A stretch of DNA of 64,000 nucleotides from Sphingopyxis indica. Its GTDB lineage: Bacteria; Pseudomonadota; Alphaproteobacteria; Sphingomonadales; Sphingomonadaceae. Below are positions 1 to 64,000 of this stretch, piece after piece. The stretch lies in contig NZ_FZPA01000013.1 in assembly GCF_900188185.1 (NCBI RefSeq), forward strand, positions 1-64,000, in the 5' to 3' direction. The position numbers were made by a program, and so were the translations under genes. Every line of letters starts with the position of its first letter. Within the stretch, counting starts at the first letter, position 1. The notes under the pieces are model-generated. The model ran no database searches. It was not told the DNA's origin and worked only from the letters and a program-made list of their open reading frames with translations.

Positions 1-68
1 GGCAACCGCATGGCTCTTCGTCGCCTCGATACAACTCTTCACTCGCCGCATCGCAAGGCTATGAAATT

Positions 69-614
69 ATGAACGATAATTTTGAATCAGACTCTCAGGC
101 CGACCAATGGCAGCGCTATATTCACGCAAAGCTGAGCGCGGCGCTCTCGAAACGCTCGTCCTGGTTCCTGTTCGGGCTCGCCTTCCTGGCCGTCTATCGC
201 GAGGTGTTCGAGACCATCCTGTTTTATGCGGCGCTGGCATCGCAGGGCAGTGGCGGGGCTGTCTTCGGCGGCTTCGTGACCGGCCTTGTCCTGCTGGCCG
301 TCATCGCCTGGGCGATGCTCCGCTACAGTCAGCGGCTGCCAATCGGCAAATTCTTTTCGTATAGCTCTGCCCTCATGGCGGTGCTCGCCGCCGTACTGGC
401 GGGCAAGGGAACGGCGGCGCTGCAGGAGGCAGGCATGCTCTCGGTAACGCCCGTGAGCGGCTGGCCTCGAGTAACGCTCCTGGGTATCTATCCGACGCTG
501 CAGGTCATCCTCATGCAAGCCGCCGCGCTGGTCATCATAATCCTTGGCTTCTGGTATAATCGCCGGGCCATCGAAGCCGGGCGGCCTGCCAAAGCCGGCA
601 ATCAGTCTGCGTAG
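69..614 (+). CDS. FTR1-family iron permease, C-terminal part
   Basis: This is the C-terminal part of an FTR1/EfeU-type inner-membrane iron permease. The segment AVYREVFETILFYAAL (about residues 40-55) is the family's REXXE-type iron-binding helix, and at least three more hydrophobic helices follow. Full-length proteobacterial members are several hundred residues long, so 181 residues is a fragment. The frame stays open to the window edge, but the upstream codons in this frame do not look like a membrane protein. The next frame (positions 2-63) reads as a hydrophobic helix, ATAWLFVASIQLF, and stops at 61-63. The gene may therefore be frameshifted near its middle, with the ATG at 69 only an internal codon. 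Family assignment is confident; intactness is doubtful. Confidence 0.6.
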   Translation: MNDNFESDSQADQWQRYIHAKLSAALSKRSSWFLFGLAFLAVYREVFETILFYAALASQGSGGAVFGGFVTGLVLLAVIAWAMLRYSQRLPIGKFFSYSSALMAVLAAVLAGKGTAALQEAGMLSVTPVSGWPRVTLLGIYPTLQVILMQAAALVIIILGFWYNRRAIEAGRPAKAGNQSA

Positions 615-712
615 AATTGCGACACCCGACCGGTTGCCAACCCGCCCACATCCGCGTCATAGGCCGATTGTGGGCCTCGCCGAACCGACCCATCGCATAT
701 TCCCGATACAAA

Positions 713-745
713 TTGACAGACATGAACATATCGGATAATCCCGAT
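713..745 (+). promoter_or_regulatory. ars operon promoter with inverted-repeat operator
   Basis: A TTGACA -35 box lies at 713-718 and a GATAAT-like -10 at 734-739 (15-bp spacer). The perfect inverted repeat ATCGG-N6-CCGAT at 730-745 overlaps the -10 and ends two bases before the arsR start codon. ArsR repressors bind short dyads over their own promoter, so this is the expected autoregulatory site. The boxes and repeat are visible; function is inferred. Confidence 0.5.
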
Positions 746-747
746 GC

Positions 748-1077
748 ATGCAAATTGATGCCGCCTTGTCCGCCCTCGCCGCTCTGGCGCATCCCACCCG
801 CCTCGATGCCTTTCGCTTGATCGTCCAGAATGAGCCCGAAGGGCTATCGACGGGACAGCTCGTCGAAGCGTCGGGGCTCAATCAGAGTAGTTTTTCGACG
901 CACCTCGCGGTTCTGGTGAAGGCGGGCTTGGTGATACCGGAAAAGCGCGGCCGGCAGATCATCCAACGAGCGGATATCGACGCACTTCGCGGCCTGATGC
1001 TCTTCCTCGCAAAAGACTGCTGCCAAGGACGCGCTGAACTGTGTGAGCCGCTGCTCGCCGAACTTGCCTGCTGCTGA
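748..1077 (+). CDS. arsR: ArsR-family arsenite-responsive repressor
   Basis: A winged-helix repressor of 109 residues that should block the ars operon until As(III) binds. The N-terminal LAALAHPTRLDAFRLI helix and the recognition region ASGLNQSSFSTHLAVL are typical of ArsR. The C-terminus is cysteine rich (DCC near 90, LCEPLL, final ACC), unlike the CXC site in the recognition helix of E. coli ArsR. This suggests a C-terminal thiolate site, as in several other ArsR lineages. It is the first gene of arsR-arsC-arsC-acr3-arsH and starts directly after a dyad that overlaps its promoter. Confidence 0.92.
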   Translation: MQIDAALSALAALAHPTRLDAFRLIVQNEPEGLSTGQLVEASGLNQSSFSTHLAVLVKAGLVIPEKRGRQIIQRADIDALRGLMLFLAKDCCQGRAELCEPLLAELACC

Positions 1078-1108
1078 TCGGCCCATTCAGCGCTTGAGGG
1101 AGAAGTCG

Positions 1109-1630
1109 ATGACCGACAAGATTTATAATGTGCTGTTCCTTTGTACCGGCAACAGCGCCCGCTCGATTCTAGCCGAAGCTCTGCTGAACCGCATGGGCCA
1201 GGGGCGGTTCCGTGCCTATAGCGCCGGGAGCTTTCCCAAAGGCAAGGTCCATGCACAGGCGCTCGCGCTTCTCGATGAGCTCGGGTTCGAGACCGAGGGT
1301 CTGCGCTCGAAAAGCTGGGACGAATTCTCGGGCCCGGACGCGCCCAAACTCGATTTCATCTTCACCGTCTGCGACAATGCCGCCGGCGAGACCTGTCCGG
1401 TCTGGCCCGGCAAGCCGATGACCGCGCACTGGGGGATCGAAGATCCCGCCGCGGTCGAAGGCCCGGGCCAGCGCGAAGCTTTCGAACGTGCGCTGCACTA
1501 TCTCTCGAACCGGATTTCGCTCTTCCTCGCGCTCCCGCACGAAAGCATCGACGAGATGGCAATGGCGCGCAGGTTGAAGGAAATCGGCGGCATCGAGGGC
1601 GCGACTGGCGAGCGGGAGACAGGCGCATGA
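1109..1630 (+). CDS. arsC: Arsenate reductase, LMW protein tyrosine phosphatase fold
   Basis: Reduces arsenate to arsenite in the cytoplasm. The N-terminal loop CTGNSAR (about residues 11-17) is the CX5R phosphate/arsenate-binding loop of the low-molecular-weight phosphatase fold. FTVCDNAAGETCPVWPG (about 88-104) carries the additional redox cysteines. The ATG at 1109 follows a purine-rich GAGGGAGAAG ribosome-binding site; an upstream ATG at 1043 lies inside arsR and would add 22 unrelated residues. The product is 173 residues, slightly longer than the roughly 140 of typical family members. Its stop overlaps the start of the next gene by 4 bases, implying translational coupling. Confidence 0.9.
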   Translation: MTDKIYNVLFLCTGNSARSILAEALLNRMGQGRFRAYSAGSFPKGKVHAQALALLDELGFETEGLRSKSWDEFSGPDAPKLDFIFTVCDNAAGETCPVWPGKPMTAHWGIEDPAAVEGPGQREAFERALHYLSNRISLFLALPHESIDEMAMARRLKEIGGIEGATGERETGA

Positions 1631-2058
1631 CCGCCGACATCATTATCTATCACAATCCCGAGTGCGGGACGTCGCGCAACACGCTCGCGCTCATTCGCAA
1701 CGCCGGCATCGAACCGCATGTCGTCGAATATCTGAAGACACCGCCGTCGCGAGCCCTGCTCGAGCGGCTGATCGAGCGCGCCGGTATCACGCCGCGCGAG
1801 CTCCTCCGCGAAAAAGGCACGCCCTATGCGGAACTCGGCCTAGGCAACCCCGATCTCACCGATGGCGCACTCATTGATGCAATGATGGCGCATCCGGTCC
1901 TCATCAATCGCCCGCTCGTCGTCACATCGCTCGGGGTGAAGCTCTGCCGCCCGTCCGAAGCGGTGCTCGACATCATCCCTGCCCGCCAGCTTGGCGCCTT
2001 CGCCAAGGAAGACGGTGAACAGGTGGTCGATGCCGGCGGCAACCGCGTCCATGCCTGA
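1627..2058 (+). CDS. arsC: Arsenate reductase, glutaredoxin-linked ArsC type
   Basis: A second arsenate reductase, of the unrelated thioredoxin-fold ArsC/Spx family that uses glutathione and glutaredoxin. [11 protein letters not shown] at residues 9-19 carries the single catalytic Cys (about residue 13). The arginines expected to bind arsenate are seen in the segments TPREL, INRPLV and KLCRPSE. At 143 residues it matches the E. coli plasmid R773 ArsC in size. It overlaps the first arsC by 4 bases, so both reductases are made from one transcript. Confidence 0.92.
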
Positions 2059-2068
2059 GGGGATCATC

Positions 2069-3133
2069 ATGATTGCCGCAAAGCGTGAACGCCTGTCCTT
2101 CCTCGATCGCTATCTGACACTCTGGATCTTCCTTGCAATGGCGCTCGGCGTCCTCTTGGGATCGCTTTTCAAGGACCTCCCCGCTGCGATCGACGCGATG
2201 TCGATCGGAACGACGAATATCCCGATCGCCATCGGGCTCATTTTGATGATGTATCCGCCGCTTGCACGCGTGCGCTATGACGAGCTGCCGCGCGTGTTCG
2301 AAGACAAGCGCGTCCTAGCCATCTCGCTGATCCAGAACTGGATCATCGGGCCGGTGCTGATGTTCGCGCTCGCGGTCGTCTTCCTCGCGGACAAGCCTGA
2401 ATATATGACTGGCCTGATCCTGATCGGTCTCGCGCGCTGCATCGCAATGGTGATCGTGTGGAACCAGCTCGCAAAGGGCGACAATCAATATGTCGCTGCG
2501 CTCGTCGCGTTCAATTCGATCTTTCAGATCCTCTTCTTCAGCGTCTATGCCTGGTTTTTCCTCACGGTCCTGCCGCCGCTCTTCGGCCTCGAAGGCAGCG
2601 TCATCGACGTCAGCTTCTGGACGATCGCCGAGGCGGTGCTCATCTATCTCGGCATCCCGTTTATGGCAGGATATCTCACCCGCAAATGGCTCGCCAGCGC
2701 CAAGGGCAACGACTGGTACGAGACGCACTTCCTGCCGAGGATCGCGCCGATCACCCTCGTCGCACTGCTCTTCACCATCGTCGCGATGTTCAGCCTCAAG
2801 GGCGGCGAGATCGTCACCATCCCCGGCGACGTCATCCGGATCGCGATCCCGCTGACCATCTATTTCGTCGTGCAGTTCCTCATCAGCTTCTGGATGGGCA
2901 AGCTGATCGAGGCTGATTATCCACGCACGACCGCGGTCGCCTTCACCGCCGCGGGCAATAATTTCGAGCTCGCGATCGCGGTCGCGATCGCCGCCTTCGG
3001 CCTCGCCTCGCCGGTCGCCTTCGCGGCGGTCATCGGCCCGCTTGTCGAAGTGCCGGTCCTCATCCTCCTCGTCAGCGTCGCATTCCGCCTCGGACGTCGC
3101 TGGTTCCCGGCGAGCGTTCCTTCACAAGTCTGA
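2069..3133 (+). CDS. acr3: ACR3-family arsenite permease
   Basis: Inner-membrane arsenite efflux permease of the ACR3 (BASS superfamily) type. The N-terminus reads [17 protein letters not shown], the family signature, and about ten hydrophobic helices follow across 354 residues. [13 protein letters not shown] (about 130-142) contains the conserved cysteine required in ACR3 proteins, and [18 protein letters not shown] is the conserved later half-helix region. The ATG at 2069 is preferred because GAGGGG sits 6 bases before it; an in-frame ATG at 2051 overlaps the upstream stop. It exports the arsenite made by the two reductases. Confidence 0.92.
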
Positions 3134-3138
3134 GTATC

Positions 3139-3894
3139 ATGACAGAACAGACCCACAGCCGCCTGCGCGCGCTCTCCGACGCAGACCATTTTCCCGCATT
3201 GAGCCCCGAATATCTCCACGCACAGCCGGCGTTTGGTCTGGGGCCGCTCGATCCCGCGCCGCGCATCCTTCTTCTGTACGGATCGCTGCGCGAGCGCTCC
3301 TACTCGCGCCTCGTTGTCGAGGAAACGGCGCGTCTGCTCCAGCTTTTCGGCTGCGAGACCCGCATCTTCGATCCTTCCGACCTGCCACTGCCCGACCTCA
3401 TCGCCGATGACGATCATCCCGCGGTCGAGGAACTACGCCAGCATTCGCTCTGGTCAGATGGCCAGGTCTGGTGCAGCCCCGAGCGCCACGGCCAGATCAC
3501 CGGCATAATGAAAGCGCAGATCGATCACCTGCCGCTCGCCTATAGAGGTCTGCGTCCCACGCAGGGCCGCACTCTCGCCGTGATGCAGGTCTCGGCGGGA
3601 TCGCAGTCGTTCAACAGCGTCAACACGCTGCGCATCCTCGGCCGCTGGATGCGGATGATCACCATCCCCAACCAGTCGAGCGTTGCCAAAGCTTATGCGG
3701 AGTTCGACGAGGCAGGCCGCATGCTGGCGTCGAGCTATTATGACCGGATTGTCGATGTTGCCGAGGAGCTGGTGCGGTTCACCGTGCTGACGCGCGGCCA
3801 CGCCGACCAGCTTGTCGATCGCTATTCGGAGCGCAGGGATCGCAACGCCCCTATCCTGACACCCGCACAGCTGGCCAAATTGCCGGGGGCGTGA
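3139..3894 (+). CDS. arsH: ArsH, NADPH-dependent FMN reductase / organoarsenical oxidase
   Basis: A flavodoxin-like NADPH:FMN oxidoreductase. ArsH enzymes are known to oxidise trivalent organoarsenicals to less toxic pentavalent forms. The flavin phosphate loop is [16 protein letters not shown] (about residues 45-60), and [20 protein letters not shown] (about 112-131) is the family's conserved flavin/substrate region. It has 251 residues, usual for the family. It follows acr3 by only 5 bases and is the last gene of the arsenic operon; the leftward transfer genes converge on it. Confidence 0.92.
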
Positions 3895-3921
3895 TGTCTT
3901 GTGGCCGCGAACTGGTGCCGA

Positions 3922-4143
3922 TCAGGATCGACGCCGCAGCTTGCCGAATTCGCGGTCACCGCTCATGAAGCGCTCGATCATCGGGGCAATCAGCCGCTCC
4001 GCCGGCAAAGGCTCGGGGAGCCCATTGGCCCTGGCATGGATGCGGGCATAGTCTGCAAGATCGCGCATAATGCCTCCCGACAGTTCAACCGTGACCTTGA
4101 CCGGCCGATCCTCGGCGATGGGTCCGAGCCGCAGCTTGCTCAT
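3922..4143 (-). CDS. DUF2274 small protein at the end of the trb operon
   Basis: A 73-residue basic protein beginning MSKLRLGPIAEDRPVKVTVE. Proteins of this DUF2274 type are regularly found directly after trbI in alphaproteobacterial conjugative elements. The fold looks like a short strand followed by helices (DLADYARIHARANG), as in small ribbon-helix-helix-like proteins, but no function is established. Its start overlaps the trbI stop by 4 bases, so it is the last gene of the trb operon. Confidence 0.8.
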   Translation of the reverse strand: MSKLRLGPIAEDRPVKVTVELSGGIMRDLADYARIHARANGLPEPLPAERLIAPMIERFMSGDREFGKLRRRS

Positions 4144-5369
4144 CGGGATTCGCCACTGAAAAGCGGCTCCAGCACCAGGTCACGGGTCACGATGACCCGA
4201 AACGCGAAACCGGGGCGGATGGTGATGGTCGGCGGTATAGCGAGTTGCCGTTCGACGATCTGCCGGCCGGTCTGACCGATCGAATCCTGCGATCCCGACC
4301 GGATCGCACGAACGAGCCGATCGTCGTCGTCCGCTCCGAGCTCGGCGCCGACACCGAGCAGCGTCGATATGAGCGCAGCCTTGAACATATGGCCCCAATG
4401 ATAGTCGGTGCGATCCGCCAGCCCCGCCATTCCGCCGGCATCCGCTCCGGGGAGCCGGCCAAGTGCGATCGAGCGACCGCCGGGAAAGGTCAGCCGATCC
4501 CACGCGAGCAGCACGCGATTCTGCCCCGACACGATCTCGCTGTCATATTCTCCGACCAGGCGCGCGCCTTGGGGAATCAGGAGAATGCGTCCCGTCGGAC
4601 TGTCATAGATATTCTGCGTCACCTGCGCTGTGATCTGGCCCGGAAGATCGGACCGAATGCCGGTGATCAGCGCCGCCGGAATGATATTCCCGGCTTGCAC
4701 GACATAGGGTGAAGCGAGCGGGACAATGCGTTCGCCGCTGTCTGTCCGGCGCGGACCATCTCCGCGCAGAAAGGGACGAGCCGGGGCTTCTGCGCCCGGC
4801 GGATTGATCGCCTGTACCGCGGGCGGCGCAGGTTGTTCCGCGGTACTGGCCGAGGCGCTGCCTCCCCCGCTCGCCAGGAAAAGATTGCTGGAACGCGCCG
4901 CGTCGCTTTCCTGGATCCGGCGCTCACGCGCCTGATCCACCGCCCGCTGTCGTGGATCGGCCGGCGGTGGAACAGCCGCCATGGGCGGCGGCGTTATCAT
5001 CACGCCCTCTTTCTGCGCCGAGACGATCGGCCGGCCGAGGTCACCGGGAAGCGGCGGCCCGAGTTTCGGAACCGCGCCATAATCCGCAGGCGCGCCAGTA
5101 ATGACCTCCGAGCGGTTGGGGCGATCGGTCTCATAGACATTCTCGCGGGGGCCGGGTTCCGGCGTCCGCAGCGCCCAGAGCAGCGCGCCCGCGATCGCCA
5201 AGCCCGCCGTACCACCGATGATCGCGAGCGTGCGCGGTGAGAGGCGCATGACGGATGGCATTTCGCCCTCGAGCCGGAACCCGTCGGGACTGGGCGGCGC
5301 GACGGCGCGTTCCGCAGCCCCGGGTTCGGTGGCCAGCTCTGCCTTCTCCTCCCGTTCCGGCACGCTCAT
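4140..5369 (-). CDS. trbI: Conjugal transfer protein TrbI (VirB10-like)
   Basis: VirB10-type scaffold of the mating-pair channel, spanning both membranes. The order is a cytoplasmic N-terminus, one transmembrane helix near residues 45-65 (LAIIGGTAGLAIAGALLWAL), a long Pro/Ala-rich periplasmic linker, then the C-terminal beta-barrel domain from about residue 215. That domain includes IPQGARLVGEYDSEIVSGQN and the GADAGGMAGL region typical of VirB10. At 409 residues it has normal family length. It overlaps trbG by 4 bases. Confidence 0.92.
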   Translation of the reverse strand: MSVPEREEKAELATEPGAAERAVAPPSPDGFRLEGEMPSVMRLSPRTLAIIGGTAGLAIAGALLWALRTPEPGPRENVYETDRPNRSEVITGAPADYGAVPKLGPPLPGDLGRPIVSAQKEGVMITPPPMAAVPPPADPRQRAVDQARERRIQESDAARSSNLFLASGGGSASASTAEQPAPPAVQAINPPGAEAPARPFLRGDGPRRTDSGERIVPLASPYVVQAGNIIPAALITGIRSDLPGQITAQVTQNIYDSPTGRILLIPQGARLVGEYDSEIVSGQNRVLLAWDRLTFPGGRSIALGRLPGADAGGMAGLADRTDYHWGHMFKAALISTLLGVGAELGADDDDRLVRAIRSGSQDSIGQTGRQIVERQLAIPPTITIRPGFAFRVIVTRDLVLEPLFSGESR

Positions 5370-6202
5370 GACCGCCCCCGACGGCGCTTGTCGTCGCGCT
5401 CGATCCGTATCTTTTTCGCGCCACGCCCGCTGCCGAGCCGCAGTTCGGCGCGCTCGAACAGGCGGTCGACGATGAGGAACCGACCTTTCACGCGGTAATT
5501 GACGAGCTCCGCACCATCCTTGTCGCCGAGCACGAAGAGCGGGGGCATATCGCCCTCGGCAATACCGTCGCCAAACTCGACGAACAATTGGCGGCCGTCG
5601 TCGAAGATGCGCAGCGGGCGCCAGGACACCTTGTCGCCGCTGATCCGATAACCAAAATTGAGCGCCGCAAAGTCGATGCCGCTCGCAACGGGAGCAGCGC
5701 GCTCCCGCTCGGTTTCGGCCGCTCGCAATGCGATCAGCTCATCGGCCGGGTAGGACCAGCTGACTGCAGCCATATAGGTCGCAGGCGTTGCGCGCAGTTC
5801 GAGATGATAGGTGCGGCGGTTGGTGTTGATAACGAGGTTCGTCATGATGTCGGGGCGGGTCGGCTTGACGAGAATATGAACGCGCCGCGACGTACCGGCG
5901 CCGCTCAGCGTGTCACCGATGATCCAGCGGACCGTATCGCCGGCGGCGACCGGTCCGGGTCCGACGAGCTCCTCGCCTTCCTGGAGCGCGATGTCGGTGA
6001 CCTGCCCCGGCGCCGTATAGATCTGGAACAGCGCGCCGTCGGCCCAGGCATATTTCTGGATCGCGTTGAGGAACGTGGCACGGTCCGGCTGAACGCGCGC
6101 CGCGTCATTGGCTCGGCCGACCTGCGTTTTGACATCGGAGGGGGCGGCGACCGCAGGAAATGCGAGCGCGGCTGCGGTCACGAGAAAGATAAAACGCGTC
6201 AC
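5366..6202 (-). CDS. trbG: Conjugal transfer protein TrbG (VirB9-like)
   Basis: VirB9-type outer-membrane-core component. A signal peptide (TRFIFLVTAAALAFPAVAA) leads into a beta-rich protein with the C-terminal NFGYRISGDKVSWRPLRIFD and FVEFGDGIAEGDMPPLFVL segments typical of VirB9/TrbG. The GTG at 6202 is chosen because it overlaps the trbF stop by 3 bases and starts the signal peptide directly; an ATG at 6223 would add seven residues inside trbF. The product has 278 residues. Confidence 0.92.
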   Translation of the reverse strand: MTRFIFLVTAAALAFPAVAAPSDVKTQVGRANDAARVQPDRATFLNAIQKYAWADGALFQIYTAPGQVTDIALQEGEELVGPGPVAAGDTVRWIIGDTLSGAGTSRRVHILVKPTRPDIMTNLVINTNRRTYHLELRATPATYMAAVSWSYPADELIALRAAETERERAAPVASGIDFAALNFGYRISGDKVSWRPLRIFDDGRQLFVEFGDGIAEGDMPPLFVLGDKDGAELVNYRVKGRFLIVDRLFERAELRLGSGRGAKKIRIERDDKRRRGRS

Positions 6203-6885
6203 TGGCTGAGCTCCTTCGACCAATTTACGGCGGTGACAAAAATTCCGAGCGGGTTGCGCCGCAGGGCATCGGGGGTGCGGGGCGGCTGGACCGTCACGGT
6301 GACGATCGCCGACCAGCGCGACGTTTCGAGAAGGCTGCCGTCCTGATAGCGGCGCTCGGTCCAGGCGATACGAAAGCTATCCTTGGAGGCTCGGATCACG
6401 CTCGACACATCGACCGCGACCTGTCGCTTGCCGATCTCCGCGAAAGGATCGTTCAGCCGGGCATATTCATTGAGTATCTGCGCACCGCTCGCCGTGGTGA
6501 AATCATAGGCGCTGAGCCAATCCTTGCGCAGCACGATCGGGTCGGCCGGAATCGACCGGACATGCTCGATGAAGCGCGCGAGATGGAAGGCGATCTGCGG
6601 ATCGGTCGGCGACCAGTCGGCGTCTGCGGGCGCGACGGCCCTTGCCTCGCCGAGCTTGTCGACCTCGACCACCCAGGGCGTGATCGTGCCGCGCACCGAC
6701 TGCCAGACGAGCGCCGAGGCGAGGCCGCCCGACAGAAGCAGGGCGCCGAAAAAGGCGAGCCGCCAATTCTTCGCCTGGACGCGCGCCGAGCCGATGCGAT
6801 CGTCCCAGACCTGCGCCGCGCGCTGATGCGGCGTGACCGGGACGGGCGAGATCCCATAATGATTGGAGGGCCTGCGGAAAATCAT
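6199..6885 (-). CDS. trbF: Conjugal transfer protein TrbF (VirB8-like)
   Basis: VirB8-type assembly factor with a short cytoplasmic N-terminus (YGISPVPVTPHQRAAQVWDD), a single transmembrane helix around residues 42-65, and a periplasmic NTF2-like domain ending at 228 residues. The segment FIEHVRSIPADPIVLRKDWL is typical of TrbF. It lies between trbG and trbL with overlap or one-base spacing. Confidence 0.92.
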   Translation of the reverse strand: MIFRRPSNHYGISPVPVTPHQRAAQVWDDRIGSARVQAKNWRLAFFGALLLSGGLASALVWQSVRGTITPWVVEVDKLGEARAVAPADADWSPTDPQIAFHLARFIEHVRSIPADPIVLRKDWLSAYDFTTASGAQILNEYARLNDPFAEIGKRQVAVDVSSVIRASKDSFRIAWTERRYQDGSLLETSRWSAIVTVTVQPPRTPDALRRNPLGIFVTAVNWSKELSQ

Positions 6886-6886
6886 A

Positions 6887-8167
6887 TCAATCCCTTTCGC
6901 TGATGTCGGGTGCGGAGCCGGCGCCGTGGCTATCGCCGCCCTTCAGGGTCTGCGCGCCGACCATCGCGCCCTGCGCGACCGCCTGCCGCTGCCGCATCGC
7001 GGTCGCCCAGGCGGGCGGCGTGTCGGCAGCAGGTGCCGGCCCGGCCTTCGCCGCCTGACCCGCGCGGCCGGCCGCAAATTGCTCGCGGGTCCGCTCGGCG
7101 GCACGCCGAAGCGGGGACGCCGCAGCGCTCGCCGCCGAGCGCGCGACATTGGCGAGACCCGCACCGACCGCCTGCGCCCCGCTCTTCCCGGCCGCGCCTG
7201 CGGCGTAGGAGCCCGACGCGCTGCCCGCAGTGCGGGTAGCACCGGCTGCAGCGCCGCGCGCAAAGCTGGCGGCGGCACCGGTAGCCAGCGTCGCACCCGC
7301 CGCGCCCGCGGCGAGCGTGGCGCCGGCGGCGACGGCCGTGCCGGCCGCAGCGCCTGCGCCGAGCTGGGGGCCGCCCGCGACGATGCCATTGGCGATCGAA
7401 GGACCGAAGATACCGAGACCCAGCAATGTGAGCGCGCCAAGCGCGATCGCCATCACCTGCTCGATGTCGGGCTCGGCGCCAATCTGGGCACCCATGAAGC
7501 GATCGAAGAGGGTCGTGCCGATCCCGGTGATGACGGCGAGCACCAGCACCTTGATGCCCGAGGAGACGATGTGGCCAAGGACGCGCTCGGCCATGAAGGC
7601 GGTGCGGCCGAAAAAGGCGAAGGGAATGAGCACGAAGCCCGCGAGCGTGACGAGCTTGAACTCGAGGATCGTCACGAAGACCTGCACCGCGAGGATGAAG
7701 AAGGCGAGGACGACGATCACCCAGGCGATCAGCAAAACCATGATCTGCACGAAGTTCGTGAAGAGCCCGACAGGCCCCAGGAGGTCCTTGCTCGCATCAA
7801 GAAGCGGCTCGGCGGCATCAAGGCCCGTCGCCGCGACGACGCCCGGGCGCATGAAGTCGCCGATCGCCATGGCGCCGCCGCTTGCCTTCAGCCCAAGACC
7901 GGCAAAGCTTTCGAGCATGATCGTCGCCAGGCTCTGGAAGTTGCCGATGATGAACGCAAAGACGCCAATATAGAGCGTCTTCTTGACGAGGCGCTGAAGG
8001 ACATCCTCGTCGGCGCCCCACGCCCAGAACAGCGCGGCGATCGTCACGTCGATGACGATGAGAGTCGTCGACAGGAACCCGACTTCGCCGCCGAGCAGCC
8101 CGAAGCCGCTATCGATATAGGTCGAAAAGACCGACAGAAATTGGTCGATCACGCCCGTGTCGTTCAT
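6887..8167 (-). CDS. trbL: P-type conjugal transfer protein TrbL (VirB6-like)
   Basis: Polytopic inner-membrane channel protein of 426 residues. It begins MNDTGVIDQFLSVFSTYIDS, has about six hydrophobic helices up to residue 270, and ends in an Ala/Gly-rich low-complexity tail (GAAAGTAVAAGATLAAGAAG). This tail is usual for TrbL and also produces long spurious open frames on the opposite strand. Its start overlaps the stop of the small trbK-like gene by 4 bases. Confidence 0.9.
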   Translation of the reverse strand: MNDTGVIDQFLSVFSTYIDSGFGLLGGEVGFLSTTLIVIDVTIAALFWAWGADEDVLQRLVKKTLYIGVFAFIIGNFQSLATIMLESFAGLGLKASGGAMAIGDFMRPGVVAATGLDAAEPLLDASKDLLGPVGLFTNFVQIMVLLIAWVIVVLAFFILAVQVFVTILEFKLVTLAGFVLIPFAFFGRTAFMAERVLGHIVSSGIKVLVLAVITGIGTTLFDRFMGAQIGAEPDIEQVMAIALGALTLLGLGIFGPSIANGIVAGGPQLGAGAAAGTAVAAGATLAAGAAGATLATGAAASFARGAAAGATRTAGSASGSYAAGAAGKSGAQAVGAGLANVARSAASAAASPLRRAAERTREQFAAGRAGQAAKAGPAPAADTPPAWATAMRQRQAVAQGAMVGAQTLKGGDSHGAGSAPDISERD

Positions 8168-8415
8168 CGCTCGTTCCTCCGCTCACCGAAAAACCGGCGA
8201 CGCTTCGCTTCCCATGCCGCTTCGCAATCGGGGTCGGCCGTCGTGACGGTCCGGCAGCGGCGAAGCCCATCGTCCGGCGCCGGGTGTGCGTCCGCCCCGG
8301 AGACCTGGGGGGCGGACGCACGGGGCGCGGGCGGCAGGGTCGCGGCGACGAGCGCGAGCGTCATGGCGATTCCGCCCAGCACTGCCGCGCCGGCGATCCT
8401 GGCCGCCCGGCCCAT
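8164..8415 (-). CDS. trbK: TrbK-like putative entry exclusion protein
   Basis: A short protein (83 residues) beginning MGRAARIAGAAVLGGIAMTL, with one N-terminal membrane helix, a Pro/Ala linker and a C-terminal LRRCRTVTTADPDCEAAWEAKRRRFF-type tail (the Cys pair and the aromatic-basic end are visible). This matches the trbK-alt group found between trbJ and trbL in alphaproteobacterial elements, annotated as a putative entry-exclusion protein. The ATG at 8415 is used because it follows the trbJ stop by one base. Function is inferred from position and shape. Confidence 0.75.
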   Translation of the reverse strand: MGRAARIAGAAVLGGIAMTLALVAATLPPAPRASAPQVSGADAHPAPDDGLRRCRTVTTADPDCEAAWEAKRRRFFGERRNER

Positions 8416-8416
8416 C

Positions 8417-9139
8417 TCAATTGCCCTTGAGGAAGCGGCGGAAGCGCTCGCGTCCTTCGGCCTCGGCAGCCGCCGCGCGGGCGGCATCGAGCATCTGCGC
8501 ACGCCCCTGCGCGGCGATCGCGGCGGCAAGATCACCGAGTTGCTGCGACTGGAGCGCGAGCAGCTGATTGCCCGCCTGTGCCGCCTGGAGGGCGCCGGCC
8601 GCCGACTGGCTCGCGGTCACCAGCGTCGTGATCGAGCGGCGCGCATCGCCCATATTGCCGACGACGCCCGCCTGGACCTTCATCGCATCCTGAAAGGCGC
8701 CGACGCTGTCGCTCCAGCGCGCCTCAGCATTGGCGACCATTTCCGCCTGCGTGCCCGTCAGCGCGCCGCCCTTGTAGCGCGCGTCGAACGCCTTCTGGAT
8801 GTCGCCGACATCAAAAGCGACCCGCTGCGCTTCGCCGAGCAGGGCGCGGGTGCGGTCGACCTGGCCTTGCAGCTCCTCGAGCGTCGAGACCGGCAGGCCC
8901 GACAGGTTGCGTGCCTCGTTCGCGAGCGACGTCGCCTGATTCTGCAGCTGCTTGATCTGATTGTTGATCTGCTCGAGCGTGCGCGCGGCGGTCAGGATGT
9001 TCTGGGCGTAATTGCGGGGATCGTGGACGATCCCGCCCACCTGGGCCGCGGCCGGGACAGACACTGCCGCTGCCGCGATGCCGCACCCGGTGACAAGCAG
9101 CGCGGCGGCGCAATGGAAAATCGGGGTCTTCATGGTCAT
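8417..9139 (-). CDS. trbJ: P-type conjugal transfer protein TrbJ (VirB5-like)
   Basis: VirB5-type minor pilus component, exported by an N-terminal signal peptide (CAAALLVTGCGIAAAAVSVP). The mature part is almost entirely alpha-helical, with Gln-rich coiled-coil stretches (LEQINNQIKQLQNQATSLAN), the hallmark of TrbJ. There are 240 residues. It abuts trbE directly (stop of trbE at 9140, start here at 9139). Confidence 0.92.
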   Translation of the reverse strand: MTMKTPIFHCAAALLVTGCGIAAAAVSVPAAAQVGGIVHDPRNYAQNILTAARTLEQINNQIKQLQNQATSLANEARNLSGLPVSTLEELQGQVDRTRALLGEAQRVAFDVGDIQKAFDARYKGGALTGTQAEMVANAEARWSDSVGAFQDAMKVQAGVVGNMGDARRSITTLVTASQSAAGALQAAQAGNQLLALQSQQLGDLAAAIAAQGRAQMLDAARAAAAEAEGRERFRRFLKGN

Positions 9140-11575
9140 TCACTCCTTCAGGGTGGAAAATTCGAGATTGGCGAGAAGATCGGCCGCCCAGTCGAGGCGG
9201 CGCTCACGCAGCCAGGCGGCGGCAAAGCCATCGCTCCCATGTTCGGCGACGAGTTCGCCGATGCGGATCTGATCGGTCTTGGAAGACGCGGCGGCGAAGG
9301 CGAGCGCGATCTCGCCGAGGCCCAGTTCGAACAGCCGGTTCCCGCGGCGCGACTGGCAATAATAGTCACGCTTCGGGGTCGCACGGCTCAATATCTCGAT
9401 CTGCCGGTCGTTGAGGCCGAAGCGCTCATAGACCCGCGCGATCTGCGGCTCGGCGGCGCGCTCATTGGGAAGGAAGATGCGCGTCGGGCAGCTCTCGATG
9501 ATCGCGGGCGCAATGCTCGAACTCTCGATGTCGGCGAGGCTCTGCGTCGCGAAGATGACGCTCGCATTCTTCTTGCGCAGCGTTTTCAGCCATTCGCGCA
9601 GTTGCGCGGCGAAGGCTGGGCTATCGAGGATAAGCCAGCCCTCGTCGATGATGATCAGGGTCGGCGAGCCGTCGAGGCGCTGACCGATCCGGTGAAAGAG
9701 ATAGGCGAGCACGGCGGGAGCGGAGGCGGCGCCAACGAGGCCCTCGGTCTCGAGCGCTTGCACGCGCGCGTCGCCGAGGCGTTCGACCTCCGCGTCGAGG
9801 AGGCGTCCCCAGGGTCCGCCGACCAGATAGGGCGCCAGCGCCTGTTTGAGTTCCTGCGATTGCAGCAGGACCGCGAGCCCCGTCAGCGTCCGCTCCACGA
9901 CCGGCGCGGTGGCCAGCGACGTCAGCGCCGACCAGAGATGCTCCTTCGCGGCCGGATCCACCGCGACGCCTTCGCCCGCGAGGAGCGCGGCCAGCCATTC
10001 GGCGGCCCACGCGCGTTCGCCCGCCTCGTCGATGCGCGCGAGCGGCTGCAGCGCGACGCCGCCGCCGTCATCCTGCAAGGCGCCGCCCAGATCCTGCCAG
10101 TCGCCGCCCATGGCGAGCGTCGCGGCGCGGATCGAGCCGCCGAAATCGAAGGCGAAGATCTGGCCATGCTCATAGCGCCGGAATTGCAGTGTCATCAGCG
10201 CGAGAAGCACCGACTTTCCGGCGCCGGTCGGGCCGACGACGAGGCTGTGGCCGACGTCGCCGACATGAAGAGTTAGGCGGAACGGCGTCGAGCCTTCGGT
10301 CTTGCCATAGAGCAAGGGGGCATCACCGAAATGCTCGTCCCGTTCCGCCCCCGCCCACACCGCTGACAAGGGTATGAGGTGGGCGAGATTGAGCGTCGAA
10401 ATGGGGGGCTGGCGGACATTGGCATAGACATGACCGGGCAGGCTCCCGAGCCAGGCGTCGACCCCGTTCATGCCCTCGACCGTGCAGGTGAAGTCGCGGC
10501 CCTGGATGACCTTCTCGGCGAGCCGCAGTTTTTCGGCCGCGATGGCGGGATCCTGATCCCACACGGTCAGCGTCGCGGTCACATAGGCGATGCCTGCATG
10601 GTCGGCGCCGAGTTCCTGCAATGCCATGTCGGCGTCGGCCGCCTTGTTCGAGGCGTCCGAGTCCATGAGCACCGACGCCTCGTTGGTCATCACTTCCTTG
10701 AGGATCGCGGCGACCGATTTGCGCTTGGCGAACCACTGCCGCCGGATTTTGGTCAGCAGCTTCGTCGCGTCGGTCTTGTCGAGCATGATCGCGCGCGTCG
10801 ACCAGCGATAGGCGAAAGCGAGCCGGTTGAGCTCGTCGAGCAGGCCCGGCCAGGTCGCGGTCGGAAAGCCGGTGATCGTCAGCGTGCGGAGATGATGCTC
10901 GCCGAGCCGCGGCGCGAGCCCGCCGACGAGCGGCTGGTCGGTCAGCAGCGCGTCGAGGTAGACGGGTGTCTCGGGAACGCGGACGCGTTGCCGATTGGTC
11001 GAGACGCAGCTGTGGAGATAGGTGAGTGTCTCGCCGTCGCCAAGCCATTCGGCCTCGGGAACGAAGCCTTCGATCAGATGGAGGAGCCGCCCGCTGCGGT
11101 CGACAAAGCCCTTCAGCAGTTCTTTCGGATCCGCGCCCGCCTCCGAGCGCCCCTCATAAAGCCAGGCTTCCGCACGCGCGGCCTCTTCCGCGGGCGGCAT
11201 CCAGAGCAGGGTCAGATAATAGAAGCTTTCGAAATGCGCGCCTTCCTCGCGGAACTGTTCGCGGCGCTCGACATCGACCAGCGCCGAGACGGCGTCGGGA
11301 AAATCGGAGACCGGATAGGATATCGCGGGAACACGCTGCGCCTCGACGAAGACCGCCCAGCCCGAGCCCAGCCGCCGCAGCGCATTGTTCAGCCGCGCGG
11401 TCACCGAGACGAGTTCGGCCGGGGTCGCGCTGTCGAGGTCGGGGCCGCGAAAGCGCGCGGTACGTTGGAAGGAGCCATCCTTGTTGAGGACGACGCCCTC
11501 GGCGACGAGCGCCACCCAGGGAAGATAGTCGGCGAGGGCAGCGGATTTGGTGCGATATTCGGCGAGGTTCATCAT
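9140..11575 (-). CDS. trbE: Conjugal transfer ATPase TrbE (VirB4-like)
   Basis: VirB4-family ATPase that powers pilus assembly and substrate transfer. The N-terminal region MMNLAEYRTKSAALADYLPW is typical of TrbE. Walker A is VVGPTGAGKSVL near residue 450 and Walker B is LIIIDEGWLIL near 645, followed by VIFATQSLADIESS. The start at 11575 (or the adjacent ATG at 11572) is chosen because it joins the trbD stop; the frame stays open further upstream but encodes nonsense there. At 811 residues it matches the family. Confidence 0.95.
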   Translation of the reverse strand: MMNLAEYRTKSAALADYLPWVALVAEGVVLNKDGSFQRTARFRGPDLDSATPAELVSVTARLNNALRRLGSGWAVFVEAQRVPAISYPVSDFPDAVSALVDVERREQFREEGAHFESFYYLTLLWMPPAEEAARAEAWLYEGRSEAGADPKELLKGFVDRSGRLLHLIEGFVPEAEWLGDGETLTYLHSCVSTNRQRVRVPETPVYLDALLTDQPLVGGLAPRLGEHHLRTLTITGFPTATWPGLLDELNRLAFAYRWSTRAIMLDKTDATKLLTKIRRQWFAKRKSVAAILKEVMTNEASVLMDSDASNKAADADMALQELGADHAGIAYVTATLTVWDQDPAIAAEKLRLAEKVIQGRDFTCTVEGMNGVDAWLGSLPGHVYANVRQPPISTLNLAHLIPLSAVWAGAERDEHFGDAPLLYGKTEGSTPFRLTLHVGDVGHSLVVGPTGAGKSVLLALMTLQFRRYEHGQIFAFDFGGSIRAATLAMGGDWQDLGGALQDDGGGVALQPLARIDEAGERAWAAEWLAALLAGEGVAVDPAAKEHLWSALTSLATAPVVERTLTGLAVLLQSQELKQALAPYLVGGPWGRLLDAEVERLGDARVQALETEGLVGAASAPAVLAYLFHRIGQRLDGSPTLIIIDEGWLILDSPAFAAQLREWLKTLRKKNASVIFATQSLADIESSSIAPAIIESCPTRIFLPNERAAEPQIARVYERFGLNDRQIEILSRATPKRDYYCQSRRGNRLFELGLGEIALAFAAASSKTDQIRIGELVAEHGSDGFAAAWLRERRLDWAADLLANLEFSTLKE

Positions 11576-11841
11576 GGGCGCATCCAGACAGGAAATTTGA
11601 GGTGACGGCGGGCGACGTCGACGAACTGCGGGTCGTGCCGCGCCGCCCAGACCGAAAGGGCATGGCCGATCGCCCAGAGAGCGAGGCCGGCGATCCAGAG
11701 CCGAAGGCCGAGCCCGATCGCACCGGCGAGGGTGCCATTGACGATCGCGAGGCTGCGCGGCGCGCCGCCGAGCAGGATCGGCTCGGCGAGCGCACGGTGG
11801 ACCGGCGCGAAGAAGCCCGGAATGTCGGCCTCCTGTCCCAT
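11572..11841 (-). CDS. trbD: Conjugal transfer protein TrbD (VirB3-like)
   Basis: An 89-residue inner-membrane protein of the VirB3 family. The motif GFFAPVHRALAEPILLGGAPR near the N-terminus is characteristic, and two adjoining hydrophobic helices follow (residues 29-64). Start and stop overlap the neighbouring trbC and trbE genes, so it is translated as part of the trb operon. Confidence 0.93.
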   Translation of the reverse strand: MGQEADIPGFFAPVHRALAEPILLGGAPRSLAIVNGTLAGAIGLGLRLWIAGLALWAIGHALSVWAARHDPQFVDVARRHLKFPVWMRP

Positions 11842-12173
11842 CAGACGAGTGCCCCGCCGCCGAAGGAGAAGAAGGAGAGGAAGAAGCTCGAGGCGGCGAA
11901 GGCGATCGAGAGCCCGAAGACGATCTGGACCAGCCGGCGGAAACCGCCCGAGGTATCACCGAAGGCAAGGCTCAGGCCGGTGACGATGATGATGATCACC
12001 GCGACGATCTTGGCGACCGGACCCTCGATGCTCTCGAGGATCGACTGGAGCGGCGCTTCCCAGGGCATCGACGAGCCGCCCGCATGGGCCGGGACGGCGA
12101 CGATCATCGCGACGAAGATCGCGGTCGAGGTGAGGATGGCGCGGCGGGCGCCATGCCGGGCGGCACGGATCAT
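11841..12173 (-). CDS. trbC: Conjugal transfer protein TrbC (VirB2-like pilin)
   Basis: Pilin precursor of 110 residues. A long signal sequence (AILTSTAIFVAMIVAVPAHA) is followed by the pilin body with two hydrophobic helices separated by a short polar loop (SLAFGDTSGGFRRLVQ), the TrbC/VirB2 layout. The start at 12173 is used because the trbB stop overlaps it at 12170-12172; the frame continues upstream only as antisense reading of trbB. Confidence 0.92.
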   Translation of the reverse strand: MIRAARHGARRAILTSTAIFVAMIVAVPAHAGGSSMPWEAPLQSILESIEGPVAKIVAVIIIIVTGLSLAFGDTSGGFRRLVQIVFGLSIAFAASSFFLSFFSFGGGALV

Positions 12174-13150
12174 GAGCTTTCTCCTTCTTGTGTGTGCGGG
12201 ACAAGGCGATATTCGCCGGTGGCGGGATCGAGCCCTTCGACCCGCGCCAGTTCGGACAGGCGCCGGCCGGTCCCATCGCGGACGAGGACGGCAACAAGGT
12301 CGATCGTTTCGGCAAGCAGCGCGCGCGGCACGGTTACGACCGCCTCCTGGATGAGCTGCTCCATGCGGCGGAGCGCCCCGAGCGCGCTTCCGGCGTGGAT
12401 CGTACCGATCCCGCCCGGATGGCCCGTTCCCCAGGCCTTCAGCAGATCGAGCGCTTCGGGGCCGCGCACCTCGCCGATCGGAATGCGATCGGGCCGGAGG
12501 CGGAGCGACGAGCGCACGAGGTCGGTGAGCGATGCGACCCCGTCCTTGGTGCGCATGGCGACGACATTGCGCGCGGCGCACTGCAACTCGCGAATATCCT
12601 CGATGAGGATGATCCGGTCATCGGTGCCGGCGATCTCGGCGAGCAGCGCGTTGGCGAGCGTCGTCTTGCCTGTCCCCGTTCCGCCGGCGACGAGAATGTT
12701 CAGCCGGTCGGCGACCGCATGCCGCAGCGCCGCGGCGGCGGCCGGCGCCATGATTCGCGCGCCCACATAATCGTCGAGCGTGAAAACGGCTGCCGCCGGC
12801 TTGCGGATGGCGAAGGCCGGGGCGGTCACCACGGGTGGCAGCAACCCCTCGAACCGCTCGCCGCCGCCGGGCAGTTCGGCCGATACGCGCGGACTTCCGG
12901 CATGAACTTCGGCGCCGACATGATGCGCGACGAGGCGGATGATGCGTTCGCCATCGGCCGCGCTCAGCCATGTACCGCTGTCCGCGAGGCCCTCGCCGAG
13001 CCGGTCGACCCAGAGGCGGCCGTCGGGATTGAGCATGATCTCGACGACTTGCGGGTCGGTAAGCCAGCCGGCGATCGCCGCTCCGAATGCGGTCTGCAAC
13101 ATGCGCGCGCTGCGATTTAGCGCTTCGAGCCGGATCGGTTCTGCAGCCAT
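12170..13150 (-). CDS. trbB: P-type conjugal transfer ATPase TrbB (VirB11-like)
   Basis: Hexameric VirB11-type ATPase. Walker A is [17 protein letters not shown] near residue 155, and the downstream [29 protein letters not shown] and [11 protein letters not shown] segments are the Asp box, Walker B/arginine region and His box. The N-terminal domain holds the conserved [14 protein letters not shown]. The ATG at 13150 is preferred over an in-frame codon at 13255 because homologues start close to this point. At 326 residues it is normal length. It is the first gene of the trb operon. Confidence 0.93.
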
Positions 13151-13370
13151 GAGAGGACCCCGTTTCGCGGCGCCGGACCGGAGTGTCCGTGCGACGGGGC
13201 CGAGTAAGAGACGCAGGGATTGCCCCAATTCAACAAGCTTTTGAGCGCGTCGCACCGTGGCGTTGAAAGACAGGCTATGGCGTAGGCGCCGTCATCGCGG
13301 GAGAGCGGCCGCGCCTCCGCGAATCACTCCCGGGGCTTGTGCCGGAGGCGATTTTGACAAGAGTGTGAAC

Positions 13371-13889
13371 ATGAGTGATTCGAGGTCGCACACATTTGAG
13401 GACGCCGAACGCTGGGCGCGCCTCACTGACAAGCAGCGGGCCTGCCTCGATCTCCTGATCGAGCGACAGACCTCGAAGCAGATTGCGCGGCAGCTCGGAA
13501 TCGCCAAGCCCACCGTCGATCTCCGGCTGACCAAGGCGCGCGACATATTGGGGACGGCGAACCGCGACGAGACCGCGATCGTCTATGCCCGCCTCAAACA
13601 GACCTATGATCGGATCACATGCGATCCGATCGACCTTCCGCCGCCGCCTGCGCTCGTGCCATCCCACTTCCCGGACGGAGGCCCGGCCGACGCGATGGCG
13701 CTGAACGACAGTGTCCTGGCGGCGGACGGGCCGATGGAGGCCAGCCCGCCGTTCAGGGATTTCTGGAGGCATGACCATGCCCGGACAAGGCGAGCGCTGA
13801 TCATGGCGGCCATGCTGGTCGCACTGGTCCTGCTCATCTTATCGGGGCTCGCCATCGCCCAGGCGCTGACGACGCTGATCTCCGGCTGA
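13371..13889 (+). CDS. LuxR/GerE-type HTH protein with C-terminal membrane helix
   Basis: The N-terminal half is a LuxR-type helix-turn-helix: LTDKQRACLDLLIERQTSKQ IARQLG, then KPTVDLRLTKARDILG (about residues 16-60). A Pro-rich linker leads to one strongly hydrophobic helix at the very C-terminus (ALIMAAMLVALVLLILSGLA). No receiver or sensor domain is present. It is divergent from trbB, so it may be a membrane-tethered regulator of the trb operon; that role is inferred from position only. The ATG at 13371 is taken because the upstream codons in this frame are arginine-rich noise. Confidence 0.75.
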   Translation: MSDSRSHTFEDAERWARLTDKQRACLDLLIERQTSKQIARQLGIAKPTVDLRLTKARDILGTANRDETAIVYARLKQTYDRITCDPIDLPPPPALVPSHFPDGGPADAMALNDSVLAADGPMEASPPFRDFWRHDHARTRRALIMAAMLVALVLLILSGLAIAQALTTLISG

Positions 13890-13951
13890 TCCCTTTCCCT
13901 TGTGCCCAAGCAATCGCCGGATCGCCCCCGCTTTCCGGAAAAGGAGAAGTC

Positions 13952-14284
13952 ATGTCCAAAGAAACCAGTTTTGCAGCAGCTCGTCTCGAGCGCGACGTCC
14001 CGGCTGCGGAAGGCAGAGTCGACGATGCCCTCATCGCGGTGTCCTCGCTGATGACAAGTGTCGTGACCGCACGCCGCGATACCATCGGGGTGCCGGCCAC
14101 CAGCGGCCATGCAACGATCCGGCGGCTCGCGAAGGCACAGATGGCGCTGGTCGATGTGAGCGGTGACATCCTTCGCGTCCATGGCGATCTCGTGCAAATC
14201 GGACGCGAGACGGCGGGCTATGACCTTCATGAATGCCCGGCGATCGCCGGTGCGGTTTCCGAGCCTCTTCCGGCGGCCGCCTGA
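13952..14284 (+). CDS. Small hypothetical protein of the transfer region
   Basis: An acidic to neutral, probably helical protein of 110 residues starting MSKETSFAAARLERDVPAAE. There is no signal peptide, membrane segment or metal motif. An AAAGGAGAAG ribosome-binding site precedes the ATG. It lies between the HTH gene and a membrane protein gene on the same strand, and similar small proteins occur at this place in sphingomonad elements. Function unknown. Confidence 0.6.
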   Translation: MSKETSFAAARLERDVPAAEGRVDDALIAVSSLMTSVVTARRDTIGVPATSGHATIRRLAKAQMALVDVSGDILRVHGDLVQIGRETAGYDLHECPAIAGAVSEPLPAAA

Positions 14285-14325
14285 CCCCGATTGACCCGGA
14301 GCAATCAGCATGAAAGGTTCGGGCG

Positions 14326-14799
14326 ATGCGCATGGCATTTTTCCTCGCTTTCTTGCTGGTTGCTCTTGGCTATGCCGCCTGGCGCGGGGGCGGACCCGAA
14401 CGCGCGATGGCCGCGATCGCGCTGACCATGGTGGGAGCGGACAAGATGCTCCACGCTTTCGTACCGGTCGAGTTCGCATCGCTGGACACGGGCCATCTCG
14501 CGATCGACCTGTTCGGCGCGACCGCAACCACCCTGCTCGCGCTTTTTGCGCATCGCTTCTGGCCCATGTGCGTCGCGGTGCTCCATATACTCCCGCTCCT
14601 CGCGCACACGAGCCGGTTCCTCGATGTGGAGATTCATCCGGCGGCTTATCTGACGATGCAGGTCGCGACCTCGTGGCTGGTTCCGCCGATCCTCATCCTC
14701 GCAACCTGGCGGCACCAGCGACGCCTGGCGCGCGGCGACAGCGAGCCGTCCTGGTACATCTCGTCGCGTCGATCGATCCCGAGAACAGCCAATCGATAG
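14326..14799 (+). CDS. Hypothetical polytopic membrane protein
   Basis: A 157-residue protein with about four hydrophobic helices: MRMAFFLAFLLVALGYAAW at the start, then AAIALTMVGADKMLHAF, ATATTLLALFAHRFWPMCVA and a last one near VATSWLVPPILILATW. No known family motif was recognised. It overlaps the start region of the following RadC-like gene, suggesting coupled translation. Its end past 14700 is partly shared with that gene in another frame. Confidence 0.55.
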   Translation: MRMAFFLAFLLVALGYAAWRGGGPERAMAAIALTMVGADKMLHAFVPVEFASLDTGHLAIDLFGATATTLLALFAHRFWPMCVAVLHILPLLAHTSRFLDVEIHPAAYLTMQVATSWLVPPILILATWRHQRRLARGDSEPSWYISSRRSIPRTANR

Positions 14800-15743
14800 C
14801 CGAAACGCTACTTGCCGAGTTTCATAGTCTCGATCGCATCTGGTCGCGGTCACCCGAGGCGCTGGCGCGAATTCTCGGCAAGCAGAGTCCGGTCATAGGC
14901 CTTCTGCTTGCCGCGCGCGAGGCCGGCCTCGAAGCCATGCGCGCCGAATTGCTCGGTCGCGTGATCGAACCCTCCAGCCCAAAACTGATCGAATATTTCA
15001 AGACCTCGATGGGCGCGCTGCCCGAGGAAATTCTTCGCGTGCTGTTTCTGGACGCGTCGCGCCGGCTCGTCGCCGACGAGCAAATGCAGCATGGCTCGGT
15101 TCGGCAGCTGGCACTTTATCCGCGCACGATTTTCCGGCGCGCGCTCGAGCTGGATGCGGCAGCTATCCTGCTGGTCCATAATCATCCAAGCGGTGACCCG
15201 ACCCCGAGCGACAGCGATATTCGCGTCACCGAACTCCTGCGGGGCATCGGCCGGGCGCTCGACGTCGAACTCATCGACCATATTATCGTCACCCAGCGCG
15301 AGCACCATAGGCTGGCCGCCGGCAAAGCTCCGCCGAGGGGAAGACCGGGACCGCCGTTGACCCTCGGGGACGGGCACCGCGACCGCATCGAGACAGAGAA
15401 GGGAGTTGCCGACCTCGCACTCGCCAATGCGCGCCGGACCTTGCGCCGGCGGTTGCTGCGCAAACAGCTTCTGGGCAATGATGAGCTATTCGGCGAGCCG
15501 GCGTGGGACATGCTCATCGACCTCTTCATTCATGAAGGCGAGGCGAAGCCGGTGTCGACGAGCAGCCTCGGCATCGCCTCGGGGCTGGGGATGAGCAGCG
15601 CGCTGAGGCTGGTCCAGCGGCTCTGCGACGCCGAGCTCCTGGTCCGCACATCGGATCCCGCCGACGGACGGCGAAACTTCATCCAGCTGGCGCCCGAAGT
15701 CGCGCACCGGCTTACCGCCTATTTCGCGGCCGGCGAGGAATGA
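14673..15743 (+). CDS. RadC-like JAB/MPN protein fused to a MarR-like winged helix
   Basis: The first part is a RadC/JAB domain: an N-terminal helix-hairpin-like region (LARILGKQSPVIGLLLAARE), then the JAMM metal site LVHNHPSGDPTPSDSD with an upstream Glu in RALELDAA. After about residue 225 the RadC similarity ends in a charged linker. It is followed by a winged-helix domain (GEPAWDMLIDLFIHEGEAKP, SSLGIASGLGMSSALRLVQR, DPADGRRNFIQLAP) like sphingomonad MarR-type proteins. RadC-like proteins are common on mobile elements; their role is unsettled. The start is uncertain: the GTG at 14673 is the nearest plausible codon, but a later non-ATG start is possible. The 3' end overlaps the convergent copG-like gene by 25 bases. 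Confidence 0.65.
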   Translation: MAGSADPHPRNLAAPATPGARRQRAVLVHLVASIDPENSQSIAETLLAEFHSLDRIWSRSPEALARILGKQSPVIGLLLAAREAGLEAMRAELLGRVIEPSSPKLIEYFKTSMGALPEEILRVLFLDASRRLVADEQMQHGSVRQLALYPRTIFRRALELDAAAILLVHNHPSGDPTPSDSDIRVTELLRGIGRALDVELIDHIIVTQREHHRLAAGKAPPRGRPGPPLTLGDGHRDRIETEKGVADLALANARRTLRRRLLRKQLLGNDELFGEPAWDMLIDLFIHEGEAKPVSTSSLGIASGLGMSSALRLVQRLCDAELLVRTSDPADGRRNFIQLAPEVAHRLTAYFAAGEE

Positions 15744-16159
15744 GTGCCGGGCCGTGTGCCCAGCGATACTTCCTCCTGGAACTTCGGCCCAAGTTCCATC
15801 CGGCGCGCGAGCGTATCGACGAAAGCCTCCCACCGTTTCTTGCCGGTGGCCTGCGCCGCCTGCAGCGCCGCATCGGGGAGCGGCGGATTGTTCGTCAGCC
15901 AGGACCGGATGAACAGCGCGGCGGTCTCGTTCGACAGCTCGATATGCCATTCGAGCCGCTCGATCTGCCGCGACAGGCGGTCGAGGCGCCGGGCAAGCAC
16001 GGCCTCGAGCCGCTCCTCCTGATCGGGTGTGAGCAAGGATGCGAGCGCCGCTTCGACGATATCGGTTCGCGTCATGCGCCGGCTGCGTGCCCGCTCGTCG
16101 AGCTCGCGGCAAAGCGCGGCATCGAGGCGGAAGGTCCGTTTGACCGCGGGCTTTTTCAC
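15719..16159 (-). CDS. CopG/ribbon-helix-helix protein next to traG
   Basis: Residues 6-45 (VKRTFRLDAALCRELDERAR, then TRTDIVEAALASLL) fit a ribbon-helix-helix DNA-binding domain. A long helical C-terminus follows (EAVLARRLDRLSRQIERLEW). Such proteins sit immediately before traG in Tn4371-like elements and may act as a relaxosome accessory or regulator. It overlaps the traG stop/start by 4 bases in the same direction. There are 146 residues. Confidence 0.78.
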   Translation of the reverse strand: MKKPAVKRTFRLDAALCRELDERARSRRMTRTDIVEAALASLLTPDQEERLEAVLARRLDRLSRQIERLEWHIELSNETAALFIRSWLTNNPPLPDAALQAAQATGKKRWEAFVDTLARRMELGPKFQEEVSLGTRPGTHSSPAAK

Positions 16160-18204
16160 AGATCGATTCCATCGCCCGGGTCGAGCGATGCGTTGCGTGC
16201 ATTGCGCTGCATCGCCCGGTCCATGGCGCGCCGGTCGCGCGCCGCGTTGCTCCCTTTGCCGTCGCGGTCGAAATCGAACTCGTTGACCTCGGGCACGGGT
16301 TCGGGGGCCACATCCTCATGATCGGCAAGGCCCGGCTCCCGCCGAATCCCCGAATTGGCCCCCTGTTCCTCCGTTGCTTCCGCCTCGGCTGGCGCAGCCG
16401 CTTTCGGGTCGCCGTCCTCCGCTGCCGATGCGCGGCGTCCGGCAGGCCCGGGTCCGGGAAGCAGAAGGACGGGCGCCGGCTCCTGCGACCGCGGCGTCCA
16501 GTCGTCGTCCGCCCGTTTCGGCGCCCGGGCAGGCGGTGGCGGCGCGAGAATGCGGCTCGTGAACCGGGGGTCGACATAATAGCGTGCCTTCGAAGCCCGG
16601 ATCGGCGGCACGCCGGCGGCCATGACGATCTGTTCGCCGGGCGGCAGCTGCATCACCTCGCCCGGCGTGAGCAAGGCGCGGGCGGTTTCGGTGCGCGAGA
16701 CCATGAGATGGCCGAGCCAGGGCGAGAGACGGTGGCCGGCATAATTTTTCATCGCGCGCATTTCGGTCGCAGTCCCGAGCGCATCGGAAATGCGCTTGGC
16801 GGTGCGCTCGTCGTTGGTCGCGAAGCTCACTCGGACATGGCAATTGTCGAGGATCGCATTGTTCTGACCATAGGCCTTTTCGATCTGGTTGAGCGACTGG
16901 GCGATCAGGAAAGCCTTGATGCCGTACCCCGCCATGAAGGCGAGCGCGCTTTCGAAGAAATCGAGGCGGCCCAGCGCCGGAAATTCGTCGAGCATCAGGA
17001 GCAGGCGCCGCGGCCGCGCGCCGGGATTGAGATCCTCGGTGAGCCGCCGTCCGATCTGGTTGAGGATCAGGCGGATGAGCGGCTTCGTCCGGCTGATGTC
17101 GCCGGGCGGCACGACGAGATAGAGCGAGGTCGGACGGTCCCCCGCCATCAGATCGGCAATCCGCCATTCGGACCGGCCCGTCACCGCCGCGATGACGGGA
17201 TCGCGATAGAGGCCGAGGAAGGACATGGCGGTCGAGAGCACGCCCGAGCGTTCATTGTCCGATTTGTTGAGCAGTTCCTGCGCGGCCGCGGCGACGACGG
17301 GATGCACGCCCTTGTCCCCCAGATGCCGGGTCGTCTGCATGCGGCGCAGCGTCGAGACGATCGGTCGCCGCGGATCGGAGAGAAAGGCTGCCACGCCCGC
17401 CAGAGACTTGTCTTCCTCGGCGTATAGCACGTGCAGGATCGTGCCGACGAGCAAGGCATGACTCGTCTTCTCCCAATGGTTGCGTTTCTCGAGGCTGCCT
17501 TCGGGGTCGACGAGCACGTCGGCGACATTCTGGACATCGCGCACTTCCCATTCACCGCGGCGCACTTCGAGCAGGGGATTATAGGCTGAGGATTTGGCAT
17601 TGGTCGGATCGAAGAGCAGCACGCGGCCGTGCAGCGCGCGAAAGCCCGCGGTCAGCTGCCAATTCTCGCCCTTGATGTCATGGACGATGCAGCTTCCCGG
17701 CCAGGTGAGCAAAGTCGGTACGACGAGCCCCACGCCCTTGCCCGACCGTGTCGGTGCGAAACAGAGAATATGCTCGGCGCCATCGTGGCGCAGATAGGCT
17801 TTGCCGAACCGGCCGAGCACGACCCCTTCGCCCCCGAGCATCCCGGCAGCGCGTATCTCGCGCCGGCCCGCCCATCGCGCCGAACCATAGGTCTCGGCCT
17901 TTTGCCGTTCGCGGGCGCGCCATACCGACATGGCGATCGCGACGATGATCGCGGCGAACCCACCCGACGCCGCAATCAGCGCGCCCTTGTAGAAGATCGG
18001 CGGCGCATAGGCGTCGAAGGCGAACCACCACCAGAAGAAGGCCGGCGGCGGATAGACCGGATAATCGCCGAGGCGGAACCAAGGGTCGCCAAGCTCGGGC
18101 TGGAAGGCGAGCGCCGCCGCCGTCCATTGTGTCGCGCCCCAGACCGCCAGGAGGACGATCAGAAACACAGCCGTTATCTGGCCCCAGAGAATCCTGTCGT
18201 TCAC
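16156..18204 (-). CDS. traG: Type IV coupling protein TraG/VirD4
   Basis: Coupling ATPase that delivers the relaxase-DNA complex to the transfer channel. Two N-terminal membrane helices (FLIVLLAVWGATQW and a second near residues 75-95) precede the cytoplasmic motor. Walker A is APTRSGKGVGLVVP near residue 153, and Walker B is LLLMLDEFPALGRL near 405. Other conserved segments are ILDNCHVRVSFATNDERTA and LLTPGEVMQLPPGEQ. The C-terminal 120 residues are Pro/Ala/Glu-rich and probably disordered. At 682 residues it is typical for TraG. Confidence 0.95.
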   Translation of the reverse strand: MNDRILWGQITAVFLIVLLAVWGATQWTAAALAFQPELGDPWFRLGDYPVYPPPAFFWWWFAFDAYAPPIFYKGALIAASGGFAAIIVAIAMSVWRARERQKAETYGSARWAGRREIRAAGMLGGEGVVLGRFGKAYLRHDGAEHILCFAPTRSGKGVGLVVPTLLTWPGSCIVHDIKGENWQLTAGFRALHGRVLLFDPTNAKSSAYNPLLEVRRGEWEVRDVQNVADVLVDPEGSLEKRNHWEKTSHALLVGTILHVLYAEEDKSLAGVAAFLSDPRRPIVSTLRRMQTTRHLGDKGVHPVVAAAAQELLNKSDNERSGVLSTAMSFLGLYRDPVIAAVTGRSEWRIADLMAGDRPTSLYLVVPPGDISRTKPLIRLILNQIGRRLTEDLNPGARPRRLLLMLDEFPALGRLDFFESALAFMAGYGIKAFLIAQSLNQIEKAYGQNNAILDNCHVRVSFATNDERTAKRISDALGTATEMRAMKNYAGHRLSPWLGHLMVSRTETARALLTPGEVMQLPPGEQIVMAAGVPPIRASKARYYVDPRFTSRILAPPPPARAPKRADDDWTPRSQEPAPVLLLPGPGPAGRRASAAEDGDPKAAAPAEAEATEEQGANSGIRREPGLADHEDVAPEPVPEVNEFDFDRDGKGSNAARDRRAMDRAMQRNARNASLDPGDGIDL

Positions 18205-18232
18205 ACACGCCTCCCATGATGGATGCCCGGCC

Positions 18233-19978
18233 TCACAGCCCGATGCCCCTGCCGCGCCCGAGCGCCCAGTCGACGGTGCCGCCGGGCGTCATCGTCCCGG
18301 TCACATGCTGGCCAAGATGCTTGTCGAGCGCCGGGCGCCAGGGAACGAGCTGGAAACCGAGCCCGTCGTCGATCATCGCGAAACGGCCAGAAGAAAGGGT
18401 GACGCGTTCGCGGTAGATGCCGCTCACATAGTCACCCGCTCCCGAGGGTCTGTGCGCGAGGCCGGTGCGCTCAGCGATCGAGCGGGACGCCCCGTCGAGA
18501 TCGCGCGAGTTCAGGGTCTCGATGAGACCCTGCGCGAGAATGACGCGCTGCCCCTGGCGGCTCGCAAGCCCCTGCTCGGCAAGGTGGCGCGACCGCGCAT
18601 CCATCGCATCGCGGATTTCGCGTCCGAAGCCTTGATGGCTCGCAGCCGGCTCGCGGGCGACGAGTTGACGGTCGAGCCAGGTCGCGCCGGGCGCCGTCAC
18701 CTGTGCATCGAGCGGCAGATCCGATCGCGTCACGAGCGACTGCCGTATCTGCCCGTTCGCGTCGGCCCAGGATCGAAGCTCGACGATGGCACCGGGCCGC
18801 GCGTCGCCGATCATCTCGATGTCGCCGAACCGCAGATGATGCGTGCGCCCATCGGCGCCGTCGACAATCGCATAGGCGCTGCCGGCGAGTTCGTCGTGAA
18901 GCCCGCGATCGACGAGGCGGCCGATGACCGGATCGGCGGGCACGTCGTCGTGGAGAGCAAGCACCGACGGGTCGAAGCGGCCGCCATCGCGGGTCAATGC
19001 GCGGTGCATAGTCTTGATGATGTCGCCGCGAACCGAGAGGTCGCGTAGCACGGCTTCGGCATCGCCGCGCATCACCCAGATGCCGGACTCGATCTGCTCG
19101 GCAAGACCGAGCGCCTCGAGCTTCGCTGCCCGGCCGAGCAGCTGCCGATGAAGATGCCCATCGGCCCGCCCATCCGGTCGAAGATCGATCTCGCCTGCCC
19201 CCTCGGCGGCCATCCGCTCGAGCGTCCGGTCGAGGCTCGTCCAACGCTCGGCCTCGACCTCGCGCGCGAGCGCATCGGCGATGTCGCGCGCGCTGCGCGG
19301 CCCGAGCTCGAGCGTGGCGAGATCCTCGGCGCGCCAGCGCAGCCCTTCGCTCATATAGCCGCGATCGACGACAAGATCCTTCCCGTCGTCCGCGACGCCG
19401 CGCACGAGGATATGGATGTGCGGATTGTCGGTGTTCCAGTGATCGACCGCGATCCAGTCGAGCCGCGTCTCGAGATCCCTTGCCATGTCGGCCATGAGGT
19501 CGCGGGTGAAACGCCTGAGGTCGCCGATCTCCCCGGCATCTTCCGGACTGACGATGAAGCGGAAATGATGACGATCATCCTCGCAGCGCGATGCGAATTC
19601 GGCGCAGTCGGCGCTGTCCCCCTCCGCGTCGAACATCGATGCGTCGCGCCCGTCGCGAGTGACGCCGTCGCGTTCGAGATACTGGATATGGCGCGCGAGC
19701 GGCGCCGAGCGGAAGCGCTGCCCCTTGTGGCGGACGATCCGCGCCTTGATGACGACGCGGCGGCCATCGGCACGGAAGCGCGCCCGCGCGAGCGCGCGGC
19801 GGCCGCGGCCATGACGCCCGGTGCCGCCGCCGGACCCCGGCGGCCGACGCGCGAAACCCTTGCGCGCCATCGAGCGACGCACCTGCCCGGCGAGGCTACG
19901 CCCCCGCCGCGACGCCCCGGCCCCGCGGTCCCGCACCCTTCCCGGCCGGACCTTGAACTCACCGTCGTCACCGCTCAC
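18233..19978 (-). CDS. rlxS: VirD2-like relaxase with DUF3363 (RlxS type)
   Basis: Nicking relaxase that starts transfer at oriT. The N-terminal basic segment (about residues 20-75) is Arg/Gly-rich. The catalytic domain follows with RFIVSPEDAGEIGDLRRFTR and the HUH metal motif DNPHIHILVRG near residues 180-190. The C-terminal half is the DUF3363 domain, including GIYRERVTLSSGRFAMIDDG near residue 525. At 581 residues it agrees with RlxS proteins of Tn4371-like elements. It lies 28 bases upstream of traG on the same strand. Confidence 0.92.
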   Translation of the reverse strand: MSGDDGEFKVRPGRVRDRGAGASRRGRSLAGQVRRSMARKGFARRPPGSGGGTGRHGRGRRALARARFRADGRRVVIKARIVRHKGQRFRSAPLARHIQYLERDGVTRDGRDASMFDAEGDSADCAEFASRCEDDRHHFRFIVSPEDAGEIGDLRRFTRDLMADMARDLETRLDWIAVDHWNTDNPHIHILVRGVADDGKDLVVDRGYMSEGLRWRAEDLATLELGPRSARDIADALAREVEAERWTSLDRTLERMAAEGAGEIDLRPDGRADGHLHRQLLGRAAKLEALGLAEQIESGIWVMRGDAEAVLRDLSVRGDIIKTMHRALTRDGGRFDPSVLALHDDVPADPVIGRLVDRGLHDELAGSAYAIVDGADGRTHHLRFGDIEMIGDARPGAIVELRSWADANGQIRQSLVTRSDLPLDAQVTAPGATWLDRQLVAREPAASHQGFGREIRDAMDARSRHLAEQGLASRQGQRVILAQGLIETLNSRDLDGASRSIAERTGLAHRPSGAGDYVSGIYRERVTLSSGRFAMIDDGLGFQLVPWRPALDKHLGQHVTGTMTPGGTVDWALGRGRGIGL

Positions 19979-20209
19979 GGCGGGCCTGCCATATTACAAG
20001 ATGCTGTATTTGCTGAGTAATGTTTGCGATCATATGGCCGAGCAATTGCGAGCCATATGAATTTTCCCCAGATTTGTGCCCTCCTTCGACCAAATGGCTG
20101 GCAGCCCTTTTATCTCGCCATACTTCCCTTCCATCCCATCCAACCCTGCCATTCGCTGCCGGCTTTACCCCACAAGGCGCAGACGAACGCGGCGGAGCGA
20201 GCGAGGCCA
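19979..20209. other. Candidate oriT / relaxase promoter region
   Basis: A 231-base noncoding gap upstream of the relaxase, noticeably richer in A+T than its flanks. It contains the perfect inverted repeat CATATGGC (20031-20038) and GCCATATG (20052-20059), whose 13-base loop itself holds the palindrome GCAATTGC (20042-20049). A smaller repeat, ATTAC (19993-19997) and GTAAT (20017-20021), lies beside it, followed by a pyrimidine-rich strand (about 20105-20155). Relaxases commonly act on a dyad next to their own gene, so this is the best oriT candidate; the nick site is not identified. Confidence 0.5.
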
Positions 20210-20959
20210 TCATCGACGGTCCTGACCGGAAAGCGGGACGAAGAGCGGGTGCCGCCCGGCGCCAGTGGCTGGCGCGGCGGCCGTCGGACTATCGGGCAGA
20301 CTGTTCGAGTCCGACACGGCCGGCGCGCGATCTTCGACGACAGAGGCATTGTCGCCCCGCGCGGCAAAGAGCGTCGATCGCTGCCAGCCCGGCGCGGCCG
20401 AAGGCGGCGCGGCGGCGCGCGAAGCAATGCCGGAAGCGCCAAGCTCGGGCGCGATCCGCGCGACATAGGCGCGCGTCTCGGCAGGCAGTCCGCGCCGTCC
20501 GGACGCATAGGCGTCGGCGCGGCCCGGTCCCGCATTATAGGCCGCGAGCATCAGCGGCACATCGCGGTAGCGATCCCACATCGCGCGCAGATAAGCGGCA
20601 CCCGCAAGGATGTTCGAGCGCACATCGAACGGGTCGCTACCCAGTCCGTGGCGCGCCGACAGCATCGCCCAGGTCGCGGGCATGATCTGCATGAGCCCCA
20701 TCGCGCCGGCGTGCGAAACGGCGCGCGCGTTGCCCCGGCTTTCGGCATGCATGACGCGCCAGATCCAGCGTTCGGGGATGCCGAAACGCTGCGACGCCTC
20801 GGCGACCGACGCCGCATAGGGATGGACATCGGCGCGCACCGCCGGCGCGGCGACGGCAGCGGATGCGCCGCCGAAGGGCGCGCCGAGTGCGCCGCCGAGT
20901 GCCGCCCAGCGCAGCGCGAGCGCAATGGCGGTGCAGGACGATCGCGGCCCGTATGCCAT
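20210..20959 (-). CDS. Lytic transglycosylase (VirB1-like)
   Basis: Periplasmic peptidoglycan-cleaving enzyme that opens the wall for the transfer channel. After an N-terminal signal region comes the SLT domain: RFGIPERWIWRVMHAESRGN with the catalytic Glu (about residue 72), then GAMGLMQIMPATW, DVRSNILAGAAYLR and MLAAYNAGPGRADAY. The C-terminal 80 residues are low complexity. There are 249 residues. It is separated from a DUF736 gene by 3 bases and probably cotranscribed with it. Confidence 0.9.
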   Translation of the reverse strand: MAYGPRSSCTAIALALRWAALGGALGAPFGGASAAVAAPAVRADVHPYAASVAEASQRFGIPERWIWRVMHAESRGNARAVSHAGAMGLMQIMPATWAMLSARHGLGSDPFDVRSNILAGAAYLRAMWDRYRDVPLMLAAYNAGPGRADAYASGRRGLPAETRAYVARIAPELGASGIASRAAAPPSAAPGWQRSTLFAARGDNASVVEDRAPAVSDSNSLPDSPTAAAPATGAGRHPLFVPLSGQDRR

Positions 20960-20962
20960 GGT

Positions 20963-21295
20963 CTAGCTCCGCTCGCGCGCCGACGGGCGCGACCAGAGCA
21001 GATGATGTTCGCCCTCGTCGTGCGACGCGCGAAGCAAGTTCGCGCGGAGCGGAACCGCGAAGGCGGGGTCGTCGATCTGCACCGCGATGAATGCTCCGGC
21101 ACGCTCGCCGGTGCGGTTCCAGCCCGCACCGATTTCGATTCCGCTTGCAGCGTCGCCGAGGAACAGCCGCCATTCGGGGGCATGTTCAGCCGCCGACGGC
21201 TGCGCCCGAACGATGGTGATCGCGGCATCGCAGGTGAGGGTGCGCAGACGGCCGGCATAGCCGTCGCCGCACATTTCGAAAGTTCCGATGAGCAT
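20963..21295 (-). CDS. DUF736 protein (copy 1)
   Basis: A 110-residue protein of the DUF736 family, small beta-rich proteins abundant on alphaproteobacterial mobile elements. Typical features are the start MLIGTFEMCGDGYAGRLRTL, a central IEIGAGWNR and the C-terminal ASHDEGEHHLLWSRP. The ATG at 21295 is favoured because DUF736 proteins begin at the IGTF segment. Function unknown. It is one of three DUF736 genes in this window. Confidence 0.85.
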   Translation of the reverse strand: MLIGTFEMCGDGYAGRLRTLTCDAAITIVRAQPSAAEHAPEWRLFLGDAASGIEIGAGWNRTGERAGAFIAVQIDDPAFAVPLRANLLRASHDEGEHHLLWSRPSARERS

Positions 21296-21300
21296 CGATA

Positions 21301-21870
21301 TCACTCCATTTCGCTACGGGGAAAAGCAAGATCGCGGCCCGAAGGGCGCCAGCGCAGCGGCGCGCCCGAGGCGTCGCGGGTCAGGATCGGGTGCGCCGGT
21401 CCGAGCAGGCCGGTGGTCGGAAGCGGCCCGAAGTACCGCCCGTCGAGACTGTCCGGCGCCGCATTGATCAGGAAGATTTCGCGGGGCCGGACGATGCGGC
21501 AGCCGAGCCAGACCGGCAGCGGCCGGCCGGCCCGGTCGCGCGCCAGCGCGCGGGCGACGGCCCGGCCATCGACGGTCACGAAGACGCCCGAGCGACAGAG
21601 GCGCGCGCCGGGGAGCGCGGCAACGCGCTTGATAAGCGGCACGCCGCGAGGCAGGTATTTGCGCCGCGCCATGTAGGCGGCGAGCTCAGCTGGCGGTTCG
21701 ATCGCGACCCAATCGCCGACCATGGGCGCGGCGCCGGGATCGATGCGATACAGACCGACCGGCGCGCTTTGGCTCGCATTCCACAGCAGGCGCGGCGCCG
21801 GCGCGAACCAGGCTGAGAGACTGAGCAATGTCACAGCGGTAGCGGCAACATGGAGGTAGCCGCGGTTCAT
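21301..21870 (-). CDS. traF: TraF-type S26 signal peptidase
   Basis: Serine peptidase of the S26 (signal peptidase I-like) family that matures the pilin. The N-terminal membrane helix (AATAVTLLSLSAWFAP) is followed by NASQSAPVGLYRI, containing the nucleophilic Ser, and RGVPLIKRVAALPGARLC, containing the general-base Lys. INAAPDSLDGRYFGPLP is the conserved C-terminal box. The ATG at 21870 overlaps the preceding stop by 4 bases. There are 189 residues. Confidence 0.92.
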   Translation of the reverse strand: MNRGYLHVAATAVTLLSLSAWFAPAPRLLWNASQSAPVGLYRIDPGAAPMVGDWVAIEPPAELAAYMARRKYLPRGVPLIKRVAALPGARLCRSGVFVTVDGRAVARALARDRAGRPLPVWLGCRIVRPREIFLINAAPDSLDGRYFGPLPTTGLLGPAHPILTRDASGAPLRWRPSGRDLAFPRSEME

Positions 21871-22376
21871 GATTCGATCGCCCGGCGGCGTAGCCATGCC
21901 GCATGGCGCGCGGCGCTATAGGGACGAAAGGGCATCCCGGCTGCGAGACGGTCGGCGACATGACGCCAGTGATCGGGCGATGCGTCGCACGGATCGACCC
22001 CGGCGGCCTCGACTGCATCGACCGCTTCGAGCACCCGCGAAACCTTCGGCCAGCTCTCGATGTGCAGCAGAATTTCGCCGCCGGGCCGGACGAACGGCAG
22101 CGCCGTATGAGGCTCGCCGACAGCGACCGCGGTGACGATCTGGATACTCGAGTGGATGGTGCCGAAGTCGTTCGAGGACCAGCGCAGATAGGCGAAGGTC
22201 GCTCCCGGACGAAACATGACGATGCGCTTGCGGCGGCTGACGATCCGCTCGGCGGCGACGCGGCCAAAGCGGATCCACTGCTCGGTGCGGCCTTCGATCC
22301 AGGTCAGTTCGACCTCGGTCAGCGGCGGCTGCGCCGCTGCCGTGCTCGCCGCCGCGATGCGATCGCGCGGCATCAT
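21867..22376 (-). CDS. DUF2840 protein
   Basis: A 169-residue protein with the DUF2840 pattern: LTEVELTWIEGRTEQWIRFG, YLRWSSNDFGTIHSSIQIV and the C-terminal GMPFRPYSAARHAAWLRRR. Members of this family lie directly before traF in sphingomonad and rhizobial elements; no biochemical role is known. It overlaps both neighbours by 4 bases, so it is part of a traF operon. Confidence 0.85.
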   Translation of the reverse strand: MMPRDRIAAASTAAAQPPLTEVELTWIEGRTEQWIRFGRVAAERIVSRRKRIVMFRPGATFAYLRWSSNDFGTIHSSIQIVTAVAVGEPHTALPFVRPGGEILLHIESWPKVSRVLEAVDAVEAAGVDPCDASPDHWRHVADRLAAGMPFRPYSAARHAAWLRRRAIES

Positions 22377-22624
22377 CGGCGCACCGGCCGCGCCGGATGG
22401 ACGGTTCCCTTGCCCGGATCGGAGGTCGAAGAGCGCCGGCCGATCTCAGCCCAGGCGTCGAGATCCTCGATCCCATAGACGACGCGTCCGCCAAGCTTGC
22501 GATAGGCGGGCCCGGTCCCGTAGCAGCGATGCTTCTCGAGGGTGCGGGCCGACAGCCCGAGATGCAGGGCGGCATCGGGCGTTCTGAGATAGCGCGGGCC
22601 AAGGGCGGGCAAGGGGGGATTCAT
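22373..22624 (-). CDS. AlpA/excisionase-like HTH protein
   Basis: A small (83 residues) winged-helix protein of the MerR/AlpA excisionase-like group. The HTH is RYLRTPDAALHLGLSARTLE with the following KHRCYGTGPAYRKLGGRVVY, the usual pattern of these DNA-binding proteins. They may regulate excision or transfer genes of the element. The ATG at 22624 is chosen because the longer frame upstream is arginine/serine noise. It overlaps the DUF2840 gene by 4 bases. Confidence 0.8.
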   Translation of the reverse strand: MNPPLPALGPRYLRTPDAALHLGLSARTLEKHRCYGTGPAYRKLGGRVVYGIEDLDAWAEIGRRSSTSDPGKGTVHPARPVRR

Positions 22625-22722
22625 TCGCGTGCTCCTTCCAGCCGCCGGGCCGAAAAAAGCCGGTGCGGCGGGTCGTGGAGCGTGGTGGCGCGAAGATGAG
22701 CGAGAGCCGGAGCGGCTAAAAT

Positions 22723-23533
22723 TCAGGGCAATTTTTGTCGCCCCGCAGGGCCGGCGAGCAGCGCCCGATAACCGCCCTGCATCAGACCGCGTGCTTCCTC
22801 GATCAACCGCTGCGTTCGCCTTCGTTCGGACGAGGACTTCCATTCGGCGCCGCGGCCGACCGACAGGCGTGGATAGATGATGAGGCGCGCGACATCATGA
22901 GAGGTGACGCCGGCGCCGCCCGGTTCCTGGAGGAGATCGAGAATGGCGAGCATCATGCCGAGGCGGCGCGCCTGATAGGCGGTCGGCAAGAAGCCGGCAG
23001 GCGGCGGGCCGGGCCCATCGCCGAGCCACCGATCGAACCGCACAGCCGCCTCGTGGCGCAGGCCGACCAACGAATCGCGCAGGATCAGGTTCGCAAGCGG
23101 GACGCCGGGCCTGTCGGTGCGGAGCCACAGGCGGTGCCAGGCCCGGTCGTCGGCGAAGACGAAGTGCCGGCCATCTTCCAGGCGGCGATCGGCGACGACA
23201 AGATGGGACGGCGGAACCGCAAAGGCGTCAGCCGCCGGGCATCCCGGCGGCGCCACGTCGAGGATGTTGGTGTAACCGCAGATCGCCGCCGACCAGAGCG
23301 CAGGACTTTCGCGCGCCGAGCGGAACGGCGGACATGGGAAAGCAAAGACCCCAACGCCGGGCCATCGCCTCCCGCGCGGCAATATCGCCGCGGCGCCCGC
23401 CGGTCATAACGCAGTCATAGTCGCGGACATAAGCAGGGTTGCGGCGCAGAAATTCCTGCGCGAAGCCCGGAAAATCGAGCAGCGCCCGCTGCGTCACCTG
23501 TAATCCGGCCGTGCCTGCCACCGTCACCTCCAT
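22723..23533 (-). pseudogene. DUF6499/DUF2285 protein, interrupted by a single-base frameshift
   Basis: Two adjoining frames together make one typical element-encoded DUF6499-DUF2285 protein. The first frame (from 23533) reads FAQEFLRRNPAYVRDYD and AREAMARRWGLCFP. Similarity then jumps to the next frame with RSARESPALWSAAICGYTNI, RRLEDGRHFVFADDRAWHRL and the DUF2285 end SSERRRTQRLIEEARGLMQG. The switch is at the GGG run 23336-23338 (CCC on the coding strand); removing one C restores FPCPPFRSAR. This is a natural frameshift, a +1 recoding site at TTT CCC A, or a sequencing error. Without repair the N-terminal frame ends at 23228. Confidence 0.7.
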
Positions 23534-23609
23534 TGGGATGACGGCAGCATCGCGATCGGAGGATATCGGCCTATTCCAACATCGCGGAAGGCCGATCCCC
23601 AGAAATGGG

Positions 23610-23639
23610 TATCCCGCCCGGCTGCTGCCGGGCGGGATA
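23610..23639. terminator. Strong hairpin after DUF736 copy 2
   Basis: A 13-base perfect inverted repeat (TATCCCGCCCGGC, loop TGCT, and its complement) lies 7 bases past the stop of the leftward DUF736 gene. It lacks a clear U-run, so termination is inferred from position and stem strength. Confidence 0.6.
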
Positions 23640-23646
23640 GGGGGGC

Positions 23647-23961
23647 TCAATCGCCGCGGCGGGCCTGGCGGTTCCAGACCAGATCATGTTCCTCGCCTTC
23701 GCCGGCGAAGAGCTGGGCGAAGATGGGGGCGGCAAATGTCGGATCGTCGAGCTTGACCGACAGATAGGGGCGCTTGTCCTGCGACTTCTTTTCCCAGGCG
23801 GCGCCGACTTCGGCCTCGCCGATGAAGACGCGGTGGCTGGGGGCGTTGCCGCTCGGATTGTCTTCCGGAACGATGCGAACCAATTTCGCTTGCACCGAGA
23901 GAGTGACGATCTGTCCCCGATACTCGCCGGAAACCTTCTTGAACGTGCCGATCCTGGCCAT
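23647..23961 (-). CDS. DUF736 protein (copy 2)
   Basis: A 104-residue DUF736 protein: MARIGTFKKVSGEYRGQIVT at the start, EAEVGAAWEKKSQDKRPYLS in the middle and GEGEEHDLVWNRQARR at the end. It is closer to the family norm than copy 1. The ATG at 23961 is used; upstream codons do not belong to the family. A very stable hairpin follows the stop. No function is known. Confidence 0.88.
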   Translation of the reverse strand: MARIGTFKKVSGEYRGQIVTLSVQAKLVRIVPEDNPSGNAPSHRVFIGEAEVGAAWEKKSQDKRPYLSVKLDDPTFAAPIFAQLFAGEGEEHDLVWNRQARRGD

Positions 23962-24283
23962 GATGCTTATCCTTTCCTTGGGCTCGGGCCGCACCAGCGC
24001 GGCCTCGATGCGCATCGATGGTCAGCAAGGGGCCGGTGCCGCAGCCGCCAGGCCCGCAGCGCAGCGGAGGACGGACACGGGCCGTCTTTCTTGTCTCGCG
24101 AGGAACGGCGGCACGCCGGGGGAAGAAAGTCGGTCATGGCCGTTGCGGCGTTCCGGACCAGCGCAGCGGCTTGCTGACAGATGGCGCATTCCGGGAGGCC
24201 GTGCTGGCGTGGCCAGCGACCGGGAAGCGCAGAATGGCCAGGCCGTCCGCGACGAAGAAACACCGGCGGGTCCGGATATCGCG
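23962..24283. other. No convincing gene
   Basis: These 322 bases between a DUF736 gene and a membrane-protein gene contain only high-G+C overlapping open frames with arginine/serine-rich, family-less translations. No RNA gene or repeat was recognised. Confidence 0.4.
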
Positions 24284-24724
24284 CTATCGAACGGTCGGCT
24301 CGTCTCGCATCGCGCCGATTGACGACCGGTCTGCCGCCAGCGACCGCCAACTCGCGCAGGCCGCCGCGACCCCGACAAGAATCGCGAGACAAGTTCGCCA
24401 ACCGCCGTCGATACCGAGAAGGCCCGCCAGCGCCGTTCCCGCTCCCAGGCCCGCAGCGCCCGCCGGAGCCATGAAAAGCAATCCGATCAGGAGCCGGATA
24501 TTTGCCGAGGTCGTTCGAGAAAACAGCCACCGCGCTGTCAGATGGAGCCCGATGCCGGTAAGCAGTCCCATCGCAAGTGCTGCGCCCCATCCATATCCTT
24601 GATCGCGAAGGAGGTGGAAGGCGCAAAGGCCGAGGCAGACGGGCAAGGCCAAGGACGCCAACCGGAACAGCAGCCCGATCAGATAGAGCGCGGCGATACC
24701 GCCGAGGATGATCATCAGCGTCAT
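24284..24724 (-). CDS. Hypothetical membrane protein
   Basis: A 146-residue protein with about four hydrophobic helices: MTLMIILGGIAALYLIGLLF and LASLALPVCLGLCAFHLLRD at the start, AALAMGLLTGIGLHLTARWL in the middle, and a Gly/Ala-rich hairpin ending in LAILVGVAAACASW. No family motif was recognised. It is preceded by a small conserved-looking gene in the same direction. Function unknown. Confidence 0.6.
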   Translation of the reverse strand: MTLMIILGGIAALYLIGLLFRLASLALPVCLGLCAFHLLRDQGYGWGAALAMGLLTGIGLHLTARWLFSRTTSANIRLLIGLLFMAPAGAAGLGAGTALAGLLGIDGGWRTCLAILVGVAAACASWRSLAADRSSIGAMRDEPTVR

Positions 24725-24847
24725 GGGCGTCGCCCCGCCGGGCGCGCCGACCACGACCTCGACGGCGTGATATGCCCGCCTGTCTCCACAGCAATCGGGC
24801 CAGGACAGTGCCGCGAGCGGCGCTGCCCCGGACCGGGATGGACGCGA

Positions 24848-25012
24848 TCAGCGGCCGAAGGGGTCATATTCGCACACGATCGTGTCGGGATCGCCGTCGA
24901 ACTCGTCGAGCGGCATCACCGAATAGCCTTTGACGGTTTCGATGAGGACGATGATGGTCATCATCGTGCGGGCAAGGTTCCAGCCGAGCGATTGGGCAGT
25001 GGAAAGCGGCAT
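24848..25012 (-). CDS. Small 54-residue protein
   Basis: The translation from the ATG at 25012 begins MPLSTAQSLGWNLARTMMTI and ends DGDPDTIVCEYDPFGR before a TGA at 24848. A short amphipathic helix is followed by an acidic tail. A purine-rich GACAGGAGCTTG stretch precedes the start. Its coherent composition and position in a leftward accessory cluster support a real gene, but no family can be named with certainty. Confidence 0.6.
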   Translation of the reverse strand: MPLSTAQSLGWNLARTMMTIIVLIETVKGYSVMPLDEFDGDPDTIVCEYDPFGR

Positions 25013-25247
25013 GGGTCAAGCTCCTGTCGTTGGGAGCGGGCCATTCCCGCTCGACAGTCGCCCCGCCGGTCGGGGGCAGGCCGCAATCACCGCGAGCGAA
25101 GCTGCGGCCGCACGCGGAGCGTAGCGGACCCTTTACGGGTTGATTGAAGGAGGTCTGGCCTCGCACCCAGGGATCAGCGGCATTCGAGCGGGGATGGCCC
25201 GCACCCGCGGGCGGCGCCATCCCGCACCTCCGAACCCATGCTGGAAA

Positions 25248-25300
25248 TTGACAAATGACTTACAAGAACGTCATAATGTGGATTATGGCTTATGTGTAAG
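25248..25300 (+). promoter_or_regulatory. hipBA promoter and dyad operators
   Basis: A TTGACA -35 (25248-25253) and CATAAT -10 (25272-25277) with an 18-base spacer. The inverted repeat CATAAT-N4-ATTATG (25272-25287) covers the -10, and an outer repeat CTTACA (25259-25264) / TGTAAG (25295-25300) encloses it. HipB-type antitoxins repress their own promoter through such dyads, so these are the likely operators. The rest of the 341-base gap (25013-25353) shows no gene. Confidence 0.6.
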
Positions 25301-25353
25301 GCAAAACTTGACTTTTGCGACGATTACGACCAAGGAAAACGAAAGGATGGTCG

Positions 25354-25704
25354 ATGGCCGACGAGACGACAAAAAAAATCCCACGCAGCTATTCGCGCTA
25401 CACCCGCGAGGCTGTGCGCCTGCTGGGCGGGCTCATTCGCGCCCGGCGGATCGAACGGCGGCTGAGCGTTGAAGACCTCGCGACGCGCAGCGGCGTGTCG
25501 CGCGACATGATGCGCCGTATCGAGCAGGGCGACCCGCGCTGCGCCATCGGCCTCGTCTTCGAAGCGGCAGCGATCGTCGGGGTCGCGCTGTTCGACAGCG
25601 ACCGGGACCGTCTCGCTGGACATCTCGCCGAGCAGGAAACGAAGCTGCGCCTGCTTCCCAAGGCCGTTCACAAGCCGCGATCCGAGGTGAAGGATGACTT
25701 CTGA
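25354..25704 (+). CDS. hipB: HipB-like antitoxin (XRE family)
   Basis: A 116-residue DNA-binding antitoxin. The XRE helix-turn-helix is RRIERRLSVEDLATRSGVSR followed by DMMRRIEQGDPRCAIGLVFE (about residues 29-68). It should neutralise HipA and repress the operon via the dyads upstream. The ATG at 25354 has AAAGGA about 6 bases before it. The 3' end overlaps hipA by 11 bases, which is typical of coupled antitoxin-toxin translation. Confidence 0.88.
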   Translation: MADETTKKIPRSYSRYTREAVRLLGGLIRARRIERRLSVEDLATRSGVSRDMMRRIEQGDPRCAIGLVFEAAAIVGVALFDSDRDRLAGHLAEQETKLRLLPKAVHKPRSEVKDDF

Positions 25705-26968
25705 CGTCGCGCCAGCCGGCGAAGCCTTCGTCTGGATATGGCTGCCCGGGGCAACCGAGCCGGTCGTCGCGGGCAGGCTCGCGCGCGCGAGCGATAGCCG
25801 GCTCACCTTCAACTATGGCCAAAGCTATCTGGCCCGCGCGGATGCCATCGCGATCTACGAGCCCGAATTGCCGCTGCGCGCCGGCCTGATCGAGGCGGCG
25901 AGCAAGATGCAGCTGCCAAGCGCGATCCGCGACGGATCGCCCGACGCATGGGGCCGGCGCGTCATCATCAACCGGATCGGCGGGCGCGACGAAGGCGAGC
26001 TGGCTCCAGCCGAGCTGGACGAGTTGACCTATCTCCTCGAATCCGGCTCCGACCGCATCGGCATGCTCGATTTCCAGGCGTCGGCCACCGACTATGTACC
26101 GCGCCAGCGGCAGAATGCGACGCTCGCCGAACTGATGGAGTCGGCCGAGCGCGTCGAGCGGGGCGTGCCGCTCACGCCCGAGCTCGACCAAGCGCTGCAA
26201 CATGGCACATCGCTTGGCGGCGCGCGTCCCAAGGCGCTGATCGACGATGGCGCGCGCAAATATATCGCCAAATTTTCTGCGGCAGCCGACATCTATAATG
26301 TCGTGAAAGCCGAATATGTCGCGATGCGCCTCGCCGCGCGCGCGGGCCTCGATGTCGCACCGGTCAAGCTTGCGCGCGCGCTCGGCAAGGATGTGTTGCT
26401 CGTCGAGCGCTTCGACCGCGCACCCAAGGAGGACGATTGGACCCGGCGCGGCGTGGTGTCGGCGCTCACCCTCCTTGCCCTCGACGAGACCGAGGCGCGT
26501 TATGCGAGCTATGAGGATCTCGCGACCGTGATCCGTCACCGGTTCGTCGATCCCGCAGCGACGCTCGCCGAACTTTACGCGCGCATCATATTCAACATTC
26601 TGTGCGGCAACACCGACGATCATGCGCGCAACCATGCCGCCTTCTGGGACGGCGGGACGCTGGAGCTTACGCCCGCCTATGACATCTGCCCGCAAGGCCG
26701 CACCGGCGGCGAGGCGACGCAGGCGATGCTCATCCTCGGCAACCGGCGGTTCAGCCAATTGTCGCTGTCTCTCGAGGCCGCGCCCGTCTTTCACCTCGAC
26801 GATGCGCGCGCACGCGCCATCATCGCGGGTCAGCAGGCTGCGATCGAGGCCCATTGGGATGCGGTGTGCGACGAAGCAGCACTCGGCGGCGCCGAGCGCG
26901 CGTTCCTGTGGCGGCGGCAGTTCCTCAACCCGTTCGCCTTCGAGGGTTTTGCCGCCGCCCCAGGCTGA
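25694..26968 (+). CDS. hipA: HipA-like serine/threonine kinase toxin
   Basis: HipA toxins phosphorylate aminoacyl-tRNA synthetases (GltX in E. coli), causing growth arrest and persistence. The kinase signatures are present: GTSLGGARPKALIDDGARKY (ATP-binding loop and lysine), ILCGNTDDHARNHAAFWDG with the catalytic Asp, and LTPAYDICPQ with the metal-binding Asp. The N-terminal domain begins FVWIWLPGATEPVVAGRL. At 424 residues it is full length. The pair may stabilise the element. Confidence 0.9.
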   Translation: MTSDVAPAGEAFVWIWLPGATEPVVAGRLARASDSRLTFNYGQSYLARADAIAIYEPELPLRAGLIEAASKMQLPSAIRDGSPDAWGRRVIINRIGGRDEGELAPAELDELTYLLESGSDRIGMLDFQASATDYVPRQRQNATLAELMESAERVERGVPLTPELDQALQHGTSLGGARPKALIDDGARKYIAKFSAAADIYNVVKAEYVAMRLAARAGLDVAPVKLARALGKDVLLVERFDRAPKEDDWTRRGVVSALTLLALDETEARYASYEDLATVIRHRFVDPAATLAELYARIIFNILCGNTDDHARNHAAFWDGGTLELTPAYDICPQGRTGGEATQAMLILGNRRFSQLSLSLEAAPVFHLDDARARAIIAGQQAAIEAHWDAVCDEAALGGAERAFLWRRQFLNPFAFEGFAAAPG

Positions 26969-27011
26969 TCGTGGTCGCAGCATACCCCGATGCAATTGCA
27001 CAAATCAGGTC

Positions 27012-27033
27012 GGCCCCGCTCGAAAGCGGGGCC
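27012..27033. terminator. Bidirectional hairpin between hipA and DUF736 copy 3
   Basis: Perfect 9-base stem GGCCCCGCT / AGCGGGGCC with a CGAA loop, lying between two convergent genes. It has no U-run. It probably ends both transcripts. Confidence 0.55.
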
Positions 27034-27044
27034 GGCACGGGCCG

Positions 27045-27365
27045 TCACGACGGCGGGTTCCAGATGATGACCTTCTTCATCGGATCGTCGCCCGGCGCAT
27101 TGGCGATATTGCCGTAGATGGTGCCGAACTCGGGTGCCGAAAGCGACACCGACACATATTCGGCACCGGTGTTCTGCGAGAAGCGCTTCCAGCCGGCACC
27201 GAGCTCAAAGCCGTTCTTGCGGCTGACGATGCGGTAATCGGGCTCGCTGTCCTTGGCTTTGCGACCATTCGAGACGATCGCGATTGGCGCGGTGACGTTG
27301 AGGGTGGCGAGCGTGCCTTCGAAGCTGCCGTCCGCCTTGACGGTGAGATTTGCGATGGTGGCCAT
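27045..27365 (-). CDS. DUF736 protein (copy 3)
   Basis: A divergent DUF736-like protein of 106 residues: MATIANLTVKADGSFEGTLA, then PDYRIVSRKNGFELGAGWKR, YVSVSLSAPEFG and the C-terminal MKKVIIWNPPS. It has the same order of conserved positions (start, central G-A-G-W, final W-N) as the other two copies but low sequence identity to them. The start at 27365 follows AGGAGACTT on the coding strand. Function unknown. Confidence 0.82.
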   Translation of the reverse strand: MATIANLTVKADGSFEGTLATLNVTAPIAIVSNGRKAKDSEPDYRIVSRKNGFELGAGWKRFSQNTGAEYVSVSLSAPEFGTIYGNIANAPGDDPMKKVIIWNPPS

Positions 27366-27711
27366 GATTAAGTCTCCTGGGTTCGATCGGGACCATCCCG
27401 ATGGCGCTTGCACGAGGGGCCGGGAGCCGCCGTCACCGGAACATCGTGACGGGGAACCCCGAACGGGGTTGACGGCCGGAGGCGATCCGAGGCCCATAGA
27501 AAAGCGCCCTGGAGGATGGACGATCGACCGGGGAGGCTTGCTGCCGCCGTCATTCATCGGCTATTGGACAAGGGCACTTGTGGCATCGGGCGCTACCTGT
27601 CTTTCCGCCACGACGATCCGCTGCAGCTCGGTAGCGCCTTGAAAGCGGCAGGCGCGTTTAAGGGGTCAGAGCTTGTCCTGACTCATTGTTGCCGGGATTG
27701 AGGATGCCGCC
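27366..27711. other. Noncoding junction between transfer backbone and metal cargo
   Basis: A 346-base stretch without a recognisable gene. It holds a small hairpin AACCCC-GAAC-GGGGTT (27455-27470). An open frame from 27516 to 27701 (61 codons) has no family features. The position suggests a boundary where cargo was inserted, but no terminal repeats or transposase remnants were seen. Confidence 0.4.
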
Positions 27712-27963
27712 ATGGGCAAATATGATGCGCTTGGGAGCTTTTTGCGAAGGTGGAAAGTCCGCAACGACGCCCCTGGTGTCGAACTGAGCTTTGCCCAGAT
27801 CGAGAGCATCGTCCGCGGCTTGTTGCCGCGCGCTGCGGCAGACCCGCAATGGTGGTGCATGGACGAGCAGGCCGAGCCTCCCCACCGACGGGCTTGGCGC
27901 GAAGCGGGCTTCGATGCGATCGCCGACATGGCGGCCGAGCGTGTCTATTTTCAGCGGCGATAA
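27712..27963 (+). CDS. DUF7662-like small protein
   Basis: An 83-residue protein: MGKYDALGSFLRRWKVRNDA, then LSFAQIESIVRGLLPRAA, DPQWWCMDEQAEPPHRRAWR and EAGFDAIADMAAERVYFQRR. This is the pattern of the DUF7662 group (G-KY-L--FL at the start, I--IL---LP, WW, W-AGW-V and V-F at the end). The function is not established; similar domains occur near restriction and mobile loci. It is a lone rightward gene at the start of the cargo region. Confidence 0.72.
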   Translation: MGKYDALGSFLRRWKVRNDAPGVELSFAQIESIVRGLLPRAAADPQWWCMDEQAEPPHRRAWREAGFDAIADMAAERVYFQRR

Positions 27964-28009
27964 AGCCCAATCCGGGAATCGGGGTGCATGAATCCCGGCA
28001 ATACTCGTG

Positions 28010-28534
28010 ATGAAGCGGGCTGGTCCCTCATGGATAGCGGCGACGTCGGTGCTCGGCTTGTCAAGCGAGCGCCGCGCAATTACACGCGGGACCGTGCTCA
28101 AGTCGATCGCCCCCGCTCTGGACCGTCTCATGGCCGCGCTCTGCGTCGCATTGCTGATGTTCTATGTGGCAACGCTGCCCGCCAAAGCGGCTGATCAAAT
28201 CCAGCACGCTCCGGCGCTGATGGTCGCGCACGACCATATTGGTCTGGGCAATTTTTCCGTCGATGCCGTGCACAACAGCGATGACGATCACGCCAATCAT
28301 ACCGATCATCATGGCAGCGTGCCCGACGATGAGGATCAGCCGGGCGATCATCTCGCCGGCGGGCATCACCATCACGGCGACACCGGCCCAAACCTCCTTG
28401 TTCCCGACACCGCTTCCGCATCGGCCTTTGCACCGGTTGCCGGTCTCCATGGTATCGGCGAGGATCCGCATATCGCGGGGCTGCGAGCTATTGGACCCGA
28501 ACGCCCGCCCAGAACCACCTCGCTGAACGCCTGA
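28010..28534 (+). CDS. His-rich periplasmic protein before czcCBA
   Basis: A probable secreted metal-binding protein. The hydrophobic stretch LMAALCVALLMFYVATLPAKA looks like a signal peptide, and the mature part is loaded with His and Asp (DDDHANHTDHHGS and LAGGHHHHGDTG). It precedes the czc genes in the same direction, so a periplasmic buffer or CzcI/CzcE-like role is plausible but inferred. The start is uncertain: ATG 28010, GTG 28007 or GTG 28094; the last gives the most normal signal peptide. Confidence 0.6.
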   Translation: MKRAGPSWIAATSVLGLSSERRAITRGTVLKSIAPALDRLMAALCVALLMFYVATLPAKAADQIQHAPALMVAHDHIGLGNFSVDAVHNSDDDHANHTDHHGSVPDDEDQPGDHLAGGHHHHGDTGPNLLVPDTASASAFAPVAGLHGIGEDPHIAGLRAIGPERPPRTTSLNA

Positions 28535-28554
28535 GTTCCCGCGCCTGCTGACAC

Positions 28555-28575
28555 GGCGTGGGATGTTCCCACGCC
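28555..28575 (+). terminator. Hairpin upstream of czcC
   Basis: Perfect 9-base repeat GGCGTGGGA / TCCCACGCC with a 3-base loop, followed by TTTCA, between the His-rich gene and czcC. It could terminate or attenuate transcription into the czc genes. Confidence 0.5.
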
Positions 28576-28596
28576 TTTCAGCGAGGCTGCTATCAC

Positions 28597-29876
28597 ATGT
28601 ATTCCATATCTCGAGCGCGCTTCGGCGCGCATGCTATCCGCAGGGCCTTGCTCTGCGGGGGCGTCCTGCTGGCTGCCGCCGCGCAGCCCGTTTGGGCGCA
28701 AAATCTAAGTCTGGACGACGCACTATCGCGGGTTGCAACCAGCGATCCCGCTATCGTCGCCAATGCCGCTCGCCTCGAAGCCGCGGACGCCGCCATCTTG
28801 CAGGCCGATGTTCGGCCACGCGACGTGGTCGGCGCCGATTTCGAGGATTTCGCTGGCACCGGCCCCTATTCTCCGCTGAACCGGTCGCAGACGACCGGCT
28901 GGTATGAGCGGACATGGGAGCGCGGCGGAAAACGCGAAGCGCGTATCGGCGCCGCGCGGGCAGATGTTGCCGTCGTCGGCGCCCAGAACAGGGTTCGCCT
29001 GCTCGACCGTCTCGCACGCGTCCAAGCGGCGTGGGTGGAGGCCCTTGCCGCCGAAGCCGCGATCCCGGTCGCCGAGACCCGGCTGGCCGACCTCAAGCGC
29101 GTCGAACTCGATGTCGTGAAGCGCGTCACCGGCGCGCTCGACCCATGGTTCGCAGCCGAACGCGCACGGACCAATGTCGCGCAGGCCGAGATCGCCGTCG
29201 AACAGGCGCGCGAGAATGCCCGCATTGCGCGCGCGAATCTCGCAGCCTGGTGGGGCGGCACGGGTGACTTCAAACTCGATCCAGCCCTGTTCCAATCGTT
29301 CGAAGTGACGGTTCCGCCCGGTGGAGACTCGGCGGATGTTGCCGTTCTCGATGCAGAACGGGCCGCAGCCGAAGCGAAAGTGAAGCTCGCGGAGACCGGC
29401 AATGTCGCCGATCCGAGCGGCCGGGTCGGGTTTCGTCACTTCGGCGAAGGCAATGATTTTGCCGTCATGGTGGGTGGCTCGATCCCGCTCGGAACCAAGG
29501 CTGCCAATCGCGGCAATATCGTCCGGGCCGAGGCCGAACAGCGGGCGATCGAAGCGGACATTGCGGTGACGCGCGTCGAGATCGGCCGAGAGATCGACCG
29601 GCTCGTTGCCGAGCGAGGCCTGATCGCGGCGGAAATCAAACGGATCGATGCCGAGGTGTTGCCAAGCGCCAGCCGCGCCGTTCGCCTCATCCAGGACGGG
29701 CTCGCCCGTGGCGGCACCGCTTTCACGTTCCTCGAATTCAGCCAGGCGCAGACAGCCTTGAGCGAAGCGCGTTCGCGCCGCGTCGAGCTGCTGCGCCGCT
29801 TTCACCTTCTGGGCGTGCGGCTCGACCGGCTCACCGGCCGCCATGCGCCCCTTCTCGCGACGATGGAGACTGCGCG

Positions 29877-29880
<4 letters not shown>
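28597..29880 (+). CDS. czcC: CzcC-like outer membrane factor
   Basis: TolC-family outer-membrane channel of a heavy-metal RND pump. A signal peptide (ALLCGGVLLAAAAQPVWA) is followed by LSLDDALSRVATSDPAIVAN, a typical start of the TolC repeat, and the DFEDFAGTGPYS and TTGWYERTWERGGKREARI segments that mark the CzcC group. Long coiled-coil helices fill the rest. The ATG at 28597 follows GAGG; the product has 427 residues. Its stop overlaps czcB by 4 bases. Confidence 0.9.
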
Positions 29881-34359
<4,479 letters not shown>

Positions 34360-34368
34360 CCTTGATAC

Positions 34369-34391
34369 CCCGCGCGCTTCGCGCGCGCGGG
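34369..34391 (+). terminator. Hairpin after czcA
   Basis: Repeat CCCGCGCGC / GCGCGCGGG with loop TTCGC, 10 bases beyond the czcA stop. No U-run follows. Likely a terminator or RNA-stabilising stem between czcA and hupE. Confidence 0.5.
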
Positions 34392-34418
34392 ATCTTCCCA
34401 TTCACGGAGAATATTCGC

Positions 34419-35141
34419 ATGTTCGCAGCACAGTTCGCCCCGCCAGGGACGACCACTCGGAGGCTCCTGCTTGCGCTGAGCCTGATCCTTCTTATCCTCG
34501 CCGCCGGCGCCGACGCTTGGGCCCACAATGTCGCCGAGGGCGACAAGGGCTATATCCAGGAAAGCAGCGGCATCCTCTTCTGGCCCTTCGTCTATCTCGG
34601 TGCCAAGCATATGGTCTCCGGCTACGACCATCTGCTCTTCCTGTTCGGCGTCATCTTCTTCCTCTACCGGATGAAGGACATCGGCCTCTACGTGACGCTG
34701 TTCGCGATCGGCCACTCGACGACGATGCTGTTCGGCGTGCTCACCGGGACCAGCGCCAACGCCTATGTCATCGACGCGATCATCGGCCTGTCGGTCGTCT
34801 ATAAGGCGCTCGACAATCTCGGCGCCTATCAGCGCTGGTTCGGCTTCCAGCCGAACACCAAGGCCGCGACGTTGATCTTCGGCTTTTTCCACGGCTTCGG
34901 CCTCGCCACCAAGATCATCGAGTTCGAGATCGCCAATGAAGGACTGATCCCCAACCTCCTCGCCTTCAATATCGGAGTCGAGATCGGGCAGCTGCTCGCG
35001 CTCGGGACCATCCTTATTCTCATGGGCTTCTGGCGCCGCACCCCCAGCTTCATGCGCCACGCCTTCGCCGTCAATGTGCTGCTGATGACCGCGGGCTTCG
35101 TGCTCGTGGGCTACCAGCTTGCCGGCTACGCCATCAGCTGA
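34419..35141 (+). CDS. HupE/UreJ family protein
   Basis: A membrane protein of the HupE/UreJ nickel-permease-like group. A signal-like first helix is followed by LGAKHMVSGYDHLLFLFGVI, with the family's conserved His and H-x3-GYDH motif, and LFAIGHSTTMLFGVLTG, another conserved His-containing helix. FGFFHGFGLATKI is the third. The ATG at 34419 has ACGGAGA before it; the product has 240 residues and about seven helices. It probably moves nickel or cobalt, in a cluster for metal efflux. Confidence 0.85.
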   Translation: MFAAQFAPPGTTTRRLLLALSLILLILAAGADAWAHNVAEGDKGYIQESSGILFWPFVYLGAKHMVSGYDHLLFLFGVIFFLYRMKDIGLYVTLFAIGHSTTMLFGVLTGTSANAYVIDAIIGLSVVYKALDNLGAYQRWFGFQPNTKAATLIFGFFHGFGLATKIIEFEIANEGLIPNLLAFNIGVEIGQLLALGTILILMGFWRRTPSFMRHAFAVNVLLMTAGFVLVGYQLAGYAIS

Positions 35142-35158
35142 TTCAAAGGAAATCCATC

Positions 35159-35776
35159 ATGTTCAACAGCCAGAAACCCCGCCTCGAAGATCTGCCGACC
35201 ACCGGCCAGCTTCTTCGCGCCACCGCTCTTGCCATCGTCGCTGCCGGCGCGATCCTCATCGCCGTCGTTCTCCCCAGCGAATATGCAATCGACCCGACCG
35301 GAGTCGGCCGCCAGCTCGGTCTTACCCAGATGGGCGAAGTCAAGACGCAGCTCGCCGAAGAGGCCGCGCGCGGCGCCGCGAACGCAGCCGCCGCCCCCGT
35401 TATCGCCATCGCCGAAGGGTCCGGGAAAAAAGCGTCGCCGCCGACGACGGGCGCCGTCCAGCGATCCGACGTCACAAAGCTCACGCTCGCGCCCGGCCAG
35501 GGCGCCGAGGTCAAGGCCGTGATGGCGAAGGACGCGAAGATCGCCTTCGACTGGTCGGTCGAGGGCGGTCATGTCAATTTCGACACCCACGCCGACGCGC
35601 CGGGCGTCGACTATCATAGCTATGGCAAGGGCAAGCAATCGACCGGAGAAAAGGGCGAACTTGTCGCCGCCTTCGACGGCAAGCACGGCTGGTTCTGGCG
35701 CAACCGCTCGGGCGCGCCCGTGACGATTACGCTGCGCACCGAAGGCGCCTATACAGACATCCGTCGCGTCGCCTGA
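35159..35776 (+). CDS. Transmembrane anchor protein of metal-resistance cluster
   Basis: A 205-residue protein with one N-terminal membrane helix (LLRATALAIVAAGAILIAVV), an Ala-rich linker and a C-terminal beta domain (LAPGQGAEVKAVMAKDAKIA, FDWSVEGGHVNFDTHADAPG, FDGKHGWFWRNRSGAPVTIT). Proteins of this form usually accompany HupE-like genes in proteobacterial metal clusters and are annotated simply as transmembrane anchor proteins. The His/Asp-rich DTHADAPGVDYHSYG loop might bind a metal; that is a guess. Confidence 0.75.
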   Translation: MFNSQKPRLEDLPTTGQLLRATALAIVAAGAILIAVVLPSEYAIDPTGVGRQLGLTQMGEVKTQLAEEAARGAANAAAAPVIAIAEGSGKKASPPTTGAVQRSDVTKLTLAPGQGAEVKAVMAKDAKIAFDWSVEGGHVNFDTHADAPGVDYHSYGKGKQSTGEKGELVAAFDGKHGWFWRNRSGAPVTITLRTEGAYTDIRRVA

Positions 35777-35787
35777 CGCGGCACCGG

Positions 35788-35816
35788 ACCTCCGGTCGGC
35801 ACGCGCGGCCGGAGGT
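35788..35816. terminator. Hairpin between anchor protein and MFS genes
   Basis: ACCTCCGG and CCGGAGGT separated by 13 bases, just past the anchor-protein stop. A likely transcript end, though without a U-run. Confidence 0.45.
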
Positions 35817-35835
35817 TCCAACGAGGGTCTATCCT

Positions 35836-37173
35836 ATGCTCGACGTGCTTGCGAACCGCACCTATCGCCACCTCTTCCTCGCGCAGATCATCGCGCTCGT
35901 CGGGACCGGACTCGCGACCGTTGCGCTCGGACTGCTCGCCTACGAGATCGCAGGTGCGAAGGCCGGCGCGGTGCTCGGCACGGCGATGGCGATCAAGATG
36001 GTGGCCTACATCGGCGTCGCGCCCGTCGTCGGCGCCTATGCGAACCGGCTGCCGCGCAAGGCTTTCCTGATCTCGATGGACGTCGCGCGCGGGCTGATCG
36101 CCCTCGCCCTGCCCTTTGTCGACCAGGTCTGGCAGATTTACGTGCTGATTTTCATCCTTCAGTCGGCGTCGGCCGGGTTCACGCCGACCTTCCAGGCGAC
36201 GATCCCCGACGTGCTCCCCGAGGAGAAGGATTATACCAAGGCGCTGTCGCTCTCACGCCTCGCTTATGACATGGAGAGCCTCGCGAGCCCGGTGCTTGCC
36301 GCGGCGCTCCTCGGAATCATGAACTTCCACTGGCTCTTCTCGGGCACCGCGGCCGGTTTCGCGGCCTCGGCGCTGCTCGTGCTGTCGGTAACCTTGCCGC
36401 GAACCGGAGCCAAGGCGGAGACCCGCGGCATCTACGACAAGACGACGCGCGGCATCCGCCAATATCTGAAGACGCCGCGCCTGCGCGGCCTTCTTGCCGT
36501 CACCCTCGCGGCCGCCGCCGCAAGCGCAATGGTCATCGTCAACACGCCGGTGCTGGTGCGCGGCGCGCTCGGCCTCGGGCAAAGCGAGGTCGCGATCACC
36601 CTCGCCGCTTTCGGCGGGGGCTCGATGATCGCGGCGCTCCTCCTTCCCCGCCTGCTCGACCGCATCGCTGACCGCAGCATCATGATTGCGGCGGCACTCT
36701 CCATGACCATGGTGCTCGCGGCCCTCGCCATCGCTTGGCGGTTCACCGACGAGACCAGTCATTGGCCCATCATCCTCGGCGGCTGGTTCGCGCTCGGCCT
36801 GAGCTATGCGGCGAGCATCACACCGGGCGGGCGGTTGCTGCGCCGCTCCTCGGGCGCCGACGATCGTCCCGCGCTGTTCGCGGCCCAGTTCGCGCTGAGC
36901 CATGTCTGCTGGCTCATCGCCTATCCGCTCGCCGGACAGGTCGGCGCTCGCGCCGGCATGGAGATGGCGCTCGGAGCGAGTGCTGCGCTCGCCTTTATCG
37001 GCACGCTGGTTGCGGTCCGCATCTGGCCGCGTGAGGATCCCGATGTGATCGCGCACAGCCACGACGACCTCCCGGACGGGCACCCGCATCTTGTCGAAGG
37101 GCACGCCAAAGGTGCCGCGACGCATGGCTTTGTTGTCGATGAGTTGCACCCGAACTGGCCGGGTCGCCAATAA
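35836..37173 (+). CDS. MFS exporter with His-rich C-terminal tail (NreB-like)
   Basis: A twelve-helix major facilitator protein of 445 residues. The start is MLDVLANRTYRHLFLAQIIA, and ANRLPRKAFLISMDVARGLI covers the conserved loop between helices 2 and 3. The C-terminal 50 residues hold the His/Asp-rich DVIAHSHDDLPDGHPHLVEG followed by more His. NreB-type nickel exporters have such a tail, and the neighbours (HupE, czc) fit nickel/cobalt resistance. The substrate is inferred. Confidence 0.82.
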   Translation: MLDVLANRTYRHLFLAQIIALVGTGLATVALGLLAYEIAGAKAGAVLGTAMAIKMVAYIGVAPVVGAYANRLPRKAFLISMDVARGLIALALPFVDQVWQIYVLIFILQSASAGFTPTFQATIPDVLPEEKDYTKALSLSRLAYDMESLASPVLAAALLGIMNFHWLFSGTAAGFAASALLVLSVTLPRTGAKAETRGIYDKTTRGIRQYLKTPRLRGLLAVTLAAAAASAMVIVNTPVLVRGALGLGQSEVAITLAAFGGGSMIAALLLPRLLDRIADRSIMIAAALSMTMVLAALAIAWRFTDETSHWPIILGGWFALGLSYAASITPGGRLLRRSSGADDRPALFAAQFALSHVCWLIAYPLAGQVGARAGMEMALGASAALAFIGTLVAVRIWPREDPDVIAHSHDDLPDGHPHLVEGHAKGAATHGFVVDELHPNWPGRQ

Positions 37174-37258
37174 AGGCTGGAACGTAAGGCTCCGATGATC
37201 GGCTGAATGCCGATGGTTCGATGATGTGACCGAGTAAGGCCGACGGCGACTTGTGCGC

Positions 37259-37882
37259 TCAGGCGGCTTCCGTCCGCCGGAAGGCGCACCAGCAAAAATG
37301 CTGCACACTTCCCCAAGGAGTGACATGATCTTCCTGCCAGTCGCCGGCGATTTCGAACGGGGGGCCGAATTCAGCGGCAAGCATCTCGGGATCGTAGCGC
37401 CGGACGGGAAGTCCGCTGCACCGCTCCGGGCCATCAAGCGCAAATGTGGCGATGATGAGCGTACCACCGGGCTTGAGCGCCTGTAGCAATGTCTTGCGAT
37501 AGGCGTCGCGCTGCCACTGCTCGGTAAGAAAATGAAACACGGCGCGGTCATGCCAGATGTCGAACGTGCGCGCAGGGTTCCATGCCGTCACATCGGCGAC
37601 TTGCCAATCGACTTCGTCCCGCGCCTCACCCAATCGCTCGCGAGCAGCATCCAGCGCGGACGCCGCAATATCGAGAATGGTAATGTCGCGAAATCCGCGC
37701 GCCAGCAACGCAGCGGGGAGCCGCGATGCCCCGCCGCCGACATCGACGATCGAGGCGTCCGCACCTAGGCCCATGCGATCGAGCGCGACAAGCGACATCG
37801 CGGGCTCGGATTGGTGCCAGCTGACGTCCTCAGGCACCTTGCTGCGATAGACGCCGTTCCAGTGCTCCGATTCCGTGCCCAT
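37259..37882 (-). CDS. Class I SAM-dependent methyltransferase
   Basis: A 207-residue methyltransferase. Motif I (SIVDVGGGASRLPAALLARG, residues 44-63) binds S-adenosylmethionine; ITILDIAASALDAARERLG is motif II and WQVADVTAW motif III. The N-terminus (HWNGVYRSKVPEDVSWHQ) and the C-terminal RCSGLPVRRYDPEMLAAEFG match a group of proteins often found near metal or tellurite resistance genes. The substrate is unknown. It is convergent with the MFS gene and may be part of the cargo. Confidence 0.8.
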   Translation of the reverse strand: MGTESEHWNGVYRSKVPEDVSWHQSEPAMSLVALDRMGLGADASIVDVGGGASRLPAALLARGFRDITILDIAASALDAARERLGEARDEVDWQVADVTAWNPARTFDIWHDRAVFHFLTEQWQRDAYRKTLLQALKPGGTLIIATFALDGPERCSGLPVRRYDPEMLAAEFGPPFEIAGDWQEDHVTPWGSVQHFCWCAFRRTEAA

Positions 37883-38191
37883 TTTTTAGCCTTGCAGCGG
37901 TAAACCGGTAACGAGGTTGGAGCATCTCATTCGTTTCGTCCAGCTCGACCGGTGTCCGTCATCTTTGCCGGGACGGCCGGCGCAAGGGTGCTCACGCGGT
38001 AACGGACGGTGTTTTCGAAGAAACGGATCGACGACTTTACAGGGCAAAGCAGAGCGAACCGAACCGGGTGAACGCGACCGCGCATTAACGACATTTGGCC
38101 GATTTCTGTCGGTCGGCTTTGGGACGAAAAATTGGAAAGAAGACACCTGCAAAGCTTTGCTCCGCGTCTAAAGAACTTGCCAAATTCCAGT
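37883..38191. other. Noncoding stretch before the low-G+C module
   Basis: These 309 bases contain no credible gene. Base composition changes here from the very G+C-rich metal cargo to the milder composition of the next eight kilobases. No att-like repeat or tRNA was recognised. It is the probable left edge of the inserted module. Confidence 0.4.
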
Positions 38192-39214
38192 CTACTGAGC
38201 GCTATAACGCTCGGAAAGCTTAGTCAGATGCGCGTTAGGTCCAAGAATGTCAGACGGTTCGCGACAAAAAAGCTCATGCTGATAAGAGGGCGCATTCGCC
38301 CGCATGGCCTCGTCTAGAACAGTCGTAACCACTTCCACACCGAGCGACTGCAAAGCGCCCCTGGCACCAGCGAAGCGACAATTCAACGCAGCAAGGACCT
38401 GGCCTCGCCGCAACCCGTACAATGCTAGATCCGGAGTTGGAATTTCGCCTGTCCAATCATCCAGGATTGCTGCAATCAGAGCGCTCGATACGGCGTCCCC
38501 GGCACCGGCGGAGTCGACCACCCCTTCAATCAGCACTGCAGGAAGGTGGTGGAACTCTGAATCTTCCGCTCCGCCAAGCCGGACATCCAATCCTCGACGG
38601 CCATCCGTCAAAATCTGAATTGGGCTCGAATAGCGAAGCCGACCCCCGAACTCGTGCGCTCGTTGGGCAGAGATTTTCAGGATATCGACGAACGGCTCTA
38701 CGTCAGTCATCGAGATGTCGCCCGAAATATCCGACGGCTCGAAGAAAGTGATCGCGCCGTTTTCCTTCAACTGTCTGGCAAGGTCGATAATCCCCGGAGA
38801 CAGACGGTCGAAGTAAAAAACCTTTGGAGCGAGCAGCTTGGCTGCGTGAATGTCTAAGGGATCAGGCGGGCTGTAACGCGGCAGCCGTGCTCCTGTTTCA
38901 GGGTCATTCAACAAGAAACGGTGATCTCGCGGCCCTTCAAGTATCTCGTGGATTACGACCGGCGTCTCCGTCCGGCTGTCACGCCTGAGGAGATGGGGCC
39001 GAACTCCGGCGCGAACGAGGTCATCGATTACCGCAGCGGCTTCAGCATCCGCTCCGAGCTTGGCGACCAAAGCCACGTCGTTCCCAAAGCTTGCGAGGGT
39101 CGCTGCAACGTTACCGCATGAACCCCCAGCGGCGAGCGATGCGCCCTTTCTGCCGGGGCGCCAGATCACGTCGAGCGCAACGAACCCTGTTGCAAGAATG
39201 TCTGGATCGGTCAC
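38192..39214 (-). CDS. PfkB-family carbohydrate/nucleoside kinase
   Basis: Ribokinase-like enzyme that should phosphorylate a sugar or nucleoside. The N-terminal ATGFVALDVIWRP and AAGGSCGNVAATLASFG contain the substrate-binding Gly-Gly motif, and DSAGAGDAVSSALIAAILD (about residues 250-270) is PfkB signature 2 with the catalytic Asp. GTG at 39214 has AAAGGAG upstream and is favoured over a TTG at 39250. The substrate cannot be predicted. It is the last of three leftward genes (NADAR, SIS-HAD, this) that face the HTH-PRTase-ATPase operon. It may act on the same compound as the SIS-HAD protein; that is inference. Confidence 0.85.
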   Translation of the reverse strand: MTDPDILATGFVALDVIWRPGRKGASLAAGGSCGNVAATLASFGNDVALVAKLGADAEAAAVIDDLVRAGVRPHLLRRDSRTETPVVIHEILEGPRDHRFLLNDPETGARLPRYSPPDPLDIHAAKLLAPKVFYFDRLSPGIIDLARQLKENGAITFFEPSDISGDISMTDVEPFVDILKISAQRAHEFGGRLRYSSPIQILTDGRRGLDVRLGGAEDSEFHHLPAVLIEGVVDSAGAGDAVSSALIAAILDDWTGEIPTPDLALYGLRRGQVLAALNCRFAGARGALQSLGVEVVTTVLDEAMRANAPSYQHELFCREPSDILGPNAHLTKLSERYSAQ

Positions 39215-39287
39215 GACCGCGGAGTCTCCTTTGCGGTAGGTGCCAAACAACTAGCAAGAGAACAAAGAGGGAACAAGTGAATATCTC

Positions 39288-41171
39288 TCACAATGTCATA
39301 AGGTCGATCGCAAAGCTACCGTCCTCTGAGTTAATCCGGTCCAAATACGCGACCAGCCCGTCGGGGCCCTTGACCCCCGGTGGAAGGAGATTCCAGCACC
39401 CATTTGGATCGTCACTTACCCGGTCGACGCTGAGGCCGATGTCCTCCTTGAGCAAAGCGAAATCATTTCCTGGATAGCCGCCGGAATCGCCGATCCTGAG
39501 AAATTTAGCATCGGCTGTATTGACCGCATCGGCCAATCTCCGCGCAACATTTTCCTTATCGACCCCAGGAGCAAGGACGTCGATGGAATGGCCCGACACG
39601 TAGGTCCGGAGACGCAAACCATTCTCTTCAAGTATCTTCAGGACAAAATCGCGGACCGGCCCAAGCGGCCGACCGTCGACTGCGGTCAAGCAAAGCTGTA
39701 CGCGTTGGCGTCGAACCGATATCCCACATGATGGCGCGCACTGCTCGATCACCTCGGCAAGTCGGGAAAGACCTACATCCTCGTCGATGCTGGATTTGTC
39801 GACGGCCTCGTCGAGCCGAATGCATAGGCCGCCATTGTAATAGCCGACCAGAATCTCTGGCCAGTGTCGCTCCGGCAAAACCTTTCGCAGCATGGCTCCC
39901 ACCGAGTCCCCTCGACCTGTTGCAAAGGCAAGCCGCCCTCCCTCGTCCAGAAAGCGGATCAGCCCTGCAAGAACGGCATCGCGAGGCGGTTGTCGGCGCT
40001 CGCTCGACCGGACAACGGTTCCGTCATAGTCGAGAACGAGGCCATGGAACCGCATGGAAGACCCTCGCTCGCGAAAGGCCTGTTCGGCGTCAGCCCACTC
40101 CTCCGCCAACCCCGAAATTCCAACTAGCCTGCGACGAGCTGCAGCCTTCCGCAACGACGGCGACATGCCACGGACCCCTTGGCTTTGCAGGAGTAGCGAT
40201 GGGACGTGATAGATTCTGCGTCCGAAATCTGGGACACCCGGGCGCCCAGGGTCGACGCCCAAAATTTCGCCGGCCTGACCCGTCAACTCCATTGCAGACA
40301 TCAGTCCGTCGATGGGAAGAAACTCGCGCGGCGCGCCAAAGTCGAGTTCTGCCTTTGCTACCTCAGCCGGTAGCTCACCTGCTATATCAGCCCAGAGAAC
40401 CCTCGTCTGGTCTGTTAGCAGCGCAATCAGACCCAGTTCACCACCTCGTTTTGCTGCCCAAAGATGACGACCATGAGCAAAGTTTCGAAAGTCGACTGCC
40501 TCGACATTGATCAACGCCGCTTCCCAAAAATTCGTCTCGATCAGCCTTGCAGCGTCAACGAGAAGCGGATCGAAAGCGATTATCACTGTCGATCGGGACA
40601 ACACGTCCGTTGCCGCGCTTCGGCCAAGCCGCAAGACGGGGTCAACCCAACGTGGCGGCACAGGTGATCCAGCGATCTGCCCAGCAGCTCTGCAGATTAA
40701 AGTAGCAGACAACAACAAGGTGTGCGTTGCCAGAAAGCCGTCCTTTTGGCTGTCGGTCTCATACAGCAGAACCGTCGAGCCATAATCACGCGCGGCCTCC
40801 ACGAGCATGGACGCCTCCCGGTTGCAGAGTACCGTGATGCTGGATGCCTCTGATTTCACTGCGGCATCTAAAGCCGCCAAGATATCGGGATTCGTCCCTT
40901 CGGCACTTATAAGCCAGACATGCTTTCCGTTGCCAAGCGTTGGCGCAGCAATAAATTCCAGCGGCGTCAAAGACCGAGCGACGTTACCGTGGAGGCCCTC
41001 GATGGTCCGAGCCAGCAATCCCGCGGTGACCAATGAGCCACCGGACCCAATAGTCAATACGGACAGATCGCCCGAGGCCTGCAGCGCCTCTGAAATTGCT
41101 TTAACATCGGCAGAAAGTGCAAGCTTGATGGTCAGTGGGAGAGAATCAACGCGGTCGCGGAAATGGTTCAT
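39288..41171 (-). CDS. SIS-domain protein fused to a HAD phosphatase
   Basis: A two-part enzyme of 627 residues. The first 350 residues resemble a double SIS (sugar isomerase) unit: LSVLTIGSGGSLVTAGLLAR, VWLISAEGTNPDILAALDAA and, in the second unit, NVEAVDFRNFAHGRHLW. Residues 373-627 are a HAD phosphatase with FHGLVLDYDGTVV (nucleophile DYDGT), LAFATGRG (motif II) and FLRIGDSGGYPGNDFALLK (motif IV). SIS domains bind phosphosugars, and HAD Cof-type domains hydrolyse sugar phosphates or nucleotides, so the protein likely processes a phosphorylated sugar. I know of no named protein with this architecture. It lies between the PfkB and NADAR genes. Confidence 0.8.
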   Translation of the reverse strand: MNHFRDRVDSLPLTIKLALSADVKAISEALQASGDLSVLTIGSGGSLVTAGLLARTIEGLHGNVARSLTPLEFIAAPTLGNGKHVWLISAEGTNPDILAALDAAVKSEASSITVLCNREASMLVEAARDYGSTVLLYETDSQKDGFLATHTLLLSATLICRAAGQIAGSPVPPRWVDPVLRLGRSAATDVLSRSTVIIAFDPLLVDAARLIETNFWEAALINVEAVDFRNFAHGRHLWAAKRGGELGLIALLTDQTRVLWADIAGELPAEVAKAELDFGAPREFLPIDGLMSAMELTGQAGEILGVDPGRPGVPDFGRRIYHVPSLLLQSQGVRGMSPSLRKAAARRRLVGISGLAEEWADAEQAFRERGSSMRFHGLVLDYDGTVVRSSERRQPPRDAVLAGLIRFLDEGGRLAFATGRGDSVGAMLRKVLPERHWPEILVGYYNGGLCIRLDEAVDKSSIDEDVGLSRLAEVIEQCAPSCGISVRRQRVQLCLTAVDGRPLGPVRDFVLKILEENGLRLRTYVSGHSIDVLAPGVDKENVARRLADAVNTADAKFLRIGDSGGYPGNDFALLKEDIGLSVDRVSDDPNGCWNLLPPGVKGPDGLVAYLDRINSEDGSFAIDLMTL

Positions 41172-41210
41172 CAGCTCGCTCTTGCCGAAACAGGAGCAGA
41201 AGAAAAGCCC

Positions 41211-41738
41211 TCACCCCTGAGCAAATAGCTTCATGTCTGCAGGGTCGGACAGCTCGGGTGCTGATCGGACCTCAAGCTCGCCACTTCGCAAAGCGTCACG
41301 AACCTCCATCAGCATGATCCCTAGCATATTTTGCCCGCGGCCGTTCACCTCGCCCCAAGTGCGGTTTACGGCGTTGTCGACAGTGGCGGATTCCACCAGC
41401 CGGCTCTCACCCGTCGACAGCAGGAGGTCAGCGAGGTCTGCGTGCTGCGAGAATTTCGCGGCAACGATGTGGCGCATACGATCGAACTTCGTTGCCGCCC
41501 AGTCAGGCACGATATCCCACGTGTAAAGCCCATGAGCCGCCATCGCCACGAGAGCCGGCGAAGGCGCAGCCAAGAGCCACGCGCGGACTTCGGGCTTTCT
41601 AGCCTTTCCGGCTTGGTACGCATGCTCCGACGTCGGGAAGATGGTGTCTTCGAAGAATACAGGCCGCCGGAACAAATTACTGAAGGCCCCATAAGGCTTC
41701 TCATTAGCTCGATAAAATCGGATTTCGCTTGCGCCCAT
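41211..41738 (-). CDS. NADAR-family protein (ADP-ribose-related N-glycosidase fold)
   Basis: A 175-residue NADAR/DUF1768 protein. The conserved motifs are IRFYRANEKPYGAFSNLF near the start, FPTSEHAYQAGKA, then WAATKFDRMRHIVAAKFSQH, STGESRLVESA, NRTWGEVNGRGQNMLGIMLM. NADAR proteins cleave N-glycosidic bonds of ADP-ribose-like compounds, and some remove ADP-ribose from guanine in DNA as partners of DarT-like toxins. No DarT-like gene is visible here. The ATG at 41738 begins directly at the family domain; the frame is open to 41870 but would overlap the divergent HTH gene. It heads the leftward operon. Confidence 0.88.
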   Translation of the reverse strand: MGASEIRFYRANEKPYGAFSNLFRRPVFFEDTIFPTSEHAYQAGKARKPEVRAWLLAAPSPALVAMAAHGLYTWDIVPDWAATKFDRMRHIVAAKFSQHADLADLLLSTGESRLVESATVDNAVNRTWGEVNGRGQNMLGIMLMEVRDALRSGELEVRSAPELSDPADMKLFAQG

Positions 41739-41788
41739 TTTGTCTCTTGCCAATTTTGTAATAACTTCATTAAAAACATTATGCAGAA
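41739..41788. promoter_or_regulatory. AT-rich divergent promoter of the module
   Basis: Only 50 bases separate the NADAR and HTH start codons, and they are strikingly A+T rich. A TTGCCA box (41747-41752) with a TTAAAA box (41770-41775) could serve the rightward gene, which has no clear ribosome-binding site. The HTH protein is the natural candidate to bind here and control both operons. Confidence 0.45.
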
Positions 41789-42169
41789 ATGAAGGCCGGG
41801 TCAACTTCGAAATCGCCTCGCGGGCGTCCAGCGTCACCGACGGAGGGCGCGACGGAGGCGGTTGCTTCAATCAGGTCGCTTATAGCCGCGAATGGATGGA
41901 GTGAGGCTCGACTTGCACGCAAAGCCGGCGCATCTCAATCGGCTGTCCACAGGACCCTTCACGACCCGTCGCCGAAATGGACGCCGACCCTCCGGCAATT
42001 AATGCATTATGTAGAAAACCCCGAGCTGACCCCGAAGAAACCGATCGAGGCACAGCTGCCGGCGCCACTTTTGAAGGCTGCAAGGGCACTCTGGGATGGC
42101 ACTTCGACCGATGCGGAACGAATTACCAAACTGTTGACGCTTGTCCGCGACCTCAGGACGTCTAAATAG
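41789..42169 (+). CDS. HTH (XRE-like) regulator of the module
   Basis: A 126-residue DNA-binding protein. The helix-turn-helix is SLIAANGWSEARLARKAGAS followed by QSAVHRTLHDPSPKWTPTLR (about residues 30-69). A basic N-terminal arm (KAGSTSKSPRGRPASP) precedes it, and a helical C-terminus follows. It starts 50 bases from the divergent NADAR gene and 76 bases before the PRTase gene, so it likely regulates both arms. It may act as a repressor; that is inferred from position. Confidence 0.78.
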   Translation: MKAGSTSKSPRGRPASPTEGATEAVASIRSLIAANGWSEARLARKAGASQSAVHRTLHDPSPKWTPTLRQLMHYVENPELTPKKPIEAQLPAPLLKAARALWDGTSTDAERITKLLTLVRDLRTSK

Positions 42170-42245
42170 GATCCGGGGGGAATAGGCTGCCATCCGGCTG
42201 CTTGCTCCGAAATATTCTATCCAGGCGAGAATTGACTGAAGACGC

Positions 42246-43334
42246 ATGAGGAAGTTGCTCGCCGAAAGCCTCCTGAAACGGGTGATGGATTGGGACCAAG
42301 CGCGCCTCGCAGAGGAATTGCCGCTTCTCGATCGCATGGCAGGTTTCAAGTATGACGAGTACCAGCAGTTCGGGCCTGGCAGGAAATTCGTCGAGACGCT
42401 AGGCCTGTGGCTGGAGCAATTCCAGCCTGACGAACGAGAGGCCGCATTCGACTTTGTCAAAAATCGGCTAGTTTACATATCCGAAGGAGAGATGCGGCAT
42501 CTCGTAGAAGCCGCGTTCGCCGACCATATCAAGCCGATGCTGATCCGCGCGGCTGCGGAAACGCTCGGCTTGCCAGCACACAGCTTAGGTGCCGTTACCG
42601 AAAGTACAGCATTTCGCCGCTCCCTCAGATCCAGCCTGTTCTTCGGCCTGAGCGACGGTGCCCGTATGGACGTCTTTCGCCGGTCTGCAAATCTCGACAA
42701 TGAGCAGGTTTGGCAGGCCTATGAGCCAAGCGAGGCGAAAACGACCGGCCTTATCGAGGATTTGCGCAAGATCTACCCCGAGTCCTATTTCGAGCGTGTA
42801 TTCCTAATCGACGACTTCACCGCGAGCGGGATCAGCTATATCCGGCAGGAGCCCGATGGAAGCTGGAAAGGCAAGATCAAGAAGGCACTGACACAGTTTG
42901 GGGGAGACGCGGCCAAACTATTTTCGCCGGACGGATATCAGATGACGGTAGTGATTTACGTCGCCACCCCGGAAGCGTCGCATCACATTCGAACCCAACT
43001 CGCGGCCTATTGCGAAAGCATTGGCAAACCAGTCCCTGAAGTCATCATCGTCTACGAATTGCCGCAATCGACGAAGCTCGAAGACGCGAACGAGGGCGAT
43101 CGACCGTTCCTGGCTCTGGCGGATCAGGATCGATACTATCGAAACACCCCGATGGACACACATGAACAGAAGGGCAGGACGGATACAGTGAAGCGGGGAT
43201 TCGCAGGATGCGGCCTGCCCTTGGTACTGGGCCACAACACCCCGAATAATAGCCTTTATCTCCTGTGGGGAGATCAGGCGGTCGGTGCGCGCGGCCTGTT
43301 CCCGCGGATTGTCCGTCACAAGGGCAACAACTGA
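42246..43334 (+). CDS. Phosphoribosyltransferase-like protein (PRTase-CE type)
   Basis: A 362-residue protein with a PRPP-binding-like loop, VFLIDDFTASGISYI at about residues 188-202, in which the acidic pair and following Ser-Gly match the phosphoribosyltransferase signature. An all-helical N-terminal region of about 150 residues precedes it, and VVIYVATPEASHHIRTQLAA and EVIIVYELPQSTKL form further strands. This resembles PRTase-like domains described from comparative genomics of conflict systems (PRTase-CE); the assignment is from memory of the motif. It might use PRPP or bind nucleotides. Stop and start overlap the ATPase gene (TGATG at 43332-43336), so both are translated together. Confidence 0.7.
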   Translation: MRKLLAESLLKRVMDWDQARLAEELPLLDRMAGFKYDEYQQFGPGRKFVETLGLWLEQFQPDEREAAFDFVKNRLVYISEGEMRHLVEAAFADHIKPMLIRAAAETLGLPAHSLGAVTESTAFRRSLRSSLFFGLSDGARMDVFRRSANLDNEQVWQAYEPSEAKTTGLIEDLRKIYPESYFERVFLIDDFTASGISYIRQEPDGSWKGKIKKALTQFGGDAAKLFSPDGYQMTVVIYVATPEASHHIRTQLAAYCESIGKPVPEVIIVYELPQSTKLEDANEGDRPFLALADQDRYYRNTPMDTHEQKGRTDTVKRGFAGCGLPLVLGHNTPNNSLYLLWGDQAVGARGLFPRIVRHKGNN

Positions 43335-45223
43335 TGGTTCGCAACGCTTTCGCCGTCCGCACGTCGGAACTGTCGTCGCCCGACGAACTGTTTGCGCGGG
43401 ATTTCGCTCCCGAGGTCCTCGAGATACTCCCGCGCGACATCTTCGCGACCAGCGCGATGGTCCTCAGGTCTTCGCCCGGCGGCGGCAAAACCTCACTTCT
43501 CCGTATCTTCACTCCGGGGCCGATGCTGCAGGTTTTCCGTAACCACACGCGCGAACCCTACGTGGAGATATTCCGGCAGCTTCAAGCCGTGAATGCCGTG
43601 GATGGGGACAACATCCGCGCGATGGGCATTCTCATCCCCTGCACCAACGGGTACTCGGAGCTGCAGGCTCCCGAACAGGATCCAGCCGCGCGCGGGATGT
43701 TTCGCGCCCTCGTGAACGCCCGGATCATTCTTCGCGCTCTGCGCGCGATCTGCATGCTGCACGGCGTCGAGTATCCGCGCGATCTCGGTCGTCTGCGGAT
43801 CGATTATGAACGTGGACTACTCGACGAAGGCCCGGTTCCAAGATCCGCCGACGCGGAGAGCTTACGCAATTGGGCGGAGAGCGTCGAGAGTCGGCTGCTA
43901 GGATACCTTGACCAACTTGGGGCCGAGCGAGAGGAAACGCCTGTTCACCTTGTCTTCGATGCAGTCACCTGGCTTTCGCAAGCCCGGTTCCTCGTCGATG
44001 ATGTGCTGAGCGAAGTCAGGCCGATTGTCATGTTCGACGACGTGCAACGACTACGGCCGGGCCAACGTGCGACGTTGTACAAGGAGTTGCTGGATCATCG
44101 TGCTGCAGCGCCTGTATGGCTCGCGGAACGCACCGCCGTGCTTGAATCGTCGGAAATTTTCAGTGACGCGATTCAGCGGCGGGATTTCGAAGTCGTTGAG
44201 ATCGAGAGGGGCTGGCAGAAGCTGTCTGACAAGCGATTTCTCACGTTCGTTACAGGCATCGCAGATCGCCGGATGCGACAGATGCGGGACGACCCCGAGA
44301 GTTTTGGCGACCACCTCGGGTCATCACTCGATCCCCTGCAATTTCGATCCCAGCTCGCGACTGCCGTGGACACCTTGCGCGCGCGAGCAGTAGCCCGCGC
44401 AACTGACACGGATCGCTACTCTTCCTGGATTCAAGCTGCAGAGGGCTTCCCCAAGGCGGACCTTCTGGCATTGGCCATCGAGTGGTCGAAGACGAACATT
44501 CTGATCGAGCGCGACAGAAACAGGATACAAGCTGTCCTCGACCTGGAGCCCTTGCCGATCGAAGAACGGGAAAACCGCGAATCCAGCAAGCTGCCCTCGG
44601 CGGCGCTAAAGTTCGTAAGCTCCGAGTTCAAATTGCCGTATTTCTTCGGCATCGACAGAGTCGTCCGATTAAGCTCCTATAATGTAGAAGAATTTCTGCA
44701 GATATGCGCGGTTCTTTACGAGCATCTGCATGCAGCGCGAGTGTCACGCACCGATGGGCCCGTCTCCGTCAGTCCGGGCGAGCAGGATCGAGCATTACGC
44801 CGGCTGGCCGAGAAGCGATTCAGGGAAATTTCCCGAGCGTTTCCGTTGGGAGCGAAAGCGCAGAGGCTGATCGCCGCAATCGGCAAACTTTCTCACGAGC
44901 AGACATTCGCGCCCAATGCCCCTTATGCGCCCGGCGTCACCGGTATCGGATTGGCGATCGTCGACCGGGACGCACTCGTCAAGGCATCAGAGAACGACAA
45001 GCATCCGTTCTGCGAAACGGCGAAGATACTGAGCGCCTGTATCGCGTATAACTTGTTCGAGGTTCGAGAACTCAAACAGGACAATAAGCTCTGGACAGTT
45101 CTCTATTTGAACAGAATGCTCTGCGTTCATTTCGACCTGGTCTACCACACAGGAGGGTGGAGACCGACGTCGATCGCGCGACTCAAGGCATGGCATCAGG
45201 GAACGCCTTCAACAATCTTGTGA
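43334..45223 (+). CDS. ORC/CDC6-like P-loop ATPase
   Basis: A 629-residue AAA+-like ATPase. Walker A is LRSSPGGGKTSLLRIF near residues 44-60, and Walker B is PIVMFDDVQRLRPGQRATLY near 228-247. The long middle and C-terminal part are helical, with a winged-helix-like end region (FREISRAFPLGAKAQRLIAA). This agrees with the ORC/CDC6-like ATPases of conflict loci rather than with any housekeeping family. The ATG at 43334 overlaps the PRTase stop. It may sense or switch the partner proteins; that is inference. Confidence 0.72.
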   Translation: MVRNAFAVRTSELSSPDELFARDFAPEVLEILPRDIFATSAMVLRSSPGGGKTSLLRIFTPGPMLQVFRNHTREPYVEIFRQLQAVNAVDGDNIRAMGILIPCTNGYSELQAPEQDPAARGMFRALVNARIILRALRAICMLHGVEYPRDLGRLRIDYERGLLDEGPVPRSADAESLRNWAESVESRLLGYLDQLGAEREETPVHLVFDAVTWLSQARFLVDDVLSEVRPIVMFDDVQRLRPGQRATLYKELLDHRAAAPVWLAERTAVLESSEIFSDAIQRRDFEVVEIERGWQKLSDKRFLTFVTGIADRRMRQMRDDPESFGDHLGSSLDPLQFRSQLATAVDTLRARAVARATDTDRYSSWIQAAEGFPKADLLALAIEWSKTNILIERDRNRIQAVLDLEPLPIEERENRESSKLPSAALKFVSSEFKLPYFFGIDRVVRLSSYNVEEFLQICAVLYEHLHAARVSRTDGPVSVSPGEQDRALRRLAEKRFREISRAFPLGAKAQRLIAAIGKLSHEQTFAPNAPYAPGVTGIGLAIVDRDALVKASENDKHPFCETAKILSACIAYNLFEVRELKQDNKLWTVLYLNRMLCVHFDLVYHTGGWRPTSIARLKAWHQGTPSTIL

Positions 45224-45239
45224 AGGCAGGAGGAAATCG

Positions 45240-46478
45240 ATGTGGTGGGGCGAATATAATCTGTTTCGGCAGACCGCTTTCGACGAGTTCTGGCATGGGC
45301 ATCTTCAGGAAGACCGGAAGATTTTGTTCATTGTCGGTCGAGGCTTCGACCCCAGGGCGCTTGTGTCCCTCAACCGGATTATAGCGCAGCGTCCTGACAT
45401 CGATCGGCACTGCATCGCAATCGAAATGTCCAACTGCTTCGACACCGATGGCGAAGCGGTCCGCATGCGCGACACGAATGAAGCGGGGCTACGGCAACTG
45501 TTTGCCGAAGACCGGATCGAAATCCGAGATCTGACGCCAACCGATACCGACGGAATTAGAGATATTTCCCGGGCTACCGCCCACCTCTTTGCCGACGTCG
45601 CGCGCAACGATGCCGGTTTCTCCGATATCGTTCTCGATATCAGCACCCTGCCGCGGCTCGTCTATCTTACGCTGCTGAACCAGTTGCTCGGCGCCTTCGT
45701 TCGACCGAACGACCAGGCGCCGTTGGCATCGTCGGTAAATCTGCATGTCGTTTACGGCGAGAGCGCGGTTATAGATCGCGGCATTTCCAAGCGCGAAGTC
45801 GATGTCGATCTCGCTCCGCTTGCGAGCCTCGGCATCCGCCTAGAGGAAGAGGCATCACACGACTGGCCCAAGATATGGTTCCCAATACTCGCGGAAGACG
45901 TCAGCGAACAACTCGAACGCATACATTCCCGGATCGCGCCGGACGATGTCTGCCCGGTACTCCCGCTGCAGTCTGTCGATCCGAGGCGGGGCGATAATAT
46001 CATACGCGAGATGGGAGAGCTGGTTTTCGACCGAATGGCCGTTACACCGCGCGACATAATCTTCGCGACCGAGTGGAATCCCTTCCAGCTCTACAGGAGC
46101 CTTCTCGAAGCGATGGGTCGCTACGAAGAGAGCCTCAAATTCTTCGGCGGCGCGCGGTTCATCATATCACCGCTTTCTAGCAAAAGCCTATCCATAGGTT
46201 GCCTATTGGCGCTAGTCGAAAAGCGGGCGAAGGGTGATCGCGCCTCGATGCGGGTCGGAATGGCGCATATCGAGACGCGTCGTTATGAAGCCAACGACCT
46301 CGGAGAAGACTTGCCGATGGTCCCGATTTCCCTTTGGCTAACGGGCGACTGCTACAGAATCCGAACGGCAATCGAAGCGGTTAATCCGGCTGCACCCGAG
46401 GAGGTCGAACTACGCGAACCGGAGTCAGAACGAGAGCGCGCGGAAGAAGCGGCTGCTGCCTCTTCACCGCGCAAATGA
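45240..46478 (+). CDS. Unknown 412-residue protein, third gene of the rightward arm
   Basis: No family was recognised. The start MWWGEYNLFRQTAFDEFWHG leads into DRKILFIVGRGFDPRALVSL, a strand-loop-helix like a Rossmann nucleotide-binding unit, and then SDIVLDISTLPRLVYLTLLN. A second alpha/beta half follows (TPRDIIFATEWNPFQLYRSL, ARFIISPLSSKSLSIGCLLA, RASMRVGMAHIETRRYE). The C-terminus is a Glu/Ala-rich tail. There is no signal peptide or membrane helix. A strong AGGAGG sits 6 bases before the ATG, 16 bases after the ATPase gene. It is probably the effector or partner of the pair; the role is open. Confidence 0.7.
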   Translation: MWWGEYNLFRQTAFDEFWHGHLQEDRKILFIVGRGFDPRALVSLNRIIAQRPDIDRHCIAIEMSNCFDTDGEAVRMRDTNEAGLRQLFAEDRIEIRDLTPTDTDGIRDISRATAHLFADVARNDAGFSDIVLDISTLPRLVYLTLLNQLLGAFVRPNDQAPLASSVNLHVVYGESAVIDRGISKREVDVDLAPLASLGIRLEEEASHDWPKIWFPILAEDVSEQLERIHSRIAPDDVCPVLPLQSVDPRRGDNIIREMGELVFDRMAVTPRDIIFATEWNPFQLYRSLLEAMGRYEESLKFFGGARFIISPLSSKSLSIGCLLALVEKRAKGDRASMRVGMAHIETRRYEANDLGEDLPMVPISLWLTGDCYRIRTAIEAVNPAAPEEVELREPESERERAEEAAAASSPRK

Positions 46479-46554
46479 CATCTTTCGGGCGCGAACCAAT
46501 CGCGGTCCGAAGGGTTAGGATAAGGCGCAAACCAGCCGCATTCGCATATAGCAC

Positions 46555-48003
46555 TTAAAAGCCGGGTTTACGCCATCTGGTACAATTTGGACCACCCGCC
46601 CCTTCACAAATCTCCCAGCCGCCGCCGAGAGCGCGGTGGATTTCAACCACAGACAGGAGATGGTCTGTTCGCGCCGTGGCCAACGTCGCTTCGGCTTGGT
46701 ACAGGCTGCGTTCGGCATCGAGAATGTCTAGATATTGTCCCTCGCCCTCGCGAAATCGCACCGAAGCCATCCGCGCTGCCTCGCGGCTGGCGCCGACCTG
46801 CTGGTCGCGTATCGCAAGACCGGTCCGGATTGCGCCGTAGGCCGTCAGCGCGTCCTCGACATCGCGAAGGGCGATCAGAACGGTCCGGTGGTAATCGATC
46901 AGCGCCGCATCTGTGCGAGCATCGGCGACGCGGACCTGTGCGCGTAAACGCGACATGTTGAACACCCCCCAATCGAGGCTAGGGCCGCCCGCAAAGCCGA
47001 GCGCACCGCCAGTGAACAACGATTCAAACCCGCCGGCGAGGAGCCCAATGAAGCCGGACAGCCGCACCGTCGGAAACAAGTCGGCTTCGGCGACACCGCG
47101 CCGCGCGGTGGCGGCGGCGAGTGCGCGTTCGGCGGCGGCGATATCGGGCCGCCGCCGCAACAGGTCGGCGGGAGCGCCGACATCGATCTGTGCGATGTGC
47201 GGCAGACTGGTTGTTGCCGTGGCGGGACCGGCGAAGCTCTGCGGCGTCTGGCCGAGCAGCACGGCAAGGGCGTGACGCGCGGTGCCGATGCGCTGCTCGA
47301 TCCCGGGCAGCGTCGCTTCGACCGCGGACAGCGCGGCCTCTGCGCGAACGACGTCAAAGTGCGCGCCCGCGCCAGCGCGTTCCAGCTTGCGCGTGATGTC
47401 GAGCGAACGCCGCTGGGTTTCGATCTGGCGGTGCGCGATCGCAAACGCGGCCTCGCTTCCGCGCAGTTCGAAATAGTGGCTGGCGACATCGGCGGTGACC
47501 GCGGCGCGAACCGAGCGCAGCGCCGCCTCGGCGCCGCCGACCTCGGCTTCGGCGGCCTCGACTCCGCGGCGGACGCGGCCGAACAGGTCGATTTCCCACG
47601 ACGCTTCCGCGCCGGCGCGCAGGGCATCGCCCTCGCGCGGCTGACCGCCCGCACGCTCGACGTCGGCTTCCCGGCGGCGCTGATAGCCGGCAGCGACCCC
47701 GCCGCCGGGAAGCCGTGCCGCGCGCGACACGCCGGCGAGCGCGCGTGCTTCGTCGAGCCGCGCGACAGCTAGCCGCGCGTCGAGATTGGCTGCAAGCGCC
47801 TCTGCGATCAGCGCGTCCAGCGCCGGGTCACCGAACTGGCGCCACCACGCGGCCTCGGCGGATGCCCCGCCGATGCCCGCCGGCTGCGCGGCATAAGCGC
47901 CGGGCGCCTCGATCCGCGGTGGAACATAGTCGGGACCGACAGCGGCGCACCCCGCGAGGCCCACGAGAAGGATGGCGGGTGAAAGCTTGGCGATCAATAT
48001 CAT
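46555..48003 (-). CDS. NodT-type outer membrane factor of RND pump
   Basis: Outer-membrane channel lipoprotein. Lipoprotein signal SPAILLVGLAGCAAVGPDYV, then WWRQFGDPALDALIAEALAA, ALRAGAEASWEIDLFGRVRR and LLRRRPDIAAAERALAAATA are the NodT/OprM signatures. There are 482 residues. The ATG at 48003 overlaps the stop of the permease gene by 4 bases, making MFP-permease-OMF a single leftward operon with the operator described at 52.4 kb. Confidence 0.92.
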   Translation of the reverse strand: MILIAKLSPAILLVGLAGCAAVGPDYVPPRIEAPGAYAAQPAGIGGASAEAAWWRQFGDPALDALIAEALAANLDARLAVARLDEARALAGVSRAARLPGGGVAAGYQRRREADVERAGGQPREGDALRAGAEASWEIDLFGRVRRGVEAAEAEVGGAEAALRSVRAAVTADVASHYFELRGSEAAFAIAHRQIETQRRSLDITRKLERAGAGAHFDVVRAEAALSAVEATLPGIEQRIGTARHALAVLLGQTPQSFAGPATATTSLPHIAQIDVGAPADLLRRRPDIAAAERALAAATARRGVAEADLFPTVRLSGFIGLLAGGFESLFTGGALGFAGGPSLDWGVFNMSRLRAQVRVADARTDAALIDYHRTVLIALRDVEDALTAYGAIRTGLAIRDQQVGASREAARMASVRFREGEGQYLDILDAERSLYQAEATLATARTDHLLSVVEIHRALGGGWEICEGAGGPNCTRWRKPGF

Positions 48004-51000
48004 TGGGTCAATTCCTGCGGCTTGGGATCCGCGCCCGACGGGCGCCGCGCTTCGCGCCGCAAAACGGCGTTGCGGATCACGACGTAGAAGAGCGGGGTCA
48101 GAAAGAGGCCGAAAAGCGTCACCCCGAGCATGCCGGCGAACACCGCGACACCCATCGCCTGCCGCATCTCGGCGCCCGCGCCCGCGGCGATCGTCAGCGG
48201 AACCGCTCCCGCGATGAACGCGATCGACGTCATCAATATGGGGCGCAATCTCAACCGGCACGCCTCGAGCGCGGCAGCGGGCGGATCGAGCCCTTCCTGT
48301 TCCCGCGCGCGGGCGAACTCGACGATCAGGATCGCATTTTTCGCGGCCAGCCCGACGAGCACCACAAAGGCGATCTGCGTGAAGATATTGATATCGCCGC
48401 CAGTCAGCCAGACCCCGACGAGCGCGCTCAAGAGACACATGGGCACGATGAGCAGGACCGAGAGCGGCAGCGTCCAGCTATTATATTGCGCTGCGAGGAT
48501 CAGGAAGGCGAGAAGCACCGCGATCGGGAAGACGTAGAGTGCGGCGTTGCCCGCGGTCTTTTCCTGATAGGTCAGGTCGGTCCACTCGAAGGTCATGCCC
48601 TCGGGCAACTCGGCGCGCGCGATCCGTTCCATCGCCGCCACCGCCTGCCCCGAGCTGAAGCCCGGCGCGGGACCGCCGCTGATATCGGCCGACGGAAAGC
48701 CATTATAATGGATCACACGGTCGAGACCGGCGCCGGGGGCGGTCGTGACCAGCGCGGCAAGCGGGACCATATTGCCTTGGGCATTGCGGACCTGAAGCCG
48801 CCCGACCGCATCGGGCTGCGCCCGCGCGTCGGCTTCGGCCTGGGCATAGACCTGATAGGTACGCCCGAACCGGTTGAAGTCGTTGACGTAGAGCGAACCG
48901 AGATAGACCTGCATCGTTTCGAACACATCGGTCATGGCGACCCCCTGGGCGGCCGCCTTGGTCCGGTCGACATCGACCGAAAGTTCGGGCGAGGCGACAT
49001 TGTAGCTGGTCATCAGCCCGGCGAGCGCGGGTTCCTTGGCGGCCGCCGCCATCACCTTGGCGCTGGCCGCGGCGAGTGCCTCATAACCCGCGCCCGAGCG
49101 GTCCTCGATCTGCATCTTGAACCCGCCGGTCGCACCGAGGCCCGGAACCGGCGGCGGCGGGAACACGCCGACGAAGCCGTCGGGGACCGCCGCATATTTG
49201 CCCTGCAGCCGCCCTGCGATCGCCCCCGCCGCCATGTCCGGCGACGTGCGCTCCGAAAAGGGGTCGAGCATCACGAACATGACAGCGGCGTTGGGCACGT
49301 TGACGAAGCCGTTGATCGACAGGCCCGGAAAAGCGACGACGTTTTCTACCCCGGGCTCGGCCAGCGCGATCTTCGAGACCTGCTCGGCGACCGCCTGCGT
49401 GCGGTCGAGCGACGCCCCGTTGGGCAGCTGGACGATGCCGACGAGATAATATTTGTCCTGCGCGGGCACGAAGCCGGCGGGCAGCTTGTCAAAGGCGAAC
49501 CAGGTCAGACCGAGCAACCCGGCATAGGTCAGCCCCGCCACTGCGCCGCGCCGGATGACCCGCTGGACGCCGCCGACATAGGCCAGCGAGCCGCGATCGA
49601 AGGCCCGATTGAAGGGCCCGAACAGCCAGCCGAAGCCCTTGTCGATGGCACGCTGGATGCGGTCGCGCGGCAGGTCGTGGCCCTTGAGCAGCACCGCGGC
49701 GAGCGCCGGCGACAAGGTCAGCGAATTGACCGCCGACAAGATGGTCGAGATCGCGACAGTGAGCGCGAACTGGCGATAAAATTCGCCCTGCAATCCGCCC
49801 AGAAAGGCAGTAGGAATGAAGACGGCGGCGAGGACCGAGGTGATCGCGATGATCGGGCCGGTGACCTCCGCCATCGCCTTGCGCGCGGCCTCGCGCGGAA
49901 CTTCTCCGAGACCGATATGGCGTTCGACATTCTCGACGACGACGATCGCGTCATCGACGACGATACCGATCGAGAGCACCAGCCCGAACAGCGACAGGGT
50001 ATTCAGCGAAAAACCGAACAAATGCATGACCGCCAACGTCCCGACCAGCGAAACGGGCACAGCGACGAGCGGGATGATCGACGCACGCCACGTCTGGAGA
50101 AAGAGGATCACGACGAGGACCACGAGCAGGGTCGCCTCGATCAGCGTGACGATCACGCTTTCGATCGACGCCTCGACAAAGATCGTCGGATCATAAGCGA
50201 TGCGATGCACCAGCCCGTCAGGAAACTCGCCCGAGAGCCGCTTCATAGTCGCCCGGACCTCGGCCGCGGTATCGAGCGCGTTGGCACCCGGGCTTTGCAA
50301 GATCTGGAGCGCGATCGCGGGCTCGCCGTCGAGCAGCGAACGCAGCGCATAATCATTAGCGCCCATTTCGATCCGGGCGACCTCACCGAGCCGGGTGAGC
50401 TGGCCGTCGGCACCGGTCTTGACGACAATCGCAGCAAATTCTTCCTCGGTCGCGAGGCGGCCCTTCACCTCGAGCGCGACCTGTTGCGCGGCGGCAGGGT
50501 TCGGCTGGCGCCCGACGCTGCCCGCGGCGACTTCGACATTCTGCGCGCGGATCGCGGCGACGATATCGCTCGCGGTCAATCCGCGCGAAGCGATCCGCGC
50601 CGGGTCGAGCCAGACGCGCATCGAATATTCACCGGCACCCCACACGACCACATCGGCGATGCCGGGGATGCGCGCGATTTCGTCGCGGACCTGAAGCAGC
50701 GCATAGTTGGAGATGAAGAGCGGGTCATAACGCTTCGATGGCGACAGAAGATGCACCACCATCAGCGCGTCAGGCGCAACCTTCTGTGTGGTGACGCCGA
50801 GCCGCTGCACCGTCTCGGGCAGTCGTGGCAGCGCGCGAGATACGCGGTTCTGGACCTGAACCTGCGCGATGTCGGGATCGGTCCCTTGCGCGAAGGTGAC
50901 GGTGAGCGTCATCCGGCCGTCGGTGGCAGCCTGGCTCGACATATAGAGCATGCCCTCGACGCCGTTGACCGCCTGTTCGATCGGGCTGGCGACGGTTTCG

Positions 51001-51179
51001 GCGATAACCTCGGGCGAGGCGCCCGGATAGGCCGCGGCGACGGTCACCGTCGGCGGCGCGACCGCCGGATATTCGCTGAGCGGTAGCCGGAGCAGCGCGA
51101 GCAGCCCGGCAATCAGCAGGAGCACCGACAGCACGATCGCGAAGATCGGCCGGTCGATGAAGAAGCGGGGGAAGTTCAT
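48000..51179 (-). CDS. AcrB/MexB-type RND permease (HAE1 family)
   Basis: Drug/proton antiporter of 1059 residues. It begins MNFPRFFIDRPIFAIVLSVL, has twelve helices and two large loops, and carries the proton-relay helix FGLVLSIGIVVDDAIVVVEN with two adjacent Asp residues typical of HAE1 pumps, unlike the CzcA-type pump at 31 kb. The AYPGASPEVIAETVASPIEQ segment is also typical. Substrates are unknown. The operon lies next to copper genes and has a MerR-type promoter, so it could be induced by the same metal. Confidence 0.93.
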   Translation of the reverse strand: MNFPRFFIDRPIFAIVLSVLLLIAGLLALLRLPLSEYPAVAPPTVTVAAAYPGASPEVIAETVASPIEQAVNGVEGMLYMSSQAATDGRMTLTVTFAQGTDPDIAQVQVQNRVSRALPRLPETVQRLGVTTQKVAPDALMVVHLLSPSKRYDPLFISNYALLQVRDEIARIPGIADVVVWGAGEYSMRVWLDPARIASRGLTASDIVAAIRAQNVEVAAGSVGRQPNPAAAQQVALEVKGRLATEEEFAAIVVKTGADGQLTRLGEVARIEMGANDYALRSLLDGEPAIALQILQSPGANALDTAAEVRATMKRLSGEFPDGLVHRIAYDPTIFVEASIESVIVTLIEATLLVVLVVILFLQTWRASIIPLVAVPVSLVGTLAVMHLFGFSLNTLSLFGLVLSIGIVVDDAIVVVENVERHIGLGEVPREAARKAMAEVTGPIIAITSVLAAVFIPTAFLGGLQGEFYRQFALTVAISTILSAVNSLTLSPALAAVLLKGHDLPRDRIQRAIDKGFGWLFGPFNRAFDRGSLAYVGGVQRVIRRGAVAGLTYAGLLGLTWFAFDKLPAGFVPAQDKYYLVGIVQLPNGASLDRTQAVAEQVSKIALAEPGVENVVAFPGLSINGFVNVPNAAVMFVMLDPFSERTSPDMAAGAIAGRLQGKYAAVPDGFVGVFPPPPVPGLGATGGFKMQIEDRSGAGYEALAAASAKVMAAAAKEPALAGLMTSYNVASPELSVDVDRTKAAAQGVAMTDVFETMQVYLGSLYVNDFNRFGRTYQVYAQAEADARAQPDAVGRLQVRNAQGNMVPLAALVTTAPGAGLDRVIHYNGFPSADISGGPAPGFSSGQAVAAMERIARAELPEGMTFEWTDLTYQEKTAGNAALYVFPIAVLLAFLILAAQYNSWTLPLSVLLIVPMCLLSALVGVWLTGGDINIFTQIAFVVLVGLAAKNAILIVEFARAREQEGLDPPAAALEACRLRLRPILMTSIAFIAGAVPLTIAAGAGAEMRQAMGVAVFAGMLGVTLFGLFLTPLFYVVIRNAVLRREARRPSGADPKPQELTQ

Positions 51180-52342
51180 CGTGCCGGCTCCCGCTGGACG
51201 CTGGTTTTCTGCACGCCGTTGCCGCGCGGCATCGAGACGATCCTGGGTTTGACCGCCATGCCGGGGCCAGCCAGCCCCTTGACGACGACGCGGTCGCCGG
51301 GCCGCAAGCCCGTCTCGACGACGCGCAGGCCATCGACGATTGGACCGAGCGTCACCGGCCGATATTCGGTCATATTCTTTGCGCCCAGCACGAGGACGAA
51401 GCGCCGCCCCTGTTCGACACCGATCGCGAGGTCGCTGACGAGGATCGCGGACCGGGCCTTGTCGGTCGCGACATCGACTTCGGCGAACAGGCCCGGCGCC
51501 AGACGACCACCCGGATTGGGCAGGATCGCGCGCGCGCGGATCGTCCCCGTCGCGCGGTCGAGGCGGTTGCCGATGAAGTCCAGCCGCGCCGTTCGGGTGC
51601 TTCCATCTTCGAGGCGAACGCCGACCTTGGCCTCGGCACCGTGGCCGCGACGATCAGCGAGCGAGCGAAGGTAGGTCGCCTCGTCGACATCGAATTCGAC
51701 ATGGAGCGGATCGACCGAGACGATGGTGGTGAGCGGCGTCGCCGCCTCGACGCCGGCAACCAGATTGCCGCGGGTGACGAGAATCTGGCCGACCCGGCCG
51801 GCGATAGGCGCCTCGACGCCGGCATAGCGAAGGTCGAGCGCGGCCAGCCGTTCGGCGGCGCGCGCCGACGCGACCTGCGCTTCGCGTTCGTGCAAGGTCG
51901 CGGTGGTCACGTCCGAGCGTTCGCGCGCGGCGACCCCCTCGGCGACCAACTTGCGCGCGCGCGCATCCTCGGCCTGCGCGAGGCCCAGCCGCGCTTCGGC
52001 TTCGCGCGTCGCCGCGCGTGCCGCGGCGTGCCGCGCCGCGAAGGGCGCGTTATCGAGGCGAAAAAGGATCTGCCCGCGCCGGACGATCTGCCCCTCGGGA
52101 ACGCTGACGTCGGCAATATAGCCCGAGACGCGCGGCTTGAGCTCGACCGTCTCCACCGCGGTCAAGCGGCCGGTATAGGTCGAACGTGGTATATGGTCCT
52201 GCACCACGACCGATGCGGCAAGCACCATCGGCGGGGCTGGGGCAGCGGCCTGTTCGCCGCCTTCCGGCCCGCGCGCCCAAAGCACCACGAGCCCCGTCGC
52301 CAATATCGCGCCCAGCGCCGCGGCGACCCTCGATTTTCGCAT
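51176..52342 (-). CDS. HlyD/AcrA-type membrane fusion protein
   Basis: Periplasmic adaptor of the RND pump. One N-terminal membrane or signal helix (VAAALGAILATGLVVLWARG), then RPRVSGYIADV-type lipoyl half (VELKPRVSGYIADVSVPEGQ), an Ala/Arg/Glu-rich hairpin coiled coil, and the second half IAGRVGQILVTRGNLV. It has 388 residues and ends with the typical GLRPGDRVVVKGLAG. The first gene of the leftward operon; the CueR-like site lies about 60-85 bases upstream. Confidence 0.92.
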   Translation of the reverse strand: MRKSRVAAALGAILATGLVVLWARGPEGGEQAAAPAPPMVLAASVVVQDHIPRSTYTGRLTAVETVELKPRVSGYIADVSVPEGQIVRRGQILFRLDNAPFAARHAAARAATREAEARLGLAQAEDARARKLVAEGVAARERSDVTTATLHEREAQVASARAAERLAALDLRYAGVEAPIAGRVGQILVTRGNLVAGVEAATPLTTIVSVDPLHVEFDVDEATYLRSLADRRGHGAEAKVGVRLEDGSTRTARLDFIGNRLDRATGTIRARAILPNPGGRLAPGLFAEVDVATDKARSAILVSDLAIGVEQGRRFVLVLGAKNMTEYRPVTLGPIVDGLRVVETGLRPGDRVVVKGLAGPGMAVKPRIVSMPRGNGVQKTSVQREPAR

Positions 52343-52402
52343 CTCAACCTCCGAATCCGTGCTCGCCGATCCGGATGGATGGCGAGCTCATATTTCGGGG
52401 GT

Positions 52403-52428
52403 GCGGTTTTCCATCGTTGGAGGGTCAA
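52403..52428 (-). promoter_or_regulatory. MerR/CueR-type promoter of the RND operon
   Basis: On the minus strand TTGACC (52428-52423) is followed by CTCCAACGATGGAAAACC. It shares TTGACC and the ACGATGG core with the copA and copZ promoters, although the dyad is weaker (TCC-N6-GGA) and no good -10 was seen at 19 bases. It lies 60-85 bases upstream of the adaptor gene. The similarity is visible; binding is inferred. Confidence 0.55.
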
Positions 52429-52611
52429 GAGGTTTTCTTCGTCGGCGTCGAATGTGCATGAATCCGTAGAAGACACCGCGCCTATCGGTAGGCGGAGCTC
52501 TGCGGCAATAGTAATCCGGCGTGCGGCGACCGCGTTGGTCAGGGCTATGTCCCGCGAAGGTCGGGAAAAGCCCCTCCGCACGCGGAAAGGCCAAATGATC
52601 CCGAGGCCAAG

Positions 52612-53106
52612 CTAGTGCGTGCGGTTCGATGAACCCGCAGCATGGCGCCGGGCGGATTGTCCGCCGGACCTACCGAAACGCCGGGGTTCGCGCGGTTGGA
52701 GGCGCGGCGTCGCGCCCCCCTCTTCCGCCAGCCCCTCAATGATCGGACAATCGGGCCTGTCGTCACCGTGGCAATGATTGGCCAGTGTCTCGAGCGTCCG
52801 CACCATGGCTTCGATCTCGGCCATTTTTTCCTTGAGGCGCGCGATATGTTCGAGCGCGAAAGCCTTGACGTCGGCGCTGGCGCGGCTTCGGTCGGACCAG
52901 AGGCCCAGCAGCTCGCCGATCTGCTCCACGGTGAAGCCGAGATCGCGTGCGCGCCGGATGAAGCGCAGGCGGTGCACGTCGGCGTCGTCATAGTCGCGGT
53001 AACCTGAGTCCTGACGCGCAGCCTTGGGGATGAGACCCGTCTGTTCGTAATAGCGGATCATCTTTGGAGAGACGCCCGATATTTTCGCGGCGCGGCCGAT
53101 GTTCAT
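52612..53106 (-). CDS. cueR: CueR-like MerR-family monovalent metal regulator
   Basis: MerR-type activator of copA and probably of the neighbouring RND and copZ promoters. The N-terminal HTH is [20 protein letters not shown] and the dimerisation helix spans about residues 80-110. Metal residues fit the monovalent-ion subgroup: Ser77, Cys112 and Cys120 in the loop [12 protein letters not shown]. Position 118 is Pro and 113 is His, unlike the Ala118/Pro113 of E. coli CueR. At 164 residues it has an Arg/Pro-rich extension past residue 130. Its start overlaps the copA stop by 4 bases. Confidence 0.88.
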
Positions 53107-55637
53107 GCCGCCTCTCCTTCTTTTCCCTTGTCGGCGGCGATCACCGGCCGGAAGGCCTTCAGCCTGAGTGCATTGCTTAGCACGAAGACACTCGACAGCG
53201 CCATCGCACCGGCGGCGAACACGGGCGACAACAAAGTCCCGTTCAGCGGGTAGAGCACCCCCGCTGCAACGGGGATCAGCGCCGCATTATAGCCGAACGC
53301 CCAGAACAGATTCTGCTGGATATTCCGGATCGTCGCCTTCGACAGCGCGATCGCGTTGACCACGCCGCGCAGGTCGCCCGACATCAGCACGACATCGGCG
53401 GACTCGATCGCAACGTCGGTGCCGGTGCCAATCGCCAGACCGACGTCGGCCTCGGCGAGCGCGGGTGCGTCGTTGATGCCGTCGCCGACGAAGGCGACCT
53501 TGCGGCCACCCGCGCGAAGCCGGTGTATGGCATCGACCTTTCCGTCGGGAAGCACTTCGCCGACGACCTCGTCGATCCCCAGCGTACGCGCGACGGCATC
53601 GGCGGTCGCCTGATTATCGCCGGTGATCATCGCGACCTTGAGCCCGAGGGCGTGGAGCGCCCGGATCGCCTCGGGCGTCGTGTCCTTGACCGGATCGGCG
53701 ACCGCAATCACCGCCGCGAGTTTGCCGTCGATCGCAGCATAGAGCGGCGACTTGCCTGCCGTGCCAAGTTCGCGCGCCTTGGCGGCAAAGGCCGACACAT
53801 TATGGCCCAGCCTGGTCATGAACCGATCGGCGCCGACCTGAACCTCGCGGCCACCGACCTTTGCTGATACGCCATAACCGGGAATGGCTTCGAACGCCGC
53901 GGGCGATGGAGCGTCCAAACCGCGCGCATTCGCGGCCGCCACGATGGCTTCGGCGATCGGATGCTCGGACTGGCTTTCGACGCTGGCGACCAGCGCCAGC
54001 ACTTCGACGCGCCCGAAGCCTGCGGCCGGCTCAAGGTCGGTCAGTTCGGGGCGCCCCTTGGTCAGTGTGCCGGTCTTGTCGAGCGCGATGACGGTCACGT
54101 CGCGCAGCGTCTGAAGCGCCTCGCCCTTGCGGAACAGCACGCCCAGTTCGGCGGCGCGTCCGGTGCCGACCATGATCGAGGTTGGCGTCGCGAGTCCCAT
54201 CGCGCATGGGCAGGCGATAATCAGCACGGCCACCGCATTCACCAACGCAAAGGTCAGCGCCGGATCGGGGCCGACGATCAGCCATATCAGGAAAGTCAGC
54301 CCCGCAATTCCCATCACCGCAGGCACGAACCAAGCGGTGACCTTGTCGACCATCGCCTGGATCGGCAACTTCGATCCCTGCGCCTGCTCGACCATGCGGA
54401 TAATCTGAGCCAGCACCGTATCCCCGCCGACTTTGGTCGCGCGGAAGGTGAAGGCGCCGGCCTTGTTGATCGTGCCGCCGACGACGGCCGCGCCGGCAGC
54501 CTTGGCGACCGGAGCCGGCTCGCCGGTGATCATCGACTCATCGACCCAGGAGCTCCCGTCGACAACCTCGCCATCGACCGGCACGCGTTCGCCCGGGCGC
54601 ACCTGAACGATATCACCGGCGCGAACATCGGCGAGCGCAACTTCCAGCGCCGCACCATCGCGCACGACGCGCGCGGTTTTCGCCTGCAGCCCGACGAGCC
54701 GCTTGATCGCCTCCGATGTTCGCCCCTTCGCCTTGGCCTCGAGATAGCGACCGAGCAGGATCAGCGCGACGATCACCGCCGCGGCTTCATAATAGACGTT
54801 TGCGGTGCCGGACGGCAGGACGTGGGGGGCGAAGGTTGCGACCAGCGAATAGCCCCATGCGGCGCTCGTCCCCAGCGTGACGAGCGAGTTCATGTCGGGG
54901 GTGCCGCGCAGGATCGCGGGAATGCCCTTCTGGAAAAAGCGCAGCCCGGGGCCGAAAAGAATGAGGGTGGTCAGTGCAAACTGAATGAGCCAGCTCGTCT
55001 GCATCCCGATGCGGGTCATGACGAAATCATGGACGGCGGGGACGAGGTGCGAGCCCATCTCGAGGATGAACACCGGCAGCGCCAGCACCGCCGCGAGAAG
55101 CAGCGAGCGGCGTAGACTGTCCAGTTCCTGCTCGCGCACCAGGGCTTCCCGGTCGATGGAGCTGCCTTCGTCTACGACCCGGCGCAGTTCATAGCCGGCA
55201 CCGCGGATCGCGCTTTCCAGATCCTCGAGCGTGACAGCGCCGCTGCGGTAGCGGATGCTGGCCCTCTCGGTCGCGAGATTGACGGTCGCGGCGGTGACTC
55301 CCGCCACCTTCGAAAGGGCCTTCTCGACATGCCCGACGCACGACGCGCAGGTCATGCCCGCAACGCCGATTTCGGCTTCGGTTTCGGGCACCTCGTAGCC
55401 GGCGCTCTCGACCGCTTGCACGACGGCGCCGGGATCGGACACTCCAGCGAATGTCACGTCGGCGCGGTTGGTCGCCAGATTGACGGCGACCCCGGTTACG
55501 CCCGGCAGCTTGCCGATCGCCTTTTCGACATGGCCGACGCAGGACGCGCAGGTCATGCCGGCGACGGCGACGCTCAGACGCTCCGGCCCGGTGGTCGGAG
55601 CATCACTTTTCCGCCTCAACTCGATAACATCGGACAT
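53103..55637 (-). CDS. copA: Copper-exporting P1B-type ATPase
   Basis: Cu(I) export ATPase. Two N-terminal HMA domains carry [14 protein letters not shown] (near residues 29 and 98). The transmembrane metal site is [13 protein letters not shown] (CPC, near residue 475), and the phosphorylation motif is [15 protein letters not shown] near 520. [18 protein letters not shown] is the hinge motif. ATG at 55637 follows a GGAG site; a GTG at 55640 is also possible. The product has 844 residues and overlaps cueR. Confidence 0.95.
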
Positions 55638-55670
55638 CACATATTTCTCCGGATCTGCTCGTTCGACCGG

Positions 55671-55701
55671 AATCTGGGGCTTCCAACGATGGGAAGGTCA
55701 A
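55671..55701 (-). promoter_or_regulatory. CueR-type promoter of copA
   Basis: On the minus strand TTGACC (55701-55696), a 19-base spacer with the dyad CTTCC-N7-GGAAG, then CAGATT (55676-55671). A 19-base spacer bridged by a dyad is the hallmark of MerR-activated promoters. Confidence 0.75.
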
Positions 55702-55728
55702 GGGGGGAGAAAAATGTCTGTGGAGGCA

Positions 55729-55759
55729 TTGACCTTGCCACGATGGCAAACCCCATCTT
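55729..55759 (+). promoter_or_regulatory. CueR-type promoter of copZ
   Basis: TTGACC (55729-55734), 19-base spacer with dyad TTGCC-N5-GGCAA, then CATCTT (55754-55759). It is divergent from the copA promoter, with the same layout, so one regulator can serve both. Confidence 0.75.
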
Positions 55760-55787
55760 CGGACATCAAGCAAAGTTTGGAGGCAAT

Positions 55788-55988
55788 ATGACGATCCGTT
55801 TCAATATTCCCGGGATGACCTGCGGCGGTTGCGCGCGCTCGATCACCAAGGCGATTCAGGGCATCGATACGCAGGCCAAGGTCGAAACCGACATTCCCGA
55901 AAGGCTGGTCAGCGTCGAGACCAGCGCAGACATCGCGTCGCTCAGCGCGGCGCTCCGCGAAGCCGGCTATGAGGCGCAGGCGGCATAG
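55788..55988 (+). CDS. copZ: CopZ-like copper chaperone (HMA domain)
   Basis: A 66-residue heavy-metal-associated protein. The metal-binding motif is NIPGMTCGGCARSITKAIQG (Cys at positions 12 and 15), followed by a ferredoxin-like beta-alpha fold ending AALREAGYEAQAA. It should pass Cu(I) or a similar ion to CopA. A GGAGG site lies 5 bases before the ATG, and the MerR-type promoter is upstream, divergent from copA. Confidence 0.9.
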   Translation: MTIRFNIPGMTCGGCARSITKAIQGIDTQAKVETDIPERLVSVETSADIASLSAALREAGYEAQAA

Positions 55989-56104
55989 GAAGGGGCGCCA
56001 AGAGCCTGATCAACCTGGGGAAATAGATCCAGATCTGGTTCCAGTTCGTCTTTCGCCCAAGGTCTCGGCGGTTATATTCTCCTTTCCATTTCCTGGCGTG
56101 GAGA

Positions 56105-56335
56105 ATGAAATTGCGACAATCCGCCATCCTGTTACTCGGGCTCAGCCTGTCCGCCTGCGGCCAAAGCGAGCCGCGCAGTACCCAGTATTTCGAGACGAAT
56201 CTCGACGAGGCGCGAAAGGTCGTCGCTGGCTGCCGGGATGGCTCGATGCGCGGCGATGAATGTACGAACGCCGACGTCGCGGTGCAGACGGTCGAAGGCC
56301 GCGAGCGTTTCAAGCGGTTTCTGGGCAAGGATTAA
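56105..56335 (+). CDS. EexN-like entry exclusion lipoprotein
   Basis: A 76-residue lipoprotein: signal SAILLLGLSLSAC with the lipobox Cys, then YFETNLDEARKVVAGCRDGS and RGDECTNADVAVQTVEGRER. The Cys pair and N-terminal YF-x3-LDEAR pattern correspond to the EexN family, inner-membrane lipoproteins that block uptake of related conjugative elements. It lies more than 40 kb from the trb operon, right after the copper genes. Function inferred from family resemblance. Confidence 0.75.
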   Translation: MKLRQSAILLLGLSLSACGQSEPRSTQYFETNLDEARKVVAGCRDGSMRGDECTNADVAVQTVEGRERFKRFLGKD

Positions 56336-56404
56336 GCCAAGACACGATCACCGCACCTAACCTTTGGCGATTGCTAGTCCGACACGTTCCGATAAAGCGC
56401 CCGC

Positions 56405-56572
56405 ATGACCGACGAACTGACGAGTATCGTCCTGCGCGCCGTCGAACGGGTTCCGCAATGGGTCCGCCGCGACCTGGAATCGAAAGATCCTGTCGGCCGC
56501 ATCCAGGCCGAGGAAGCGCTCGCCGCAATGATCGCCGAAGTGCTGCGAAAAGCGGACAGCGCGGCGGACTAG
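56405..56572 (+). CDS. Small protein resembling DUF6771
   Basis: A 55-residue helical protein, from ATG 56405 to TAG 56572, reading VLRAVERVPQWVRRDLESKD and QAEEALAAMIAEVLRKA. The pattern (helix, a W-x-R-x2-L segment, then a helix with the A-x2-LA core) resembles the DUF6771 group of sphingomonad small proteins. It has no known function. It is convergent with the MNT-HEPN gene. Confidence 0.6.
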   Translation: MTDELTSIVLRAVERVPQWVRRDLESKDPVGRIQAEEALAAMIAEVLRKADSAAD

Positions 56573-56582
56573 CTCGCAGCTA

Positions 56583-57509
56583 TCACGCCGGGCGGCTCCG
56601 TTCCTCAAGCTCCGCGATGCGCTCGGAGCAGATCGCATGGACCGCGCGCCCCAGTTCCTCGACACAATTGCCGAGCCAGAGAAGCTCATCCTCGGTGATG
56701 CGGTAATGCTTCGAGTAGCGCGCCTTCACATAAGCTTCCTTGAGCTTCTCGAAGCGAGCGCGATCTGTCCGCGTCTCGCGCGGCCAGGCGTTGACCAACC
56801 GCATGTCGATGCGCTCGGCTTGGGTCCTCAGGAACCCAAGGTTATGAACGTGCGGAGTATAGAAGGTGCAGACGAGTAGAACGCAATGATACAGCCGTTC
56901 TGTCGCTTGATGAGTTAGAAACGCTGCATCCTTTAGTCGGCCCGACTGCCGGCTGAAGTTTGCGGTCTCCAACATTCCAGATGCCGCCGGCATCCACTCG
57001 TCGAAATATTCCTGCGCCATCGCCAGCGCCTGTTCGGGCGTCTTCGGCTTCGGCTTATGCAGCGGCTTCTCGTCATATTCGTAGAGCGCGATCCCGTCCT
57101 TCGCGACATCCATGAAGAAATAGCGCCCATGCGCCAGCCCGTCGTTCACCTCCTGCAGCGTGTGCACGATGAAATTGACCGGCGTGTGCAGCGTCTTGTC
57201 GATCGCCAGTTCGCGAATGAGCCGATCCTCAAGCTTCAGCCAAAAATCGACCCGCTCGGTCAGGCGCTTGTCGTTGACGATGATGAGCAGATCGAAATCC
57301 GACCGATAGCCCTTGGCGGTATGCGGCTCATCGACCCAGCCGCCGCGCGCATAGCTGCCGTAGAGGATCAGCTTTTCGATCCGGCCCTTCTTCTTCCAGC
57401 CCATCGTCGCAAGCGCGATCGCATCCTCGAATTCTTCGAAGATGATCGCCTTCACGCGCTCGAGCTCGCGCTGCTTGTTCGGCGGTAGATGATCGAGATC
57501 GGTTCGCAT
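56583..57509 (-). CDS. Nucleotidyltransferase-HEPN fusion protein
   Basis: A one-chain MNT-HEPN toxin-antitoxin-like protein of 308 residues. The nucleotidyltransferase half has LILYGSYARGGW and SDFDLLIIV (catalytic Gly-Ser and Asp-x-Asp). The HEPN half begins ALAMAQEYFDEWMPAASGML and has KARYSKHYRITEDELLWL near its end. The canonical HEPN R-x4-6-H is not clean here; the segment shows Arg-x3-His. In most loci the two domains are separate proteins, the nucleotidyltransferase neutralising the HEPN RNase by AMPylation. The ATG at 57509 is chosen because the codons upstream do not match the family. Confidence 0.85.
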   Translation of the reverse strand: MRTDLDHLPPNKQRELERVKAIIFEEFEDAIALATMGWKKKGRIEKLILYGSYARGGWVDEPHTAKGYRSDFDLLIIVNDKRLTERVDFWLKLEDRLIRELAIDKTLHTPVNFIVHTLQEVNDGLAHGRYFFMDVAKDGIALYEYDEKPLHKPKPKTPEQALAMAQEYFDEWMPAASGMLETANFSRQSGRLKDAAFLTHQATERLYHCVLLVCTFYTPHVHNLGFLRTQAERIDMRLVNAWPRETRTDRARFEKLKEAYVKARYSKHYRITEDELLWLGNCVEELGRAVHAICSERIAELEERSRPA

Positions 57510-57572
57510 GACTATTCTCACCCTGTAAGTCCGCTCGCCCGATGGCAAGCTATGTTGCAGCCAAATCTGCCG

Positions 57573-58514
57573 TCAAGTTTCGGGCGGCACGCGAAAATCC
57601 CAGACGGGGATGCCGAACGCGCGGGCCTTGTCGACGAGATTGTCCTGGATGCCGGTGCCCGAGAAGACGACGAGCCCGGCGGGCATCGCATCGATCATCC
57701 GGTCGTTGCGCTTGAACGGGGCCGCCTTCTTGTGGCGATTCCAGTCGGGCCGGAAAGCGACCTGCGGCACGCGGCGGGTATCAGCCCAGCAAGCGGCGGC
57801 GCGCTCGGCCCCGGTCGGCGTCGCACCGTGCATCAGCACCATGTCGGGATGGCGGGTATGGATACGATCGAGCGCGGCCCAGATATGCTGGTGATCGTTG
57901 CAGGCGGGACCGCCGCTGAAGGCGACGCGAGTGCCTTCGGGGATCAATGCCGCGGCTTTTTCGCGCAGCCGCTTGTCGAGGAAATCGCGGCGGTCGATCA
58001 TCGACGCAGTCAGCGTCTTGTGCTGGGCGCGCGATCCGGTGCGCGGCATCCAGGCTTTGCGGAGATGAAGGCGGAATTGCTCGGCGGCGCATTCGCGGAA
58101 AAATTCCATCGTATCGCGGCGCTCGATCATCGTGATGCCTTCGGCGATCTTGCGCTCGAGTTCGACCGAGCGGATTTCGCTGCCGTCCTGTTCGCGCTGC
58201 TGCTCGCGCTGGGCCTGCTCGTTGCGATCAAGGTCGCGTTCGATCCGCTCGCCGGCACGGTGGAAGATATTGACGATGTTCCAGAGCAGGTCTTCGAGAT
58301 CGGGCTCGATGCGGGTGTCGACGAGGCAGCCAGTCATCGCGTCGAAGATGTCGGCGACGGCGCCGCCAGCGAGCCGATCGTCGGGAAGCGGCCTGCTATC
58401 GGGCTCGTCCTCATAGGGACGGTGACCGTAAAGCTGCATTTCCTGAAGAAGATAAGCGCTGGCGCCGGGTTCATGCGGTTCGCCGCGTTCGGGAAAGTCG
58501 GACAGGTCGGTCAT
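57573..58514 (-). CDS. DUF2493 protein (SLOG-like)
   Basis: A 313-residue protein with a charged helical N-terminal part (IERDLDRNEQAQREQQREQD) and a C-terminal SLOG/DUF2493-type Rossmann domain: TRVAFSGGPACNDHQHIWAA, MVLMHGATPTGAERAAACWA and GLVVFSGTGIQDNLVDKARA. SLOG domains bind nucleotides or nucleotide-derived ligands. Genes of this type are a standard part of sphingomonad element backbones. The ATG at 58514 is used; earlier codons are arginine-rich noise. Confidence 0.85.
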   Translation of the reverse strand: MTDLSDFPERGEPHEPGASAYLLQEMQLYGHRPYEDEPDSRPLPDDRLAGGAVADIFDAMTGCLVDTRIEPDLEDLLWNIVNIFHRAGERIERDLDRNEQAQREQQREQDGSEIRSVELERKIAEGITMIERRDTMEFFRECAAEQFRLHLRKAWMPRTGSRAQHKTLTASMIDRRDFLDKRLREKAAALIPEGTRVAFSGGPACNDHQHIWAALDRIHTRHPDMVLMHGATPTGAERAAACWADTRRVPQVAFRPDWNRHKKAAPFKRNDRMIDAMPAGLVVFSGTGIQDNLVDKARAFGIPVWDFRVPPET

Positions 58515-58929
58515 GTCATCTCTCGCATCTGGCGGCCGCGCCTCTCGCGGCCTTCGCAGCGACGCCTTTGCGGCGGCGGGTGCGGGTCCGCACCGCACGG
58601 GCAGAGCCCGGGCGGCCGAAGCGCAGCGAAGGATGGCGGGCGAAGGCTATTTTGCCTCGCGATGCAAAGGGGCAGAGCCCCGGCGGAAAATGGCCGCACG
58701 CCAAGCCATTGCGAGGCCCGCGCCCGATGCCGCAGTCGCCCTCCAGCGAAGGCCGGAGGCGCGGCTGCCCTGGGAGAAGGGAGTGATCACTCTATCCATC
58801 CCGACAGGGCGAGCCGCTTGCAGGCGGCGCAGCCTTCCACAGGAAATGGTCCGGCGCGGCAACGGTCACGAAACTCGCCCCAAAAAAGTCTTGCCTAATC
58901 AGAGCGACGCGTGAAGGCGGCTGGGGGCA
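58515..58929. other. Noncoding leader region between DUF2493 and abiEi genes
   Basis: About 415 bases with no credible gene. It is G+C-rich, with two similar stretches beginning GGCAGAGCCC (about 58601 and 58669) that form an imperfect direct repeat. Possibly a long leader of the DUF2493 gene or a small RNA; nothing definite was seen. Confidence 0.4.
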
Positions 58930-59003
58930 TGTCCGAAATCCCGCTATGTTTTTCGGACAACTCCACTGGCAATTGTCCGAAATACTGCTATATATTTCGG
59001 ACA
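58930..59003 (+). promoter_or_regulatory. Tandem inverted-repeat operators of the AbiE-like pair
   Basis: Two near-identical dyads: TGTCCGAAA (58930-58938) with TTTCGGACA (58951-58959), and TGTCCGAAAT (58974-58983) with ATTTCGGACA (58994-59003). The starts are 44 bases apart, about four helical turns, and the second repeat runs into the start codon. AbiEi-type antitoxins bind inverted repeats at their own promoter, so these are the expected operators. Confidence 0.75.
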
Positions 59004-59650
59004 TGGAGAAGCCCGCATCCGGATTGAAAGCCGCGATCCTCGATCGTACCGAGGTGCCCGGCAGCGTATGGACCCCCAGCGATTTTCTCGATCTCGGGAG
59101 TCGGGAGGCCGTCGATAAGGCTCTGCAGCGCCTCGCAAAATCGGACGAACTGCGCAGGATCGACCGCGGCCTCTATGACAGGCCCGCGCATAATGAGCTG
59201 ACCCACCAGGCCAATCCGCCCAGTCCGAAGGCAGTGATCGACGCGGTTGCCCGCCGCGACCAGATCCGCGTGCTCGTCGATGGCATGACCGCCGCCAACG
59301 ACCTCGGTTTCACCAACGCCGTGCCGGCGAAGATCATCGTTCATGCCGAAACGGGCCTGAAGACGATCAAGCTCGGCAATATGGCCATCATTTTCAAGCC
59401 GACGGCGGCAAGCAAGCTGTTCTGGGCCGGGAGACCGGCGATGCGGATCGTTCAGGCCCTGCACTGGCTGCGCGACACGATGCTCGGCGACGAGAATGAC
59501 CAATGGCGCGAGCGGCTCGTGCAGTTGCTCGACGATCCCGTTCATGGCGAAACGCTCCGCACTGATCTTGCCGCGGGCATGACGAGTCTGCCCGTCTGGA
59601 TGCAGGAGTTGCTGCGCCCGCTCGTCTTCCGTCAGGAACCTGGCGCATGA
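59003..59650 (+). CDS. abiEi: AbiEi-like antitoxin (DUF6088 family)
   Basis: Antitoxin of a type IV (AbiE-like) toxin-antitoxin pair. An N-terminal winged-helix domain (WTPSDFLDLGSREAVDKALQ and RIDRGLYDRPAHN) is followed by the DUF6088 core VDGMTAANDLGFTNAVPAKI and IIFKPTAASKLFWAGRPAMR. There are 215 residues. The ATG at 59003 is chosen because the double dyad ends exactly there, which leaves no clear ribosome-binding site; an earlier ATG at 58946 would start inside the operator. It overlaps the toxin gene by 4 bases. Confidence 0.85.
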   Translation: MEKPASGLKAAILDRTEVPGSVWTPSDFLDLGSREAVDKALQRLAKSDELRRIDRGLYDRPAHNELTHQANPPSPKAVIDAVARRDQIRVLVDGMTAANDLGFTNAVPAKIIVHAETGLKTIKLGNMAIIFKPTAASKLFWAGRPAMRIVQALHWLRDTMLGDENDQWRERLVQLLDDPVHGETLRTDLAAGMTSLPVWMQELLRPLVFRQEPGA

Positions 59651-60693
59651 ACCCCGGTTTCGACGAAGTTCTGCGTGCAGGGACGCGAACCCGGAGCGGC
59701 CTCTTCATCACCGCCGCGCAGCGCCTAGGCACCACGCCGCAGAATGTCGAAAAGGACTTCTGGGTGTGCTGGACGCTGGACGCGCTGTTCAACGGATTGC
59801 CCGATGGCCCCCGGCTGTTGTTCAAGGGCGGGACGTCGCTTTCGAAAGGCTTCGGTCTGATCCGGCGATTCTCGGAAGATATCGACGTCACGGTCTTTCG
59901 CGACGACCTTGGCGTCCCCGCGACGATCGACGAGCTCGCAGCGCTGAGCCGCAAGAAGCGCGAGGCCGCGCTCGATGCGATCCGGGATGCGTGCGAGGCC
60001 CATATCAACGGCGCACTCCTCGATCATCTGACCGTCATCGCCGCCCAATGCTGTGAGCGGGCCGGGCTCGAGGCCGGCGCGATCAAGGTCATCCCCGACG
60101 CAAAGGATCGCCAGACATTGCTGGTGGCCTATCCCAGCGTGACGAGCGAAGATGCCTATATCGCGAAGAGCGTGAAGATTGAATCGGGCGCCAAATCGGC
60201 GCTCGATCCCAATAGCCGCCGAAGCATCGCGCCCTATGTTGACGAGGATCTGCCCACGATCGATCTCGGCGTCCCCAATGTGACGATCGTCGATGCCGAA
60301 CGCACCTTCTGGGACAAGGTCGTCATCCTGCACGGGCTGCGGCGATGGTATGAAATCCGGGGACAATTGCGTGGCAACGGCCAGCGCGTGTCGCGCCACT
60401 ATTATGACCTTCACCAGTTGATGCAGTCGCCCGTGGGTCAAAGCGCGATCGAGGACCGGACACTCGGCGAGGATTGCGTCGCCCATGCGCGCATGTTCTT
60501 CAATCGCCCGGATTTCGATCTCGCATCGGCACAACCGCCGACATTCGTCCTTTGCCCCGAGGACGGCATGATCAACGATCTCAGACAGGATTATCGCGCC
60601 ATGGCGACGATGATCTTCAGCGAGCCGCCCGAATTTGATGCCATTGTCGACAGTGTCGCTGCACTCGAACGCCAACTCAACGCGAGGAAATAA
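59647..60693 (+). CDS. abiEii: AbiEii/AbiGii-type nucleotidyltransferase toxin
   Basis: Nucleotidyltransferase toxin of the AbiE/AbiG family. The active site is LLFKGGTSLSKGFGLIRRFS (residues about 56-75) with the downstream EDIDVTVFR carrying the catalytic Asp pair. TIVDAERTFWDKVVILHGLR is another conserved block. Some AbiEii homologues modify tRNA and stop growth, giving phage abortive infection; activity here is inferred. At 348 residues it is normal length. It is translationally coupled to abiEi. Confidence 0.88.
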   Translation: MNPGFDEVLRAGTRTRSGLFITAAQRLGTTPQNVEKDFWVCWTLDALFNGLPDGPRLLFKGGTSLSKGFGLIRRFSEDIDVTVFRDDLGVPATIDELAALSRKKREAALDAIRDACEAHINGALLDHLTVIAAQCCERAGLEAGAIKVIPDAKDRQTLLVAYPSVTSEDAYIAKSVKIESGAKSALDPNSRRSIAPYVDEDLPTIDLGVPNVTIVDAERTFWDKVVILHGLRRWYEIRGQLRGNGQRVSRHYYDLHQLMQSPVGQSAIEDRTLGEDCVAHARMFFNRPDFDLASAQPPTFVLCPEDGMINDLRQDYRAMATMIFSEPPEFDAIVDSVAALERQLNARK

Positions 60694-60810
60694 CGATCAA
60701 GCAGCGCGCAACAGCTGGAGCAGTGCGTCCATAGCCGCGCGTAGAAGCCATTGCGCAGGCCAAACTCCACCCCATGGCCACCAATCAGATGTTTCTTTTA
60801 GGACAGAATA

Positions 60811-60838
60811 TTGACTTTTGTTCAATAAAGGAACATAT
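60811..60838 (+). promoter_or_regulatory. Promoter of the Xre/RES pair
   Basis: TTGACT (60811-60816) and ACATAT (60833-60838) with a 16-base spacer, 21 bases before the antitoxin ATG. The TTGA...TCAA dyad at 60811-60825 may be part of the operator. An AAGGAG ribosome-binding site lies at 60846-60851. Confidence 0.55.
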
Positions 60839-60859
60839 GGATCATGAAAGGAGCCCGAC

Positions 60860-61243
60860 ATGGCAACGGCAGTGGCAAAGACGATCGACCGGAAGGATCT
60901 TACCGGCCCGGCGCTGCGCACCTTTTTCAACATCGCCGAGGCGTGGAAGCTCAGCGAAAGCGAGCAGATGGCGGTCCTCGGGCTCGACAGCCGTTCGACG
61001 CTGCATAATTGGAAACGCGGCGAGGTCGCGGCGCTTTCGAAGGATGCGCTCGAGCGGATTTCCTATGTGATGGGCATCTACAAAGGCTTGCAGATTCTCG
61101 TGCCCGCCACTGCGGACGAATGGGTCCGCAAGCCGAACAAGGCGAAGAGCTTCGCCGGCAAGTCCGCCCTCGACCGGATGGTGTCGGGCAATGTCTCGGA
61201 CCTTTATGTCGTGCGGCAATATATCGACGGGCAGCGCGGCTAA
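60860..61243 (+). CDS. Xre/MbcA/ParS-type antitoxin
   Basis: A 127-residue antitoxin. The Xre-like N-terminal HTH (FFNIAEAWKLSESEQMAVLG, then DSRSTLHNWKRGEVAALSKD) is followed by the DUF2384-like C-terminal domain (SYVMGIYKGLQILVPATADE, GKSALDRMVSGNVSDLYVVR). Antitoxins of this group inhibit the RES toxin by occupying its NAD site. The gene ends 4 bases before the toxin start. Confidence 0.85.
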   Translation: MATAVAKTIDRKDLTGPALRTFFNIAEAWKLSESEQMAVLGLDSRSTLHNWKRGEVAALSKDALERISYVMGIYKGLQILVPATADEWVRKPNKAKSFAGKSALDRMVSGNVSDLYVVRQYIDGQRG

Positions 61244-61247
61244 GCCC

Positions 61248-61937
61248 ATGCCGCTCGACATTCCGGTGACGGCGACGAGCTGGTCGCCCTGCTACCGCAT
61301 CATCCCCAGCCGCTTCCCGCCGATCGGCCTGTTCGAGAAGGTTGCCGATCCGGACGATCTCGAGGCGGTCTTCCAGATCGAGGCGATGACCAACGATCGC
61401 CTCCGCGACGAAGTCGGCATACTCGCGCTGGTGCCGCCCGAGGACCGTGTTTCGGGCCCCGGCACGACACCGATCATGGCGGCCTTCACCCATCTCAATC
61501 CCGAGGGCAGCCGTTTTACCGACGGCAGCTTCGGCGTCTTCTACGCCGGCCACACGCTCGACACCGCGATCGCCGAAACGCGGCATCACCGCACCAGATT
61601 CCTCGCCGCGACCGACGAGCCCGCCCAGGAGATCGACATGCGCGTCTATGCCATCGACCTCGAGGCCGGTCTCCACGACATTCGCGGTCTCGCGGACAGC
61701 CACGCGCATCTCTATGATCCGGACAGCTATATCCATGCGCAAGGGCTCGGGGCGGAGCTCCGCGATGCGGGTGCGGACGGTATCCTCTACCAGAGCGTCC
61801 GCCATCCCGGCGGCGAATGCGCCGCCGCCTTCCGGCCGCGCCTCCTGTCCAATTGCCGGCAGGAACGGCATCTCTGCTATATGTGGGACGGCACGGCCAT
61901 CACGACCATCTATGAAAAAAAGAGCCTCGATAGCTGA
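61248..61937 (+). CDS. RES-domain toxin (NAD phosphorylase/ADP-ribosyltransferase type)
   Basis: A 229-residue RES toxin. The fold begins CYRIIPSRFPPIGLFEKVAD (conserved Arg and Tyr), continues with SRFTDGSFGVFYAGHTLDTA IAETR (Glu near residue 110), and ends with GLGAELRDAGADGILYQSVR. RES toxins such as MbcT degrade NAD, while ParT ADP-ribosylates a metabolic enzyme; which applies here is open. The ATG at 61248 follows the antitoxin stop. Confidence 0.88.
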   Translation: MPLDIPVTATSWSPCYRIIPSRFPPIGLFEKVADPDDLEAVFQIEAMTNDRLRDEVGILALVPPEDRVSGPGTTPIMAAFTHLNPEGSRFTDGSFGVFYAGHTLDTAIAETRHHRTRFLAATDEPAQEIDMRVYAIDLEAGLHDIRGLADSHAHLYDPDSYIHAQGLGAELRDAGADGILYQSVRHPGGECAAAFRPRLLSNCRQERHLCYMWDGTAITTIYEKKSLDS

Positions 61938-61986
61938 AAGAGCGCGATAGCGTCCGGGCTCCAAGCCGAACCCTTTTCGTCAGGGA

Positions 61987-63024
61987 TCATCGTCCAATAA
62001 ATCTCGCCGCGTCGACAGGCGTCAACTGCGACCGCAGCTGTTCTGCCAGCCGCGCCGGGCCGAAGCGGCGAAGATCGGTGTTGAGATCGTCACGCTGCGG
62101 CTCGAGCGGGTGAACCGCGATGCCGAGCGGCAAGGCGCGTTCGTTCAGCGCCGCCCAGGCGGCGTGCCCAGCGGGATCATCGTCGCGCGCGACATAGAGG
62201 CGCCGCAGGCCTGCCGGAAACAGAAGTGCCGCAAGATGGGCGGCGGAGAGACCGGCCACGAGCGGCAATGCTGGAGCGACCTCGCGCAGTGACAACATGG
62301 TCTCGATGCCCTCGCCGAAGGCCATGACGTCTCCCGCCAGCCCGAAGCGCACGCCATGCCCCAGGAGATGTCCCATCGCGCGGCGCGGATAGGCTACCGG
62401 CGCCTTGGCCGGCCGTGCCGGATCGAGCCATGTGCGGTGGACGCCGGTGAGCGAGCCGCCCAAATCGGTCACCGCCGCGATCATCGCCGGGAATGCCGGC
62501 TTGACCGAGGCGACATCCTCGTCGGACCGGCGATAATAGCAATGCGGATGATATCGCAGCGCCGGCAAATCCCCGCCACGCCGAAGCGCGCGTTCCGCGA
62601 GATAGGTTCGCACCAGCGTCCCGGCGATGGGATTGGATGCCGCCCAAAGCCGCGCGGCCGCCTCCCTGCTTCCCGGGCTCGCCCGCCGCGGACGCGGGTT
62701 GCGCTTCACCGGATCAGGCGGAGGCAGGCTCAGGAAGCGCCGCGCCTCGGCAAGCGTGTCGCCGAGGCTCATATGCGCGCAGCTCGCGGCGATGATGTCG
62801 AGCAGATCGCCATGATCGCCGGTCGCCGCATCGGTCCATTTTCCGGCGCGCGGCTTGCTCTCGCTGCCGCTGAGGCGGACGTAGAGACTTCGCCCCGGTG
62901 CATTATGCACATCGCCGACCAGCCAATAATGGCCTTCGCGGCGACCGTTCGAGAGATAGTGGCGACACACCGCCTCGGCATTCTCACCGAGACGGCGCGC
63001 AAGTTCACGGGCTGGGCTTTCCAT
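61987..63024 (-). CDS. DUF7146/Toprim-domain protein
   Basis: A 345-residue protein related to plasmid primases. The N-terminal part has ARRLGENAEAVCRHYLSNGR and GHYWLVGDVHNAPGRSLYVR. The C-terminal Toprim-like part has VMAFGEGIETMLSLREVAPA (Glu) and LRRLYVARDDDPAGHAAWAA (Asp-Asp-Asp). A zinc-finger-like Cys set is not obvious. Genes of this type occur next to a strawberry-notch-like gene in sphingomonad elements and may act in replication or processing of transferred DNA. The ATG at 63024 is chosen because it begins the family domain. Confidence 0.82.
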   Translation of the reverse strand: MESPARELARRLGENAEAVCRHYLSNGRREGHYWLVGDVHNAPGRSLYVRLSGSESKPRAGKWTDAATGDHGDLLDIIAASCAHMSLGDTLAEARRFLSLPPPDPVKRNPRPRRASPGSREAAARLWAASNPIAGTLVRTYLAERALRRGGDLPALRYHPHCYYRRSDEDVASVKPAFPAMIAAVTDLGGSLTGVHRTWLDPARPAKAPVAYPRRAMGHLLGHGVRFGLAGDVMAFGEGIETMLSLREVAPALPLVAGLSAAHLAALLFPAGLRRLYVARDDDPAGHAAWAALNERALPLGIAVHPLEPQRDDLNTDLRRFGPARLAEQLRSQLTPVDAARFIGR

Positions 63025-63035
63025 GCGGGGCTCCT

Positions 63036-64000
63036 TCAGGCGGCCTTGCGATCCGAGACCCGCTCGATCGGAAACCGATCGACGAGCCGCGCGAACACAT
63101 CGGCGCCAGCAGCCCCTGCCGGCACGTAGAGCTTCAATTTCCACGAGACGATCTCAGAAATCAAGCCAAATGCCTTCAGCCGCCCGATACCCAGATCGTT
63201 GAAACCGGTGAGCTCGATCCGCCAATCGTTCATCGCGCGGACGCGCGCGACGCGCTGGCCCTCGGTAAGATGCAGGACGGCTTCGCCCGCAAGCAACATC
63301 GACCAGGCAGTTTCGGCCGACAGCTTAGGCGGCCCGTCGTCGACGATCCGCGCAGCCCATGCGGGCGATACGCGGCGGCCGATCACGCGCTCGCCCGCAT
63401 CGGTCTGCAGCCGGTAGACCCGCGTCGACTCGTTCGGCAGACTCCGCCAGATCGGCAGCAAGAGGCCCGCGACCATGTGCAGCGTTCCGGTCTCATAGTC
63501 GGGAAGCTCTCCAAGTTCGGCTTCCCACGCCGCCGTGAACGCCTCCGCATCGACGATAGTCCAGTGGCTCGCCCCGAACTGCTCGGCGAGGATCAGCACT
63601 GTCTCCATGGGGCGGATCAGGCGGAAGCGGCGATGCACCGCACCCTCGTCGTCGATAAGGCTGCGTGCGCGCAGCTTGACCGCTGCCCGGCCCGAACGCC
63701 CGTTCACCAGCAACGCCGCTTCTTCAGCCCGTGCGAGATCGAGCGCCTTGCCGAGCGAGAGCGGGACGACGCGGTCCCTCCGGTCGATGGTCAGAAGCTG
63801 GGTTTCTGCGCCAGTGCCCGGGTGGGTGTAAATCGTCCGGCGATCGGTGACGACGAAGCTCTCGGCGCGCAGCGTCTCGAGGCCGACCTCATAACTGCCC
63901 GCCGCGACCGCCGCCTCGATCCGCGCGACGAGCAGCCCCTCGAACGCTTCGAACAGGATATTCTGAAGGTCGATGGTGAGCGCGAGCATGCGGTTGAGGA
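63036..64000 (-). CDS. Strawberry-notch-like ATPase, C-terminal part (cut by window edge)
   Basis: The C-terminal 320 residues of a large protein of the bacterial strawberry-notch-like helicase/ATPase group. The characteristic end region is LNRMLALTIDLQNILFEAFE, followed by a long beta-rich C-terminus (TLHMVAGLLLPIWRSL and VYRLQTDAGERVIGRRVSPA). The frame is open past base 64000, so the ATPase core lies outside the window. It is adjacent to the Toprim gene in the same direction, separated by 11 bases. Confidence 0.8.
   Translation of the reverse strand, partial: LNRMLALTIDLQNILFEAFEGLLVARIEAAVAAGSYEVGLETLRAESFVVTDRRTIYTHPGTGAETQLLTIDRRDRVVPLSLGKALDLARAEEAALLVNGRSGRAAVKLRARSLIDDEGAVHRRFRLIRPMETVLILAEQFGASHWTIVDAEAFTAAWEAELGELPDYETGTLHMVAGLLLPIWRSLPNESTRVYRLQTDAGERVIGRRVSPAWAARIVDDGPPKLSAETAWSMLLAGEAVLHLTEGQRVARVRAMNDWRIELTGFNDLGIGRLKAFGLISEIVSWKLKLYVPAGAAGADVFARLVDRFPIERVSDRKAA

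Follow-up and report, generated by a model that had tools for sequence, protein, structure and literature searches.

The locus raises the question of what a NADAR protein acts on when no DarT-like gene lies near it. We analysed the window, that is, the whole 64,000-nucleotide stretch of Sphingopyxis indica contig NZ_FZPA01000013.1, in which an earlier note had read a NADAR gene next to sugar-kinase-like and phosphatase-like genes. It had reported no DarT-like gene nearby, and had supposed that a toxin might be hidden among the unidentified proteins, with a DarT-like fold to be looked for in a protein of 412 residues.

The NADAR protein and its active site

The gene reading was borne out, as the encoded protein matched Pfam PF08719 (1.7e-25, 90.6 bits, cut-off 35.1), and a search of the same genome with this family returned this one gene. 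The protein scored above the cut-off of NCBIfam TIGR02464, the riboflavin-intermediate N-glycosidase (79.0 bits, cut-off 73.7), and below that of NF053876, the DS32_2 NADAR anti-phage protein (65.5 bits, cut-off 240). The closest solved structures were E. coli YbiA (2b3w, 2.9e-19) and then 8bau, a NADAR domain protein, and alignment to both placed residues E38, K45 and E116. By this alignment the three residues are the probable equivalents of E43, K50 and E125, which are reported as the catalytic residues of the P. nicotianae NADAR (PMC11543638); that 8bau is this protein, numbered with an offset of two residues, is our own inference. The alignment of active-site residues that the earlier note had asked for revealed E38, K45, E116 and W128 to be identical in 42 of 42 cassette rows, two of which (L100 and L103) come from the same viral-collection contig. 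The catalytic acid in all 42 rows is the YbiA-type Glu (E116), not the Asp of the DarT1 type. The cassette NADAR clade also carries the signature N125-R126-x-WGEV, and the corresponding segment of YbiA is shorter.

The absence of a DarT-like gene held genome-wide: DarT (PF14487) gave no match across the own genome, which is 99.99% complete, while the identical search was positive in one of 14 control genomes. Among the seven cassette proteins described below, Pfam revealed no DarT, and scans against Pfam, PADLOC and NCBIfam with E up to 0.1 revealed no ADP-ribosyltransferase (ART).

A seven-gene cassette with the appearance of an acquired island

The NADAR gene is a member of a seven-gene, low-GC cassette of 8.3 kb, in the order PfkB kinase, SIS-HAD, NADAR, HTH, PRTase-CE, ORC/CDC6-like ATPase and CARF protein (Table 1). 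The left-hand neighbours had been read correctly in the earlier note, the phosphatase-like protein being of the HAD type and carrying a SIS-like N-terminal half as well, but the divergent HTH, PRTase-CE, ORC-CDC6-like and CARF genes had not been recognised as parts of the same cassette. The HTH gene is divergent from NADAR here, as in a number of related loci.

Table 1. Features of the cassette in the window.
Feature	Position	Strand	Basis
PfkB-family kinase, 352 aa	38192..39250	minus	Pfam; structure-profile relatives are fructokinases
SIS-HAD fusion protein, 627 aa	39288..41171	minus	Pfam, NCBIfam, profile-structure matches
NADAR protein, YbiA-type, 175 aa	41211..41738	minus	Pfam, NCBIfam, alignment; E38, K45, E116, W128 kept
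Presumed control region, 50 bp separating the divergent start codons of NADAR and HTH	41739..41788	none	
Small HTH protein, Cro/C1-like	41789..42169	plus	Pfam match below cut-off
PRTase-CE, 362 aa, IDDFTASG motif	42246..43334	plus	Pfam, PADLOC, model
ORC-CDC6-like AAA+ ATPase, 629 aa	43334..45223	plus	Pfam; Walker A and B motifs kept
Predicted tandem CARF-type sensor without a recognised effector domain, 412 aa	45240..46478	plus	PADLOC, model
Low-GC stretch containing the cassette	38000..46500	none	GC profile

From about 64-66% up to 37.5 kb, the GC content falls to 56-60% between 37 and 46.5 kb and then rises to 63-70%, and three relatives of the genus start to align at 46520-46579, 42-101 bp past the stop of the last gene. 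The low GC and this right-hand edge together give the cassette the appearance of an acquired island; ARAGORN found no tRNA gene within the 64-kb window. Of 80 genomes of the genus, three had SIS-HAD, namely the own genome, Sphingopyxis sp. H050 and one with a weak match (6e-4). The H050 cassette (G028, locus L020) is an identical copy, and we rejected it as a sign of recent horizontal transfer, since H050 is a close strain in which 39.8 kb of the window are 99.5-100% identical. When the flanks of 44 cassette loci were compared with 20 arbitrary regions of relatives, using 120 proteins each (from 162 flank and 224 control proteins), 120 PADLOC models were matched in the flanks and 37 in the controls. 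This comparison counts models rather than proteins, one protein may match many of them, and the controls come from fewer lineages, so that the enrichment lends weak, qualitative support to a defence-island setting.

Partner proteins

The PRTase-CE protein matched Pfam PF24390 (3.2e-16, 60.4 bits, cut-off 27) and the PADLOC PRTase_III-A models (best 2e-10), a name which refers to retrons; its reading as a label for CRISPR type III-A was discarded. In the PRPP-loop-like motif, D190 and G195 are present in 93 of 93 rows and D189 in 91. The top structural match of the predicted model (pLDDT 93.3) is an orotate PRTase with a Z of 9.8, and all but five of the 50 listed matches are titled PRTase, PyrR or UMP synthase, the exceptions being 1v9s, 7rh8, 5vog, 1wd5 and 1ufr, whose titles are uninformative on function. 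With Z values that are moderate and a match list that is uniform, the model agrees with a PRTase fold. PRTase-CE is the likely partner enzyme and a candidate for the toxin-like one, a putative ribosyl writer or effector, and in this sense the toxin suspected among the unidentified proteins has a candidate, although in a protein other than the one of 412 residues.

The 412-residue protein matched the PADLOC CARF6 model with 1.1e-100. We built an AlphaFold2 model from 55 sequences (pLDDT 89.9, pTM 0.88), for which VIA-align placed Can1 (6sce) first, with a Z of 14.8 over 234 residues and an rmsd of 3.1, and gave further matches to Csm6, Cam1, Cdn1, Card1, Can2 and Csa3 chains. Foldseek alone ranked KaiC and universal stress proteins at the top with low TM-scores. 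Based on the CARF6 match and the structural match of the model to Can1, we assign the protein as a predicted tandem CARF-type sensor, and the idea that it hides a DarT was rejected on the same two grounds. No ART was among the 50 listed Foldseek or VIA-align matches of the model, an absence which by itself proves nothing.

The N-terminal half of SIS-HAD resembles phosphosugar isomerases and deaminases, with profile matches to glucosamine-6-phosphate deaminase-type SIS chains (1.5e-5), and the profile of the C-terminal half matches Cof/sucrose-phosphatase (SPP)-type HADs; D381, D383, K539 and D562 of the HAD half are invariant in 99 of 99 rows. Fructokinases are nearest to the PfkB profile (4.4e-20), and G249, G251 and D252 are invariant in all 78 rows of this kinase. 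Across the seven cassette proteins, Pfam recognised no nuclease or polymerase domain and no reverse transcriptase, and Pfam, PADLOC and NCBIfam recognised no cyclase.

Distribution of the cassette and co-inheritance of its genes

A scan of 84,980 species genomes for SIS-HAD gave 301 relatives, of which the best 80, many of them metagenome-assembled, were kept. These best 80 of 301 loci come from Pseudomonadota, Acidobacteriota, Chloroflexota, Cyanobacteriota, Planctomycetota, Nitrospirota, Bacteroidota, Thermodesulfobacteriota, Chlamydiota and others. Among 72,556 plasmid records, SIS-HAD was found in 18, PRTase in 19 and both in 17; two of the 18 SIS-HAD records (H4 and H7) were left out, L019 carries SIS-HAD alone, and L116 and L117 carry PRTase without the remaining cassette. 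Of 397 genomes of the family, five had a strong PRTase match including the own genome, and the other four comprise three with the full cassette and NADAR and one in which the locus runs into a contig edge.

The core across related cassettes consists of SIS-HAD, PRTase, ORC and CARF, and NADAR and PfkB vary by clade. In the 53 untruncated core genome loci, PfkB only occurs in 31, both genes in 12, NADAR only in 10 and neither in none, the other 27 of the 80 loci being truncated or having a core gene missing from view; the 13 untruncated plasmid loci are divided into 6, 6, 1 and 0 in the same order. The SIS-HAD tree needs only 4 changes to explain the three types, the NADAR-only type being a single, fully supported clade, which means few switches and not repeated independent evidence. 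The alternation of NADAR and PfkB offers one independent pair on this tree and is nearly one event; despite the zero loci with neither gene, we dropped the idea of independent replacements and take no statistical support from it. Loci of the NADAR-only type have NADAR on the SIS-HAD strand and upstream of that gene, the two being -4 to +26 bp apart as measured from script-chosen start codons, and in loci with both NADAR and PfkB the NADAR gene is usually tail-to-tail with PfkB, often with a divergent HTH-like ORF. Most cassettes place NADAR one to five genes from PRTase, not adjoining it.

By distance correlations the cassette falls into PRTase-ORC-CARF (r 0.96-0.97), SIS-HAD-PfkB (0.96) and, as a third unit, NADAR, whose attachment is loose and for which Mantel r was 0.35 with SIS-HAD, 0.38 with PRTase and 0.73 with PfkB. 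NADAR is also the most conserved of the proteins compared, with median identities of 64% versus 29% for SIS-HAD in 39 shared loci and, again in shared loci, 63% versus 38% for PRTase and 68% versus 40% for PfkB. This conservation may reflect a fixed chemical substrate that constrains the enzyme, rather than contact with a co-evolving partner. Since NADAR is missing from 31 of the 53 genome and 6 of the 13 plasmid loci, and was not seen near the nine retron-type PRTase-CE loci described below, it is no obligatory antitoxin.

Several plasmid loci show peculiarities of their own. On a Sinorhizobium meliloti plasmid (L013, 4743-17016), two PRTase-ORC-CARF sets flank one SIS-HAD/PfkB/NADAR/HTH unit, and the PRTase of the second set is apparently split into two ORFs. 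In Rhizobium sp. CC-CFT758 (L018, 4855-11856), PRTase, CARF and SIS-HAD are fragmented into several ORFs, possibly by decay or sequencing errors. Bradyrhizobium plasmid p187_1 (L007, 2489-8669) carries multiubiquitin and ThiF-family genes and a long hypothetical gene upstream of the cassette, and in L017 (12937-14391) a caspase-domain protein (Peptidase_C14, 3.5e-34) lies beside the NADAR end.

PRTase-CE and NADAR in other operons

Of 398 sampled genomes of the phylum, 36 had a PRTase-CE match with E up to 0.001 and 18 one that passed the cut-off, and all 18 loci were inspected. A reverse transcriptase adjoins PRTase-CE in nine of them, as in type III retrons, and the PADLOC RT_III-A model matched one tested locus of this kind with 9.2e-171; L231 matched PF24409 (wHTH-PRTase). 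None of these nine retron-type loci had a CARF match, and none had a NADAR nearby, three of the stretches (L229, L232 and L239) ending at contig ends. The SIS-HAD cassette accounts for five loci, with NADAR in the window, G650, G490 and G832 and without it in G647. The two Hma-like operons belong to one genus, PRTase-ORC-CARF with a DNA methyltransferase was found in one locus (L228), and the last (L227) was placed in no operon type.

In the Hma-like operons (L225, 4671-16691, and L226; genomes G614 and G537), an insertion of PRTase-CE with NADAR directly after it separates the HmaA helicase from the HmaB methylase, and L225 matched HmaA, HmaB and HmaC with 1.3e-155, 8.4e-116 and 1.3e-73, respectively. 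Their NADAR lies outside the cassette clade and, by our reading of the sequence, has Arg at the position of the usual catalytic Lys; no CARF, SIS-HAD or PfkB profile match was found near these two PRTase-CE/NADAR pairs. Altogether, 6 of the 18 loci have NADAR in one gene cluster with PRTase-CE, the two genes adjoining each other only in the two Hma-like operons, and the background frequency of NADAR is 32 of 299 genomes in an overlapping sample. Judged from its rate alone, this linkage would be far above random placement, with the six loci representing two arrangements only.

The methyltransferase arrangement was also observed in two further loci, of Sphingomonadaceae (L159, 6157-11531, and L160, 6519-11907), as a four-gene operon in which a DNA methyltransferase is joined to PRTase-CE, the ORC-CDC6-like ATPase and CARF6, with no match for SIS-HAD, PfkB or NADAR in the 19.5 kb covered. 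Effectors of type III retrons are described as PRTases with a winged helix (PMC12548924), and a DprA-PRTase pair is reported to give protection against T7 and lambda in a 2022 paper that calls the mode of action of PRTase effectors unknown (PMC9122126).

Solo NADAR genes on contigs of the viral collection and in prophage-like surroundings

Viral contigs scanned with the window NADAR gave 39 loci, of which eight are 63-76% identical to it and the other 31 no more than 39%. Of the eight, L167 and L168 carry cassette genes, and six (L166 and L169-L173) have none in the stretch seen; with an aldolase-like ORF that we read near its NADAR, L166 may be partly chromosomal and is a doubtful phage copy, and the exact clade signature is missing in L172 and L173. 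On the viral-collection contig L173 (4389-10778), the solo NADAR is next to an integrase gene, and an RtcB RNA ligase gene lies about 3 kb away from it. Another viral-collection contig, L102, which is cut at its start, carries PRTase, ORC, CARF, PfkB and NADAR with no SIS-HAD in view.

Solo NADARs of the clade also occur in prophage-like surroundings in one genus (L148, L149 and L151; Pfam matches to an integrase in L149 and a C5 methylase in L148), the L169 NADAR is the same as the L148 copy, and genome G490 carries a full cassette (L150) besides a solo copy. Two plasmid NADARs of about 50% identity (L114 and L115) belong to the clade but have no cassette, and together with the three prophage copies they led us to reject the view that the clade is confined to the cassette. 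On plasmids, the eight NADARs at least 60% identical to that of the window are all in cassettes, eight in number, and the other 35 records reach 51% at most. Solo and cassette copies are intermingled in the NADAR tree, where well-supported branches require at least four changes. A search of 50,697 phage records gave 298 NADAR matches, all below 60% identity, and no PRTase match. We favour the view that the solo genes suggest viral borrowing of the eraser as a counter-defence, and there may be other reasons for their carriage.

A proposed role for NADAR and its alternatives

What the loci display directly is the cassette membership of NADAR, the conserved catalytic motifs, the fold classes and the clustering of PRTase-CE and NADAR in two unrelated operon kinds. 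We tentatively suggest, with a confidence somewhat short of even, that NADAR serves a mobile defence-type cassette as its eraser and reverses an N-ribosyl product of PRTase-CE. When the cell is infected or stressed, PRTase-CE would be turned on by the CARF sensor and the ORC/CDC6-like ATPase, and would use PRPP to put 5-phosphoribose through an N-glycosidic bond on an acceptor, presumably a nucleobase in DNA, in RNA or in a free nucleotide. The product would be harmful, or would itself be a messenger for the CARF sensor, and NADAR as an N-ribosyl hydrolase would remove the phosphoribosyl tag, thereby protecting the host or ending the response, while SIS-HAD and PfkB would handle the sugar phosphate. 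In this scheme all substrates including the acceptor, every enzymatic step, the toxicity, the direction of signalling and the defence phenotype are presumed.

We base the eraser proposal on the intact active sites, the defence-effector type of PRTase-CE, the clustering with NADAR in 6 of 18 loci, the CARF sensor, the conservation of NADAR above its neighbours and the solo viral and prophage copies. The spread of the cassette in distant bacteria, with NADAR in 22 of 53 genome and 7 of 13 plasmid loci, was also counted in its favour. Counted against it were the optional nature of NADAR, its position away from PRTase in most cassettes, its loose co-evolution, the near-single-event alternation with PfkB, the Arg in place of the catalytic Lys in the Hma-linked NADAR and the TIGR02464 score above cut-off; the literature searched, which was covered in part, gave no report of phosphoribosyl removal from a base by a NADAR protein.

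The earlier note had also considered a small metabolite as the substrate of NADAR, which may hold and is contained in the alternatives that follow. The main rival, which we regard as doubtful, is that the cassette makes or tunes a nucleotide-like messenger and tags no macromolecule: PRTase, SIS-HAD and PfkB would build or rework a phosphoribosyl compound sensed by the tandem CARF protein, with the ORC ATPase as effector and NADAR or PfkB lowering the messenger. It would account for a CARF-type sensor without a recognised cyclase among the seven proteins and for three sugar/nucleotide enzymes with intact motifs, and PRTases of Ter systems have been proposed to make such a nucleotide (PMC5512222). 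However, PRTase-ORC-CARF of the methyltransferase type, which has no match for the three genes SIS-HAD, PfkB and NADAR, and the retron-type loci, which have no CARF match, fit an effector role of PRTase better. Family membership with YbiA, the TIGR02464 score and the optional presence of NADAR would also suit a metabolic house-cleaner, a riboflavin-intermediate N-glycosidase or general ribosylamine scavenger that would shield the host from side-products of the sugar chemistry of the cassette, with no toxin or signal role. An annotated riboflavin-type gene, GTP cyclohydrolase II, does lie about 3.4 kb from the L017 cassette beyond an IS element, but none is annotated within the cassettes of 16 plasmid regions, and this reading, which we consider distinctly unlikely, fits poorly with NADAR directly after PRTase-CE in the Hma-like operon and with the solo NADARs on viral-collection contigs.

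The true partner could be an unrecognised ART encoded at another place in the genome or by an invading phage, with NADAR then countering guanine ADP-ribosylation as in known systems. Several NADAR subfamilies are reported to remove guanine-ADPr in vitro, and YarT is an example of a non-DarT ART partner (PMC11543638, PMC11125620); the genome-wide search, in which DarT was the sole ART family sought, and the cassette scans for ARTs were nevertheless both negative, and we hold this to be very unlikely. That NADAR is passive cargo travelling with the island is barely plausible: the loose co-inheritance (Mantel r 0.35) and its absence from over half of the untruncated genome loci would agree with it, but its position relative to PfkB/HTH or SIS-HAD is recurrent, the catalytic residues are intact in all rows, and NADAR occurs with PRTase-CE again in a second operon kind.

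Relation to known systems

Pfam and PADLOC already have names for the domain families, and both PRTase effectors and NADAR antitoxins have been described before as kinds of protein. The cassette resembles DarTG1 (DarT1-NADAR) and YarT-YbiA in that a NADAR-family N-ribosyl hydrolase with the E/K/acid set kept is tied to a candidate ribosyl-transferring enzyme. It differs in having no recognised ART and a PRPP-type PRTase as the candidate writer, in its several further genes (ATPase, CARF, SIS-HAD and kinase), in its optional NADAR and, from DarTG1, in the Glu in place of Asp. With retron type III-A it shares the PRTase-CE domain (PF24390), whereas it has the ORC ATPase and CARF instead of a reverse transcriptase, and NADAR occurs in 4 of 5 SIS-HAD-type but 0 of 9 retron-type loci. 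The methyltransferase operons (L159, L160 and L228) share the PRTase-ORC-CARF trio and have the DNA methyltransferase in place of SIS-HAD, PfkB and NADAR. The Hma operons share the order PRTase-CE then NADAR, in a different carrier system and with a NADAR of another clade having Arg for Lys. The CARF fold is predicted to be common with Can1, Csm6 and Card1 of type III CRISPR, in tandem as in Can1, while no nuclease or polymerase domain was recognised in the seven proteins. E. coli YbiA shares the family, the catalytic residues and the NCBIfam model whose cut-off is passed, and the window clade differs by its longer signature segment and its defence-type context.

Earlier papers on prokaryotic immune systems and on CARF classification may cover part of this neighbourhood. 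In a literature covered mostly at title level, so that an earlier description is possible, we found no paper describing the cassette or the PRTase/NADAR pair.

In its widest form the proposal is a second ribosylation chemistry of defence, in which PRTase-CE would phosphoribosylate nucleobases from PRPP, the NADAR clade would erase the mark, phages would repeatedly have adopted NADAR as a counter-defence, and DNA methylation would replace the eraser in the sister cassette; taken as a whole we judge this unlikely. The window NADAR may nevertheless undo a previously unrecognised kind of ribose tag. Since the type of chemistry of NADAR, the breakage of an N-ribosyl bond, is known, the linked NADAR offers a handle on the PRTase chemistry, as the substrate that it removes would reveal the product of PRTase. 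If the proposal is true, reversible ribosylation of nucleic acids or nucleotides would reach beyond the NAD-using ARTs, and a reason would be offered for the presence of NADAR genes in some phages.
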